Below are positions 1-64,000 of a stretch of 64,000 bases of DNA, piece after piece. Numbering within the stretch: the first letter of the stretch is position 1; every line of letters starts with the position of its first letter. Made by a program: the position numbers and the translations under genes. Below the pieces are notes generated by a model. The model had not been told where the DNA came from and searched no databases. It was given only the letters and a program-made list of their open reading frames with translations. This stretch comes from Viridothelium virens (Eukaryota; Ascomycota; Dothideomycetes; Trypetheliales; Trypetheliaceae), in the NCBI GenBank assembly GCA_010094025.1, contig ML991832.1, positions 115,636-179,635 on the forward strand, given 5' to 3'.

Positions 1-145
1 AGAGCAGATAAGGCCGTCCATGGGGTGGAGGTATGCAACGGCAGGCTCGATTCCGTGTACGATATCTGTGTAGACTGGTATTTGGCCTAGTTCGAAGATC
101 TCTCTATGTTGTGGCCCGTAAAATTTGTTTCTGTTCTGTTGTCAA
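1..145 (-). CDS. possible partial exon running off the left edge
   Basis: On the minus strand a frame is open from about position 145 to the edge and reads like protein (it contains FYGPQHREIFELG and later VYTDIVHGIEPAVAYLH). It begins right after an in-frame stop, but an ACAACAG acceptor-like sequence lies just inside the opening, so it could be an internal exon of a gene continuing leftwards. No start codon or known domain is visible. The plus strand also has a 29-codon open frame over the same bases, so the strand is uncertain. I do not recognise the protein. Confidence 0.25.
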
Positions 146-955
146 TGACACCATCGGCCGTGGGTTGGTCAGTTAGTCAATAGCCAAATCAGGATTGATC
201 ACAGCTGCGCTCGGATTTGTTACCACCTATCATCGTTATGTTGGGGGTTCGAGCGAGCCTGCGAGTTCGTATGAAGCTCCGGGCTCGATTTCTGACAAAT
301 GAATGGACAGAGGCTGCTTTGAAGGGTACTTGGTGAGAACTGGAAACTCGGTCCCTACTTGCGCCTATTGATGCTGTGACGATGCCGTTATTGGGCTGGG
401 CAAGAACTTGGACGACGAGAAAATACCATGCGATCTCTGAGGATCACTATAGATTCAATATTCTGGTTTGGAACTTTTCGGACAGAGCATGATTCACGTA
501 ATGAAGCCTCCAAGACTGCCAAATGGCCCACATTCTTCCGAAGTAACGAAAGCCGATCGACCTTAGTGCTCCTCGTTTAGGCAGTCAACCAGGCTGATTT
601 TGCAGCGCCTAGCGATCGAATAGGGGTTGGCTGTGTAACAATGTGCGCAGCGATTTGTCTGCGGAATAAAACAACGTGGCCACGCTGCAAGTCAATGGTT
701 TGAGTTCAAGGGTGAGCAGAAGCGATGATAGGGAGAGGAGGGCTTGGAACAATGGAACTTGTTACTGGGGATCTGGTTGCCCTAACAAATCTCCTTCCGT
801 TGGCCGAGTTTGTTTACACCGACTCGGCGAGGCTGAAGCAGTAGCCCAGAAACTTGCATGTCGGGAACAGTGACCTGTCTCCCGGGTTCCAGAGGCATAC
901 CCCCTAATTAAACCCATAATCAATGGAATTTCTTTCACGGCGGTCTAGACAAGGT
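146..955. other. intergenic, nothing recognised
   Basis: This stretch separates the possible left-edge exon from the 3' end of the AVL9 gene. The only open frame of note (676-873, plus) has no recognisable features. I see no RNA gene or repeat. Confidence 0.5.
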
Positions 956-3400
956 TCATCTATCACCCCAGGCTCGCTTCTCTTCGGCCACTGTCGCTTC
1001 TTCCTGCGTCTGTTTTAGCGGTTCTGGCGGCGGATCATCGTCTTCGCTATCCACGTCTTCTTCGTCCCCAGAATTCTCATCCGTCACTTTCAAAGATTTA
1101 TATGATTCCGGAACCGAGAATTCCTTTTTGCCGTCATCCACAGAAGCCTGAGCCTGCTCTACCTTCACTGCCGCCCTCCTCTCCTCCTTCGCCAACTCCG
1201 CAACGGTCGTCGTACTTGGCCGATCCGACGGCATAGATGCACCCTGCTTCTGTCCCGACGATGACTTCCCCCAACCCGCCTTACGCTTCTCCGATGCCCA
1301 CGAACCCCACGACGATAGATAGGCGCCTGCGCGAACAGACGCAGCTTGGACAGATGCCTGAGCCTGGGACCAGTCGGGTCCGCGAGCAGGCTTGGAGGAA
1401 CTTGATAAACCCGAGGACGGTGGTGGAGAAGTCGTGTTGGTGGTGGCAGCAGCAAGCTTCTGCTCCTCATTGCGCTTGCGCTGAGCTTCGCGCATGACTT
1501 CGATGTCAGCCCAGAGGTTGTTAAAGGCGGAGGAGACCTTCTTGGAGCCTTCGGCAAAGTTGCGGCTTAATGCCTCACGCCCCGTTTGCCACCGTTCGTC
1601 AAGATGCAGCTCTGCGACCTGTTGTGCAAGTCGCCGTTGCACATCCTCGATGGTCAGGCCACCAGCGCATGGGTGGCGCGGCTCCACGATATCAAAGAGA
1701 TGGGAGTCCGTATACTTGTTGAAAAGTCGGTAGTTTTCCGTTTGCAACCAGGCATCTATCCAATCATTTCCAAACTCACTTACAGGGTCACCCTCTACCT
1801 CGGAGAGCAAAGCCTTCGAATCGTCTCTGTGCTTCTCCACGAACTGCCGATACTTTACAGAGGACAAGAGGGCAAGTAGATATTCTTCGAACTGCAGTCG
1901 AATGAACTCCTCGCTACCTGCATACCCCATTTGTTTGGGTCGCGTTGGATCGGCGTCATCCCATGTATCATTGACAGCTTGTGTCAAGAAGTCTATCCAT
2001 CGTCTATCGGGGGTGGTCAAGGTAAGTGCGGCTCGTAGAGAAGTGGAGCTGATGTTAGTCGTTTGTTCGTCAAGCTGGGTCAAAGTCAACACTCAGGCCG
2101 CCCTCCTGATGGTACTGTCGATCAAGACGTACATTTATTAATATATCACTATATCTATCCTTTTGTTGAAGTAGTAGAGAATTCGTTGATCCAACCATAT
2201 AAGACTTAGTTCCATGGTCAGCGAGCATGTCCAGCTGCTGCAAAGGGGTATACGGTCCGAATAAGCTACCCTTGCTAAATATTTGCAGCGGCAGGCCCAT
2301 GTACGTAAGTACTTAGTCAGGTCAGAAGCTAGTGATCTGATATCAAGCAAGCACACTCACGAGAAGATCGTTCACTGGTGCGTAGGGAGGTGGGCATAAC
2401 AAGCGTCTCTTCGTAAGAGTTAAATTGAGGATCAGCGCAATCTTGTAGATTGCGGATTAAGCCGGGTATCAGAGAAATGAGAGCGAACTGCATCATGCAC
2501 ACCCGTTCGCAATGAGAACCAAAGAACAACATCTGCGGACGTTCGTTAGAAAAGTAGCAATTACTAGGTAACAAGGCTGAGGTTCCACTGACTTTAGGTT
2601 GAAGTAAACAGCATTTGAAGAATACCAGCGTCAAATGCTTATATTCATGAATAAGCTCCCGTAAAGATATCCCAAGGTAACGATCGCGTTCGTCGTCAGC
2701 GTGAGCCAATGTAGTCGCCAAGCTTTCCTGAAACCTCTTTTCTCGATATGAGCACCTGGTCGACAATATTGTCTCTTGACACTAACCCACCTGTAGAATA
2801 TCCTGATCTGTGAAATCCCTATCATGAGTCAGTTCATGAAACCAGCTTATTATATGCTCTTTTGACCCAGGCTCTATCCACACCTTTGTGAGAACCACGC
2901 CTTGGTGACCACGCTCAACCTCTCCCTGACCATACCGAATCCCTCTGGACTGTCTGCGATCACCACAACCGCCTTCTGCACGGTGCTTCTTGTCACCTCC
3001 TTTGGCCGTTCAATCAACTCGCTGCTATCAATCTGCCGCGTGCAACTGATTCCAAAGAGACTGGTAGCCGGTCTCGGCCCAGCTCCACTGGAACCATCAT
3101 CTTCACTCCCGGCGTATCTCAAGGTAAAGTAGGAAAAGTCTTCAGTGGAGGTATGCGCGCCGTCGGCGAGGGCCATGAACGGAAGCAGAGGCCAGTCATT
3201 ATCAACAGCCGGATCGGTACCGTTGGGGACACCGAACCAAGCTTCGACCTCAGGGCCTCTGGAAGATGTCCTCGTTAGCTTTGATTGGTAGTGTGAGGCG
3301 AGGTATATCGAAAAAGGGCATGATTGCGGATGGTGGTATACCTAGCATGGTGGAAATCGACTATGCATATGATCGGCGTAAAAGGTGCGCAAGAAGCCAT
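956..3400 (-). CDS. AVL9: Avl9-family late secretory pathway protein
   Basis: Avl9 proteins are DENN-related factors needed for exit of secretory vesicles from the late Golgi. The gene has about seven exons on the minus strand, giving roughly 690 residues. I start it at the ATG at 3400 (MASCAPFTPI, then IVDFHHAR); the first intron is 3341-3259, after which GPEVEAWFGV follows in frame. Family hallmarks follow in order: EDFSYFTLRY, ATSLFGISCTRQ, STVQKAVVVI and TKAWFSQRDF; then YLGISLRELIHEYK and FFKCCLLQPK; then MLFFGSHCERVCMMQF, LISLIPGLIRNLQD and YMGLPLQIF; then GSLFGPYTPLQQLD and LLLQQKDRYSDILIN, joined to LDEQTTNISSTSLR. The final exon (about 2085-956) ends in a low-complexity, acidic and serine-rich tail of some 180 residues. 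Exon joins were chosen to restore these conserved blocks and use ordinary short introns. Identification is firm; the exact acceptor of the fourth exon is less sure. Confidence 0.92.
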
Positions 3401-4066
3401 TTCGGATGCATTAGTTATCATATGCTTGCTCGTTTCATAATAGAGAGTATCATGACGGGGCCAATTGAGAAAATCGTCGTGAGATTCAAGTAAGTCGTTG
3501 AACGTCGGCTGACATTCGGAGGTGTACCGGCGAAACTTGCAATACTGGAGGCAATCTAGAGCCCGTTGCTACTGCCACATCGTTTATGTCCAAGTAGATC
3601 AATCCAACTTGAAGTTCCAATTATGAAGCCTGTTAATTCTCAAGATTACATATTTCGATGAGAATGGCACACAAATCGACACCGAGAGCCTCAAAGAGTA
3701 CATGAAAATACTATCATGATAACGGTGCATACTAGGGTTTTAGTTGCTGCGATCTGACGAATCTATCTTACTGGAAGCTCAAAGTAATGCAGTCCTTGCT
3801 CCGCGATGGGTTGCTGTAAATGGGACATTGTGTTCACTTGCCCCAGTGATATCCTTCGTCTAGCAGAGCTGCCATTTCCCACCCAATTCACCGAGACCGC
3901 GCCACTCATACACATCTCGAATCCAAAGGGGGACCAACACAGCACACAGGAAAATACTAGCCGACTGGCCATGCGGGTTTACAAACCCAAAGTAGTTCTT
4001 CAATACCGTGTGCACCGAGAGGCAGGACAGTCCCAGATCAAGAACACTAATTTCAGCGTGCCAAGC
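3401..4066. other. intergenic: AVL9 upstream region / HOG1 downstream region
   Basis: Both neighbours run on the minus strand, so this 666-base gap holds the AVL9 promoter and the HOG1 3' region. The open frame on the plus strand at 3806-4213 overlaps the HOG1 terminal exon antisense and shows no domain. Confidence 0.5.
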
Positions 4067-5568
<1,502 letters not shown>

Positions 5569-8487
5569 GATGAAATTGTTGGAGCCAAGGTCACGGCCGT
5601 TGAGCGCTCGAGGTACGGATGCTCAAGGCGTGCTGAATATGAGAATTGCCAAGGTTGTTGTTGTCGTCAAAGTAATAGTGGCGGTGCGCTGGCGGGCCTT
5701 GCTCGCGCAAATGGGATGCGGCAATGCGGGCATGTATGCAGTCACCCCTATCAGGCTTAGTCTTGGGACTTTGGCCATGCTCAAACCTGCTGCAACACTC
5801 TCACCGCGACCATAGCGCCTACGAGATCGAGATCGGGATCAGGACTACTTCTGCATATGTATTCGGTATTCCATACCTAGTGCCACCGTGCGTCGACGAT
5901 CAAGTAATCGACTGATCGACACCCCCTTCGGCCACCATCAGCCATCATCTAGGATGTAAGAAAAGAATCGCATCTGGCGGAAAGGCCCGCATCGATTGAC
6001 ACCGGTTCCGCGTCAGGCACCCCGTTGATCACCTTGATCGACAGCAAAAGACACCATAGAACGTGGGCAGCTTACCCCATACTACTTTACGGATAAATTT
6101 TGAAAACTAGTCGTTACACTGAAACACCTATGCATTCACGCATAGCAATCGCCCACCAAACCCAGCCTGTCTCGAGCTGCACTCCATACCATGCTTTCTT
6201 AAGGAGTTTAACCTCCACGTGGATTGTCGCGTGTAGCGTGGACAAATGAAATCTTGAGGAGCATTGAACAATGCCGTAAGGATGGGATTCGATAGACCAC
6301 ACATGGATTTGCTAAGCGTCTCAGCATGCTCGTCCAAACTTGATAACATAGTTGGATATTGCTTAGTGGTAGACAACTTGCCAGTGGTGAAATCTGGTAC
6401 AATGTGTACCTCTCCTCTTGCCGAAGATTTCCCGTCCAATCTTCGACCCAGACTAATCAAGCATTCGAATGATAGACTTCCCCAGGAAAGGGGATAGCAA
6501 TAGGAAGAACGGAGTATGAAGTGGTAACAGAGCAAGGTGGCGGCATTGTAAAGCCAGAACTGGGAAAGCTACACGTCGGTCGGCTTAGGCTAGTATCTGC
6601 ACGAAAAGATTTGCATGACAGGCTTGCATGTACAGCTACAGAGTAAATCTGATTGGTCAGTGATATTCATTTTGCCGACCTATCAGGAAGATATCAAATT
6701 TCGAGCAGACCTCCACACGAACAGAGAATGGTTCGCCCAGAAAATCCCATGCAAACGTCCGCACATTTACAGAACCGCCGACATCCGTATGTCGTGTCAT
6801 GAAACAGCAGATCATGAAATAAGGAGAGAATTTCCCGTCGGTTCGCCAAGGAAATTCTCAACGGACTCCGCTGAAAACACCGCATAAGACATTATCGAAT
6901 TGTTTCTGTAAAGTAGGCTAGGCATGCCCAATTCCGTGCCTGAACGAGAGTACGACGCAAACACTTGTGATCGCTTCGAAGAGCAGGAGAAGAATCATCC
7001 CATTCACACAAACGCGACGACGACTCGAGACAGGCGCCCAGCTTTGGGTGGATATACACACGTGGTTTTACCGCCGGAACTCGGCATTCTCATCCTCATC
7101 GCAAAGGCCAATAATTTAACGCGTGTGGAGAGAGTAAGTAATTGAAGGATTTGGGCATGAATCGCCAAAAGGATTGCAAACCTTTCGGGGACATTTCCAT
7201 ATTACGGAGTACTAGCTTTCTGATGTCTGTGCGCTTGAGGCATCTGAGATAGTCAATTCTGACCCGGATGTGCTTGCCTAGAGTAATTCCAATCACGCCA
7301 CGGGACTTTGGTCACCATTGAAAGGCTGAAATCACCCAAAGGAGTGGCAGTGGCTTTGCGGAGGCGGGATGAAACTATGCCAGTTCTGGATGCTTGTCGG
7401 CGCGCGCTTAGTAGTGAAAGGGTCCGGCGAGGCTAACTAATGGATACTCGTGTTCTATCAGTCGGTGTGTCTTGATTGTAGATCGAGAATCAGGCTTGCC
7501 GTGCTTTCCCTATACCCCCCACGGCTGCCGCACCCAAGAGCCCAGTAGCCCCTTGAAGCGACAATAAATACGTATAGATAGCTGGCAGACTAGGCTGGAA
7601 TTGAGCTGTAGGCGGATAGAAGGAATTCATAAGATAGACCACGTCGGAAATTTAACTCTTCCTACCTGCGAAGCGTGTCTAACGACAGTCATGTGGTAAC
7701 GCTGCTCAGATGGGCTTCCGCGGCGGCTCGCAAAGCTGTCTTAGGGCCAAACCCCTCTCGTTGGCGGACCACTGAGGAGGACGAGCTTATTTTGCCTTTC
7801 ATCTTCCGTCTCCGACTCTGCTTTCATCAGCTCCGCAACTTGCAGCCCATGTCCACGCCTAAGCCCGCTACTCCCACTTGCTCCCACCTACTCCTTCGAC
7901 GCTTTGGCGTGCCCCATGCCCTTGTGCCCGCAACTCGACCATCATCTCTGACGCCCCATCCCTATCGCTGCTCCGGCCAGCTCGAGTCGTGTCCCCGGTC
8001 CTCCCGTCGAGTGACCAATCTCGCCTGGAGAGAGGGCAGGGTGCGTAGTCGTTGCGCACGGCCACCACCCACGCGACGAATACAGGGATTCCCAACTGCA
8101 CATCACCGTCTACTGGCTTGCGGCTTTACCACTGCCCTCATCCTAGCACCCTCCTCCTCTCCAGCTTGTCCAGCACGCTGCGGTGCTATCTCCGCCGGCG
8201 ACTGGCTCCACGCCTGCTCTGCTTGTCCTCCGACAAAGAATTCTGTCTCCTGCCACGAACAATTGGCGCCTAACCTAACTCGGACGACAACGGCACCTTA
8301 CCGCAAGCCTCCGCTCGTGCTCCCGAACAAACACCGTTCCCCTACTTACTCCGGACTCGCTCTCCACGCTTGAACCTGGAGCTGTAATGCGCGTGGACCT
8401 TTAGCTCTTCATCCTCGCCACCGCCATCGCCTGCGCAACCGATCCGCACGCCCGTCGGCCTTCGGGTCCCAGTGACGCTGAGCCATC
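5569..8487. other. divergent intergenic region between HOG1 and G-alpha
   Basis: This 2.9 kb stretch carries the promoters of the leftward HOG1 and the rightward G-alpha gene. From about 7750 to 8480 the plus strand is rich in C and T, as is usual for fungal promoters and 5' leaders; this keeps a long frame open (to 8373) but without protein hallmarks. No RNA gene or repeat recognised. Confidence 0.6.
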
Positions 8488-9824
8488 ATGGGTGCTTGCG
8501 CCAGCAAAAATGACGAGGACGGAGAGATGAAGAAGAGGAGTCAGATGATTGACAAGAAACTCGAAGAGGACTCGAGACGGCTGAAACGAGAATGCAAGAT
8601 ATTGTTGCTGGGTAAGATGACATCACTTTTCATCTGAGTGGAAAGACCAGGCACTGACACTCATTTAACAGGCTCTGGGGAGAGTGGTAAGTCGACCATC
8701 GTCAAGCAAATGAAGATCATACATCAAAATGGATACACGGTGGACGAGCTGGCAATGTACCGCTTGACCGTCTACAAGAACGTCGTCGACTGCGCAAAGG
8801 CTCTTATTGCAGCCATGCGGCAGTTCGATATCCTACCCGAGGCACCGGGCACCCAAGAGTATTGCGATTACTTGATGGAGTACTCGGTCGATCCAGACCC
8901 GCACTCGGCATTAGATGTACGAGTCGGTCAGGCTGTAACCGCTCTGTGGAAAGACCCTTCGATACCAAAGATTCTAGATCACTCCAGCGAGTTCTATCTA
9001 ATGGACTCAGCACCATAGTATGACCCTCCAGACTTGCCTTCCATTAGCCCTTGCTAAATCGGCTCTAGTTTCTTTGACGAAGTCAATCGTATAGCCTCGC
9101 CCGACTACATTCCCATCGAGTCCGATGTCCTTCGAGCACGAACAAAGACCACCGGTATATACGAGACGCGCTTTGTCATGGGTCAATTGAGCATACAGTA
9201 CGACAAGCTATCCTGTTACGGGGACTTTTGCTGACAAAACATCCACAGCATGTTCGACGTTGGTGGGCAGCGTAGCGAGAGGAAGAAATGGATTCATTGC
9301 TTCGAGAACGTGACCTCAATCATATTTTGTGTTGCCTTGAGTGAATACGACCAAGTACTCTTAGAAGAGAGTAGTCAAGTATGTTTTGATTCTGTTATGG
9401 TAAGGTTACACATGCTAACGTTTATCCGAAGAATCGCATGATGGAGAGTCTCGTGCTCTTTGATTCGGTTGTCAACTCGCGATGGTTTATGCGGACCAGT
9501 ATCATTCTCTTCCTCAACAAGGTCGATCTGTTCAAAGCCAAGCTAGGCAAATCCCCACTGGGCAATTACTTCCCGGATTATTCAGGTGGAAATGATGTCA
9601 ACCGAGCTGCCAAATACCTACTCTGGAGATTCAATCAGGTCAACCGCGCACATCTCAACCTCTACCCTCAGTAAGCAGATGCGTGTTCAACATGATCTAG
9701 GAGGCTTGGCTAACTTGATGACAGTCTTACGCAAGCAACCGACACATCTAACATCCGACTCGTGTTCGCGGCTGTCAAGGAAACCATTCTCCAAAACGCT
9801 TTGAAAGACTCGGGCATACTATGA
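8488..9824 (+). CDS. ganB: heterotrimeric G-protein alpha subunit, group III (GanB/GNA-3 class)
   Basis: Six exons (8488-8611, 8672-9017, 9069-9197, 9249-9378, 9432-9670, 9725-9824) give 355 residues, the usual length. The N-terminus [11 protein letters not shown] carries Gly2 for myristoylation and Cys4 for palmitoylation. All nucleotide-binding motifs are intact: [13 protein letters not shown] (P-loop), [14 protein letters not shown] (switch I with the catalytic Arg), [14 protein letters not shown] (switch II with the catalytic Gln), FLNKVDLF (NKxD), and a TQATDTSN element near the C-terminus. The LLEESSQNRMMESL segment and the terminal DSGIL are typical of fungal group III, the class that in moulds works with adenylate cyclase/PKA in germination, growth and stress. 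Splice joins are all phase-consistent with GT-AG sites. Confidence 0.95.
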
Positions 9825-11747
9825 TGAGCAAAAAATTTCGAAAGCCATCCGCAAATACCAAAGTTCGTTCTTCTATCACGAATCGATCGGGGCTCTCTCT
9901 GAAAAGCCGGTGTCCGAAACTCATCGCCCCGTATCTCCTTGTACATCTTCCCCAAATATTGTCTTTTCCGCCGCGTAATTCGTCTTTCGCCGCGAGCCAG
10001 CCGCTCTTGATATGGCCCTGAGCATACATTCTGCCGATATCGAATGTCCTTGTTCTCTCCCTCTCACAGGCGGTCGCATTCTCTGGCCGGTGGTTGTCTC
10101 CTTCATTTTCCAGCATCGGTGTTTACGGCGTTTCACCCAATCGTGCATCGGCATTGTATTCATCGAGGCCAATGGAGCTTTACCGACCGATTTGATGTCT
10201 TTTTCCGAAAAAGTGTGCTCTCTCTTCTTCTCACCAAGGCCTCTCGTGGGTTCAAAAATGAACCAAAGAAATTGATATGCAAAGTCACAATCCCTATGGG
10301 TTTCACTTAATGGACGGGATGGGATGGTGGACCTCAATGGCCGGCTTGGGATAGCCTGGCTTTTCTTTTCAGCAGAGTTTCGGGCTCGGGTGGAGGGTTC
10401 TCTGGGGGATGGAAAGCAGGCGCGACTCGGTCAAGATTTGATGCTACAGAGCGTGGAGTGATGCTGTGCTCATCGCCTCGGATTTCTTCATGGCGTTCTC
10501 TTAGGGAATTTCCAACGAATGGCGACTTTCCGATGAGGTTGGATTTCTCCGTGGACAGAGGGCAGCATTGTCACCTTCTCTTACGTGACACTTGTGGGCT
10601 CACAGCACGATGGATGCGGATGACAAGATGAGAATGATGAAATTCGTAGTCTAAGAAAGACATATAAAAACCTTGTGTTCACAATGCCCTGGTTCTTCAA
10701 CTCAGTATTGCATTGATGACGGGAACCACGTTCCACACACATGTACTTAATGTTTGCACCAGCCTCCAGCATTATCCGTACATGTATGCATGCACGGTAT
10801 CGTGACAACACTCCGCGTCAGTCTTAGGATGTGCAAGCATTTAGTACCCAGCAGCACCCACACTCTAGCCCTAAGCGGAAGGTTCAACCTCTCACTCCAT
10901 CAAAACGCCAGCCCCTCCCGAAAACAGGCCAGGATGAGGCCAATAGGACAAACCCGCCCACTCCATGCGCAGATGACGTCCCACTAATTATTCCCAGCGA
11001 ATTACAAACCCTTCTGCTTGTCAAGTAGCGCAACAATTACATATCCCATGCAACTCCCCTAGAGCAAGCAGAAGGGCTATCTCTCTCAAGGATGCACTCA
11101 GCTCAAGGGTACGGATTTACATAGGGTGAGGCACAGGATGATATAATCCTCCTGTCTGCAGCAAACACACGAGGCACTACAGCTCTGAGTCGGTAAAACA
11201 ACCAGCGCCATTACAACCCGCAGCTCCGTTGCGCACAGCATTAGTCCCCGGCGAAGACTGCTCTAATTTCCACTACGACTCAGAGATGGCAGTCTGGTAC
11301 AAAAGCGACCAATAAAGTCGCGCTTAGCGTGTGGAGCACTTGAATAGTAATTTGGTGCTGGTCGGACAACGTACGGAGGAAGGCTCGAGCTAAAAGCAAG
11401 GCGACGACGCCCGTGCCTTCTGGGTTTTGTCACCTCTATCTTGATATTCCCCGTGATGCTCTACAGTCCCACAATATCGCTTTTGTAAGCCGCCTTTGCG
11501 TGCCATAAAGTCGCATTACTACGCGGACAAAATGCCTCCGAAGTGTAGACTTCACCTCAATGACTGCAAGTATCAATCAGGGGTTCTTGCCAAAGATCAT
11601 CCTCAATTACAGGAAAAAAAACTGTTTGTACCGGGTACTCTTTCATTTTAGAGCTTCAGTCATTTTCTTCACTTTGGTCGGTTCTTCAAAGCCTATAATC
11701 TCCTTGAGCAATTGGTTACAATCGAACAGTTAGTCGATCGATCAATC
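9825..11747. other. intergenic, no supported gene
   Basis: This holds the 3' region of the G-alpha gene and the upstream region of the hydrolase. Overlapping short open frames occur on both strands around 9.9-10.3 kb, but none has protein hallmarks. Confidence 0.5.
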
Positions 11748-12563
11748 ATGGCCACTCCAACTATTGTAGTCATTCATGCTGCGGCGCAACCACCACCCCT
11801 ATATCAGCCGCTGGCCGATGCCCTTCAGAAGGCGGGATTTCCTGTTGAGATTGTGGACTACCCTTCTGCAGGCTACAATGTCCCCAAAATGCAGAACAAC
11901 AATGCGGATCTGGCGGCCACTCGCAATGTCGTTAGCACCCTTATCGAGTCCGGAGAAGATGTCATTGTGTTTATGCACTCATACGGAGGCATAGTCGGAA
12001 CCGGTGCTCTCCAGCACCTGGGGGAGGCTCAGCGCGAGAAGGAGGGAAAGAAAGGAGTGATCCGATTGGTGTACGCTGCTGCGTTTGCTTTAAGGGAAGG
12101 AGAGACAGTACCGAATGCTGGCAAAATCGATGAGATCAAATGGTATGGACAGTACTTTGAAGATATAAGTTGCACTCATTTCCTCTACGGAAGGCGGCAT
12201 AACTAAATGATTCCCACGACCGACACCAATCAAATGAACAAAGAACCTGCCATGTACGCCGTTTTCCATGACCTTGAACCAACTAAGGCCGAGCATTGGT
12301 ATTCTCTTAGTGGCCAACAGAGCGTTTCTGCGATGTGGAGCAAGCAGAAGTACGAGGCATGGAGAGACATCCCTTCAACATATGTACATTGCTTGAATGA
12401 TCGAGTCATTCCACCGGACTTTCAAGCGCAGATGGTGAGGAATGCGAAGGATATTCAGCCGAATGCCTTTGATGTGGAGGAGCGACTACGTTGTGGACAT
12501 AACCCCGTCTTAAGCAATGTCGGTGATCTAGTGGCGATTCTGAAGAAAGCAGCTGGCCAGTGA
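11748..12563 (+). pseudogene. alpha/beta hydrolase (esterase-like) with an in-frame stop, or an unrecognised intron
   Basis: The product resembles small fungal alpha/beta hydrolases of the salicylate-esterase type. I start it at the ATG at 11748 (MATPTIVVIHAAAQ) because the upstream in-frame extension lies before the family N-terminus. The nucleophile region is VIVFMHSYGG with Ser78; the usual first Gly of the elbow is Met. The Asp (CLNDRVIP) and His (RCGHNPVLSN) of the triad lie in the second half. A TAA at 12204-12206 interrupts the frame, and the coding pattern resumes in the same frame at the next codon (MIPTTDTNQMNKEPAMY). An intron from 12169 to 12243 (75 bases, weak GTTGCA donor, CTAAA branch-like site, AAG acceptor) would remove the stop and keep the frame, but would also delete well-conserved sequence. 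It is therefore either a spliced gene or one broken by a nonsense change. Confidence 0.6.
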
Positions 12564-12633
12564 TCCTACTTCGGCATATGCAGTTTTCTTTTCTCCTTTT
12601 TCCTTTTTCTTTTTCCAGATGTATGATGATTTC

Positions 12634-13788
12634 CTATGTCGAGGTCTTCTCTTTTATTCCTCCCAGATATTCGTCAATGTTGAGGGGCCCCCAGCGTTTA
12701 GGATTTTCGGGATTGTAGGTACCAGGAAGAGCATCTGCGATAGTACCCGGATCCGGATCTCCAAAGAAAGCGATGCTGTATCGGTCCGGAGTCTCTGTAC
12801 GGCCTGGAACCGCGGCGACATCAGGAGATCCAACCCGATGAATCGTACTCTTATTCCTTCCATTACTATATCTGCCCATTACGTACCCCACGTTCACCAA
12901 CACCATTCCCTCTCGAAAATCTATGGGCTTATAAGTTCCGCCGCGCTGTTCAAAGTTAGCTGCACTCACTTTACCTTGCACAGAAGCCCGATCGCCGAGC
13001 TCCAGGCCGCCGGTAGGATCTTGGAAAAGAAGAGTGAGAGTACAGCTGTCGGAATGGGCCCCCATTCTAGGTCCCGTCTCATGTGTAATAAGGGTTTCTG
13101 GGTAATACGAACAACCCATCGAAAAGCAGCTGCGGCTATGGCACTTTGAAAGCGAGTGCTCCTCTGGGAGCTCTAAAGCGAGGGACACACAATCAATAAG
13201 CTGGTGGAGGAGCCTCGCACAATTCTGCCAAAAGCTCTCCATGAAGTCTCGGAACCCGGGTAGGATCTCTTCTGTAGGCCATTGATCGGCCGACATGTCT
13301 AAAGAAGGGTTGGCAAGATTGAGAGCCTCCCTTCGGCTCGGATGGGAGCGAATGATCTCGCGACCCATCTCGCGGTATCTTTGAACGGTACGCTTCTTGG
13401 CATTAGGCAATGCGAAGAATCTTTGCAGCTAAAAAAGTATTAGTTTCTTCGGTCTGCTATCTTAATTTCGTCACACAGCACAATAACCCGTATTACCTAG
13501 CACTAGTCCGACTTCGATGGAACAATACTTGGAAATTATTGCATGCCAATACTGAGTGAGACTGAAGACCAGCTGCAACATTTTTTCTTCAAGCCTAAGG
13601 CCAACACTCCATAGACAGTCACTTACCCAACTGAATGCCTCATTGACTTCGTTGTCTGGAATACCGTGGTTTTTGACATAAATCAGACCAACTGAACTCA
13701 AAGCTGAGTCAACCGTCTTCGCGATGGCCTCGCGGTCTTCACGACCACCACGCAAGAAAGGTGCAAAATCGATGGTCGGTACGTCCAT
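12634..13788 (-). CDS. 2-oxoglutarate/Fe(II)-dependent oxygenase (isopenicillin N synthase-like)
   Basis: Two exons (13788-13627 and 13428-12634) separated by a roughly 198-base intron give 318 residues. The first exon holds the N-terminal DIOX_N part (VPTIDFAPFL, then GLIYVKNHGIP); the join restores EAFSW-LQRFFALP. The catalytic jelly roll has the iron ligands His179 and Asp181 (GAHSD) and His251 (STIHRVG), and the 2-oxoglutarate Arg270 in RYSIAFF, so the enzyme should be active. Substrate unknown; the family does hydroxylations, desaturations and ring closures, often in secondary metabolism. It converges on the hydrolase gene, with only 70 bases between the stops. Confidence 0.88.
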
Positions 13789-14634
13789 AGATCCAGCCGT
13801 TAAGTTCCTCCGACGACGCGAGAGTGAATAGAGTGAAGCTTGAAGACTGTGTGGAATAACGGTTTCTCAACAGGGAATGAGAACCTTATGCAGACTTCAA
13901 GCTACTCTACGGTCCAATAGGATTCTGCATGTGTCATGCATAACATAAGAAGCCTAGAAAATCATTCGAGCTACGTACGCCAGCACTGATAACCTCCGAG
14001 AGGCTGCTTCCTAATAAAAATATCTACATTAGCAAATAGATCAGTGCGCAATAGCCCATGGTAATAACAGTCTTGTATGACGTCGCCAACAAATACTTTT
14101 ACGCGCGGCATCCACGTTCATTCTTGAAGCCTCATGCATTTGGGCGGAACCGATGCCAGCTTCAGTCAGCACAACGGGATTTCCTACACCTTCGGCTACC
14201 CATTCTTCTCCAATGGCAGAGGTCCATAAAGAACGATGGCACCCGTCACAGACACTCTACAAATTGCGAGTGATATCCTGCAAGGATCTCGCGGCACTTC
14301 ATGTCTCCTGCGCCTGCGCTTGTGCTTTTCCCTCGGACTCGACAACGGCGGTGCGAGGCGCGCGTTACGGAGATGTACACAATCTATCTCAAGTGGTCCT
14401 GCACTATAACGCTTTTCTCCTTGAGAAGACCTGCTTGCAGCCTTTCCGTATTATTGACAGCAGCTCACTCATCGTATCCGAAAGTGAACTCGTTTTCTCC
14501 TTCATCTGCCCCTTCCTAGTCGCACAGGAATGATATCCAATTTTTCAGTTCTCTGTTTTGGCTTGCCCAGCATTGAGAGCAACGAAATAGGACCAATTCA
14601 AAGACTTATCACTAAATTAAGGGATAAAGTCTCT
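13789..14634. other. intergenic, no supported gene
   Basis: This is the upstream region of the oxygenase and the downstream region of the zinc-cluster regulator. Open frames around 14.1-14.5 kb (plus) overlap each other in two frames and carry no motif. Confidence 0.5.
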
Positions 14635-14667
14635 AAAAAAAAAAAAAAAAAAAAAGAGAGAGAGAAG
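14635..14667. repeat. A21 homopolymer followed by a GA microsatellite
   Basis: A run of 21 A (14635-14655) passes directly into GA repeats, just downstream of the zinc-cluster regulator's stop codon (on the gene's strand it reads CT repeats then a T run). It could be simple slippage sequence; there is no target-site duplication or retroposed sequence attached to it. Confidence 0.85.
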
Positions 14668-14679
14668 CTGCGGCCCTGA

Positions 14680-15912
14680 TTACGATGATGAGTCGGAAGT
14701 CGCGACGCCCCATCTCTCCATCTGCTCCATACCGAATGTAATCCCAAGGGCCAGCTTTGCAAAGTCATTAAGATCTTCTGGTGCAACCATTGCGAACAGC
14801 TTATCAGTCTCCGTGAGTCGGACCAACCCGCCGTAGACCTCCGAGCATCGTCTTTGCCAGACCAGGGCTGATGGAGCTTCCCAGAATCCTTCGCGAGAGG
14901 TGAACATCATGCCGCCCAGGCAATAAGCGACACCATCTTGACTCGTCAAATACGCTGCTTGGATAGCAGACACCACCAGCCACGTGCGTCGTAGGCTCTC
15001 AGCAAGTATCCAGGAGTACCAAACGAAAGTCTCCCACGACAACCTATTGGCAGCTCGTTCTGCGCAGGAGGAAGAGACGAGGTAGCTTCCTAGAGAATCG
15101 GACTGGCTGGCTTGGTCGACAGCTTGTCGCATCCAGCTGTTCAGCACGGGAATGTGACTTTCTGCGATGCAGCGGAGTCGAATGTTGCCATCGTAAAGGC
15201 CAATCAATTGATAAACTAACAATGCCTGAGCTCGAGCCAGATGAATGAGAGGGTCAAGATTGGTAGGATCCACGCGCGAGGGCGAGCCTGCGGGGAGCGT
15301 ATTCTGCTCCACAAGCTGCCGAGCTCTGTCCTGGATGATCTGGAAAATAGCCTGCTCATTCGATGGGTTTCTGTGAAGATAGCATGAAAGTGCCATATAC
15401 GCATCCTGGATACATTTAGGGGACCGGTGCCGATACAGCTCATGATGGATAAAGGGGTTGCTGTAGCCATCCACCCATTGGCCCAACCATCCGTGAACGG
15501 TAGTCACGGCGTACTTCAGGGCCGCAGGGGAACGAGGCCTGATTTCTTTCCCCTCTGGAACATGATCTATCAGCCACGTATCTGGCGAAATAAACCACCA
15601 TGATGCAAGTCGATCATCGGGGACTCCCAGGGACAATCCTGCAAAGTCGAGTCCGAGAGATGGTCTGAATGCGTTGGGTTCTCCAACATGAAGATCGGAG
15701 CGTGCCGAAAGCTGCGAGAGGCGGGAGGCAGAGACTGGGTTCTGGGGAAAAACTGTGCTATGCTCTGAGTAGGCAATGAAGTTACTCGGCTTTGGCTGCG
15801 GGTACCGGCATTCGACGCCCCTAGACGAGCATCTGAGGCAGCGTGGCCTCTGCTTTCCACATCTCCGCTTCGCCCCAGCGCAGGCGATACATGACGGCGT
15901 TATGTTCGACAT
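14680..15912 (-). CDS. Zn(II)2Cys6 transcription factor, short form
   Basis: A single uninterrupted frame encodes 410 residues. The DNA-binding domain is at the extreme N-terminus: Cys8, Cys11, Cys18, Cys25, Cys28 and Cys35 in the order CIACAGAKRRC and CLRCSSRGVEC, with the basic KRR between the second and third cysteines. The rest is helical and lacks an obvious full fungal_trans domain, resembling the short regulators often found in metabolite loci. It diverges from the SDR gene and sits beside the oxygenase and hydrolase, so a local regulatory role is a reasonable inference. Confidence 0.88.
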   Translation of the reverse strand: MSNITPSCIACAGAKRRCGKQRPRCLRCSSRGVECRYPQPKPSNFIAYSEHSTVFPQNPVSASRLSQLSARSDLHVGEPNAFRPSLGLDFAGLSLGVPDDRLASWWFISPDTWLIDHVPEGKEIRPRSPAALKYAVTTVHGWLGQWVDGYSNPFIHHELYRHRSPKCIQDAYMALSCYLHRNPSNEQAIFQIIQDRARQLVEQNTLPAGSPSRVDPTNLDPLIHLARAQALLVYQLIGLYDGNIRLRCIAESHIPVLNSWMRQAVDQASQSDSLGSYLVSSSCAERAANRLSWETFVWYSWILAESLRRTWLVVSAIQAAYLTSQDGVAYCLGGMMFTSREGFWEAPSALVWQRRCSEVYGGLVRLTETDKLFAMVAPEDLNDFAKLALGITFGMEQMERWGVATSDSSS

Positions 15913-16620
15913 GCTTCCCTCGCCTCTCCAGTGAGACGTATGCGCCGTTCCTGATGATTGTAGGAAGCCATACTGTGCTCCGTACTCCGTACCTGATTAC
16001 GAATTGAATGTCTCTGCACGGGCCTTGCGGGTACTATCTCTTTTGGGGTAGTGCCCACGGGTCATCATTTGATCTAGAGTATCCGAATTCCTGTTGTAAT
16101 TAGATCTAGTCATCGGTGACAGCCTTGCGACTCCTAAACGTCACATTGCTTGTCTCGCGTAAGACGCGGCTCAGCCAAGGTACGCAGCACCGACTTCTCG
16201 GAGGACGCGTCCGCCACATATGTTGATGCCGCCAACTGGTCTCCATTCCTTTCCAATCGTACTTTGCCTTCGTGCTTGCGGACGCCATCCAGATTGAGGA
16301 TAGTTCCTCAGTCGACCCGCTCCTGCTTTCAATGCAACTATGTTCAACTGGGCCCGCGAGTGGCCATGTTGTGTACATGTAGGTAGACTACATTGGCACG
16401 ATGATGAATTTTCACCCCAGGAAGAAGTGATCTGAGATTTCCTATATATTCAAAGCAAACTCATCGCTATATGGTCATTTTCCTTCAAACTACGAGAAAA
16501 AATTTAGTCGAGTACAGTCATCGATTAATTCATCCTCAATATTCTCGACAGCCCCCTGCACTTAAAGCTTAAACTAAATACAGAGTCGCGGTCAAGCACG
16601 GTCTCTTCCGCGATTTCACC
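15913..16620. promoter_or_regulatory. divergent promoter region between the regulator and the SDR gene
   Basis: This 708-base stretch carries the 5' regions of two head-to-head genes. C6 proteins usually bind CGG-based sites, but I did not find a convincing inverted CGG pair, so no specific operator is called. Confidence 0.5.
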
Positions 16621-17678
16621 ATGTCACACGTACGAGGACTGTTCGACTTCACAAAATCCAACTTCACCAACACTATACACCAGGAGGTATACCCGGCAAT
16701 AGCTCCTACAAGGCCGGAGCTTAGCCAGGATGGAAGAGCCATTCTGATAAGCGGAGGCGGCAATGGTCTTGGGTATAACATTGCTCAAGCCTTCGTTCGT
16801 GCCGCGGCACACACCGTCGTCATCATCGGTCGACGATTTGATGTTCTAGTAGAGGCGAGATCTCGCCTCGAGGCGGAGACCAAAGCCGCCGACACAAATA
16901 CTCAGATAATTGCCCGTGCTTGCGACCTTACCGACCGGGCTCAGGTCGACGCACTCTGGAAAGAACTCAACGACGTCCTTGGCATTGTCGTTGACGTCTT
17001 CATTGCCAACGCCGCTAAGCCTGCTCAACCTAAGCGAATCCTCGAGGCGGGTACAGACGACATCTGGTCTCAGCTCGAGGTGAACGCCAAGGCTCCTCTG
17101 TACCTGACTGAGAAGTTCTGCTCGCAGCCAGGCAAGAGACAGAAGGTCAGTCCTCCCGAATTCTGTCCGGCTTGCTGCCTGTGGGAAGTCCATCCGTAAC
17201 TAACATTCTGCCGCTCAGTTCATCGTAAATGTGTCGTCGGGATCCATCCATTACTACACTCATCCCGGCACAGCCGCTCGTCCAGGTGCCACTCTCTCAA
17301 AGATGACTGGCACATTGCTGTTCCAGCTCATTGCTATGGAGACTCCGCATGAAGAACTGCAGGTGATTAGCTACCATCCGGGGCTTTTGTGGAACGAATA
17401 CTTCGAGTCACTAGGTTTGCCTCGGGAGAAATTCAATAACAGTGCGTTTGTGTTTGAATCTCTTATTCATAGAGGCGCTAATACCTTTAGGCGAGCTGGC
17501 TGCGGCGTTTGCAGTGTGGGCCGCGTCGAAAGAGGCTGCATTTCTCCACGGCCGCTTTGCTTGGGCGTCATGGGATGTTGAAGAATTAGCTACTGGCGAA
17601 ACCAGGGAGCAGATCGATGAAGACCCATACTTCCTAAGATCTACCATTGCACCGCTTAAGCGTGGAAACCGGGCTTGA
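16621..17678 (+). CDS. short-chain dehydrogenase/reductase-like protein lacking the catalytic Tyr
   Basis: Three exons (16621-17145, 17219-17441, 17491-17678) give 311 residues of Rossmann fold. The cofactor loop is ILISGGGNGLGYNIAQ; VIIGRR with a basic pair suggests NADP(H). DVFIANAAKP supplies the NAA element and FIVNVSSGSIHYY the region of the catalytic serine. The active-site segment reads PGATLSKMTG: Lys203 is present, but the YxxxK tyrosine four residues earlier is Ala199 (codon GCC). Unless another residue substitutes, classical reduction should fail, so this may be a non-catalytic or altered SDR. Intron joins are phase-consistent. It lies head-to-head with the C6 regulator. Confidence 0.85.
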
Positions 17679-17679
17679 T

Positions 17680-17739
17680 TACTGATCTCCTTTGGTGTGC
17701 ATGAACACTGGTGATCATGCACATCAAAGGAGATCAGTA
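17680..17739 (+). terminator. long perfect hairpin immediately after the SDR stop
   Basis: Starting two bases after the SDR stop codon, 17680-17704 and 17715-17739 form a 25-bp stem with a single G-T wobble around a 10-base loop. The left arm begins TACTGATCTCCTTTGG. In the mRNA it would lie at the start of the 3' UTR. It is not followed by a T run. It may affect 3' processing or stability, or be a small palindromic insertion; the sequence does not decide. Confidence 0.85.
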
Positions 17740-19008
17740 GCTTCAGACTTACTTACTAGCGCTACCTTTCTTAGACAGAAGACCAGTTGAAATGCTATAC
17801 AAATGTACAGAGATTGGACAAAGAACAAAAAAAGCCTAGTCCGCAATATTGGTACCTTAAATTGCAACGATCCCACTCGCTCGTTTAGTGTAATCACCTC
17901 CTAGCAGAAGAAGGCGTATAAGGGATAGAAATTGAGAGCAATTCGAGGGTCTTGTAGAAGGTATCTTTATTTAAAAAATAACGCAACAGTACTGATGAAA
18001 GTGGCAAATATCTAGGAACATAGCTGTGGGGTAGGTGTAGGTGTGGTGGTCCATTGGATTGGGTTCGGTTGGAGTGAACTCAGCAGCGGATCGGCCCGTC
18101 GCGGATGTCGTACGGTAACCATGTCTACGATACCGTACGCGACGTCTCACCGTCGGTCCAGAAGCCCAAGGGGCAGATATCTCAAAGTGATGGCTTTGAT
18201 GAGGTAGTATTGTCATCAATGTGCATACCCAACATTGTATGACCGGGAGATTTAGGTCTTCGAAGCGCGGCTCAGCTCGGATCCATGAGTAATATCTCTA
18301 GGCAGCAACGAGGCAGATAGCAAGGCATACATGTTCTGAGGGGTTGAAGCGTTTTGCAATCTGCCTGCATGATACGAGTATGTTTTTAATTCGACGATTC
18401 CGTTCTATTGCCAGGATTTACATCTTTATAGTTTAAGCGGTCCCTGTTCTTATGCATCGTCAATGGTCGCCGAGGTATAGCATGAACACTAATCGAGCCT
18501 ATCAGGAATCATGCAGATCCCTCGAATGTGCAAAACTCCAGCATCTCACTGCGTCCGATGTCTACGACTTACATTAGCGTACTCTCCTCTAAGGTGATGA
18601 AAATCGCTACCTTACGAGGAAATTTGGAGGATTGCGGAGTAATTCCTTCCATATTGATTCGCCAAGATCTTCGGACAAATCTCTTGAATAGGCCTCAGCG
18701 GCTACATTAAAGGATGCCTTAGACACCAGACGCAGGGTGATGATGTACTCTCCATTCTCGGCATGCAAGAAGAGAAAGTGTACGCGCCTTGCGGAGTGGA
18801 GGTATTGGCCGTATAGATTCTGCCTTCTCTTCTCTGGTCACCCAAGGCAGACATGGTTTTAGTCTCATGAAGCGACGAAGTACTAAAGCAACCGTTCTTC
18901 TATCAGTGGCGATGCTACACAGACTGTTTTCTTCCTGAATCAGGGACTGTCATTCCTTTCGTGTTATATTATTCCTAGTATTCAACTCAACCTCCCTCAT
19001 CGAGTACC
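17740..19008. other. intergenic, no supported gene
   Basis: Separates the SDR gene from the AAA ATPase gene. It contains a short imperfect inverted pair built on GTACGGTA / TACCGTAC around 18109-18140. Open frames on both strands are short and featureless. Confidence 0.5.
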
Positions 19009-21256
19009 ATGACGCGAAGAATGGCTATCCGAGCAAATCCTCAGGGAGTCCGTGCCATGGGGAGAACGAGGATTGGCTTTAGACTAAGAATCCGTGAGGC
19101 CCTGAAGCAGAAATTTGGACGCAATGACTCTCCCAAAGCCGCAGAGCTGGCATTTCCGGTCCCTTTGTTACCCAGAGAAAGAGATAGAGAGCGGGAGGAC
19201 TCATCTGGAGATGAAGATGACGAAAAGAGTCCGTTTCCTACTCTGGGGTCCACCCACCACCATGAGTCCACTCAGAAGGAAGTTGCGTTGCGTGGAACGA
19301 GAGACGATTGTCTGACTGTCGATGCTCACAAAAGCAAGAGCGGCGAATGGGTACTTGAGAAAAGCTCTACGACATTCCTAGAAGCAGACGCAAAGCCTGA
19401 CACCACCCTTGATCCCTATTGTATGGTCGCCACTCGTTGGTTCGACTTGAAGAACAAATATCTCAAAACCACACTGGAGATCAAATCGCCGGCTCTGATA
19501 AATGCACTGCGCACTCTTGTCCCATACTATCCTGACAATACATCTCTACACATGGACAAGACTATCAAAGTCGAGGACCCTCCGGCATTGATCTATCACT
19601 ACCGCAATGAACTCCACGAATACGCCCAAGCCCAAGACGTCGACGCAAAAACGAAACTGCACATTTCATATGTGCTAAGATACTTAGCCACAATAATGGG
19701 GGAGCAGATTGAGGAGTTCAATACCCACTTAGATCACGGTTTGATTGACTACAAGAATCTTTGGATGATCTTTAGGTCTGGTGGCTGGGTATATCAACCC
19801 GGTAAAGATCAGCTATATTTCTTCGAGCAAGGAGCCTACGGCATGACTGATGGTGTTGCCTCGTTCGACTTGAAATGCCACATGGTGAATTATGATGGCA
19901 AGAATGTTGGGCTGGAGCAGACGAATCTCTGCATACATAAATATGAGTACCCAAGAGATATAACAGCGCTACCAGTCTATCCACTCAATTTTCATGGCGA
20001 TCCAAAAGGACTGAAGAGGCGCCTTATCTCTCGAGCCCAGGCTTTCTTGGAGCTTCGAGGTGTCCAAGCCAGGGAGCACAAGGTCCTTCTCCCGCCTGAT
20101 CCGTAATCTTGCTTGCTTACACATTGAATAGACGATTGGCCGCATGATGATCGACTGTAAAACCTACCAAGAGCGCAAGCCCATCTCTGTAGGTGCTATT
20201 ACATTGACGGAAAGCTGCAAGTGTGTCTGTCCTGCCTGTCGCGGTCAGGTAGTTGAGACCGTTGCAGACTACGACCACGGGCTCCGCGTACTCTCGGAAA
20301 ATGAGATGCTGATGTGCACTTCCCGTGTGTGCGGCTTCTCACTCAGTTCTCACGACTGGGTCCAGGTCTTCATTACTGATCTGAATGAGGTTCAATGGTC
20401 GACAAACGCGATGGAGAAGCTGGTCATGGATGAGAAACAGAAGAAGGTGATCCTTAGTTTGGTCACGTCTCCAGTATTTACAGAAGGCACGAACGCGGAC
20501 ATTGTTGGGTGGAAGGGTAAAGGACTTGTTACACTCTTACACGGTCCACCCGGTACTGGAAAGACGCTTACTGCAGAGGTGATGAGCGAGCATCTCCACC
20601 GACCTCTATACGTTGTTGATGGAGGTGAACTTGGCACCGATGCGGTACACTTGGAAAAGAACCTGCGTTCGATTCTAGAGCTTTCGAAGCGCTGGCAAGC
20701 CATCATCTTGATCGATGAGGCAGATGTCTTCCTGGAACAGCGCAGGGCACGAGATATTAAGCGGAATAATCTCGTCTCAGGTATTCCCACACTCCAGAGC
20801 TACTGTTGGTGCTAAAACTGACGAATGACAGTATTTCTCCGTCGCCTAGAGTATTTTGAAGGCATCCTCTTCCTTACCACCAATCGGGTTGAGCATTTCG
20901 ACGACGCTTTTGCTTCCCGTATCCATCTTGCGCTCAATTATCCAGAGTTAGAGCCATGGATGCGTCGCGAGATTTGGATAAACGCCATCAGCCGCTTTCC
21001 CGCTGATGAGAGCGATATTGGAAAGCCGGCAGCGCTTGACGAGCTGTCGAATGTGGTCCTGAACGGGCGCGTGATTTCCTACGCAGTGAGGACAGCCAAA
21101 GCCCTGGCAGATGCCGAGGGCAAGAAAATGGGAGTTTCACACCTCTGGGATGTTGTGCGTGTCTATCAGAAATTTAATGGCCAGTTCAAAGGAGAAGCGA
21201 GTGCTAAGCTCGATGTTGACGGCGATCGTGGGCATGTTGCTCTTCCGACGTCGTAG
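19009..21256 (+). CDS. fungal AAA+ ATPase with N-terminal DUF7025-type region
   Basis: Three exons (19009-20082, 20132-20780, 20832-21256) give 715 residues. The N-terminal half, with a basic leader then an acidic ERDREREDSSGDEDDEK stretch, contains the ALINALRTLVPYYP and FRSGGWVY segments of the large filamentous-fungal AAA family; TIGRMMIDCKTY links to the ATPase. Walker A is GPPGTGKT (496-503), Walker B IILIDEAD (Asp553, Glu554), followed by LFLTTNRVEHFDDAFASRIH with the sensor Asn and the arginine-finger region. The ATPase should be competent. The first intron (20083-20131) uses an unusual GTCCTT donor; it is the choice that joins EHK to TIGRMMID in frame. The family is expanded in moulds and its cellular role is largely unknown. 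Confidence 0.88.
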
Positions 21257-22555
21257 CTGTTAGCTTCTTCTCAATATAACTTAGAATCAATTCGCAACGT
21301 GGTATTTTTGGGATTGCTAAACATGAAGCACATGAGTTGCATTTGTAGCTCCCCTGCGTGAGCCCTGTATTGAACGCCTCCATGTCCTTACGTCCACCAA
21401 GATAGACGATCATGCTAGGTTATCACAGCTCACATACTCCTCCATCGCCGACAATGACACCGGAAGATGTCTAAGAGTATCGCAAATCCGAGGCTACCTG
21501 CGGCTCAATGTCCCCGAATATGACGAAAAGTACATGTACAAAGCTCCGAGATTGTTTCAATGTGCGACCATTGCAAGCCAGCAAGCGCCGGTAGGTAACT
21601 ACTTCATTCGTCGCACGCCCCGTAAAGCTAACTAATGTCAACCCTTCGACCACGTCTGAAATGGTGCCAGAAGTGGCCCAGTAAAGCGCAAACAGCCAGC
21701 ATTGTGGCAAAATACCATGGACAGCTCGCCAAGAAACCACGTGGACGGTCTGAACGGGTTTGTCGGACCAAATTTGTGCCAATCTGTGAAGAATGTGACC
21801 CTGCCTTACAAATGATGCCCCGTGTGATGGCAAGTTCCCTTGTACTCGGTGTATTGGGGTGAAATGTCAAGGAAAGTCGGTTTAGTGCGAGCTGCAAGGA
21901 GTTCCCCGTCGCCATAAAGCCGTTCCAGTCGAGTAAAGATGCGAATTGTGTCTTCAAGATAAGCATGCGTATGACAGGGTTGGTAGTCGATACAACCCAT
22001 CACCAAAGCCACGAATCCTTTACGTTATAACGATCCATGCAAGAACCCTGTCCACGCTCTTCAAAACCGCTGTGATTTTAGTCAACCGGCAAGTATGAAA
22101 CTCAGTGACATCAATATGGCTGTGAGCAACTGCGATCTTGGGACCCTCCCATACGGATGCACCTCTGTTTAAAACAGTCATTATCCACCTCTTTATCGAC
22201 CAGAGTACACGCCTATCTGAGCCAGTGTCATCCGTATTTGCGACTGGTATGGGAAAATAATCAATCTTCGTCTTCCGAAGAGAAGCCCTTTCAGACCTCT
22301 CGAGGCACACTGTGCTGTCCTAAGTTTCGCTCTCGTAGGATCCAATTTTGAGGCATGAGATTCTTGGCTCAAATGCTCGCCTCTGGTTTGATAAGGGAAG
22401 TCGTATAACAAGTCTGACCGGTAGAAGAGAAAAGTTGAACTAACGGACGAAGGCTTCACTTCGAAGATGTCAAAACGTGGCATTCCGTGGAGGGCTGATA
22501 CGAAGAGATTGATCGGTTCAAGCGCTTTCCTTCACGAAATATTCCAATGCACCGA
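21257..22555. other. intergenic, no supported gene
   Basis: Lies between two convergent genes. Minus-strand open frames at 21471-22012 contain some protein-like stretches (for example THAYLEDTIRIFTRLERLYG) but change frame repeatedly and have no recognisable domain. They could be an eroded coding remnant; I do not call a gene. Confidence 0.4.
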
Positions 22556-24141
22556 TCAGAGTCGCCAATTCAGCCAGTCGTCCTCCAACAGCTGCGATGC
22601 AGTTTGTCGATCTTCTGGTCGCCACTGCACCATTTTTCGTACGAATCGAAGGAAGGCCTTTTTGTTGCTACCTTCGAGGTACTCCTCGGACTCTTCCAGG
22701 CTCGTACGATCTGGCAATGGGATATCACCTCGCCATTCACCTGTCGGATTAGCACGCCGGTTCGTATGTGTGGAAGGAGTCTCACCATTCTCGTCAAAAA
22801 ACTCCGCAGTCCTTTTGCCCTTCTTCAAGAGTTCGAGGGGAGGAGGTCCCATCAAAGCGACCATTTCGGCGAGATGAGCGCGAGTCATATACCTCATCTC
22901 CTTCGGATCTTTGCCATAGAACATGTGTTTGCGTTCAAATAGGTCCCAAATCTAATCATCTGATTAGCGTGGTGCACCGTAGTCGCTTTAAAGGTGTGAC
23001 GAACAAGGCATCCGACATTCCATATATCAATACTATAGCTCCAAGGTGCTTTCAAGCACACTTCCGGCGCCCTATAGACGTTTGGCTGCACGTCCTCGTC
23101 ATGCTCCACCTCTCCGGAAACAGCAGAGCCAAAGTCGCTCAGCATCGGTTCTCCGATGCTCTTACCAGATGGGGAATCGAACGACCTGGAGGCATACACA
23201 GTGTACCCTTGCACTTCTTTGCGGGCCGATGGGTGTTTTTGTTCAGCCTCAATGAATTTGTGGATGATGGATTTATCCTCAATTCCAAGCAGGATGTTCC
23301 AAGCACTGATATCTATTGCTAGTGAGGTTCTGATGCTACATCAGGGTGCCACCCAGGACCTACCTGTGTGTATCAGATGGGCATCATTGTGCAGAAAATC
23401 AAGCGCAGATAATAAACGCTGGAGTAGGACCCTCAATAGATCTTCAGTAAATCGATGGCTGGGGTTGCGACGAAGTAACTCTTGCGTGTTTTCCAGCATA
23501 GGCTCATGGACAAGGCACTGGTGCTCGCCCCTCGGGCCTTGAAGGGTAAAAGTATCCAACGCATTTCGTAAATAATTGCGCCCAGGATGTTTCGACGGCA
23601 CACTCGTCAAATGTTTGTAAATGTTGGTCTCTTCTCTGTTCTGATGATCGTTGGTGAAGACCTTCAAGGCGACTGCACGCCTTCCGCTATATGCCTTTAG
23701 AATAGACTTCTTAACCGCTCGGTCGGTCGCATGCCAACGCCTGTGCGAAGAAGCTTACCGAAACTCATTGGCCAACCAGACCGTGGATCCAACGCCATAT
23801 CCCAATTTTCCGACGACTTGATACTTGTTTTCAAGAATATCGCCGATACGTACAGGAAAATACCTACCTTTCGAGATGGCGTCGTGGGCTTCCTCTTCAA
23901 TCTCCTGGTCGGATGGGAGAGCTCTGAAATTGGAATTACTGAAGCGAATCGGCTGTGAGTCGGGCACCCTCACTAGACCCTTAGCCAAATTCCAAAAAGA
24001 AGCCATCAAACGAGGAGGCGAAGCATAGCGCATAATAAAGAAAAGGAGAGATGGCGAAATATAATCGTCTAGTAATGGCCACCCGTAAGTACCTGCCCTA
24101 TTACTGGTATTCTGTGCAGCACTGGCCTGAAGCTGCGACAT
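22556..24141 (-). CDS. SRPK-like serine/threonine protein kinase (fungal type)
   Basis: Four or more exons on the minus strand encode about 450 residues. After an N-terminal leader that looks mitochondrial-like or unstructured (MASFWNLAKGLVR), the PVRIGDILENKYQVVGKLGY and GVGSTVWLA segments open the kinase domain. Joins restore ANEFR-GRRAVALKVF (ATP lysine), the catalytic loop LIHTDISAWNILL, LSDFGSA, and VYRAPEVCL, then WNVGCL-IWDLFERKHMFY. The C-terminus KMVQWRPEDRQTASQLLEDDWL is the typical SRPK ending. The catalytic loop has HTD instead of HRD and DIS instead of DLK; the catalytic Asp and the metal-binding Asn are kept. This variant is common in the expanded fungal SRPK-like group. Start uncertain: 24141 is the first ATG, but the internal MASFWN start is also possible. 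Confidence 0.82.
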
Positions 24142-24957
24142 GGGCCGTGCACTCTAAGACTGCCGCGTGGGGCACAGGCAACAGGCAACGCGCCTCAATA
24201 TGATGTTAATTCTTCACCGTGAGTATAGACTTTTTTGCCTACTACCGGCTACAAATAGAGAGACACGACATCATAGAAGTCATCTCTTGATCCATTTCTC
24301 CGCGTGTTTTGTACCGAGACGGCATATCCCTTGAATTGCGGCACAGAACCCACATGAGTCTTACCTGGAAAAGGTACTCCCATCACCGCCTGAGGCGCCT
24401 ATCGGCGATGCTAAGCATTTCTCAAACGAAGCGATTGGATCTCCAATGCATTGTGGCATCGCTCAGGCTGAAGTCAACGGCTTCAGAACGCGAGTGCAAA
24501 GCTCGAGCGCCTGTTTTTCCTTAGATCTACTACTTCTGAATTACGTTATGGAGTCTAAAAGCGTGCGACTACGAGTATGATATATCGTATCAAGAAGACC
24601 TGAAATGTGCACTCTGCTCTAGCCTCAGGCATCTTCAGTCATCGGCCACTACCTCGATTAGATATGGCGAGATCAGGCGGGATCGAGACATCGGAATCGA
24701 ACCCATATGGAGCTGGCTGCCCGCTACGCCACCTTCTGCTATGCCCATCTACCCTACAGCTGCCTGAGGCCAATACCAACAGCCTGATCTATCACTAACC
24801 CTGTAAGTCGGCGCTTAGAGCACAAACATGTATACGGTAGCTCCCACGCTCTTCTGAGTCTCCTCTCTTTCTCTTTCCACAAAAAGACTATCTCAACTCA
24901 CGTGAAATCAGCCTTTCCTCAACCGCCCCCCAATCTACCTCCCCCAGGGCAATCGTG
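24142..24957. other. intergenic with a tRNA-like fragment
   Basis: This is the upstream region shared by the leftward kinase and the rightward small gene. Apart from the pol III-like box pair at 24693-24731, listed separately, nothing is recognised. Confidence 0.5.
24693..24731 (-). other. tRNA-like remnant: box B and box A motifs
   Basis: On the minus strand a box A-like TGGCGTAGCGGGC (24731-24719) is followed by a perfect box B GGTTCGATTCC (24703-24693). The two are only about 15 bases apart, too close for a real tRNA; there is no room for an anticodon arm and no matching acceptor stem. At best it is a degenerate tRNA-derived fragment, perhaps from a SINE; chance is also possible. Confidence 0.25.
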
Positions 24958-25357
24958 ATGTCTCGCTTCTTCTCCTCTACAGCTGCGAAGGCTGTCGGCC
25001 AGTGGTTTGGCTACGGACGGGACAAGCTAACTCCAAAGTGGAGAACGGCTGTCGAGAAGTTCACCGAACCCGGTGGGAGCGCCGAGAAGAGACTCGGCGA
25101 AATCAAGTCCGTCACTATCAAGTATGTGGATCCAAAATCGCTGTAACCATTAAGCTCACTTGCTTTGTATGATACATCGTTGCTGACATTGGTAGCTAAG
25201 GTCGCGCGAGGAGGGTCCAGTGCACAAGTCCCATTTCAACCCAAAGGATAAGGAAGAAGTGGTTAGCTTACGTGTTGAGGGCGAAAAGGGCACCAAGACA
25301 TGCCATGTCTACGAAGATGGCACAGGGACAACGAAGAAAGGGGGGGGGCGTGACTAG
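24958..25357 (+). CDS. small uncharacterised protein, possibly mitochondrial
   Basis: Two exons (24958-25121 and 25201-25357) give 106 residues. The join, at an intron with donor GTATGT and a TGCTGAC branch site, links GEIKSVTIK to SREEGPVHKSHFNPKDK. The N-terminus MSRFFSSTAAKAVGQWFGYG is basic, serine/alanine-rich and free of acids, like a mitochondrial presequence. The C-terminus, TKTCHVYEDGTGTTKKGGGRD, is encoded across a run of nine G just before the stop. An alternative acceptor five bases earlier would give an immediate stop. I do not recognise a domain. Confidence 0.6.
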
Positions 25358-26402
25358 GCATTGTGCTGGACCGTCGTCACGGCTCTCGCCTTTAAGCTAT
25401 GACCCGTACAGGCCGACCTACTCTGACAAGTCACCTCAAAGACCCGCCTAATCAATATCTTCAAGCACTTCCAGTGTAACTAGTGCCAGATTTATTCTAC
25501 AAGCAACGCCGTGGTAGAATGGCATCCTGCCAAGCTCTAACGGCTACATTGTTGAGATAAATATCTCTGCAGATTCTTTTCCTACGCCCTGATATACTCC
25601 TTCAACCTTTATTTTCTTTGACGAGAGCCAGATAATAGTGTTCAGTAACCGAAGTCATGGCGCAGAATGAGTACGGCCGAGTTCCTTAAAGCCAAGCTTT
25701 CCTTTCCGTATGAACTTCTACTTTCCATCGATTTGCAATCGAAAGAACTGATCTACCGACGATGTGCTGCGTACTGTGTTACTAGTCAAACGATGTTACC
25801 CTTCCCAAGGGTCGCCTGTCACGTCAAGGTTCTTTGAACGACGGAGATACTCCATACCAAAGCCTTTTTAGTTGACGACCAATCCCTAAGATAAGGTATC
25901 ATGAGCTAGTACATCAAACAATTTGTTCCGGAGCGATCTTTTACGAATCGGTTGTCAAAAAGACGCTTGCCTTCTTAAAGCATTAGTCTAAGACATCTAT
26001 GAGTTGTCGACTGTGTAATGAAACTTAAGAACAACAGAGAATTTCGGACTTTTTGAAGGAGCACGTTAGCAGAACAGGTACTCAAGTCATAGTACGGCTG
26101 GAGAACAAGGCTAGGAAAATATTTGTGGGCATAGCTTCAACCCTTGTTAAGACCGTTCATACTAGCCATGATTGTCTTCCAAGGTAACTTTTGTAGAGTG
26201 CAACTCGGAGACCCTGAAACCGAGTAAACTCTTATATCTTTCGGATTTGTAGCAACGTCTTCCACGTAACTCGGAGATTGATGCTCGTCCAGGAAAAGCA
26301 GTAAGCGCAACGAGGCGTGTAGATGAACTTCATTCTCCTAGAAGAATACTCCAGAAAGACGTCTGTCTACTCAGTAATATATATTGCATCATTCAAGCTG
26401 TA
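25358..26402. other. intergenic, no supported gene
   Basis: Relatively AT-rich sequence between the small gene and the phospholipase D gene. Open frames are very short here, so a coding gene is unlikely. Confidence 0.5.
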
Positions 26403-26440
26403 CCTACCTAGGTATCTACTTAACATAGTACCTAGGTAGG
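26403..26440. repeat. 12-bp perfect inverted repeat upstream of phospholipase D
   Basis: CCTACCTAGGTA at 26403-26414 and its exact reverse complement TACCTAGGTAGG at 26429-26440 flank 14 bases. Each arm contains the palindrome TACCTAGGTA. It lies about 240 bases before the start codon, so it may be a dimer-binding site or a cruciform-forming relic; function unknown. Confidence 0.85.
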
Positions 26441-26677
26441 AATGCGAGATACTGTGATGACGTGGGGGATGGTGCAAGGCCAGGAACGACACTGCGGGGC
26501 ACAACGGTAGCGAATATCCAGCAAAACAAGCTTGATAAACAACCTTCGCTGGCCCGGGCTTGGCTCACGTAGCCGGTCTCACCGGCCCTTCGACTCCTCC
26601 CTACCACCTGTTGCTCTTCCTCAATTCTCCTACCTCTCTCGTCTATCGCATTGACCTCGATTGCCCTCCCAAATACC

Positions 26678-29401
26678 ATGGCCAGCGTCCCTGGTCAGTC
26701 CACTTCCTCCGAAGACCATGCCGCTAGGTCCAGCGAACACAAATTTCTTGGCGGGCTACGCGAAAAGCTTAAGGACACATATCTCTACGATGCCAAGATC
26801 AAGGCTACCCATTTGAAGCATAAGCTCGGAAAATTTGAGAACATCCTCAATCCGAACCATCGCCATGACGAAGAGCATGAGAAGAAGACCGATGAAAAGC
26901 GAACCAAGATCGCCGAGGGTCATCGATTCGACAGCTTCGCGCCCGAACATGACGGAAACATGATCAAGTGGTATGTGGATGGCAGGGATTATTTCTGGGC
27001 TGTTAGTGTCGCACTGGAGCGAGCCAAAGAGACCATCTATATCGAGGATTGGTGGCTGAGTCCAGAATTGTTCTTGAGGCGACCTCCATACTACAACCAA
27101 GAATGGAGACTCGACCAAGTATTGAAGAGACGGGCTGAAGCAGGCGTCAAGATCTATGTAGTGGTGTACAAAGAAGTCGAGGCTGCAATTAGCTGTAACT
27201 CAGCACATACCAAACATGCATTGGAGGCATTATGCCCAGAAGGTAGTAAGGGCGCTGGAAACATTAGAGTCATGAGACATCCAGATCACAATGTCTTCGA
27301 AAATGCCGGAGATATGACATTCTATTGGGTGTGTAGCTCCGTCTCTAGTAGAGCCTTAAAACGCATTCAGAGACACCTACCAGATGCAGTCCATGGTGCT
27401 AACAACGGGTAGGCTCATCACGAGAAGTTCATCGTCATCGACTATTCCCTCGCTTTCATTGGCGGCCTTGATCTTTGCTTTGGGCGGTGGGATAACAAGC
27501 AGCATCCTCTTTCCGACGTACATCCATCCGGCGTCCAACACGAGATCTTTCCGGGGCAAGATTTCAACAACAATCGCATCATGGACTTCCAATCCGTGCA
27601 GGACTGGAAGTCCAATGAGCTATCGAAGGCTGAATATGGTCGTATGCCATGGCACGATGTTGCAATGGGCGTTATTGGCCCATGTGTCTATGACATTGCC
27701 CAGCATTTCGTCCTTAGATGGAATTTTTGCAAGAGGGATAAGTACAAGCGAGACGCGGAGTACGACTGGCTCGTGATGGAGGGGATGGAGGGAGAGAACG
27801 AAGACATCATAGGCGTCCAGCGACCAAAGCACCCAGTAGGCGAATATGTGCAACATCCATTGAGCCCTCTCGCTTCGAAACCCTTGAAGCCCAATCAGGG
27901 CTCGGTTCACGCCCAGCTCGTGAGGAGTAGTGCGGATTGGAGCAGTGGCATTCTCTTAGAACACAGCATACAGAATGCATACATTGAAGTCATTCGCAAT
28001 GCCCAGCATTTTGTCTACATCGAGAATCAATTCTTCAGTAAGTCGATATCCTTTTAGCACGTCTAACTGTGCTTACTGTATTCAGTAACGGCTACCGGGG
28101 AGAAGCAGTCTCCGATCCACAACCAGATCGGAAGTGCCATCGTCGAGGCATGCGTCCGCGCAGGCAAAGAAGGGCGTAAATTCCGTGTCATCATTATCAT
28201 ACCTGCAATCCCTGGTTTCGCTGGTGATCTAAGGTCAGATGCTGCTACGGGAACTCGTGCTATCATGGACTACCAATACAAATCTATTCATCGCGGGGAG
28301 AACTCCATCTTCGAACAGATAAGAGCGCAAGGCGTGGACCCCACGCAGCACATCTTCATCTTCAACCTCCGCTCTTACGATCGCCTCAATTTTACTCCTG
28401 CATTGAAGGAGCAAGAGAAGAAATCCGGCGTCAAGTATCAGGAAGTACAGCGCGCCAATGCTGAAGAGATCATGAGCTCAGGACTGCATTCCCTTGATCC
28501 CACAGACTCTCACGACCACACCATCAAAGGCAGACACCACGGCTCCGACGACGCCGGCAACGAAGAAAGAGAGTCCTTCGTCGACAAAGAGCGCCGCTTC
28601 GAAGCCCAACGACAAGCCGTCGGCCTCGGCGGCGACGACCAAACCCCCAGCAAAGACAGCATCGCCGAAGACGCGCTCGAAGGGGTGGGCAAACCAAGCG
28701 AGGAGCAATGGGACTCGGGCAACCTGGACAGCGAAAAGGAGAACTTCGTGCAAGAGGAGCTCTACATCCACGGCAAGATCTGCATCGTCGACGACAAGAT
28801 CGTCATCTGCGGCAGCTCGAACATCAACGACCGCTCGCAGCTCGGCTTCCACGACTCCGAGCTCACCATCGTCATGGAAGACCGCAACACCCTCGCCAGC
28901 ACCATGGACGGCCAGCCCTACACCGCCGGCCACCACGCCGCCTCGCTGCGACGCACGCTCTGGCGCGAGCACCTCGGGCTCGTCGCGCCGCAGCCGCTCG
29001 ACGCGTCGCAGGACCCCAACGCGCAGCCCCCCGGCGACGGCGACAACGCGTGGGGCTCCGGCGATGCCCACGACGCCTTTGTCGCCGACCCGCTGGGCGA
29101 CGCGCTGTGGGACGAGTGGACGGGCCGCGCGACGACCAACACGGATGTCTTTCGCTGGCTCTTTCACGCGGACCCGGACGATAATATCAAGACGTTTGCG
29201 GATTATAAGAGCTTCATTCCGGAGAGCGGGCATAAGCAGGGTCATCTGCATGATTTGTATATGCCGGCGGAGACGGTGCGGAAGGAGTTGGATAAGATTA
29301 AGGGCCATTTGGTGTGGTATCCGTTGGATTTCTTGAAGGATGCGGATATGGCGGAGAGGGGGATGCAGGTGAATGAGTTTACGGAGAGTATTTATACGTG
29401 A
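26678..29401 (+). CDS. phospholipase D with two HKD motifs
   Basis: Three exons (26678-27328, 27413-28037, 28086-29401) give 863 residues. The start at 26678 has a good context (ACCATGG) and was preferred to an in-frame ATG 27 bases upstream. The enzyme hydrolyses phosphatidylcholine to phosphatidic acid and choline. HKD 1 is HEKFIVID (His220, Lys222, Asp227), followed by IGGLDLCFGRWD; HKD 2 is HGKICIVD (His654, Lys656, Asp661), followed by GSSNINDRSQLG. IYIEDWWLSPELFLRRPP and IYIENQFF-like elements match the eukaryotic PLD core. PX and PH domains are absent, so this is the short mould type rather than the long Spo14 type. The last exon has markedly GC-rich third positions from about 28490 to 29160. 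Confidence 0.95.
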
Positions 29402-32400
29402 GGGGGAGAGGACGGGTGAGGTGAGGGTTGGACATTGGGGATGGTGGCTACGGTCAAGACTTGCAGCTGGCGGCTGATATCATGTTCAATAGGGAGTTAA
29501 CTTCTCAGATTCGTGTGCGCGCTGATGCGCAGTGGAGCTTGAGAGAAGATGGTGTAAAGGATTGGTCACCTAAGTGAGTGTTTTGTTATCGGATTCTGTA
29601 GATGACTTTTCTCGAGCAGTAGATTCGGAGGCAGTGATTCGAATGGATACATGTCGATGCGTGGTGCAAGATCTTGACATTGAAAAACATTTCGAGTATA
29701 AACACAAAAACCTATTGGTGAACTCATATTGCACAGTGCGTTGTGCCAGTTGTCTACCTCGGAGTTGGAATGGCAAAGGTCGTCCTCCAGCTTGCTTACG
29801 ATTTACTTCCCTCGCCAGTATATTTTGTTCTGCAGATTAGTCCTTAATATATCTGGCATCTGTGGTACACTGAAACATTTCAATGCACAAAGAATAGACA
29901 CAAGGTTTTATTCTCAGTTGTTCTGCATATGTTGAGCGCAAGGTAAGAGGGTTGAGGGTGGAGAATAGGCATGTTTATCAAAGAAATTGACTTTCTTCTA
30001 ATCCCGAGTATTTCGAAGGTTGACAGATTCAACGGGGATCCCAGAATCGACCCCCAACATCAAATTGCGATCGCCAAACTCATTTTTTGAGGCTATGGAG
30101 ATGGAGAATAAATGGAGAGAAAGTGAGGCATGCTTACTCATTTCATCTCAACCCCTGACTCAAGCGGATTCGTTTCCTTGAAGATCAGCATCTCGTGACA
30201 AAACTCCGGGTCCGTGAATTGACGTGTTCATCAATCATCCCGTATCGGGAAGATCTACTAGGATTGTGATCCTCGCATGAAGATATCACCTCTTTAACCC
30301 TAGAACCCTGAGGCGTCCCATCACGGCTTCTTAGATTGGCGACAAGGTTTCAGATAGGACCTTGAACCCCAGCGATGAAAGGTGCTTGCATTTCACATCA
30401 AAGACTGCCCAATCTCGACGGTCATGACCTCTTCCACGCCAGCCACATCCGAGCCCAGGCGTGTTGCCTCCTTCCTGACCGGTTCGGGCGTCCGGGAAGC
30501 TCACGACTGATTACATATTGTTTCGCCCGGGTCACGCAGGAGCCAACGGGCTTGTTACGGGCAAACGTTTCGTGCCCGATTCGGTGGGTCCCGATCTAGA
30601 CCGGATTGGCGTCTGGCACCGTCTGGCGTCGCCCGCCGGCACTGGCCGATCGTGACGGGAGTGCAGCGACCAGTGTGTATGGCCCGATGTGTGCCGCCCT
30701 TGTAGTTCGTCGCAGCCTTTTCCTTTCTCTTTTTCCCGGGTACGTACCCACCCTGCTCTCTTCCCGCCTCCCGCCAGATTCGCCAGAAAAGAAGACGCGC
30801 CGGGCAAGGAAGGAGAAGTACGGAGTATGCCCCCTTAGTTGCGATCCGTCGCGGATGAAGAAAGTGGAGACTATGCAGGGCGAGGCGAGCTTCTCCGTCC
30901 AGGGGCAGCTATTTGGGAAGACATGCAGGAGAGAGGGTCGGCCTCCTATGCTCCATACCGTGTATCAAATTGTCTTCTCTAATGCGAGGAACTTATCGGG
31001 AATTTTTGCCTCGACTTGTTTACTGCGGGGGCAAAAAAGTAACGAAGGCGGGAGCCCAGGAGCTTTCTTCTGTCGCCCAAGTCTAAGAATAGAGTGAAAG
31101 AGGTGGGATGCCCTGGCTTGTCCAATGTTGATGTGGGCTTTGAAGCCATCCCAAATGTTAGTGAGCCTTCAAAGCTCACATCAGGGCTACTACGCCACTG
31201 GTGACGGGGACTAAAGGGGCCCCGGTCGATCATCGAAGCGAACGAGGCGGCCGGAAATAAAAAAACAACACTCAATGCTCAATAGTGTATAGTTCTATCT
31301 AGCAGCCGGTTCACTTTGTGTCTCCTTCAAGCTCCGCTCTGGGGACGATCAATTAGCCGCAGTAGGAGATCGGATCGACAGGACCCCTTGCGGTGATCAG
31401 GCAAACGTCCTCGATATTGTCCTATCGTTGGTGGAGCGCGGATGAAAGGCTCGTGCCGACTCCACCAGCTACCCTGTGCTAGAGTATCCTCTGGTCGCCG
31501 ATATTGCGCCGCCGGTCTTTGATATCGTCTGCCCAATGTCCATACCGGCTGGGATTTGGAAGGGTGGAGCAGCAGAACTGTACTGCATACGTACCGCGGT
31601 CCAATGCCGTCCAGAAACCAGCTTTAGCGAACGTCGGTCGACCCGTTGAATACGAAAGACTTCATCGCAAGCGTGCCAAGGCCAGGTCCGCGAATCACAG
31701 CACGTCGCTGACGAGCTGTTCTGACTTAGAGCATGCCCTCCGTATGCATACGTCCGTACGTACATGCCGCACGGAAAGAAAGGATGCAAGACCTGCATCC
31801 GGCCACGTTGTTTGCTGCCTGAGAGGCGAGGCAATCGCCTATAGTGTCTCTGCGATGGGGAATGCATGCCCGGTTCCTTCAGCAGCGCACGCGTGGATGA
31901 CGGTGGAGCCTCAAGAGCTTGCAGCACCACTGCACCAGTGACGATGCAGTATGTATGCTTCAGCTGTAGACGCAAGCTTCTAAGCTGACATCACGTTGGT
32001 GGGAGACGAGACGAGACATCTGCAAGCAACGGCAAGGGTACGGGTCGGACCTTGGACGTTCGTCGTTCTCTTTCAGGAACATGCTCATAAATGTTCAATG
32101 GTAGAGCTGGGAAGTTTGATAGTAGCACGCACTGTTAAATGATAGGTCGTTTTCTAGTGTGGAGGATTTGGAATCACTAAGTCTAGCGTTTCATTGGTCG
32201 ATAGTCGAATCTATGCTAATAAACTCTCACCTGGATTCGGCAGTAGTTCCACAAGAAGATCCATGACAACATCATCGATGTCTAAGGAAGAAAAGACATT
32301 ATCGGCGTTCATTTGAATCTTGCTGTAAGTTTCTGAAGGCAGCAGCTCTTATCCTCCTTGTGCCAATCACAGCGGTCTTTTCAGTAATTTCTTTTGCCAT

Positions 32401-33761
32401 CCTGCCCACCAACCCTCACCGTTCCTGTCCAACAGATCTTGCGCCTGCAATACCACACTTCCTTCATCCATGATCCATGGTCCAGCTGAGCTCTCTATCC
32501 AAACTATCTCCAAATTACCCCTCCATCTTCTCCCAGCCCACCCCATCACCACACGCCCTCACATGGGATAAAGGAAGATGATATTCTAGGCAAAATACGC
32601 GCAGCGTCCACCACCAACAATGCTCTCCATGGGTTCAAGCAACCCTCTCAAAATAATTCCCGCAGCTGGCAGCTTGGCTGCCTAGTACATCAACGCCCTG
32701 AGCTGCAAAATTAATTGCCCCGTAGTACAGTACATATGTACGAACCCCGGAGACGGTAGCGGCGTATCGCTTCCATGGGTCTTGCCTCGTGGCATTGAGT
32801 TGCGATCGGATCCTACAGGCTGCAGAATCTCAAACGGTCAGCAAGAGATTGGGATCGCCGATGCACAGCGTGTATTGTCATGGCGCAATACGCAGCTGCC
32901 ATTTTTTTTTTTTTTTTTGAGTTCGGCGCGAATGGCCCACTAAAAACCTCCGAGCAAACCTTGAAGCTTCGGATGAATGGATTCATACGCGTTCCGAATT
33001 GCTTCATGGTTCAACGTAGCGCGTCTACATAATACTGATTCCACGCGTGGATCGTTGGGCAAACTTTCGATAATGCTGGTACGGTAATGCCGGCGTGCAC
33101 AAATTTTCCTCCAGCGTAGATTTTTCATAAGTGATGAATTTCTTCACATAGCTGCAAACACCATCCATGCATTCAAGAACGTCATCGAAGTGAGAATTCG
33201 CTTGTATCAATAGCAAAGGACCTCCATTTGCCTATCTGAGTGAATCCTTCTGGATACCTTGCATCGCAGGAAGCTGTAGATGCAAGTTCTGTTGTAGCGC
33301 TCAGGCTGACACCCGACACATGCAGACACCAACTAACTAGACTCTTTTCGCTTGACCTGGTCATGCCTTGAAAAAGGAAAAATTACAATTCACCAGATTA
33401 CTTGTACCCAAAGAGAAAATGGAGGAAGTGAGACAACGAGAGATATTAATAACTATCTGTAGGTGTAGACATCAACAACGAATGGGGTCGTCTTCTTTCG
33501 TATATCCAAGTGAACGTCCGTCCACAAGCCTCTGACGCCTCGCTAGCCCTTCGCTTTTAGTAATAACAAACGACAGTAACAAGGATGCCAGAGCTAGCAA
33601 AGCTCGGTGGGTATTCGATGCAATGGGGAAAATGACAGAGAGCCAATTAAACAGTGGACGATGAATCTGAAAGTGACGGATTTGAAAAAAAATAACTTCA
33701 TCGATTAATGTAAAGCTTTCGCCCTGCTTCCAATCGCAATGCATTGTGGGGCTGTCGGCCC
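29402..33761. other. 4.4 kb without a supported gene
   Basis: The stretch holds the 3' region of the phospholipase D gene and the 3' region of the FlbD gene. Open frames such as 30606-31097 (plus) and 31469-31975 (minus) lack any domain or coherent exon structure. Minus-strand frames at 32940-33216 have some protein-like composition but overlap in two frames. A T17 run is at 32902-32918. No RNA gene recognised. Confidence 0.45.
32902..32918. repeat. T17 homopolymer
   Basis: Seventeen consecutive T in intergenic sequence. On the minus strand it is an A17 run, but no retroposed gene or target-site duplication is seen beside it. Confidence 0.85.
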
Positions 33762-35033
33762 TCACTGTGGGGACAGGAAATTAGATACATCCATCCTTGT
33801 ATCTTTCAACGGAGATCGAGTTCGCAACTGCGGATCGATGTTGCTGTCATCCCTCTTGATGTCTAATCGGCCTAGAGGTGCAGGATGTTGGACCTGGGTA
33901 GGGCTAGAGTGATGGTGGTGATACTGCGGTCGAGGAGTGTCAGGCGATACCGCCGGAGTGGGCAACGCATTTACTGCCGTGGTCGGAGGGTGGCTTCCCA
34001 GACTGGGTAGTTTCATTGATTCTTGGGGTGGGGTAGTTCGACGCGCGCTTTGCGTCCACATGGGTGTCTTGAACAGGGATGTGGAAAAGCTGTCTGGAGC
34101 TGGCATGACAGGTGTCTTCGACTCATCTGCCTGAGACGAGTGTGCAGGAGTCTCGTGCTCCGTGTAGTTGCCATCTGCATCATAGACACCACTTGCTCGG
34201 CAGCTCGATCTTCGACGTTCCCACCGATAGGGGAGCGGAAGCTCAACGGGAGAGCCGAAGTGAGGCGATCGCCCGGAGGTATATGAAGAATTGTCAGATA
34301 CCAGAGATGGAGCGTCGTTGGACGCTGCAGAATGGGCAGGAGACGGGAGTGGAGATTCGAGACAACGGCCATTTCGCCAGGTGGCTGATTGGGGAGCAAT
34401 TTCTGACGGGCGGAATGCTGGCTGCAGAGATTTGCTAAATGAGGATGGCTCCTGAAGACTCTGGCTTTGGTTATGTAACCGAGAGGGATATCCTGGCTGT
34501 ACACAATGGTGAAAGCTGTGCTCTGCCACTGGGCTACGTTGCGAATGCTCCGTAGGGCATGAGGTAAATGGAAGGGGTCGTTGGCCTCGCAATGGAGGTA
34601 GCGAGAGCCCAGTAGGACGACACGAAGTAACCGCCTCTCGCGGATCTCGGAGAGAGAGTGTGTGGGCCATCTGGGGAGCCTGTAGATCGTTGTTCTGTCG
34701 AGTGCCTTGGCGCTTCCTCCTGTTCTGGCCGCCGTTCCACCAGTTCTTAACTGCGTTGTCGCTACGGCCAGGGAGAGCTCTTGCGATCTCTGCCCACTTC
34801 TTACCCATCTCCCGCACCATTTTCTCAATCATCTCTCCCTCGTCCTTAGAGATGGGGTCATGCTTTAGATTCGGCTTCAGGTTTTGGTGATACCTCTCCC
34901 GACATTGCTTTGGTGACCGAGATTGGATTACCTGAGATATGCGGACCCAGTTATGGGCTCCTTGTCCTTGGACAAGGTTGAGCAGCATGCCGTCCTCTTG
35001 TTGGGACCATGGGCCCCTCCGATGGTTTCCCAT
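33762..35033 (-). CDS. flbD: FlbD-type two-repeat Myb transcription factor
   Basis: A single frame of 423 residues. The N-terminus carries two Myb repeats: RGPWSQQEDGMLLNLV with HNWVRISQVI and SPKQCRERYHQNLKP, then ISKDEGEMIEKMVREMG with WAEIARALPGRSDNAVKNWW, ending in a basic NRRKR. This arrangement is that of FlbD of Aspergillus nidulans and Rca-1 of Neurospora, c-Myb-like regulators that act upstream of conidiation and, in some species, sexual development. The remaining 300 residues are proline-, serine- and histidine-rich and disordered, as expected for an activation region. No intron is needed. The gene stands alone, with 8.2 kb free of supported genes upstream. Confidence 0.93.
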   Translation of the reverse strand: MGNHRRGPWSQQEDGMLLNLVQGQGAHNWVRISQVIQSRSPKQCRERYHQNLKPNLKHDPISKDEGEMIEKMVREMGKKWAEIARALPGRSDNAVKNWWNGGQNRRKRQGTRQNNDLQAPQMAHTLSLRDPREAVTSCRPTGLSLPPLRGQRPLPFTSCPTEHSQRSPVAEHSFHHCVQPGYPSRLHNQSQSLQEPSSFSKSLQPAFRPSEIAPQSATWRNGRCLESPLPSPAHSAASNDAPSLVSDNSSYTSGRSPHFGSPVELPLPYRWERRRSSCRASGVYDADGNYTEHETPAHSSQADESKTPVMPAPDSFSTSLFKTPMWTQSARRTTPPQESMKLPSLGSHPPTTAVNALPTPAVSPDTPRPQYHHHHSSPTQVQHPAPLGRLDIKRDDSNIDPQLRTRSPLKDTRMDVSNFLSPQ

Positions 35034-36259
35034 AGTGAGGATGATGCTGCTGTCGCTCGTGATTCCGAGTCGGATTTCAAAGTCTTCCGCAACCAGCGGT
35101 TGCAGTAGAGTTGAGAACGTAACGTTTGCAGGACGATTTTCCTGCTACTTTTGCTCTTTTCCAATTCAAGCGTCCGTAGAAGTGCGCACAAGCGCAAAAA
35201 TACTCAGCGCTAATGGCAGTGTCAGCCGCAGGGAATGAGCAGAACTTATGTGCGGGGAGGACTAAATTGAGGACATTTTGTATGATGTAATGGTAAGGAA
35301 GGTGGAGACACGGAAGCATACCTGAAGATAAAGAATGACTATCAACAATGTATCTTGGTCGTTCAAGACTGATGAGGGCTGGGTAGAGAGAAGAAAGTCG
35401 CAACGGCCACAACGGCTGCGCACATGAATATAAGAAACCAAGCGGTGACAGCGGGCGCTGGCTCAGGTGGGAAGCCAGTGAGCCAATTACGGAAAGAATG
35501 GGTGGGCTAATTCAAAGGGGAGATAGGCGCTAGGCACGATGTTGTTTTTAAGGTGCGTCGCTTGGCTGGTAACTCGAAAAGTTCCCGGGTCGTGGTGGCT
35601 GCTCGGAAACGTGGATGGCAGCGAGCCAGACTTTTGTAGAAAAGTGGGATAACGGTGGTAGGTTTGGTGGAGTTCGCGATCAAATGGTAGGATGGTCCAG
35701 ATCGCCCGGCAGCTTGGGCAGAAGGAATCGGAGGGGGACTTAAAGGGCTGCGTGGGCAGGCGAGTCCAGGATATCAAAGGCCGTGGAGAAGGGACCGCGA
35801 ACCGGGTACCTTGATGGCGGAGACTTAGGATTTGTCGTAATCCCCAAAAGAGCAGCAGGCCCGGGCTCTGGAGGTACGACTACAGTACCCAGATCGCTGG
35901 GCACGATGTGCGACTAGGGTCAGCGTGCGGGAGGGATGAAGGGAAAAGCACCAAAGCACGGCGGGCAACGAGTGCCGCAGCGCTGAACTCTCTGCACATC
36001 AGAGGGCTAAGGGCCGCAGGACGGGGGGGTGTTTCCATGCATCTCCTTGCACGCATCCTGAGCGCCTCTATTCTGACGGCCTCGAGTTCCGACTGCGCAG
36101 GCACCCTTTTGGCGCCGTACCGTGGCCGCTCGAGACGCTGCCTCTGAACGCCGCCTCGCCTGTTGCCAGCTGAGGCACCAAAAGCAACGCCGAATTGGAG
36201 TTGACGGAAGGGGAACGGTATTGGGACGGTATTGGACTGCTGCTCGCTTTGAGCGTCAC

Positions 36260-36304
36260 CGTCCCCGTTCTGTCCCCGTTCTGTCCCCATCCTGTCCCCA
36301 TTCT
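36260..36304. repeat. 11-bp tandem repeat, about four units
   Basis: Units of the form TGTCCCCGTTC or TGTCCCCATTC follow each other with one or two changes each. Noncoding minisatellite upstream of flbD. Confidence 0.85.
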
Positions 36305-37296
36305 GGCAACCACGCACCAAGTCTGATCGGCTTAGCCGTCGACCAGCAGTTGGCAGGCGTTGGCTCACGGCATCTGAATCCTGATTCATCAGAGGCTGCT
36401 CTAAGCGTGACTCGCGCTGGCCCTCATTTTTAACACACTACAGCAGTTAGCAGGAGGATGATGCGCTGCCGAGCGGGATCAGTCTCCCTCAACAGGGGAA
36501 CAGGGGGCCGCCGTTGTCGTTTATCGTCGCGGGTGATGCATGGTGCAGCTTAAGGTTTGCAGGCCATGTGTCAAATCGACGTCGATGATCCGCCCCCCGC
36601 GTGCGAGCCGAATCCTCGCCTCCTCGCCCTCCTGTCATCGCAGGGAACAAGGATATGAGTATTACTCCAGCACTTTCCAGCTGGGCCAGGGGGGGTGTCC
36701 TCTCTGCCTCTCTGCGTGCGCGCACCCTTACTGCGCAGTCTTACTTGTGTGTGCGGCTCTATGCTAGCTGCGCTGCTTCGTTTCGCAATCTGCCTCCAAT
36801 AATGACGGTGCCCACCGTGCCGACGATGCTGATGGCGACTGAGTGAAGCATTCAGCCAGTCTAGACACCTGCCAGCCCTGAACTTCGCGGGCGCACCTGT
36901 GGCTTCGCGCGCTGAAGCCGGAACCCTATCTGCCCAGGAGCCACACGCGACCAGAATAGGTCGGTGGAGGACAGCACGCCCAAACGGGATGGTTGTCGGA
37001 GGGTGGAAGGATCGATGTGGACGTGAGAGCAGCACCACCACCATCACGACTACACACGACTACGCACGACTACCACCACTACCACCCTCATCATCACGGA
37101 GGGATCAAGCCATCTCGCAGGTACCTGTTGCATGGAGACGATCTCGGTGCGAGCGTTGAGCAGGCGAACCCGAAGGTCTGGGCGAGCGAGATGCTGGCTC
37201 ACGCTAGGATCTGCCAGCAGATTTGGGCTAGGCCTCTTTGGCCCTGGCTCTGGTGCTTAATCACCGCCAGGCGAATGAATAGGCGGGGATGATTTA

Positions 37297-37333
37297 CAAA
37301 TACTTTGGCGACTTTGACGACTTTGGCGAGCCA
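37297..37333. repeat. short GACTTTGGC tandem array
   Basis: Three to four imperfect copies of a 9-base unit (ACTTTGGCG, ACTTTGACG, ACTTTGGCG) in noncoding sequence. Confidence 0.7.
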
Positions 37334-37520
37334 GGGGGGCGGGCGACGGCGCAGGATCGGTCGAGCGAACGACGGGCCCTAGCGAGCGTCAAGGCGAGGC
37401 ATGGTTGGTTCTGCTAGCACGCCTTCCAGCTCCAGGTAAGCCCCCCCCGTTGTCAATTACCCAATGCCAATGCTCTGATCGCCCGTCGACTATGGGAGCA
37501 TCCGCGCGTGGAGCGGAAGC

Positions 37521-37616
37521 CCAGCAGGCCCAGCAGACCCAAGCAGACCCAGTAGACCCAGTAGACCCAGTAGGCTCAGTACCTAAGCACCTAAGGCTCA
37601 GTAGGCTCAGTAGGCG
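37521..37616. repeat. 9-bp minisatellite CCAGTAGAC
   Basis: About ten degenerate units, from CCAGCAGGC through CCAGTAGAC to CTCAGTAGG, directly followed by a run of nine A. Although it lies in open frames on both strands, the simple period explains them. Confidence 0.85.
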
Positions 37617-39730
37617 TGCAACAAAAAAAAAGACGTTGACAAGTGACGTTTGCTGTTGGCTCCATCTCAGCGCCCATTCAATGGTCTCATTATCTCTCTC
37701 ATCCTGTCCCATCCTACCCCCTTCCCTTTCCGCCATACTCGGCCACCCAAGTGTATCTTGGCCGTGACTCGCTCCGCTCATCGGCCTTCGCCTGAGCTCT
37801 GTCCCTCCGAAGCCCGTAAAACCGAAATGGTAAAGGAGACAAGCGAAGGTAGATCACCCCTCGGCTAAGTAGATCCGGAGATCGTCTACTCGACTCAGGC
37901 AAAAACCGGCCTACAAACCGCCTAAAGAGCCTGATGAGCTTATCATCCTCTTCATCACGTCCATCGTGAAAGTGAGGCGTCCCCGAACAGGGCTCTTCCC
38001 TACGCCAACACCATGCGTAAGAAAAACTCCCGACTAGCAAAGGTGCGGCTCTGCTCTGTGCGCCTGCGGGCTGAAAGGGATGTCGCCATCGAGTGGGTGG
38101 TAAGCGCGAGGCGCAGCTTCAGGGAAAAGTAAAACATGCTAAAACATCTGGACCTTGCACTTAAGCAAGCAGCCATTATCCATCATCCATGAAAACTCGC
38201 CCACACGAGCTGGGTGGCATGCCATCAGAGCCAGCAGGCGTGGTGCAGCTGTGGCTGGTGAAGAAACTAATCACGGGGATGCAGCAGGCCTTGCTCAATT
38301 TCGATTCGCGATACGGAGTAGAGCAAAGCAAGGGCTTCTGGGATGCCGTCGCAACTCGTTTCCGGGATTCGAGGCACCACCACCAAGCCAGCACCACCCT
38401 GGTCATATTCGCTTGATATCTCTCGAACAAGTCTAGCTCAGACCCAGCAGCTGTGATCTCCCCGTGCCGTCACTCCGGTGCGTCAAGCAAGCGAGACCCG
38501 TCCGCCACGGTTTGAGAGCGATGGCGATCCGTCTCACTGGCACTTTACTCCAGCAAATTGAGCTCCATTAATGCGCCAGCGGGGCCGGCAACACTTTGGT
38601 GACTTTCGTAGTCGCCGTAATGTTCGTCGCGCCTGATGCGGAAAGTCCCCAATAATCTGAGGGGAGCAAAAAAGCACTTTCACCACTTTCATCCTTGATC
38701 GTTTACGGAGCACATCCTTTCCCCCTTTCCCCTTGGCGCAAACTCCACCTACCAAACCGGGGCCGACTATCTCTGAGATCGGTCATGTAGGGTCAAGATC
38801 GAGGTCCCGTCTTCACACTGCAATTCCAAGCCACACCCAACCCATGATGCATACCTTGCCCGGTCCTCCCATCGAGCTGTCATTAACGGCCGTCGTGACA
38901 TGGGCTTACTAGTAGTGTGTCGTCTCGGGAGTCGAGCTAGCATGTAGTCACAGCGAGACTCTCGGTTTTAGAACTGCCAGGAGGCAAATCAAGATGGAGA
39001 TAATTATCATCTCGGTGCCTTCAAGGTTTTTGTGACGATCAGGGTTGTCCTCCGTACAGTGGCCCTGCTGAATTTGAAATCATCCCTACTAGATCTAGAT
39101 CAATGTTCGCCATTGAATTGAGATTTCATCGACATTACCGGTCTTACTCGAGACCCTGACCAGAGATTTAGTTTAACTCAAAAAAACCTCTTGGCAGTCC
39201 AGCCTCAGCTTGAGATCTTCTTTCCCCCGTGAACGGAAGAGCTCCAGGTTTCGGGGCTCGTAATCACGATCCCAGAACGTGCATCATGCAGAACCTAGAC
39301 AGTCTGAGGGCGGGACTGGAACCATGGATCAGGCCCTCGTTTTCACTATCTCCAGCCCACCCCACGTGCACAGTTTTACGCCAATCGTCCAAGTCAATAA
39401 ACTCAAATCGCTACATAGATACGGGGCTCCAGAGATCGAGAAACGCTCCATGACATACAAGCCCATCTCTTTTTGCACTCTAGACACCCCGGTGGCGAGC
39501 CGCAGAGGAGGTGGTTACGCACTTGCCAGAGACTCCATCGGCGGCGAGGAGGCGTGCAAAAGCTGGTGCCACAGCCAAGCCGCAGACGCCCACTGGCATG
39601 GAGGATGACGACCAGAATCAAAGGCCACATGGGAATTTTGTGGCTTGCCCGTCCCCCGGCGCCGGCCGCCAGGGAAGATCATGCACTAGTGTGAATCAAT
39701 CAAACGGTCGCGATGCGCATCCATGATTGG

Positions 39731-39768
39731 TTCGCCTTGTTGTTCGCCTTGTTGTTCGCCTTGTTCAT
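39731..39768. repeat. 12-bp tandem repeat TTCGCCTTGTTG
   Basis: Three near-perfect copies in noncoding sequence. Confidence 0.85.
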
Positions 39769-42700
39769 CTCCGTCATTGTCCAGATTTTTACCTCCCACG
39801 CCTCCGTTCACCTGAGCGGCTCGTCTCGCAACAGGAGGCGACTTTCTCCACACGGAGCCTACCTTACGTATTCTGCTGAGTATGTCAAGGGGGGGGGCGA
39901 AATTTGGGGGCGAACCGAGGAAAGGCTTTTACCACCATTATTGGCAGCTCCGTCGCAGTATGTCCATAATTAGCATTCCCAACCTGAGACCCCTCCCTCA
40001 TACACTGATGCTCCGGGCCATTCGACTGGGTTTGTACGGAGGTCATCACGCCTCTTTCAGCAGGCTTTGGTTGATTCATTCTCTCACCGCTGCCACCAAG
40101 GGCTTGAAGTCAGCTCGAGATGGAATGCAAGGCAGGGATGCTGGTGTGACAGCCGAATTGGCAGAGTCCTCCAATAAAGCGCTCGCTCTTGTCCGAGTTA
40201 CACAAGATCAATCTCGCAGAAATGTTCCGCACATGACCCACCTACCCATCTACCGGAATTTTAATCAGAACTCGCTTCAGGATGCCCATGATGGCGGTAC
40301 TTCGACAAGTGTCACTGGTCGGCCGTTTACCGGGACTGGGCAGGTCCCCAATTTGATCGACACTGTAAGAACTAAGGGTAAATTGTTGGGAACATTATGA
40401 GCGTGGTGGCTTGAAAAGGTAGGGAATCGACAAAGGTTTGGTGGTTTGTTGCAAATCTGTCGGAAATTTAATTGAGCCCTCTCTACAGTTAACCTTGCTC
40501 GAAACCCAGTAATTCATGGCTTACCAACCCTGCCTATGTAAACTCCAACAGGGTTCGGCGGCAAGTCGCAGTCATCGCAAACGTCTTGGCTGACGCTGTG
40601 CTACATGTCGGTCTTCCGTAGCACATGTCGCCGGCGTTTACGGTCGAGGGGGTAGGAATCACCTGCAGCAAGAAGGTGCATGGAGCAAAAGATTTCTCCG
40701 AGTGAAGCTTCATCTGCCAAAGTACCAAAGATCGCTGGGCTACGGACCAGGGGACCAGTGATGGATTCCATCATGCTCCCATCAAAAAGAACCCCCTTTC
40801 ACTGTGGAGCATTCCTCAATTGTGTTGCTCATCACGGATTGGCTTCGTTTCATCCCTTAAGCACGCTGCAAATGGGTGTGGTCATTGGAGCGAGCCTCAT
40901 TTGAGAATTCGGCCCGTTTCCGTGTCAACCCCTGGCGATGGGAGAGGAGAGACTCGTTGTACTGCAGCAGTAGGTTACGCCCGACAGCTGCCAGCACGGC
41001 TTTCTTTCCTCGCTGAGCTCACCGAACCTGGTATTCGGGCCCGGAGACATGCGTAGAATTTTCTTGTTGACTCTTGTGTGAGTTTCTGATTTTTCGTATG
41101 TTTAGAGTCTGGATCTTTTTGCCCTCAACGACTCACCGACCAGTTTCTGGGCCCTCTGATATGTACGACCACGAAGGTCCCCCCGCGCTGCACCAATTGT
41201 AGTCAAGATCGATCTCTCCCAGTCATGAAGTACACACCCATGGTGCTAGAATCGCGACTGCGTCATCTGCTCCTTACATCAACGGGTTTCTCACATTTAC
41301 CCGGAAGCTAAGACACCAAGAGGTCTTGTCCCGTTGAGAGGATCGTATCCCAGTTCTGGCTCTGTGTGGGTCGCAGACTCACCCGTCATCTAACTAACCG
41401 GGTCTCTTCCTTTCCACTGGCCTCCACGTCGTACGCAGCGTGGTACTGGAATTTTCCCTACAGATCTGACGTTCTCGTGACCCGGTTTTCGCACCTGACA
41501 AACGTGATAACATACTAGGTACCTACATCGTATCAACGACTGTGGTCACACAATGTATACCTTCTCATATTCGGCCCTGCGGCCACAACATACCTTCACC
41601 ACCGGAACTGCAACGCTTACGCAGTCCAGTCTTGGGTACCTCGACTTTGCAGCAAGGAACGGAACCAGCGATTTGCGGAGCTTTGGGGCAATGGAGGCAC
41701 ACTCAAAGTGACTTGTACAACGATAGAGTCCTCCTCTGCGAAGGAACGTTGTAATAGTCCCTCCCCTGCCTGCAGCTGCAGCAGCTACCAGCGCGATAAC
41801 GGATGACCTCCTTCGTCAATATGTCTTATCTCCATTTCGCTCCACTCAATATCTTTCCCAAGTTCCAGAGCTTCCCTTACCCAAAGGCACTCTACCGTTT
41901 TATGCGCCCACCCGCACCTTTACCGTACCGCCAAGATGGGGCACCCGCGACCAGACCTCGTGTTCTAGCAGACCTGCGAATCGCTGCCCCCTTCCACTCA
42001 GCACTGCAGAAACGTGCGTTGACGCACTGCATGCTCCCGAAGAATCACTTTTGTCCCGTACTCTTATGGGAGATATATGAGTAAGTCTGTAGATTGCAGA
42101 ATCAATGACGATTTGGTACTACTGTTACCATGGATTCTTCCGAGAACATACCTACCCGAGAATGCGAGATCGGAGTCTGACGCCACAACGGTCTTAATCC
42201 AAGATCGGCGGGATTGTATCCCGGAACCCTGGTCATGCAAAGTAAGGACTGCGGGCCGAGCAGTAATTCCTCTCTGAGGAAGTGTAGGTTTTACGTCCAA
42301 GGAGGGAATAGCGGTCGTCAATACAGTGAGATTTGAATGCCAGTTTTTGTCGACAAGTCTTTCCTAAGATGCAATTCCGCATGTGATCCATTTCCTGCGA
42401 GGACTCAGGGAGTGATTCGGTCTTGCCACGAAAAGGGACAAGAGGCTGTGACTTGAGCGGGCGCCTACATGAACATAGTCTGGGTCATTCATGTGGATGG
42501 GAAGGTCATCTGGGTCGCACATATTATTCCATCATGATTCATAGATCATAACATCACGTGTAGAGATACCATAGGCTAGGATTCAAGGACCAGCGCTGTG
42601 CAACATTGGTTTTCTGGAAAGGAGAAACGTCCACATCGGATGATCGCACTATCTATGGAACGACCTAACTTATGTCGAAGCTCAAATGTCCGTGAAAGGA

Positions 42701-43231
42701 GATCACAGCCCCGTTCCACCTTCTTATCATGACTCTAAGCCAAGTGATGGTGGCAATTGTATAAAGCCAAGGTCAACAGAATTGGAGTTGATAGATGATT
42801 TTCTAAGATGCTCTGTTGTGGTTTCGAAATAGGTTGTAGACGAATTCCTCCATACTCTCCAGCCTATACTAGAGTCAAAGTCGACCAAAAACGTAAACGT
42901 CTTTCATGAGTCTGCGATTCAAGCAGACTTAATTTCATCATGTGAATAAGCCAAGGGACGAGAAGATGGAATTATGGTTAGCAAACCATGCGTGTCATGT
43001 TACTCAGACGTTACAGCGCCAATATTTTGTCCAATGGATAGATATCATCCTAAGCAACTTTTGGAGATTCCAGCTCACACTGACTTCCCGAATAGGCGCA
43101 GACCCACGTATCTTTTCCTTCTCCTGCTCATGCAGTTTATTTCTAATCTCTTTCTGGTCGTGCTTAATGTCTTCTCGACGACGTCACGAATCATACGGTG
43201 GAAATCCGATAGTCTGAAGTTCATTTCCTAA

Positions 43232-45307
43232 ATGTCAACCAATTTCACGCCAGGCGTCAATGCAGAACCCAACGCGCCTTGGAGCACTGCGCTTCTAGCC
43301 CAGCGAGATGTCTCTCAACAGATTCCAATAAATTTCGTGACAAATCCTGCAATTTCGCTGACAGCAGCTTGCTTTGGTGAAGGCCGTTATGAGGACGACA
43401 CGGCTGCGGTCTGTATCTCGAACCTGTTGGCTATCGGATATAGGCGGCTTCTCCTGGATGTCTACTGGGACGCTCCTCGACATGTTTGGAGTCTGTGTCC
43501 AGTCCAAGTTCCGGATTCCAGCAGTGGAAATACGCCGTTGCCAAGCGCACCAACAATTTTCAGCTCGAGCGACTCCATCTTCTCAGTCCATCTAAGCAAC
43601 TCTCCCCGCGCAGTTCAGGTGGATGCGTTGGCTGCCGCTTCCCTTGTCACGACAGACCTAATGATCCGTCAAATGACACCGACTCCGAGTTCGAGTGGAA
43701 GTCTCAGTGCATCATTTGGCATGGCATTTAGTTCACGACCCATGGAATCTACAAGCTCGAGCAAAGTAGCCACTGCAACGAGTTCGATAGCTCCTTCCGC
43801 TTCTGTCATAAACTCTCCAAGTGGACCGTTATATGAACTTGGGCCCTACTCATGCACTTCGAGTGTACAGCTTCCATTGCTGGCCAAAATAGTAGGCCAG
43901 TATTTGGCTGGCTCCCAAACCACGCTGGGAGCATTCATGCAGTACCTGGAAATCAATTTACATGCCGCTGCATCTCTAGATGATCCAATAGGACCTGCTC
44001 TTGCAGTCAATGCTTCGGATCTGCCAACCCCTGGAAATTTCGTGAGTAACGTTCTGGCCGAGAGTCTTGCCTCTTACCTATATACACCAAGTATTCTATC
44101 CTCAGATCGAGGAAACCTCAACGCATCCTGGTACAGTGTGCAGGAGGAAGACCATTATCCAGACTCGTATTATTTCACCTCTGAAGAGGGTCTTGGAGGT
44201 ATTCATACCAGCCCAAATGGCTGGCCGTGCGAGGCTTACGTTGAAATGGACCGCCTGCATCGACTGTTGATCTCATTTGGCTCAATAGACCCAGAGATGA
44301 GCGGTTACAACCCTGACGTGGACAGCGCATCTATCTTCGCGCCTGATTATCTCCAGCAAAATCGTACAACATCTTTTTCGTCCACCGGCCAAATCACGTC
44401 CGGTTGCTTCTTCAACCCAAACACGCACAACCTTAGCCAACTCAACAACTCCTGGGCCTTTAGCGACAACATCAACCTCCCTGCTGATAATCCGTCTGCT
44501 CTTACCACAGCCAACATATCCATTTCCAACCTCACTTCATGCGGCATCTCCCCCCTTCTAACCGACCCCATCCTCAATTCCACCGCCTCTACCGCCTCCA
44601 ACACCACCTCGCTCCCCTCCTACGCCTCTCTCGCCTACTCCACAATCTGGTCCTGGGCCCCCCTCGAACCCGCCAACTCCTCCCTCTCATCCCCGTACTA
44701 CGCCCCCCTCTCCACCCAGCCCTCCCCCACCCAATTCCGCTGCGCCGCCTTCAACGCCCTCTCCACCCCGCCAGGCCGGTGGCACGTCGCGGACTGCACG
44801 AGCCGGCACTACGCCGCGTGCCGCTCCTTGTCGAATCCGTACGAATGGAGCATCTCGGCCTATCGCGGCGCCTACACCCAAGTCGACGACAACTGCGCGT
44901 CCGGCTCCGCCTTCGCGGTCCCACGCACCGCGCTCGAAAACGCCTACCTCCTCTCCACGCTGCGCGCCACGCGTCCGGACATTCTCGCGCCGGCCGACCC
45001 CTCCGTGGGGGACCCAGATGGCGACAGCAGCGAGGACGCCGCGGCGGGCGTCATCTGGATTAATTTCAACTCGCTGGGGACGCAGGGGTGCTGGGTGGCG
45101 GGCGTCAGTCGGACGTGTCCGTATGTTGGGCTCGATGATGCGGAGCATAGGCGGCAAGTGCTGGTGCCGACGGTCGCGGCGGTGATTGTGCTGTTTTTGG
45201 GCTTGTTGACGGTGTTTGTGAAGTGTGCGGCGAATCGGCAGAGTTCGAGGCGGAGGAGGAGGAGGAAGAGGGAGGGTGGGTGGGATTATGAGGGGGTGCC
45301 AAGTTAG
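43232..45307 (+). CDS. MTC6: Mtc6-like protein (maintenance of telomere capping 6 family)
   Basis: A single frame of 691 residues. The N-terminal half has the family blocks INFVTNPAISLTAACFGEGR, AVCISNLLAIGYRRLLLD and WDAPRHVWSLCPV, then YSCTSSVQLPLLAKIVGQYL. The middle is rich in Asn-Xaa-Ser/Thr sites, consistent with a lumenal or extracellular face. A cysteine-containing lectin-like region (FRCAAFNALS, WHVADCTSRHYAACR) precedes one membrane helix (VLVPTVAAVIVLFLGLLTVF) and a short basic tail. In yeast the gene was found through genetic effects on telomere capping; the biochemical role is unknown. No signal peptide is visible at this start, although an upstream in-frame stretch contains a hydrophobic segment. 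Confidence 0.87.
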   Translation: MSTNFTPGVNAEPNAPWSTALLAQRDVSQQIPINFVTNPAISLTAACFGEGRYEDDTAAVCISNLLAIGYRRLLLDVYWDAPRHVWSLCPVQVPDSSSGNTPLPSAPTIFSSSDSIFSVHLSNSPRAVQVDALAAASLVTTDLMIRQMTPTPSSSGSLSASFGMAFSSRPMESTSSSKVATATSSIAPSASVINSPSGPLYELGPYSCTSSVQLPLLAKIVGQYLAGSQTTLGAFMQYLEINLHAAASLDDPIGPALAVNASDLPTPGNFVSNVLAESLASYLYTPSILSSDRGNLNASWYSVQEEDHYPDSYYFTSEEGLGGIHTSPNGWPCEAYVEMDRLHRLLISFGSIDPEMSGYNPDVDSASIFAPDYLQQNRTTSFSSTGQITSGCFFNPNTHNLSQLNNSWAFSDNINLPADNPSALTTANISISNLTSCGISPLLTDPILNSTASTASNTTSLPSYASLAYSTIWSWAPLEPANSSLSSPYYAPLSTQPSPTQFRCAAFNALSTPPGRWHVADCTSRHYAACRSLSNPYEWSISAYRGAYTQVDDNCASGSAFAVPRTALENAYLLSTLRATRPDILAPADPSVGDPDGDSSEDAAAGVIWINFNSLGTQGCWVAGVSRTCPYVGLDDAEHRRQVLVPTVAAVIVLFLGLLTVFVKCAANRQSSRRRRRRKREGGWDYEGVPS

Positions 45308-45667
45308 TAATGGTTTGTATGGGGTGGGGGTAAAGTGGATGGGAGAATGCTCCACGGGACGGCCAGGAGGAGAACGTGCTGTATGAGCACGGAGTGTATT
45401 ATTCCGGTACTACATCGAAAAAGAGTTCCATGTTTTCAATGTCTTTGGTAACATAGAGGTCCGTTAGACTCATCTAGGCTGTGCCGCAGCAATGATAATT
45501 TTTTACGCCAGTTGCGCCGAAATATTTACTTAGCGCCTACCGACCCATGCCTCTTCCACAACGCCTCGCTAAACTAGGAGTGGGAAACATAACCTCGTAA
45601 AAATCCTTAAATTAGGTTTGATAACGCCGGTGTAGCTGTGTGCAGGTGAAAAAAAAGTTGCAGTCCA
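45308..45667. other. intergenic between convergent MTC6 and coiled-coil gene
   Basis: A 360-base 3'-3' spacer. Nothing beyond presumed polyadenylation regions. Confidence 0.6.
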
Positions 45668-46793
45668 TCATTCTTCCTTGATCTCACCATCTCCCTCCGC
45701 AGTCTTTGCCGCTGCGGATGTCCCCGATATAGTATTTGCATCCAACGGCGGCGCACTCAAGCTCGATCTCCTCGCTGGGCTATGTGGCGTCGATCCACTC
45801 ACGTTCATATCGGTAATCTGTCTCTCTGTTTGTTCTGGTCAGCAATTGCAATCGCCTATGCATACCTGCACACTCGACGCGGTGCATGCAGAACTCACCG
45901 AGCTCCCTTATGCGCTGCTTCAACATCTGATTCTCCCGTGTAAGCATCTGTGTCTCAGCCTGATAGAAAGCACTCTCATCTCTTTCTCTCTCCCTTTCAC
46001 CTGCTCGAGAACCACCAGGAATATTGAAATCTCCTCCTTCTCCACCACTTTCATGTTGTCGAAGTCCCGCGGAGAGCGGTCGAAGAGCGGGACTTCCCGT
46101 ACGAGACCCGCCACTGGCACTAGCATGAGAGCGACGCGAGGACTGGCGGGAAAGCGATGGGCGTCGGTATTCATGGCTGGTGCGATGGCGGGGTGAAGCA
46201 GGTCTCTGATTCGAGATGGGCGTCGCCTGGGGCTGCGATGAGGGAGGCAAGGAGGGAATGCTGAAGCTGCGTTCAGAGGTGGGAGTGCTATCTTCGATAG
46301 CCGTAGCTCCACCGGTGGTAGTGGAGGTCGAGTGATTAGGACGCTGAAGAGTCTCGAGCTGGGCTTGTTGCTGGCGGATCATGCTGAGGAGGCGGTTGAC
46401 TTGGGCTTCTTGCTCGGCTTCGAGCTCTTGATGCAGTTCTCCAAGGCTCGGGGCGCGGTGGTGATGAGGATCTGCAGTGGCCATAGGTATAGGAGACCGG
46501 GAGAGAGACGCGGTGCCGCTGATGGATTGAGCCTGGGAGTCGGTGGATAAAGGGACTGGCATTGGATCGTTGAGATTCAGATTGGTCATGAGACTGGACC
46601 GGCGACGGGATGAGCGCCGAGAATCTTGACTAAGCCCTGCGGCGTTCATCGAAGCGGCAGCTGCAAGGGGTGAATGAGGTGAAGAAGAGCCCCGTGGGGT
46701 CTCTGTGGAGTTTTGTGCAGGTCGAAGCTGGAGAGGGCTGTTTGAGCCGGAAGCGGAGCGAGAAGGGGGAAGGGAATTAAGGTCAGGCGCCAT
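45668..46793 (-). CDS. uncharacterised serine-rich coiled-coil protein
   Basis: Two exons (46793-45866 and 45825-45668) give 361 residues. Most of the chain is Ser/Pro/Arg-rich and disordered (for example SRRSSRRRSSLMTNLNLND). Two short helical parts stand out: LGELHQELEAEQEAQVNRLL with MIRQQQAQLETLQ, and, near the end, QMLTRENQMLKQRIRELGEF, which has leucine-zipper spacing but no basic region of the bZIP type. The intron is only 40 bases; the acceptor was chosen because it continues as CAERQITDMN and a serine-rich tail, whereas the next AG gives an early stop. No known domain; perhaps a dimeric regulator or scaffold. It shares a 243-base promoter with PMS1. Confidence 0.75.
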
Positions 46794-47036
46794 GGTGAAC
46801 GAGGTCGAGCAGTTCCGAACCCTTACACCCTCTTAACACAGCATAATCATGGCCTAGGAGGCAGTGTTTGTACGGCGTGACAGCGTTTGGAGGTCTGGCG
46901 GTTTCTTTACCTCGCCCGACCTAATTAGTGGGGTGACGTGGGTCCCCGCTTTGGTAAGAGTCAGGCGGCAAAACTTTCATAGACCAGACGCGTCTCAAGT
47001 CGCGTCCCAGCTCACGCCTTTCCACCATGGCTTGAT
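46794..47036. promoter_or_regulatory. bidirectional promoter of the coiled-coil gene and PMS1
   Basis: Only 243 bases separate the two divergent start codons, so both promoters must overlap here. No specific factor site is evident; an MluI-type ACGCGT core (the cell-cycle MCB element) occurs at 46988-46993 in the sequence AGACGCGTCT, upstream of PMS1. Confidence 0.6.
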
Positions 47037-50000
47037 ATGGCCACGATCAAGCCCATTGAGGGTCGATCCATTCACCAGATCCAGTCCGGACAAGTGATCG
47101 TCGATCTGTGTTCCGTTGTCAAGGAGCTTGTAGAAAATAGCCTGGACGCCCACGCAACATCTATTGATGTACGATTTAAGAACCATGGCTTGGATTCCAT
47201 CGAGGTTCAAGACAACGGCGAGGGTATTAACCCGGACAATTACGAGACGGTAGCCCTTAAGCACTATACTTCCAAGCTATCATCTTACGAGGATCTTTCT
47301 TCTCTACAGACCTTTGGTTTTCGCGGTGAGGCTCTTTCTTCCCTGTGCGCCCTTTCCAGTTTTCACGTTAGGACCGCACAAGAAAAGGATGGCTCGAAAG
47401 GGACGCGACTGGATTTTGAGACTTCTGGGAAGCTCAGGGCTACTTCCGTTATTGCAAGCCAAAAAGGCACTACTGTTGCTGTCGAAGACATATTTCGGAA
47501 CTTGCCGGTACGACGAAAGGAGCTTGAGAAGAATGTCAAGAGGGAGTATGGCAAAGTCTTGAATCTTTTGCATGCGTATGCATGTATCAGTACTGGTGTA
47601 CGATTCATCGTCAGCAATCAAATGATTAAGAACAAGAAGGTCACTGTCTTTTCCACTAAGATGAACTCTACTACAAAGGAGAATATTGCAAACATCTACG
47701 GCGCAAAGACTTTGCCAGCTCTGATCCCGTTGGATCTTACGTTGGAGCTTGAACCCAGTAACGCGCCTATCCAAGGGGCTAGAAGCTGGAGGATGCAGAG
47801 TGACACTGATTCTAGAGAGGTTCAAGTTGTTGGGCACATCTCGCGTCCAGTATTTGGTGAGGGCCGTCAAACTCCAGACAGGCAAATGTTTTTCGTCAAT
47901 TCGCGTCCTTGTGCGCTTCCGCAGGTCACAAAGGCTTTCAATGAAGTTTATAAATCCTTCAACGTCTCTCAGTCTCCCTTCATCTTTGCGAATCTCGAGC
48001 TAGACACGAATGCCTATGATGTCAACGTATCTCCAGACAAGCGAACAATTCTCCTTCATGATCAGACGACGTTGTTGGAGAATATTAAGACCTCCCTAAC
48101 TCGACTGTTCGAGTCGCACGACCAGAGTGTTCCATTGTCTCAATTACCGGCTCAGAAAATACCAGCTTTCAAACCCTTGACCGTAAATCAACAAGCTGTT
48201 GTCGAGCAAGGTCCGAGCAGACCGCCCGAGCTCGGATCTGCGAAGAACAGTGAGAGCGACGCTGATACCTCTCAATCAAGAGAGGCTAGCAGTCTAGACA
48301 CATGGAGTACCCCGGAAAACCCTTCGGTGAACCTTATTGAAAAATTCGCTCGCCGCAACGTGATTTCTCAGGTTGATCAATCTCGTTCAATGTCATTACA
48401 CGCAGATCAGCCAAAGGAAAAACCCTGTCTCCCAGGCCTTACCGAATATCATGAAAGGAGCACAGATCATGATATGCAGGAGGCTGGCAGAGAAGTGGTA
48501 GATCCTGAGCATCGCCGAGAGAAGAGCATCGAGGATAATGTGGAAAAGCCAGCTGAGAATTTTGCTGGATATCCTGCTGGGCCGACCAATCCACCAAGGG
48601 TCCCAAATGCAGTGCAGGATTTCAATGACCGAATGGCTAGCCAGCAGGCAAAGCGCCGGAAAGCAGAAGCTGCTGAGTTAGAACTTACTCCGGAAGACGA
48701 GGAACCGATCACCTCCCTATCAAGCGGTTCTCGAAGGGCGTCTCCGGGTCCTGTGCAGAATGCCTTTGATCGTATGCGACCCAAAAGGAGGCCTATCGAG
48801 GAGGCCACCATTACCATTGGCGATATTACAACGACCACCACTATCGGTCCAAGTAGTTCCGCAAAAAAGCCCCGCACACATTATTTCAAAGATTCAACCA
48901 AGAGCACGTCTCCTATCACGCCCTTTAGCAAGAGTTTACGAGCATTTTCTGCACCGGGAACTCTGATAGATGATGACCAGACAATCCAGGATGATTCAGC
49001 GGAAGAGGATCTCGGGTTGGTTCGTGCCCAAAAACATGATGGTGTCTCCGAGGGCGGATCTGAGGCTGGTTCCTCCGCTGCTGATGATGCGGAGTCCAGG
49101 GCAGGATCCAGCCTCCCGGCGGCGAAGCGACATGGTCGAATGAAAGATGTTGAGAGTGACAGTCTTGATGTCGGTGGAGAAGAAGAAGACGAAGAGCCGT
49201 CGTCGTTCCAAGAAGCGACAGACTCTTCGGAAGGTGAAGGTGGTGATCTGCCGAGTCTACATTTATCTGGTCCTGAAGAATTACCGAGAGCAAGTGCTGA
49301 TGAGGATGCATCTGATGGCGAATATATCGATGATGTAGAGAAGAAAGCTCGTGAAGACGCAAAAGTAGCGCAACTCATCCAGGGAGCAGAAGAAGCAGTT
49401 GCCAAGCCAACTGAAGACAATATGAAGCGTGCGGCTCAAGTGCTGAAAGGACGAAATCAAAAGACCTCTACACTCTCGCTAATCCGAAATCTTGAGACTA
49501 CAATCGAACGTATTGACCACCAGCAGGCTCGACTGAGCGCCGCCCTTGAATCCCTCGACCATGTGCTACGTCGTACCACCGCAAGGGATGAGGACATAAA
49601 CGTCGGATCTGCGGAGGAGCGTCTCTCGCTCACCGTCTCTAAATCGGATTTTGATCAAATGGCAGTCATCGGCCAATTCAACCTAGGCTTCATTGTCGCG
49701 CTACGACCTTCGACATCGTCTGATACTTCCGATGAACTATTCATCATCGACCAACATGCATCAGACGAGAAATACAATTTTGAGCGCCTCCAGCGGACGA
49801 CGATCGTTCAGAACCAACGCCTTGTCCATCCACTGACTCTCGAACTGACTGCTATCGAAGAGGAAACAATTCTCGAACATCCTAATGCTCTCGCTCGCAA
49901 CGGCTTTCTCGTCGAGGTAGACACCGAAGCCGAGGACATCTCTGTCGGTCGACGTACAAAGCTTCTTGGACTACCCATAAGCAGGGAAGTCACCTTCACG

Positions 50001-50495
50001 CTTTCTGATCTCGAAGAGCTACTGGTTCTGCTTCGCGAATGGCACGGTTCCACGACGGGAATTCAAAGCTCGCAAATAGGGTTCACGGCCGCCTCCAATA
50101 CTCTCCGTAAGACGGATTCCAAGCCCAATGACGGCATCGAGATCCCGCGGCCCGGCAAGGTCCGCAAGATGTTTGCCATGCGTGCGTGTCGCGGGAGTAT
50201 CATGGTTGGGCGCACCTTGACACACACTCAGATGCAGAGAGTGGTACGGCACCTCAGTGGATTGGATAAGCCATGGAATTGTCCGCACGGTAGACCGACG
50301 ATGAGACATCTGGCTGGGCTGGGGGAGTGGAGGGGATGGAGGGAAGGTGATGGGTTGGCGGGACTTGGTGAGGAGATGAGCACTCCCACAGATTGGTTGG
50401 AGTATTTGAAGATGAAAAAAGAGGGGGAAAGCAGAAAAGCGAAAGTGGTGTATGGTGCTACTGGGAGTGAGTGGACGGAATCAGATGGAGATTAA
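47037..50495 (+). CDS. PMS1: DNA mismatch repair protein Pms1 (MutL homologue)
   Basis: A single 3.46 kb exon encodes 1152 residues. Pms1 pairs with Mlh1 to form MutL-alpha, which nicks DNA during mismatch repair. The GHKL ATPase motifs are KELVENSLDA (Glu33, Asn34), DNGEGI (59-64) and HYTSKL with TFGFRGEALSSL. The transducer domain ends near NVSPDKRTILL. A long disordered linker follows (about 370-830). The C-terminal dimerisation/endonuclease domain has GQFNLGFIVAL, the metal motif DQHASDEKYNFE (Asp905, Glu911, Glu916), ACRGSIMVGRTL and CPHGRP, so the nuclease centre is intact. The length exceeds yeast Pms1 mainly in the linker. The lack of introns is unusual beside its spliced neighbours. 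Confidence 0.96.
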   Translation: MATIKPIEGRSIHQIQSGQVIVDLCSVVKELVENSLDAHATSIDVRFKNHGLDSIEVQDNGEGINPDNYETVALKHYTSKLSSYEDLSSLQTFGFRGEALSSLCALSSFHVRTAQEKDGSKGTRLDFETSGKLRATSVIASQKGTTVAVEDIFRNLPVRRKELEKNVKREYGKVLNLLHAYACISTGVRFIVSNQMIKNKKVTVFSTKMNSTTKENIANIYGAKTLPALIPLDLTLELEPSNAPIQGARSWRMQSDTDSREVQVVGHISRPVFGEGRQTPDRQMFFVNSRPCALPQVTKAFNEVYKSFNVSQSPFIFANLELDTNAYDVNVSPDKRTILLHDQTTLLENIKTSLTRLFESHDQSVPLSQLPAQKIPAFKPLTVNQQAVVEQGPSRPPELGSAKNSESDADTSQSREASSLDTWSTPENPSVNLIEKFARRNVISQVDQSRSMSLHADQPKEKPCLPGLTEYHERSTDHDMQEAGREVVDPEHRREKSIEDNVEKPAENFAGYPAGPTNPPRVPNAVQDFNDRMASQQAKRRKAEAAELELTPEDEEPITSLSSGSRRASPGPVQNAFDRMRPKRRPIEEATITIGDITTTTTIGPSSSAKKPRTHYFKDSTKSTSPITPFSKSLRAFSAPGTLIDDDQTIQDDSAEEDLGLVRAQKHDGVSEGGSEAGSSAADDAESRAGSSLPAAKRHGRMKDVESDSLDVGGEEEDEEPSSFQEATDSSEGEGGDLPSLHLSGPEELPRASADEDASDGEYIDDVEKKAREDAKVAQLIQGAEEAVAKPTEDNMKRAAQVLKGRNQKTSTLSLIRNLETTIERIDHQQARLSAALESLDHVLRRTTARDEDINVGSAEERLSLTVSKSDFDQMAVIGQFNLGFIVALRPSTSSDTSDELFIIDQHASDEKYNFERLQRTTIVQNQRLVHPLTLELTAIEEETILEHPNALARNGFLVEVDTEAEDISVGRRTKLLGLPISREVTFTLSDLEELLVLLREWHGSTTGIQSSQIGFTAASNTLRKTDSKPNDGIEIPRPGKVRKMFAMRACRGSIMVGRTLTHTQMQRVVRHLSGLDKPWNCPHGRPTMRHLAGLGEWRGWREGDGLAGLGEEMSTPTDWLEYLKMKKEGESRKAKVVYGATGSEWTESDGD

Positions 50496-51554
50496 GAGTG
50501 GTCAGATTTGCTTCGCAAATGTACTCGGATATTTTTGACCCATAATGGATGTATAGAGATGGTTTTGTTTCTAATCAATTCTTTTGTGCAATTCTGGCGG
50601 AGCGATTATTGTAATTAACGGGCAAATTTAATCCTTGTCTTTAGGCTCAATCATAATTATAAAGGCTAATGGGGAGTGATTATGATTCTAATAGCTGGAG
50701 GCGCTTGAAGCTGTACCATAGAAAGTTAAATTTCAAGTGGTATCGAAAGTACCACAACACCAGCCAATAGAGTAGAGTACTTAATTTTTCGGAAAATGGA
50801 TGCAAAAAAAAAGACAATTGATTTACCTTATCTGCGGTACAAAGCCATTGGGCAATCGATAACTGCATTCAAAAGACCTTGAAGCTACTAGCTATTATAA
50901 AGGTCAGGCGCTTTACTTTTATTATCAAGAGGTGAAAAGAGTCCTTACTCCATTCCGCTGCGGCTCTACAGACTTGAATCGATTCCAACGACTGACACTT
51001 TTCCTCAAAGTAACTCGACACTTACTCTACCACGCTCGCTTTAAATCTCCCTTCCTCAGAACTCTACTCGCCTTGCTCGTCCTTTTCATCGCTTCTACTC
51101 TCGTAGTAGCTCTCGTACGCACTACTTTACTGACTAGAGTATGTTGGGTTTGATTTATACCCCTCTTGTCATAGAGTTCATAAAAACATAAGAGATCTAA
51201 GCAGGAACAAAAATAGTGTAGATTAAACCCAACTGGGCTATCATTAAGCCCAATTCAGCAAGTATCGAGCCTAATTAGCCAAACATGGATACTATGCAGA
51301 TAATTATGCTATTCAATCCATATGCGGCTTCATGTATTCATTATTCTATGCAGCTATGTTTCCGATCCCTGTCAGTAGCATGCTGTAAGAAGACCAACCA
51401 ATTGCACAAGATATGCCTTCGAGGCGAGGCGTGGCATACCTTACTTATCATTCTCTGTGACGAGGCTGAATCCACCGATGAGCGGTCATTCCGCCCTCAT
51501 TCTCATCAATGTCTCCGATCATCTCCACCTCCACAATGAAGGTACATCTGACTG
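50496..51554. other. AT-rich intergenic region
   Basis: Between PMS1 and the G-alpha fusion gene. Sequence is AT-rich from about 50500 to 51300 with many stops; short imperfect repeats of AGCCCAATT / AGCCTAATT occur near 51240-51280. This may be eroded repetitive DNA, but no element can be named. Confidence 0.45.
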
Positions 51555-53548
51555 ATGATGGATCCAGCGTCTATTGTGGGAATAATCGGTTCGGTTGTTG
51601 GTATAGCAGACATTGTGACAAGAAGTATTCGAAGATTGAGTACTCTAAAGACCAAGTTTCGGGACGTGCCTTTCTTGGTCACGACCCTGACAGGCCAACT
51701 ATGTACCGTACAGGCAGCACTGGATCAACTTTCCGTCTGGGCCGCGCGGGATCTTACGACCGATACTCGATATAGAAAGCTTGCGACTCAAGTAGGAGAT
51801 GCGCTAGATTGCTTCGATCCTTTGATCAAGGCTCTTGAGAGTCGTCTAGATCGAATTGAAGGCATAGGCGAAGGTCAGGTAGATCTCAGCAGGAAAGTGT
51901 CGTTTCTGTGGACTGAAAAGGAATTGGTTGACTACTTGTCACTTCTTGACCGCCAGGTCAATGCCCTCACTCTTTTATTACAGGCCTTGCAATGGTAATG
52001 CCCCTTGAGATCGTGCAAAGGGCGCTGCTAAAGTTCAACAGTAAAACGTTCTTGGAGCAGGAAAAGATCATTACTGAAAGCGACGGTCAAACCATTCTTC
52101 GTCTTGCACGTGATCGCACCTCCTCCATTAGAGGGTTTGACGATACTTCTTGTTATGATAATGCAAGCCTTCTCTCTGAAGACACTAACGCGCTAAGCTC
52201 GCGATTTGACTTTGACTCAATACTCTTGTCATCGAATATATATCAAGCTGTTCAGCGATCTCATCTAAAGCAGCTGATTCGGTCGAAGGGAAGGCAAGAC
52301 GAAAACCGAGAAAATTCTACTGCTAGGTCACATCTCGATCTGTTTCCAGACTCTAAGCCTGGGGGTAATGCTTCGGAAGAGCGACGACTCCGGGGTCTAA
52401 GGTCATCGCTGGGTATCAGAGAGCCAAACACCCGCGATTTACAGCACAAGCGGCGAGATCCAGAAAATGCAGAATACCTGCAAAGGGAGAACGGACTCCG
52501 AAGGCCCCCTAGACCCCGAAGGCAGCGCAGAAATATTTTCCTTGCAGGCACTAACAACAGTGGCAAGAGCATTTTATTGAAAGGATTCAAGATCCTGGAG
52601 GATGGTGGTGTGCATAACTTTTCTCCAGAAGAGCGAATCAAATGGAAGGATATCATTTGCCGCAACATTATGGACGAACTTACAAAGACATTGATCACGA
52701 TGGATGAACATGGTATACGTCTAGAAAACGAAACCAACATGCCTCACGCAGAAAAGTTGTCGACGCAGTCTGAGGGTCGAAAAGAGCTGTCTCTCGATAT
52801 TGTCCAAGCGATAGAAGCACTATGGTCAGACCTGGGCGTACAGCGTTGTCATCATCGAAGAGGATTCGACTTCCATCCCGACCCCAACATTTCGTACTGG
52901 GTCAATGAGATAAGACGTTTGACCGCACAGGGATATCAGCCGAGTCTTGAAGATATCTTGAAGACAGGATTGAAAACAACCGGCGTGCATCGGACCAGTC
53001 TCAAATTTGATGGTGAACCGTATGAGTTCTTCGAAGTTGGAGGAACAAGAGCAGAAAGAAAGAAGTGGGACCATACAATGTACGACATACACTTGGTATT
53101 TTTCCTCGTGGACGCTACCGGTTACAATAAATGCTTGCCGGAAGACAGGAAATCGAGCCACATGCTTGAGAGTTGCAAGCTCTTGGAGTCACTCTTCAAC
53201 AGTGAGTATTGCGAGTCCTGGCGCTTCGTGATTGTCTTCACGCACCAGGATCAATTATACAAAGAGTTAGTGTATCACTCACCCAACGAGTATGGCCTTG
53301 CGAGCGATCGGGGCCCTCCGGGATTTCCCGGCTTTCCGGATGCTCCGTATGTTCCTTTCAGCTTTAAAGACGAGCTTGATCTAGAGTATGAGTACATGAA
53401 ATATCTTGAAGCACGGTTCATGGAATTGGCGCCGAAGAGTAAAAGGGCGCACATGAGGATGGTGTGGGCGAATCTTGTGAATCCGAAAACGGCCGACATC
53501 CAACACATCTTTGGAGTTATGAGAGAGCTGCTCAGCTATACGATTTGA
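51555..53548 (+). CDS. NLR-type N-terminal domain fused to a degenerate G-alpha domain
   Basis: Two exons (51555-51994 and 52042-53548, 47-base intron) give 648 residues. The N-terminus MMDPASIVGIIGSVVGIADI and following helices look like the domain found at the front of many fungal NLR/STAND and ankyrin proteins; the join reads LLLQALQ-CKTFLEQ, then a DRTSSIRGF segment and FDFDSILL typical of this group. After a basic linker the G-alpha domain starts with P-loop GTNNSGKS (316-323). Switch I keeps KTTG but has Gly456 where the catalytic Arg belongs; switch II reads EVGGTRAERKKW with Glu478 for Asp and Thr482 for the catalytic Gln; NKxD is THQD (547-550). The protein may bind nucleotide but should hydrolyse GTP poorly. 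There is no myristoylated N-terminus. Similar long G-alpha-like proteins exist in moulds, but their function is little known. Confidence 0.82.
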
Positions 53549-54382
53549 GATTCAAGATGGTTGTTGGGGTTCATCTCGTAAACATTTTAAACTTACGATG
53601 GGCTTCAGTAATGCTGCTGATACCTTTAGGTCTCGCTACTACCGCCTCCACGATATTTTATGCCAGTTAAATTTCATTGGCGCTCCGATAACTTAGATTT
53701 TATTTACCTTCTAATAAGTTAGACATGTCCTACAATGTAAGAGCTCCGGAAGTAGAAAAATCGTCCTCGGGTATACTAAGGCGGGAATGGTAAAGGGGAT
53801 TCAGCGATCGAGTAGATGACATTGGTTTTGTCAACCCTGGTGCCATCTACCTTCGAAAAGACTTCTTTGGTTCTCATTGAATCTCTTTCCTTTCGATCCT
53901 CGTCCATCAACCCGGAGAGTCTCTTACACTTCACCCGTTGATCAGTGAGCCCGTGTTGACACGTTCATTCTGTTTGAGCATGTTCCAGGAGTGACTCGCT
54001 GGTCACACCGCTCCTGCCGCACCTTTAGCTACCTTATGCACTTGTTGAGAAAAGGAAAGCATCTATGGCGTGTTGAGTCGGTGACAGACACGTCTTACAC
54101 GCATTAACAAGGAGGCGGAACAGAGTCACGGCTGGAGAGGACATGCTTCCGTAGTAGGCATTTCTCCATGTTGAACGAGTCGAATCGTACACGATTTATG
54201 GCTCAGATGCTGTCGATATCTTTGGCCCCTCTCAATCACAAGCAACGTATTCCCATCTTCGAGCTCCCAAACGCCACAATGCCGATTCCAGCTTACAGCC
54301 CGGGGGTCTACATACAGGAGTCTCAATATCCACACACCTCTTTATCTGGACGCCCTGGATAACCAACGCCCTCCCATTTCCA
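53549..54382. other. intergenic between convergent genes
   Basis: Separates the stops of the G-alpha fusion and the UIM gene. Short frames on both strands near 54.1-54.4 kb carry no motif. Confidence 0.5.
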
Positions 54383-55972
54383 TCACAACCGCGCTTGCGC
54401 CCCTTGCTGCCCAGCTCTCCCATGCACCTGTTCACCATCCTCACTCATCCCCTCCGCTTCACTCTCGACATCCGTCCAATCCCCCGGCGTCTCGATGCCC
54501 GACGCGCCCTCCACCTCGCTCCAGCCACTCACCTCGCTCATCTCTTCCTCGCGGCGCTCCATCGCATCCGCCTCGCTCCTTTCTCCCAGCGGCGAGATCG
54601 CAGTGACGACCTGCGACATAGATTGCTGGTATTGGTTGGGATGTGCGAGCGGGACAGCGTCCTCAGGTTCGGAGGGTGTGAAGGTGGAGAAGGGCTCGGA
54701 GAGAGCGGGAGTCGAGGGGCGGGAGTCCGAGGGAGAGGTGATGAAGGACGCGGAGGTCGGGGTCTGGGCTTCAGCCCCGGCGGGAGTGAGGGAGTAGAGG
54801 TCTTCAGTTTCGCCGGTGTGGGTTGGAGGGATGGGAAGAGTGAGAGCGTGGTGAGTGGATTGGGACATCTCGGGGAAACGAGAGTCACTTATGGGTGCGG
54901 TATCGGAAGGCTGAGAAGCTGTAGGAGTGGAGACCGTGTAGGAGTCTAAGGCGCCGTGCGCGGAGTGGAAGGAGGCTGATGATGCGGAGAGTTCGGACCA
55001 GGGGTTGGGTTGGCTGAGACTGGCTAGAGGCTGTGGATCATGAGTTTTCTCAGCCTCTGGGGCTTTGCCTTTGCTTGTAGACTCTTCCGAAGACTTAGCA
55101 TCTTGTAACGAGGCTGCGATGGCAGCTTTGAGGTCAGCATCTTCGTCTGCATTGAGCATGCTCGAGTCGCTGTGAGTATCCTGAAGACTGGCTTCAATCG
55201 CATTGCGCATCTGCCTTTCGAACTCATCCTCCTCATTTGGTGCTTTCGCAGCAGGAATGATGCTTTGTAGCATACTGTCGAAGAAAGCCTTTGCACCACT
55301 TGGTTGAGGCTGGCTGGGCCCTTCGCTCACATCGATAAGAGCCTCCTGCTTTTCGTCTCCTCGCAACGTCGCCGTGCTCTCTCGTGACCTGCCAATAATT
55401 GCTTCTTTTTCATGCTCTAACACGTCGTCTTGGTCGGCGCCGATCAAGTCTTGATCGAATAACATCTGGCTCTTCTCGTCTGTGACCTCGAATTCGTCGC
55501 TGAATGGGTTTGCTGCTGCAGCGCCACGTTCAAAACCTTTGGACCCACTCGAGCTGGAAGTAGCCGCGTGATGTTCGCGCCTTAGACTGCCGTCTTCACT
55601 CAACAAATTGTCGAAGCTCTGACTCGCCGAACGCGAGGACGTAGGACCTCGTGCCCTTCGTCGACGGAGCTCCATATTCACGCCTTCCATTCCCGGCCGC
55701 TGAAAGACTTCTCCATTCCAACCCTGACGCCTCATCTCGGCTTCAAGCCCCTCTTCAAACCATTGTCTTCGTTCACGATCCTCTTCATTCTCTTGATTTC
55801 GTCGGGACGCATTTTGAGAGTCCGGTCCGAGGTTCTGCAGTGCGAGAGCAATCTTTCGTCGGGATTCCTCGAGCCAAGCTCGAAGTTGAGGATTAGTTTC
55901 ATAGATGGCAACGCCTGCAGCAACGAGAACTGTTGCAGCGATGATAATACCTGGACTGCGGTTAGACGCCAT
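54383..55972 (-). CDS. membrane-anchored protein with two ubiquitin-interacting motifs
   Basis: A single coding exon of 529 residues from the ATG at 55972 (MASNRSPGIIIAATVLVAAG). Residues about 8-24 form one hydrophobic segment, likely an N-terminal membrane anchor, followed by a basic/acidic helical part (NQENEEDRERRQWFEEGLEA). Two UIM-like helices follow: EEDEFERQMRNAIEASLQD (about 247-265) and DADLKAAIAASLQD (about 278-291), both with the Ala-x-x-Ser core that contacts ubiquitin. The rest is Ser/Pro-rich and acidic, ending in a run of Glu/Asp repeats. The frame is open further upstream to 56122, but that part contains a good intron (GTAAGT donor at about 56059, CAG acceptor) and is better read as 5' UTR. 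A role in ubiquitin-dependent sorting or degradation at a membrane is an inference. Confidence 0.8.
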   Translation of the reverse strand: MASNRSPGIIIAATVLVAAGVAIYETNPQLRAWLEESRRKIALALQNLGPDSQNASRRNQENEEDRERRQWFEEGLEAEMRRQGWNGEVFQRPGMEGVNMELRRRRARGPTSSRSASQSFDNLLSEDGSLRREHHAATSSSSGSKGFERGAAAANPFSDEFEVTDEKSQMLFDQDLIGADQDDVLEHEKEAIIGRSRESTATLRGDEKQEALIDVSEGPSQPQPSGAKAFFDSMLQSIIPAAKAPNEEDEFERQMRNAIEASLQDTHSDSSMLNADEDADLKAAIAASLQDAKSSEESTSKGKAPEAEKTHDPQPLASLSQPNPWSELSASSASFHSAHGALDSYTVSTPTASQPSDTAPISDSRFPEMSQSTHHALTLPIPPTHTGETEDLYSLTPAGAEAQTPTSASFITSPSDSRPSTPALSEPFSTFTPSEPEDAVPLAHPNQYQQSMSQVVTAISPLGERSEADAMERREEEMSEVSGWSEVEGASGIETPGDWTDVESEAEGMSEDGEQVHGRAGQQGAQARL

Positions 55973-56751
55973 TGTCGTTGGCAGTTTTGTGGCTGCCTGA
56001 ACAGCTGAGTGGGGGCGGCACGGCAGCGGGAAGTGCATCGTGCCTGGATTGCACTTACCTTTGGCTGCGATAGGCGCAGGCATTGCGTTGAATAATATCC
56101 CTGGAGTCCGAACCAAGTTCAAGGGTGGAAAAGAGAAGGATAGGAAAAAGTAGGGCCTCGGGGCGAGGCAGGAAGTGAGGAAGAGAGGAGTTGGTGTTCT
56201 GGCGGTACCTGAATGTACTCGTCACCAGCCTGCGCCACACTTCGCGGGGACCTTGTTAACTATCACCCGCCTGGCATCTTCTACGCCACACCAAGCCAAT
56301 ACGGAGATACAAAGTACTCAACTACCTGGATATCATCCCATCTCCTCTGGACTCTGAAGGTGGACCGTCACATATCTTGCCCAGACCGGTATATTTTCAA
56401 GGAGGTGCTTTGGATCGTCAAGTGCCTAATTGCCACAATGGAGCATCGATCCGGTCTGCAAAGGAGTTGAGTACGGAGTACAGACTCGGAAAGCGATAAG
56501 GAAAAGGCCATGCATGCAGGATAGCTTAAGGTATGCATGGGAAGTGTAATGTATTTGAAAAGACTAGATACTTTGCAGGTCCCGGTTTCGCGGTGCAGGT
56601 TAGGTCAACGTCATGATCGCCCCCGGGGAACCCCAGCGGCCCCTCGAATCTGGGACAACGTAGAAAATAAGTTGATGACGCTGTAGCTTTATCGCATATA
56701 ATTTGCCAGCCCTATCGTCATGTCTTTGCCGTCTACGCTTGGTCAATTCTG
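55973..56751. promoter_or_regulatory. divergent region between the UIM gene and the coiled-coil gene
   Basis: The left part holds the spliced 5' UTR of the UIM gene (see findings), and the remainder the two promoters. Nothing else recognised. Confidence 0.55.
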
Positions 56752-58241
56752 ATGTCTGCCTATTTTGACGCCATTACTTCGCCGCTGCGCGGGAAAGCAG
56801 CCCCTCGCTCACAGTCCTATCTAGTCAACGCGCTGTCCGAGCAAGAAATAAGTAAGGGATCTTCCAACATGCTCCAAGAACGCATCACCGCGTCTGGTGC
56901 CAGTAACAATCTATTCTACGCGTACGCGCGACGTGTATGTACTCTGAAATTTAGCCATTGACTCCCCAATCTGATTTCGCAAACCTACAGACAGAACACC
57001 CTACTGGCTCCCGATATATCCTGGTTTTTGACACTGTCGAAACTTGTGACGAATGGTGGAAGCTCATTCAGCGAGAATACCCATCTCAGTGCCAGCGCAC
57101 TGCTACCCAGTTCTTCTCTTTTACTGGCGACGCCTTCCCATACAAACCTTCGACCAATAAGAAATTTGAGCATCTGAAATCAAAATGGTTCTATTGCCAA
57201 ATCGGCGACGCGAGTTCCACATCAGGACGAGGGGTCGACATTCTGCCATTGCAAGACGGGCGCGGCTTTCCACTTGCGGGAGCAAACCTACAACCTGTAT
57301 CTGCCGGAACGTCAGTCGGAAAGAGACTTTCTATGGGTAGGGATAGCGTTGCCGACGAGGATCAAGAGCAGGAGGTGTATGCATATGAGGAAGGGTTGAA
57401 AAGGATGGAAGAAGCGCTGGAGAGTACGGCCACACAAATGTGTGCCTTAGCCGAGGGTCAAAAGTTGGGGCAAGAAGCACTCCAGACGTTCGTTGATAGA
57501 CAGATGGCGGGCGAAGAACATGTCAGCATGCTGGCAGAAAGGATTGAGACACAGAGCACTCTACAGGAGCGCTTACTCAAAACGCTTGAGCAAAGCGTGG
57601 AGCAAGTGAGGAAGACAGGAGAGAAAAATGTTCGCTTCCAAGACCAGATAAAAGGCAGTATCGAGCAGATCTCGCACGCGCAGAAACAGCCCCCACCCCA
57701 ATCGCCGCAATCCGTTGCCAATGAACAGCTTTTGACATCCACGTTGAAGAAAATGCAATCTTCTCTCGATCAGAATGCCGTACAAATGAAAGCAATGACA
57801 GAACGGCATGAAGAAAGCATGAAGCAGATGCAAACAGCATTACGTCAGAACACTGCACAGATGAAAGCCTTGGCTGACAGTCAAGCTAAAGCTGTAACAG
57901 CATTCAGCGAGATGCTAAGAGAGCATAGAGCTAGCACGGTGGCAGCGATTCAGCATCATGATATACCTTCTCGACCAAGTACCCCCAAGAGGGCAATGAG
58001 CTCGACAAGATCCAATGCTTCATCAACGACGGAAACCCCTCCTGTACCGGCTTTGCCAATGGATCAATTCACTTTCCGCTCCCCCCCTAGAAAGATTTCG
58101 ACAGGAAAGACACTGAAGACGATGAAGAGTCAGCCAAACCTTAATGTACAGAATCACGCAGGACCAGGCAGTGAGGGAGAGAGACCACGTCCTCCGAAAC
58201 TGAGGCAGAGTCTGGGTACAGGCGAACACGCTAGAGGATGA
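56752..58241 (+). CDS. uncharacterised coiled-coil protein
   Basis: Two exons (56752-56934 and 56991-58241) give 477 residues; the join restores LFYAYARR-TEHPTGSRYILVF. The N-terminal 150 residues look folded (ETCDEWWKLIQREYPSQCQR, then WFYCQIGDASS), compatible with a small binding domain seen in fungal proteins of unknown role. Residues about 195-385 form long coiled coils with Gln/Glu/Lys heptads, including an internal duplication of the type QNAVQMKAM / QNTAQMKAL. The C-terminus is basic and Ser/Pro-rich with PPVPALP-like proline runs. No enzyme motif. Confidence 0.78.
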
Positions 58242-60136
58242 GTTTTTCTTGTGTCTTACGTACATCGACCTTGACCCTCGCTGAACACATTCTGAACGTG
58301 TTCTGAATCTGTTTAAAGATGGGCAATTGGTTCACATGGACCACAGTAACCGTCTTCTACGGCAATCTTGGTATACCATTTGCCTGTCCTTCCAATTAGT
58401 TCAGAACATGCTCTTAACAGGATGGAAAGAGGTCCACGTACGTGGGCGTTGGGTCCATTTGGATTACCGTAGAAGGCACTGTACGGCGACGCGGGCATAC
58501 CTTTTGCCTTCCATCCGAACTTATTCAGAACACGTTCAGAACGGGATGAAAGCTAGTTTTGATGATACAACTTTTGGTCCGCTTGGATCGCCCTAGAAAG
58601 CCCTACGGCGGTTGACATCCACCAGGAGCTGTCACTCCAGCATGTTCAGAACATATTCAGAACGTATTTGGCTCGCTCCGGTCTGGGCCAGAGCGCGGGA
58701 CTGCCCAACAGCTGGTGTATCACTTGGAGGGGTAACTTTTAGAGGAATGATGCTTGCATTGCCCACCTTTGAAGGGTTGCTTCCTTCTTACCCTTATCAT
58801 TGACTCTGGTTTCCTCTTCATATGGTATTAACAACCTCTCCGCGAGTGCTGAGCTCCCTAATGCGAGACTGGGCTTTACGGACCTTTCAATTTTCTACAA
58901 CCCTTATCTAATTGGTCAGAAAGCTCCGGGACCATATGCTTATCGTCTCACACTTCCTGGTGCCTACTTAAATCAGCTGGCTGTCAACATAGATCGCACA
59001 CAAAATGTTAGATTCTAGGCGCAATAGGAGCCGGAAAATCTAGTAGAGGCTATTGAGACAAGCACGGTGCTGGCGTAGGCAGACGTGGGAAGAAGAGTTC
59101 CACAATGGCACACCTCGTCCTCCAGTCGGCCCTGCAGCTCATTTCAGTTCCGCACGGCCCTCCTTTTCAACAGGAAAGATATCATTCTTACTACCTTCAG
59201 CCTCTTCCGGCGCTTCATGAAATCCTTCAGGTCCACAGGAAAGAGCAGAGCCTCATTGGGTCTGACGACATTACAAATGTGTGCCTGCTTTTCTAGTGGG
59301 GGGAGGGGTCCTTAAACTGAAACACGGAGGACGGGTAGGTGCAGCGGGCGCCAACGTGCGTATGCAATGATATGAAATAGGAGCTTGTGCTTCTCGGAAG
59401 GGTTTCGCTTCACCCGCTCGGACGCATCTGGTCCCAAACAATGACCGAAGCAAGCTGAAGCTCTCCGAAGTGTGCCCGGAGATACACAAAGGCTGCAAGC
59501 TCATCAAAGTTATACCGATGCCTGATATACGCATTCACACGGTATTCTATCTGCACTAGAACTTGATACAGAACTCAAGGCTGAGTTTCGAACACAGCCA
59601 CAGCTCCGATGCTCTTTTGGCCAACCATCATCGGTCATTCTTCTGGGGTTGATCCTTCTCATAACAGAGATGATGCAGCTGTCACTGAATGTTCCCCAAA
59701 GAACATGTGGCACAGTATGTGGTGTGGCAGACCATCACTCCTGTGCATGCTGGCTGTACCTCTTATTGGACAGGGTTTCAGATCTCTGCCTTTGCACGTT
59801 GCTCATTGAGGCCTACTGGATTTGTGGCAGTGCCGCACGGCGACAAAGGACTTGGTTTGTCTGCACCTTAGACTGTAGTCCACAGTAGAGACCTATAAAC
59901 CCACTGAGAGATGCCCGGTCTGATGCGGAGCAGATCACAACCCATAACCTACTATCTACATTGTGTGAGCACTTCAAATTTTCTTGCTAAACACTCACTA
60001 CTGAAGTTCTTTGACGTAGTTGGTGCCTTCTTGACCTCGTCTTTCCACATCCCCAATTTTCTTAGACGCTACCTTTTTTTTTTCTGATTGAGTGAAGAGG
60101 AATACGAGGTGCTGTGGGCGCTGTAGACCAAGAAGA
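58242..60136. other. 1.9 kb intergenic region with a degenerate repeat array
   Basis: The first 430 bases contain the TTCAGAAC repeat array listed separately. Beyond 58.7 kb there are only short frames; a P-loop-like stretch (GAGKSS) is readable near 59030 but has stops on either side, so it may be chance or a relic. Confidence 0.5.
58288..58668. repeat. array of ~110-125 bp degenerate repeats centred on TTCAGAAC
   Basis: Four copies of a TTCAGAAC-based motif occur at 58288-58309 (reverse orientation, as an inverted pair), 58399-58420, 58523-58545 and 58643-58664, about 110-125 bases apart. Flanking sequence is also repeated: GGTATACCATTTGCCTGTCC near 58370 matches GGGCATACCTTTTGCCTTCC near 58492, and CCGTCTTCTACGG near 58351 resembles, inverted, CCGTAGAAGGC near 58467. 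Divergence is considerable, so this is an old tandem array or nested element remnant. Confidence 0.7.
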
Positions 60137-62080
60137 ATGGCCTCGAAGTCGATATCAAGGTCTGTACCAATAGCGGTTGCAGATTGCGATATGCCAACGG
60201 ACTTTCATGAAATTGCACAAGACACTTGGACGACACTAGAGGTACGTCCTTTGGAAATAGCGAATGGTATGCGAACCAAAACCCTCCTGACAACTCTCTA
60301 GGAATTCAAGGAGCATCTGTTCAAGGTATTTAGACGAGATCGTCAGCTACACCTAAAGCTACTTTGGGACTGGAGAAGACCGAGCCTCCGCATTCCTGAT
60401 GCCTACTGGGATGCCGACCAGAAACCGACTTTTATGCAAGAAATTGCTAAACACAACAACGAGATGTATGCCCGGTTTTATGATCCGATCCAAGAATCCG
60501 TGAGCATCAAATCGGAGTTCAAAGGAACCAAGGACGATCCTGTTCAGCTCGAAGACGGGATAAATGAAAATCATTCACCTGTCTCTCTTCACCCTCACTT
60601 ACCTTCCAAAAATTCGTACACATTCATGGATAGTCCGTCAGCCACCTGCCCTGATCTATTCGGTCAACGTCCAAACCCCCCATCACCAAGGTCACGCGAG
60701 AGTTCCGTGACAATGCGTAACACGACATCGACGGGTGAACCATCGACTGCGGGCAATCATTGTAGTCCTCAAGCTTTAGATGTCCTTCTGGACCACATCT
60801 CTGAGGACGAATCGGACCAGCAAAAAGGGCAATCAGGGACTGAGCCACACGGTAAAAGACAGGTGCCCGAGTACGGGGATCAGTCTATTGTCGGATTAAC
60901 CTTCAAAGGCCTTCCTCAGAAGTCAGCTCTCCAGCCTAATGCAGTTCGTCAATTTACCCTACCAAATGCGATGACCTATCGGAACCTCCAATCCTGGGCC
61001 AAAAAGGTAGTCAATAGATTATTACCTCAGAACGGAAGCATGCGTCAATCCTTGGAGCCAGGCGATATAAAGATCTGGATCGGTTCAGATGAGAAAACGC
61101 TTACTGCCTTCACGACCGATCGTCGTCTCGGGGACTATGTAACTCAGGGTCAATTTGGTGGTGATCGCCTACCGCGACTTTTTATGCAGCTTGAAGTAAT
61201 CTTAAAGGGAACGAAGTCCGTGGACGGAGCGCGATCAGGTGCAGAGATGGCAGGTCACCCATCTCCGTCGCAGGCCCCTCCCAGTCCTTCTGCAAAGACT
61301 TGCACTACCAACCGCGAAGTGACGCAACCTGCACAGAAGGGTAAGAAACAGCTGCCTATTCCTCCAGTCCTCCGAGGCGAACGGCAAAAGGATCCGAGCG
61401 AACCATGGTGGTTGATTGGCCGGTCAAAAGAATCCTTGCCGGGAAACGGAAGACGTAAGAATGCAGTTGTGGCCTGGATCTGCACGAACAAAAATATGCG
61501 TCTACGCTCCCATATGTGCGATGAATCTGGTAATCGACTACAGTCTAAACCAAAGAAATTGAAACTGAGCTGCGTTGAGTTGCGGCCAGAATTCCAGGCT
61601 TATGGTCAGTCCCGTCCAGCTTTAAACAATCATCTCCTGAGCCTTCTGGAGCAAGCTCACAGGACCTCAAGAGACTATCGACCTCAGCGGGAGGATCCAA
61701 GGGAGGCGCTCGGAGAAATAAGGCAAGGCCCGCCTACTACTCCAAGCCCATCCCATACCACGGAGACAGTGGCTCCGCCAATGAGCTCTCCCAACTCACG
61801 TCGAAAATTCAAGGGAATGACCAGTGAGTTCGCGAAGGAATGTAGCCAGGCCATGAGACCTGACATCGCAGTCAACCGTCATCTGATTCCTCCATCGACA
61901 GCACCGAAATCCAAGAAGTCCAACTGGTCTCGCATCCCGAGCCAAGACCCTGTGACTGGTGACTATACCCATTATGCTCGAGACGATTCTGCGGATGAAG
62001 ACTATAATATGGAAGACGGTGCCTCAGTCAGTTACGTGCGCGAAGATATTCCCTACCGGAAGAGAAAGCGAGAGCTATGA
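60137..62080 (+). CDS. uncharacterised 627-residue fungal protein
   Basis: Two exons (60137-60241 and 60302-62080) join in phase 0 at TTLE-EFKEHLFKVFRRDRQ. I start at MASKSISRSVPIAV, after which no break occurs. The first 90 residues are helical and look conserved (LHLKLLWDWRRPSLRIPDAY). A second folded part spans about residues 255-345 (TYRNLQSWAKKVVNRLLPQ, with KIWIGSDEKTLTAFTTDRRL after it). Around residue 450 a basic segment reads GNGRRKNAVVAWICTNKNMR. The C-terminus ends in KRKREL, a possible nuclear localisation signal. No known domain or catalytic motif. A nuclear role is only an inference. Confidence 0.72.
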
Positions 62081-62784
62081 TCTGCTGTTTGGCGTTTCCT
62101 TAGGACGCTGTGTTGCAATTGGAGGAGTTAGGGTGTACAATGACCATGGTCTTAACCAAACCGGACGTTTATAATTACTAGTAGTCGGAGTTCAAGCTGA
62201 TTTATGACGGCCTGATCCCTCGTGATCGGAGTTTGCGTCGGTCGGTTTTCCGCTGACATTCTCCATGAGTGATTGTCCTTAATCTGATCGACTAAGACAC
62301 ATTAATAAATTCCGTTTGAAGAATAGTTTTGTACAATTGTCCATGTAAGCCTCGAGGCCGCCTTAAAAGCTAATTAAGCTATGATAAATCTCATATAGGA
62401 AACGTTGCCGTCTATCTTAATACTGGTCCTTGCCGCAAACCCCGAATATCCAAGCTGAGAATCTGACGGACAGTCCTTTAATCTGAGAGAATAGCTTGTT
62501 CCTGTCGCATTCACAAGACGCTATTGATCTAAGACTACTGGCCGCTCATGAAGTGTCAAGATGGCAAGTGCAGTTCATTCTGAGGTTTGCATGTAGGCAG
62601 CGCGTAATTGAACAAACGTTTCATTTGCAAAAAGCTGATAATGTCACGCTGTAGATCCGAACACGAAAGCTGAACTTATTTTAACGCCGCTCCTTCAGTC
62701 AATACAGACTGTGAGCAAATCATTAACTTCTCATGATCACGGTGTGGAGACCGAAGCCTCTAGATGAAAGAACTCGAAGAAAAC
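62081..62784. other. intergenic between convergent genes
   Basis: No frame of interest and no recognisable repeat in this 704-base stretch. Confidence 0.5.
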
Positions 62785-63633
62785 CTAATCCGATGTATCA
62801 TTGCAGTTCTCGGCATCCTCCGATACAGAGGCACTCTCTTTCTGCCCCTCGTTTGCATCCAGTTCAACGTCGCCATTTCCATTGGCGCTCTCGTCGCTAG
62901 GCATTACGTGTTTGACCCCTTTCCAAAGCGAGACTACAAACGCTCCCAGACCAGTGACAAATGAAATCACTTGGCCCGTGCTGTTAACACTGTAGACTCC
63001 AGTCACCAAATTCCAGCGCAGTGTCAGCTCAATACCAACAATACACCATACACTGATGAGCAGAGGTAGCCCACTTTCAAATCTGGAGTAAATTTAGTCA
63101 TGAAACGCCACAGGCGGAGCAAAGATATATTACCTGGCCATAGTCATTTCATCTGATCCATCTCCATTGGAGGGCGAATCTTCGCCAACAGGATTTTTAA
63201 CATCCTTGAACTTTTTTCTCCTGAACACCATCCGCAGCATTACTTGGACGACGATTGACAAGCCTGCGACCAGGCTCAATAATAGTATTGACACCATCTC
63301 ATGCAAGAACCAAATCGGTAGAATGATGAAGTACACAGGATACCAAATAGTAGCCGCCAGATACGTTTCGACACTGTCATCTTCAAGAAAAGGGTTCAGT
63401 CTTAATGGGAAGAATCTGTAAAGGAACCATAAGAAGTTGAATGCAGAGCCGATCGTCATAAAAATGCTGAGACCTTTGAAACCGTGCTCTTGAATGCGTG
63501 CAAAAAAGAACAGCGACGTGTTTCCTGGTGTTGGCGCAAAATCTCTTTCGCCTACTGCAGCTAAGCGTCCCCAGAACCAGACGGTATGGGTTTTCCCCAC
63601 CACCTGCACGGTCCCACCACCTGCACACCCCAA
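62785..63633 (-). pseudogene. multi-span membrane protein gene, probably 5'-truncated
   Basis: Visible exons run from about 63530 to 63134 and 63082 to 62785, with a 51-base intron. The product has at least five hydrophobic helices (for example GLSIFMTIGSAFNFLWFLY, ATIWYPVYFIILPIWFL and MVSILLLSLVAGLSIVVQVM, then LPLLISVWCIVGIEL and VISFVTGLGAFVVSLW) and an acidic C-terminal tail. Coding character is clear from DFAPTPGNTSLFFFARIQ onward. Upstream of that the sequence turns into GGTGGTGG-type repeats and AT-rich DNA, so the natural start is not present; an ATG at 63633 keeps the frame open but gives an implausible Gly-rich leader. I infer that the 5' end was cut by the insertion described at the right edge. 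Family not recognised. Confidence 0.55.
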
Positions 63634-63675
63634 ATTGGTTCCACCACCTCAGCTTTGGATGCATTTATTCCAACA
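63523..63675 (-). repeat. candidate short LTR-like end, TGTTGG...CCAACA
   Basis: On the minus strand the segment from 63675 begins TGTTGGAATAAATG and ends TTTTGCGCCAACA at about 63523, giving matching TGTTGG/CCAACA ends as in Ty1/copia LTRs. Inside are three GGTGGTGG-containing repeats of roughly 20 bases. The second LTR and the primer-binding site would lie outside the window, so this stays a suggestion; ordinary sequence could produce the match. Confidence 0.3.
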
Positions 63676-63750
63676 ATCAGAGTAGCTAGAATAATATAAA
63701 TTATATAAAAATAACGCTCTCGATTAGATGCAATTTTTGAGTCGCTAAAA

Positions 63751-64000
63751 TTACTGAGAAAGCCATTGTGGAGGGCGTCGTTGGCGTTGCGAACGCCTCG
63801 AGTCCGAAGCCACTTCGGCATCATCTTGCGGGGGATCTACCTCGACCTCAACATTTTGAGGCTGATTTGACTGCGTTGGCTGCTTTCGTCTAGATCTAGC
63901 TTGGTGTTTAACCTCATTTTGGACCTGCCTGTCGATGGCTCGCTGCTGTAGAGCCTCACGTCTCTGCTGTATTTGGATTTCTCTCTGCGCACGTCGCTCG
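63751..64000 (-). mobile_element. C-terminal end of a mobile-element-like ORF, cut by the window edge
   Basis: A minus-strand frame is open from the right edge to a TAA at 63751, 82 codons. It is strongly Arg/Gln/Glu-rich (QRREALQQRAIDRQVQNEV, then SRRSQRQRRPPQWLSQ) and reads like the helical tail of fungal transposases of the pogo/Tc1 type or a basic patch of a retroelement polyprotein. AT-rich sequence follows the stop. No catalytic domain lies in the window, so the element type is open. An overlapping frame (63561-63824) is judged a shadow. Confidence 0.4.

What the first reader, a model, noticed from the sequence alone, without database searches (positions are those of the whole stretch)
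51555..53548. NLR-type N-terminal domain fused to a G-alpha whose GTPase residues are replaced
Directly visible: one spliced 648-residue protein with a helical MDPASIVGIIGS-type N-terminus and a C-terminal G-alpha core. The P-loop GTNNSGKS and KTTG are kept, but the catalytic Arg is Gly456, the catalytic Gln is Thr482, the switch II Asp is Glu478, and NKxD is THQD. In canonical G-alphas the Arg and Gln are needed for hydrolysis, so this protein could be locked in one nucleotide state or act as a sensor. The N-terminal domain type is shared with fungal NLR/STAND and incompatibility-related proteins, suggesting a non-receptor, perhaps self/non-self or stress signalling role. The joining of these two modules is the least explained architecture in the window.
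Basis: partly seen in the sequence, partly recalled or inferred. Interest (0 to 1): 0.75.

Follow-up and report, generated by a model that had tools for sequence, protein, structure and literature searches.

The report
Dead G-alpha fused to death-type bundle
A lichen-forming fungus carries a gene family in which a helical module related to fungal cell-death and immune-receptor domains is joined to a G-protein alpha subunit that has lost residues needed to switch itself off, and the same fusion is kept in several other fungi.

Summary
The gene encodes one 648-aa protein, identical to the deposited Viridothelium virens protein. Residues 1-150 are a HeLo-like (PF17111) bundle by profile-profile comparison (prob. 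97.9, score 66.7; 100 shuffles reach at most 8.8, the reversed profile 25.1). Residues 306-617 are a G-alpha core.

It is not a one-off: three searches returned 43 proteins from lichen fungi, Xylaria-type fungi and Clonostachys, 41 of 43 with PF00503. P-loop GK is kept in 41 of 41 rows with a G-alpha part, catalytic Gln in 0 of 40, NKxD Asn in 0 of 40, catalytic Arg in 17 of 39, and G5 Ala in 1 of 37. Loss of Gln and of base-reading residues defines the family; the Arg varies. The N-module is more conserved (58%) than the G-alpha core (36%).

My reading, inferred: a HeLo-like effector held by a hydrolysis-dead G-alpha latch, working like MLKL (bundle plus pseudokinase). Related N-modules in this genome sit on copies of the calcium-channel tail, which suggests an integrated-decoy alternative. 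Ten literature searches did not turn up this fusion.

The parts
51555..51994 (+). Exon 1: residues 1-146 plus two bases of codon 147; HeLo-like four-helix bundle
   Evidence: Spliced translation; helices 4-34, 40-64, 71-102, short helix 111-118, 121-145; 10-residue pLDDT means 69-87 in the long helices (first block 55) but 57-60 over 101-120, where the short helix lies; hhalign to in-genome PF17111 exons prob 97.9
51995..52041 (+). 47-bp intron, GTAATG...CAACAG
   Evidence: Sequence; deposited protein identical after splicing; junction conserved in spliced homologues
52042..53548 (+). Exon 2: last base of codon 147 to the stop codon
52052..52279 (+). Residues 151-226: second conserved stretch with the FDFD...S..YQ...RS motif; A169, F202, F204, D205, Y214 invariant in the 43-row alignment
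   Evidence: invariant columns; a 51-residue query from it finds C130, C30, C33, and C18 weakly at E 0.04
52280..52522 (+). Residues 227-307: variable linker, low-confidence in the model (likely disordered)
   Evidence: mean pairwise identity 0.186; pLDDT under 50 over 173-307
52523..53536 (+). Residues 308-645: G-alpha core, Ras-like plus helical domain
   Evidence: PF00503 E 5.9e-59 over 306-617; Foldseek TM 0.92 (normalised by the target) to G-alpha-q 4qj3, rmsd 2.2
52547..52570 (+). P-loop GTNNSGKS, residues 316-323 (kept)
52967..52969 (+). Gly456 in place of the catalytic Arg of switch I
53033..53035 (+). Glu478 in place of the DxxG Asp
53045..53047 (+). Thr482 in place of the catalytic Gln of switch II
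53240..53251 (+). THQD, residues 547-550, in place of NKxD
53474..53476 (+). Leu625 at the place of the G5 (TCAT) Ala
   Evidence: Leu in 34 of 37 family rows with a letter, Ala in both canonical G-alphas aligned

Best explanation
The gene is a member of a conserved ascomycete family that joins a HeLo-like four-helix-bundle module (residues 1-226) by a variable linker to a hydrolysis-deficient G-alpha core (308-645). Shown: one spliced gene model matching the deposited one, homology of both halves, family-wide retention of the P-loop and loss of the catalytic Gln, the NKxD Asn and the G5 Ala. Inferred: the core still folds and can hold nucleotide phosphates but cannot switch itself off, so it is not a cycling G protein. 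The N-terminal bundle, whose first helix is the most hydrophobic stretch of the protein, is the output module. The pseudo-G-alpha works as a latch or docking platform: binding of a partner (Gbeta-gamma, an RGS protein, or a foreign or stress factor that acts on G-alphas) releases or clusters the bundle at a membrane. By analogy this is how MLKL uses a dead kinase to hold and release its bundle. The output would be cell-death-type or non-self signalling rather than receptor-coupled second-messenger signalling.
For: HeLo-like identity of the N-domain by profile-profile comparison with 16 in-genome exons found by PF17111 (11 of the 16 over its cut-off): prob 97.9, score 66.7 over 143 columns; 100 column shuffles reach at most 8.8, the reversed profile 25.1. 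Sequence chain in the same genome: target N-domain to the C45 and C61 N-domains at E 5.4e-8 and 4.2e-7, and those to PF17111 at 4.7e-4 (C45) and 2.9e-4 (C61). Bundle model with a short helix between helices 3 and 4, a feature PMC9815663 gives for MLKL and HeLo-likes (passages). P-loop GK in 41 of 41 G-alpha-bearing rows against Gln 0 of 40 and Asn 0 of 40; all 39 rows with letters at Arg, Gln and Asn keep GK. Switch II Trp in 37 of 39, so a partner-facing surface persists. N-module identity 0.58 against G-alpha 0.36 among 33 of 43 rows. The N-terminal 17-residue window is more hydrophobic than every window starting after residue 25 in 34 of 36 rows examined. Fused proteins in many fungal records. 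HeLo and HeLo-like domains as relatives of the MLKL executioner bundle: PMC12881547 (passages).
Confidence: 0.4

Rival explanations
1. Fungal counterpart of plant extra-large G proteins: an atypical G-alpha that partners Gbeta-gamma in a nucleotide-independent or permanently GTP-bound way, the N-module giving location or receptor contact. The output is ordinary G-protein signalling, not bundle-driven death.
For: Long N-terminal extension plus a degenerate G-alpha with a retained P-loop and switch II Trp. PMC8584482 (passages) reports very low nucleotide binding by XLGs and function of XLG2 without GTP binding, with roles in defence.
Against: The N-module is HeLo-like and more conserved than the G-alpha, the reverse of what a signalling G-alpha with an accessory extension predicts. 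The target lacks the N-terminal MGxxxS lipid site and a canonical C-terminal tail (motifs recalled).
Confidence: 0.25
2. Integrated decoy: the HeLo-like module has captured degenerate copies of signalling hubs as bait, so that a parasite or non-self factor that attacks G-alpha or the calcium channel triggers the bundle.
For: In the same genome two related N-domains (C45, C61) sit on copies of the cytosolic tail of a voltage-gated calcium channel: 31% E 5e-27 and 29% E 2e-23 to the tail of the full channel gene at C35 (Ion_trans E 8.5e-47). A whole-genome search with a 61-residue piece of C45 also finds C35 at 3.8e-5. A closer N-domain relative sits on ankyrin repeats (C39). The G-alpha part lacks catalytic residues and is less conserved than the N-module.
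Against: Only one genome was surveyed for channel-tail fusions. A decoy should keep the attacked surface, which is unknown. No attacker is known. The E-values are for a database of one sequence.
Confidence: 0.2
3. STAND-like switch: the core is a true nucleotide switch with relaxed base choice, and nucleotide exchange drives oligomerisation as NACHT does in NLRs.
For: P-loop GK kept in 41 of 41 G-alpha-bearing rows while base-reading G4 Asn and G5 Ala are replaced almost everywhere. HeLo-like domains are N-terminal effector domains of fungal NLRs (PMC9815663, passages).
Against: No superstructure-forming repeats in the target. The G4 Asp, which reads guanine, is kept in 40 of 40 G-alpha rows. 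G-alphas are not known to form signalling rings (recalled).
Confidence: 0.1
4. Decaying gene or gene-model artefact.
For: Several family proteins are partial or lack the G-alpha part (P0010, P0011, P0022), switch regions of P0009, P0024 and P0030 are badly degenerate, and C30 in this genome shows the N-module with no G-alpha match.
Against: Deposited model identical, fused proteins at 30-61% identity to the target across genera, P-loop GK in every G-alpha-bearing row and a conserved splice junction.
Confidence: 0.03

Closest known systems
Fungal HeLo-like (HELL) domain proteins, Pfam PF17111 (Helo_like_N in PMC9815663, PigL_N in the Pfam copy used), incl. HELLP and HeLo-like NLRs
   Same: N-terminal four-helix bundle of the same profile family, at the very N-terminus, hydrophobic first helix
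   Different: C-terminal module is a G-alpha rather than NACHT/NB-ARC with repeats or an amyloid motif
Canonical fungal G-alpha subunits (three in this genome: C3, C7, C62:124300)
   Same: Full Ras-like plus helical fold, P-loop, switch II Trp
   Different: No catalytic Gln, NKxD Asn or G5 Ala; no N-terminal MGxxxS; 26% identical to the canonical C62 copy over the core; separate branch, 100/100
Plant extra-large G proteins (XLG1-3)
   Same: N-terminal extension on a G-alpha with degenerate nucleotide motifs (PMC8584482, passages)
   Different: HeLo-like N-module instead of the XLG N-terminus; fungal; no shown Gbeta-gamma link
MLKL (four-helix bundle plus pseudokinase; PMC12881547, passages)
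   Same: Bundle of the related superfamily joined to a catalytically dead signalling enzyme
   Different: Pseudo-G-alpha instead of pseudokinase; the analogy is mechanistic only
Five divergent 'MAG C' G-alpha paralogues of the lichen Cladonia grayi (PMC6652019, passages)
   Same: Lichen fungus with eight G-alphas of which five are divergent; this genome also has eight G-alpha genes over the cut-off, five of them divergent (my count by place)
   Different: Whether the Cladonia paralogues carry a HeLo-like N-module was not stated in the passages read

Membership tests
G-alpha (PF00503) | Match to the family profile over the curated cut-off | tested here: met
   200.3 bits against 48.8
G-alpha (PF00503) | P-loop GxxxxGK[ST] | tested here: met
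   GTNNSGKS; GK in 41 of 41 family rows with a G-alpha part
Canonical (cycling) G-alpha | Switch II catalytic Gln and switch I Arg | tested here: not met
   Thr482 and Gly456; in the family Gln 0 of 40, Arg 17 of 39
Canonical (cycling) G-alpha | NKxD and TCAT guanine-reading motifs | tested here: not met
   THQD; Asn 0 of 40; G5 Ala 1 of 37
Canonical (cycling) G-alpha | GTP binding and hydrolysis | not testable with these tools
   needs purified protein
HeLo-like domain (PF17111) | Profile similarity over the bundle | tested here: met
   hhalign prob 97.9, score 66.7, 143 columns; 0 of 100 shuffles reach it, reversed 25.1. The single sequence has no PF17111 hit at E <= 1
HeLo-like domain (PF17111) | Four-helix bundle with a short helix between h3 and h4 | tested here: inconclusive
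   Helices 4-34, 40-64, 71-102, 111-118, 121-145 are predicted, but the short helix has pLDDT 57-60 and fold matches are not decisive
HeLo-like domain (PF17111) | Membrane-targeting or cell-death activity | not testable with these tools
   needs expression in a laboratory strain
Fungal NLR | Central NACHT or NB-ARC domain | tested here: not met
   Only G-alpha, Arf and a weak AAA_21 P-loop match in the target; NACHT in 2 of 9 members at best E 0.0051, far behind G-alpha
Fungal NLR | C-terminal ANK, WD40 or TPR repeats | tested here: not met
   none in the Pfam scan of the target at E <= 1
Plant XLG | Cysteine-rich N-terminal region (recalled) | tested here: not met
   residues 1-226 hold only scattered cysteines and are HeLo-like
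Plant XLG | Gbeta-gamma partnership | not testable with these tools
   needs interaction assay
MLKL | N-terminal bundle of the MLKL fold | tested here: inconclusive
MLKL | Pseudokinase domain | tested here: not met
   G-alpha instead

The most novel reading that the evidence does not exclude
The HeLo-like module with its FDFD tail is a mobile effector that has repeatedly captured degenerate copies of the fungus's own signalling hubs (G-alpha in at least three genes, the cytosolic tail of the CCH1-type calcium channel in two, an ankyrin array in one) and uses them as integrated decoys or dead latches. This would be a fungal immune-receptor class built without a NACHT/NB-ARC domain, in which a dead G protein does the job that a dead kinase does in MLKL.
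Probability: 0.25. Interest if true: 0.85.

Novelty: new variant of a known kind. Interest (0 to 1): 0.62.

Why it matters
It joins two systems usually studied apart: heterotrimeric G proteins and the HeLo/MLKL cell-death superfamily. If the latch or decoy reading is right, fungi would have immune-type receptors whose regulatory domain is a dead G-alpha, and lichen fungi would carry several of them. The paralogue set (three G-alpha fusions, two calcium-channel-tail fusions) makes the idea directly testable by swapping C-terminal modules on one N-module in a laboratory strain. It also warns that some proteins annotated as guanine nucleotide-binding protein subunit alpha in fungal genomes (names) are not canonical G-alphas.

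Tried and rejected
Two genes wrongly joined: rejected (deposited model identical, conserved junction, fusion in other genera).

Direct Pfam annotation of the N-terminus: nothing in the target. For the other eight members one search shows family names only (25 of 33, no positions), and PF17111 is not among them. Profile-profile comparison was used instead, against 16 of the 20 loci fetched. L046 and L049 were left out on purpose because one search had already linked them; L040 and L048 dropped out because the script found no usable frame.

Fold search of the N-domain model: Foldseek gave no match at E <= 0.001. The VIA-align list is led by bacterial, designed and Cbl bundles, and HET-S is not among the 50 rows shown; taken as uninformative, not as evidence against.

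The search for related loci in genome contigs gave no relative; that collection is bacterial and archaeal.

Claim that C18 and C46 belong to the same family: not made. They fall with canonical C7 at 91/65 on long branches. C18 has a related N-exon (E 1.3e-11) but lacks the P-loop and keeps the Gln, so it may be a second fusion or a long-branch effect.

Tree results against a simple history: own C33 and the Bathelium copies group together (82/86) among Xylariales rows, apart from the target, P0002, P0003 and own C130 (97/95), and the branch between these two sets is weak (56/78). So duplications before the split, or transfer, remain open.

Literature: searches. Lists put papers with more of the terms first. 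In one search (17 papers with at least 3 of 4 terms) the first rows hold no 'G-alpha', so none holds HeLo-like, NLR, fungal and G-alpha together. In one search (18 papers) the first rows hold one term only, so none holds both PF17111 and PF00503. 'Not found in print' is limited to this open-licence library and these terms.

Rows dropped: one search uses 33 of 43 family rows (ten partial or odd rows left out); hydrophobicity uses 36 of 43; one search uses 20 of 43 family rows plus 7 own-genome rows; alignment A3 uses 20 of the 21 fragments printed (P0035 left out in typing). In the raw tally, P0010 and P0022 have no G-alpha part, and their stray letters at NKxD and the P-loop are excluded from the counts quoted; P0009, P0024 and P0030 are kept although their switch regions align poorly.

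Full report
WHAT IS THERE. The window lies in a 30.7-Mb genome held as 175 contigs. The gene at 51555-53548 translates, after removal of the 47-bp intron 51995-52041, to 648 residues. The same protein is deposited for Viridothelium virens (100% over 100%), a Trypetheliaceae fungus in NCBI taxonomy. HMMER alignments to solved G-alpha-z and G-alpha-o place Gly456 opposite the switch I Arg (in G-alpha-o) and Thr482 opposite the switch II Gln.

THE G-ALPHA HALF. PF00503 matches residues 306-617 at 200 bits. The full-length model, made from nine sequences (mean pLDDT 64, G-alpha blocks mostly 70-90), matches solved G-alphas at TM 0.92 (normalised by the target) and rmsd 2.2. The complete fold, including the helical domain, is predicted.

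A FAMILY, NOT AN ODDITY. A search with the whole protein listed 9 proteins including itself, the alignment search 10, and a search with the N-terminal 235 residues of a Bogoriella relative 37. Together these are 43 proteins, from Bogoriella, Bathelium, Apiospora, Xylaria, Hypoxylon, Nemania, Monosporascus, Clonostachys and others (source names in those calls). Of the 43, 41 carry PF00503; a few rows (P0002, P0040 to P0043) begin inside the N-module. In some searches only the candidates sharing most words were scored, so absence elsewhere is not shown. In this genome further copies of the fusion lie at C130 and C33. An N-module without a G-alpha match lies at C30. Counting by place, eight G-alpha genes exceed the cut-off: three canonical (C3, C7, C62:124300) and five divergent (target, C130, C33, C18, C46).

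WHICH RESIDUES DEFINE IT. Across the 43 rows (P0010 and P0022 have no G-alpha part, P0011 is truncated): P-loop GK in 41 of 41 rows with that part; DxxG Asp in 38 of 40; catalytic Gln in 0 of 40 (Glu 18, Thr 7, Ala 5, Val 3, others 7); catalytic Arg in 17 of 39 (Gln 13); NKxD Asn in 0 of 40 (Thr 34, Ser 5, Ala 1), with its Asp in 40 of 40; switch II Trp in 37 of 39. The G5 Ala is Leu in 34 of 37 and Ala in 1. All 39 rows with letters at Arg, Gln and Asn lack Gln and Asn and keep GK. So phosphate binding is held while hydrolysis and base reading are rewritten. Arg varies within the family; the target's nearest relatives P0002, P0003 and own C130 still have it, so the loss here is recent. Gly456 occurs in 1 of 39 and Glu478 in 1 of 40.

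WHAT EVOLVES HOW. Mean pairwise identity among 33 of 43 rows: N-domain 0.58, second stretch 0.57, linker 0.19, G-alpha 0.36. A G-alpha less conserved than the module attached to it points to the N-module as the constrained functional unit. In a tree of 27 G-alpha cores (20 of 43 family rows and 7 own-genome rows) the fusion family is one side of a branch with 100/100 support, consistent with a single origin of the fusion. Within it the Trypetheliaceae rows fall in two places with weak support between them. C18 and C46 lie outside on long branches.

RELATED FUSIONS. Outside the G-alpha fusions and the G-alpha-less C30, the next N-domain relatives sit on other C-terminal parts: an ankyrin array at C39 (E 1.2e-10) and, at C45 and C61, copies of the cytosolic tail of a voltage-gated calcium channel. 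The channel gene itself is at C35 (Ion_trans E 8.5e-47). The tails align to it at 31% (E 5e-27) and 29% (E 2e-23) in a pairwise test, and a whole-genome search with a 61-residue piece of C45 finds C35 at 3.8e-5. Capture of two unrelated signalling proteins by one N-module type is what makes the integrated-decoy reading worth stating.

MECHANISM. Most likely, in my view, a HeLo-like output bundle is held or positioned by a hydrolysis-dead G-alpha. Shown: architecture, homology, residue losses, conservation. Inferred: nucleotide held but not hydrolysed; a hydrophobic first helix (above every window starting after residue 25 in 34 of 36 rows) that reaches a membrane when released; a death-type or non-self output. 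The nearest logic is MLKL, where a dead kinase controls a related bundle (PMC12881547, passages). The main rival is an XLG-type atypical G-alpha acting with Gbeta-gamma (PMC8584482, passages).

NOVELTY. Divergent G-alpha expansion in a lichen fungus is in print: Cladonia grayi has five divergent paralogues among eight (PMC6652019, passages). HeLo-like domains in NLRs are well known. The joining of the two was not found in ten searches of the held open-licence library. I rate it a new variant of a known kind.

Noticed in passing
G000 C45 (L028:1150-3435) and C61 (L029:3532-5927, minus strand): N-module related to the target's, followed by a detached copy of the cytosolic C-terminal tail of a CCH1-type calcium channel; no Ion_trans match in the C45 pieces or the C61 piece scanned.
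   Followed up: partly
G000 C30 (L026:1628-2681): N-module plus FDFD stretch with no G-alpha match on that contig; a similar G-alpha-less protein is P0022 of Hypoxylon sp. NC1633.
   Followed up: partly
G000 C18 (L009) and C46 (L010): Two further divergent G-alphas that group with canonical C7 on long branches. C18 has a related N-exon, lacks the P-loop (GLHESDIS), keeps the catalytic Gln and ends in DCGIV.
   Followed up: partly
window 8665-9788, + strand: A canonical G-alpha gene with GSGESGKS, Arg, Gln and NKxD lies about 42 kb from the target on the same contig.
   Followed up: partly
G000 C39 (L027:2945-6027, minus strand): N-exon related to the target's (E 1.2e-10) followed by an ankyrin array (Ank_2 in nine stretches).
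   Followed up: no
G000, whole genome: 38 stretches match PF17111 at E <= 0.1, of which 12 are marked over the curated cut-off; below the cut-off it also rings in 2 of 14 control genomes.
   Followed up: no
P0033 (Xylaria longipes, 811 aa): Family member with an added PF12855 match; P0042 has a similar cysteine-containing tail by eye.
   Followed up: no
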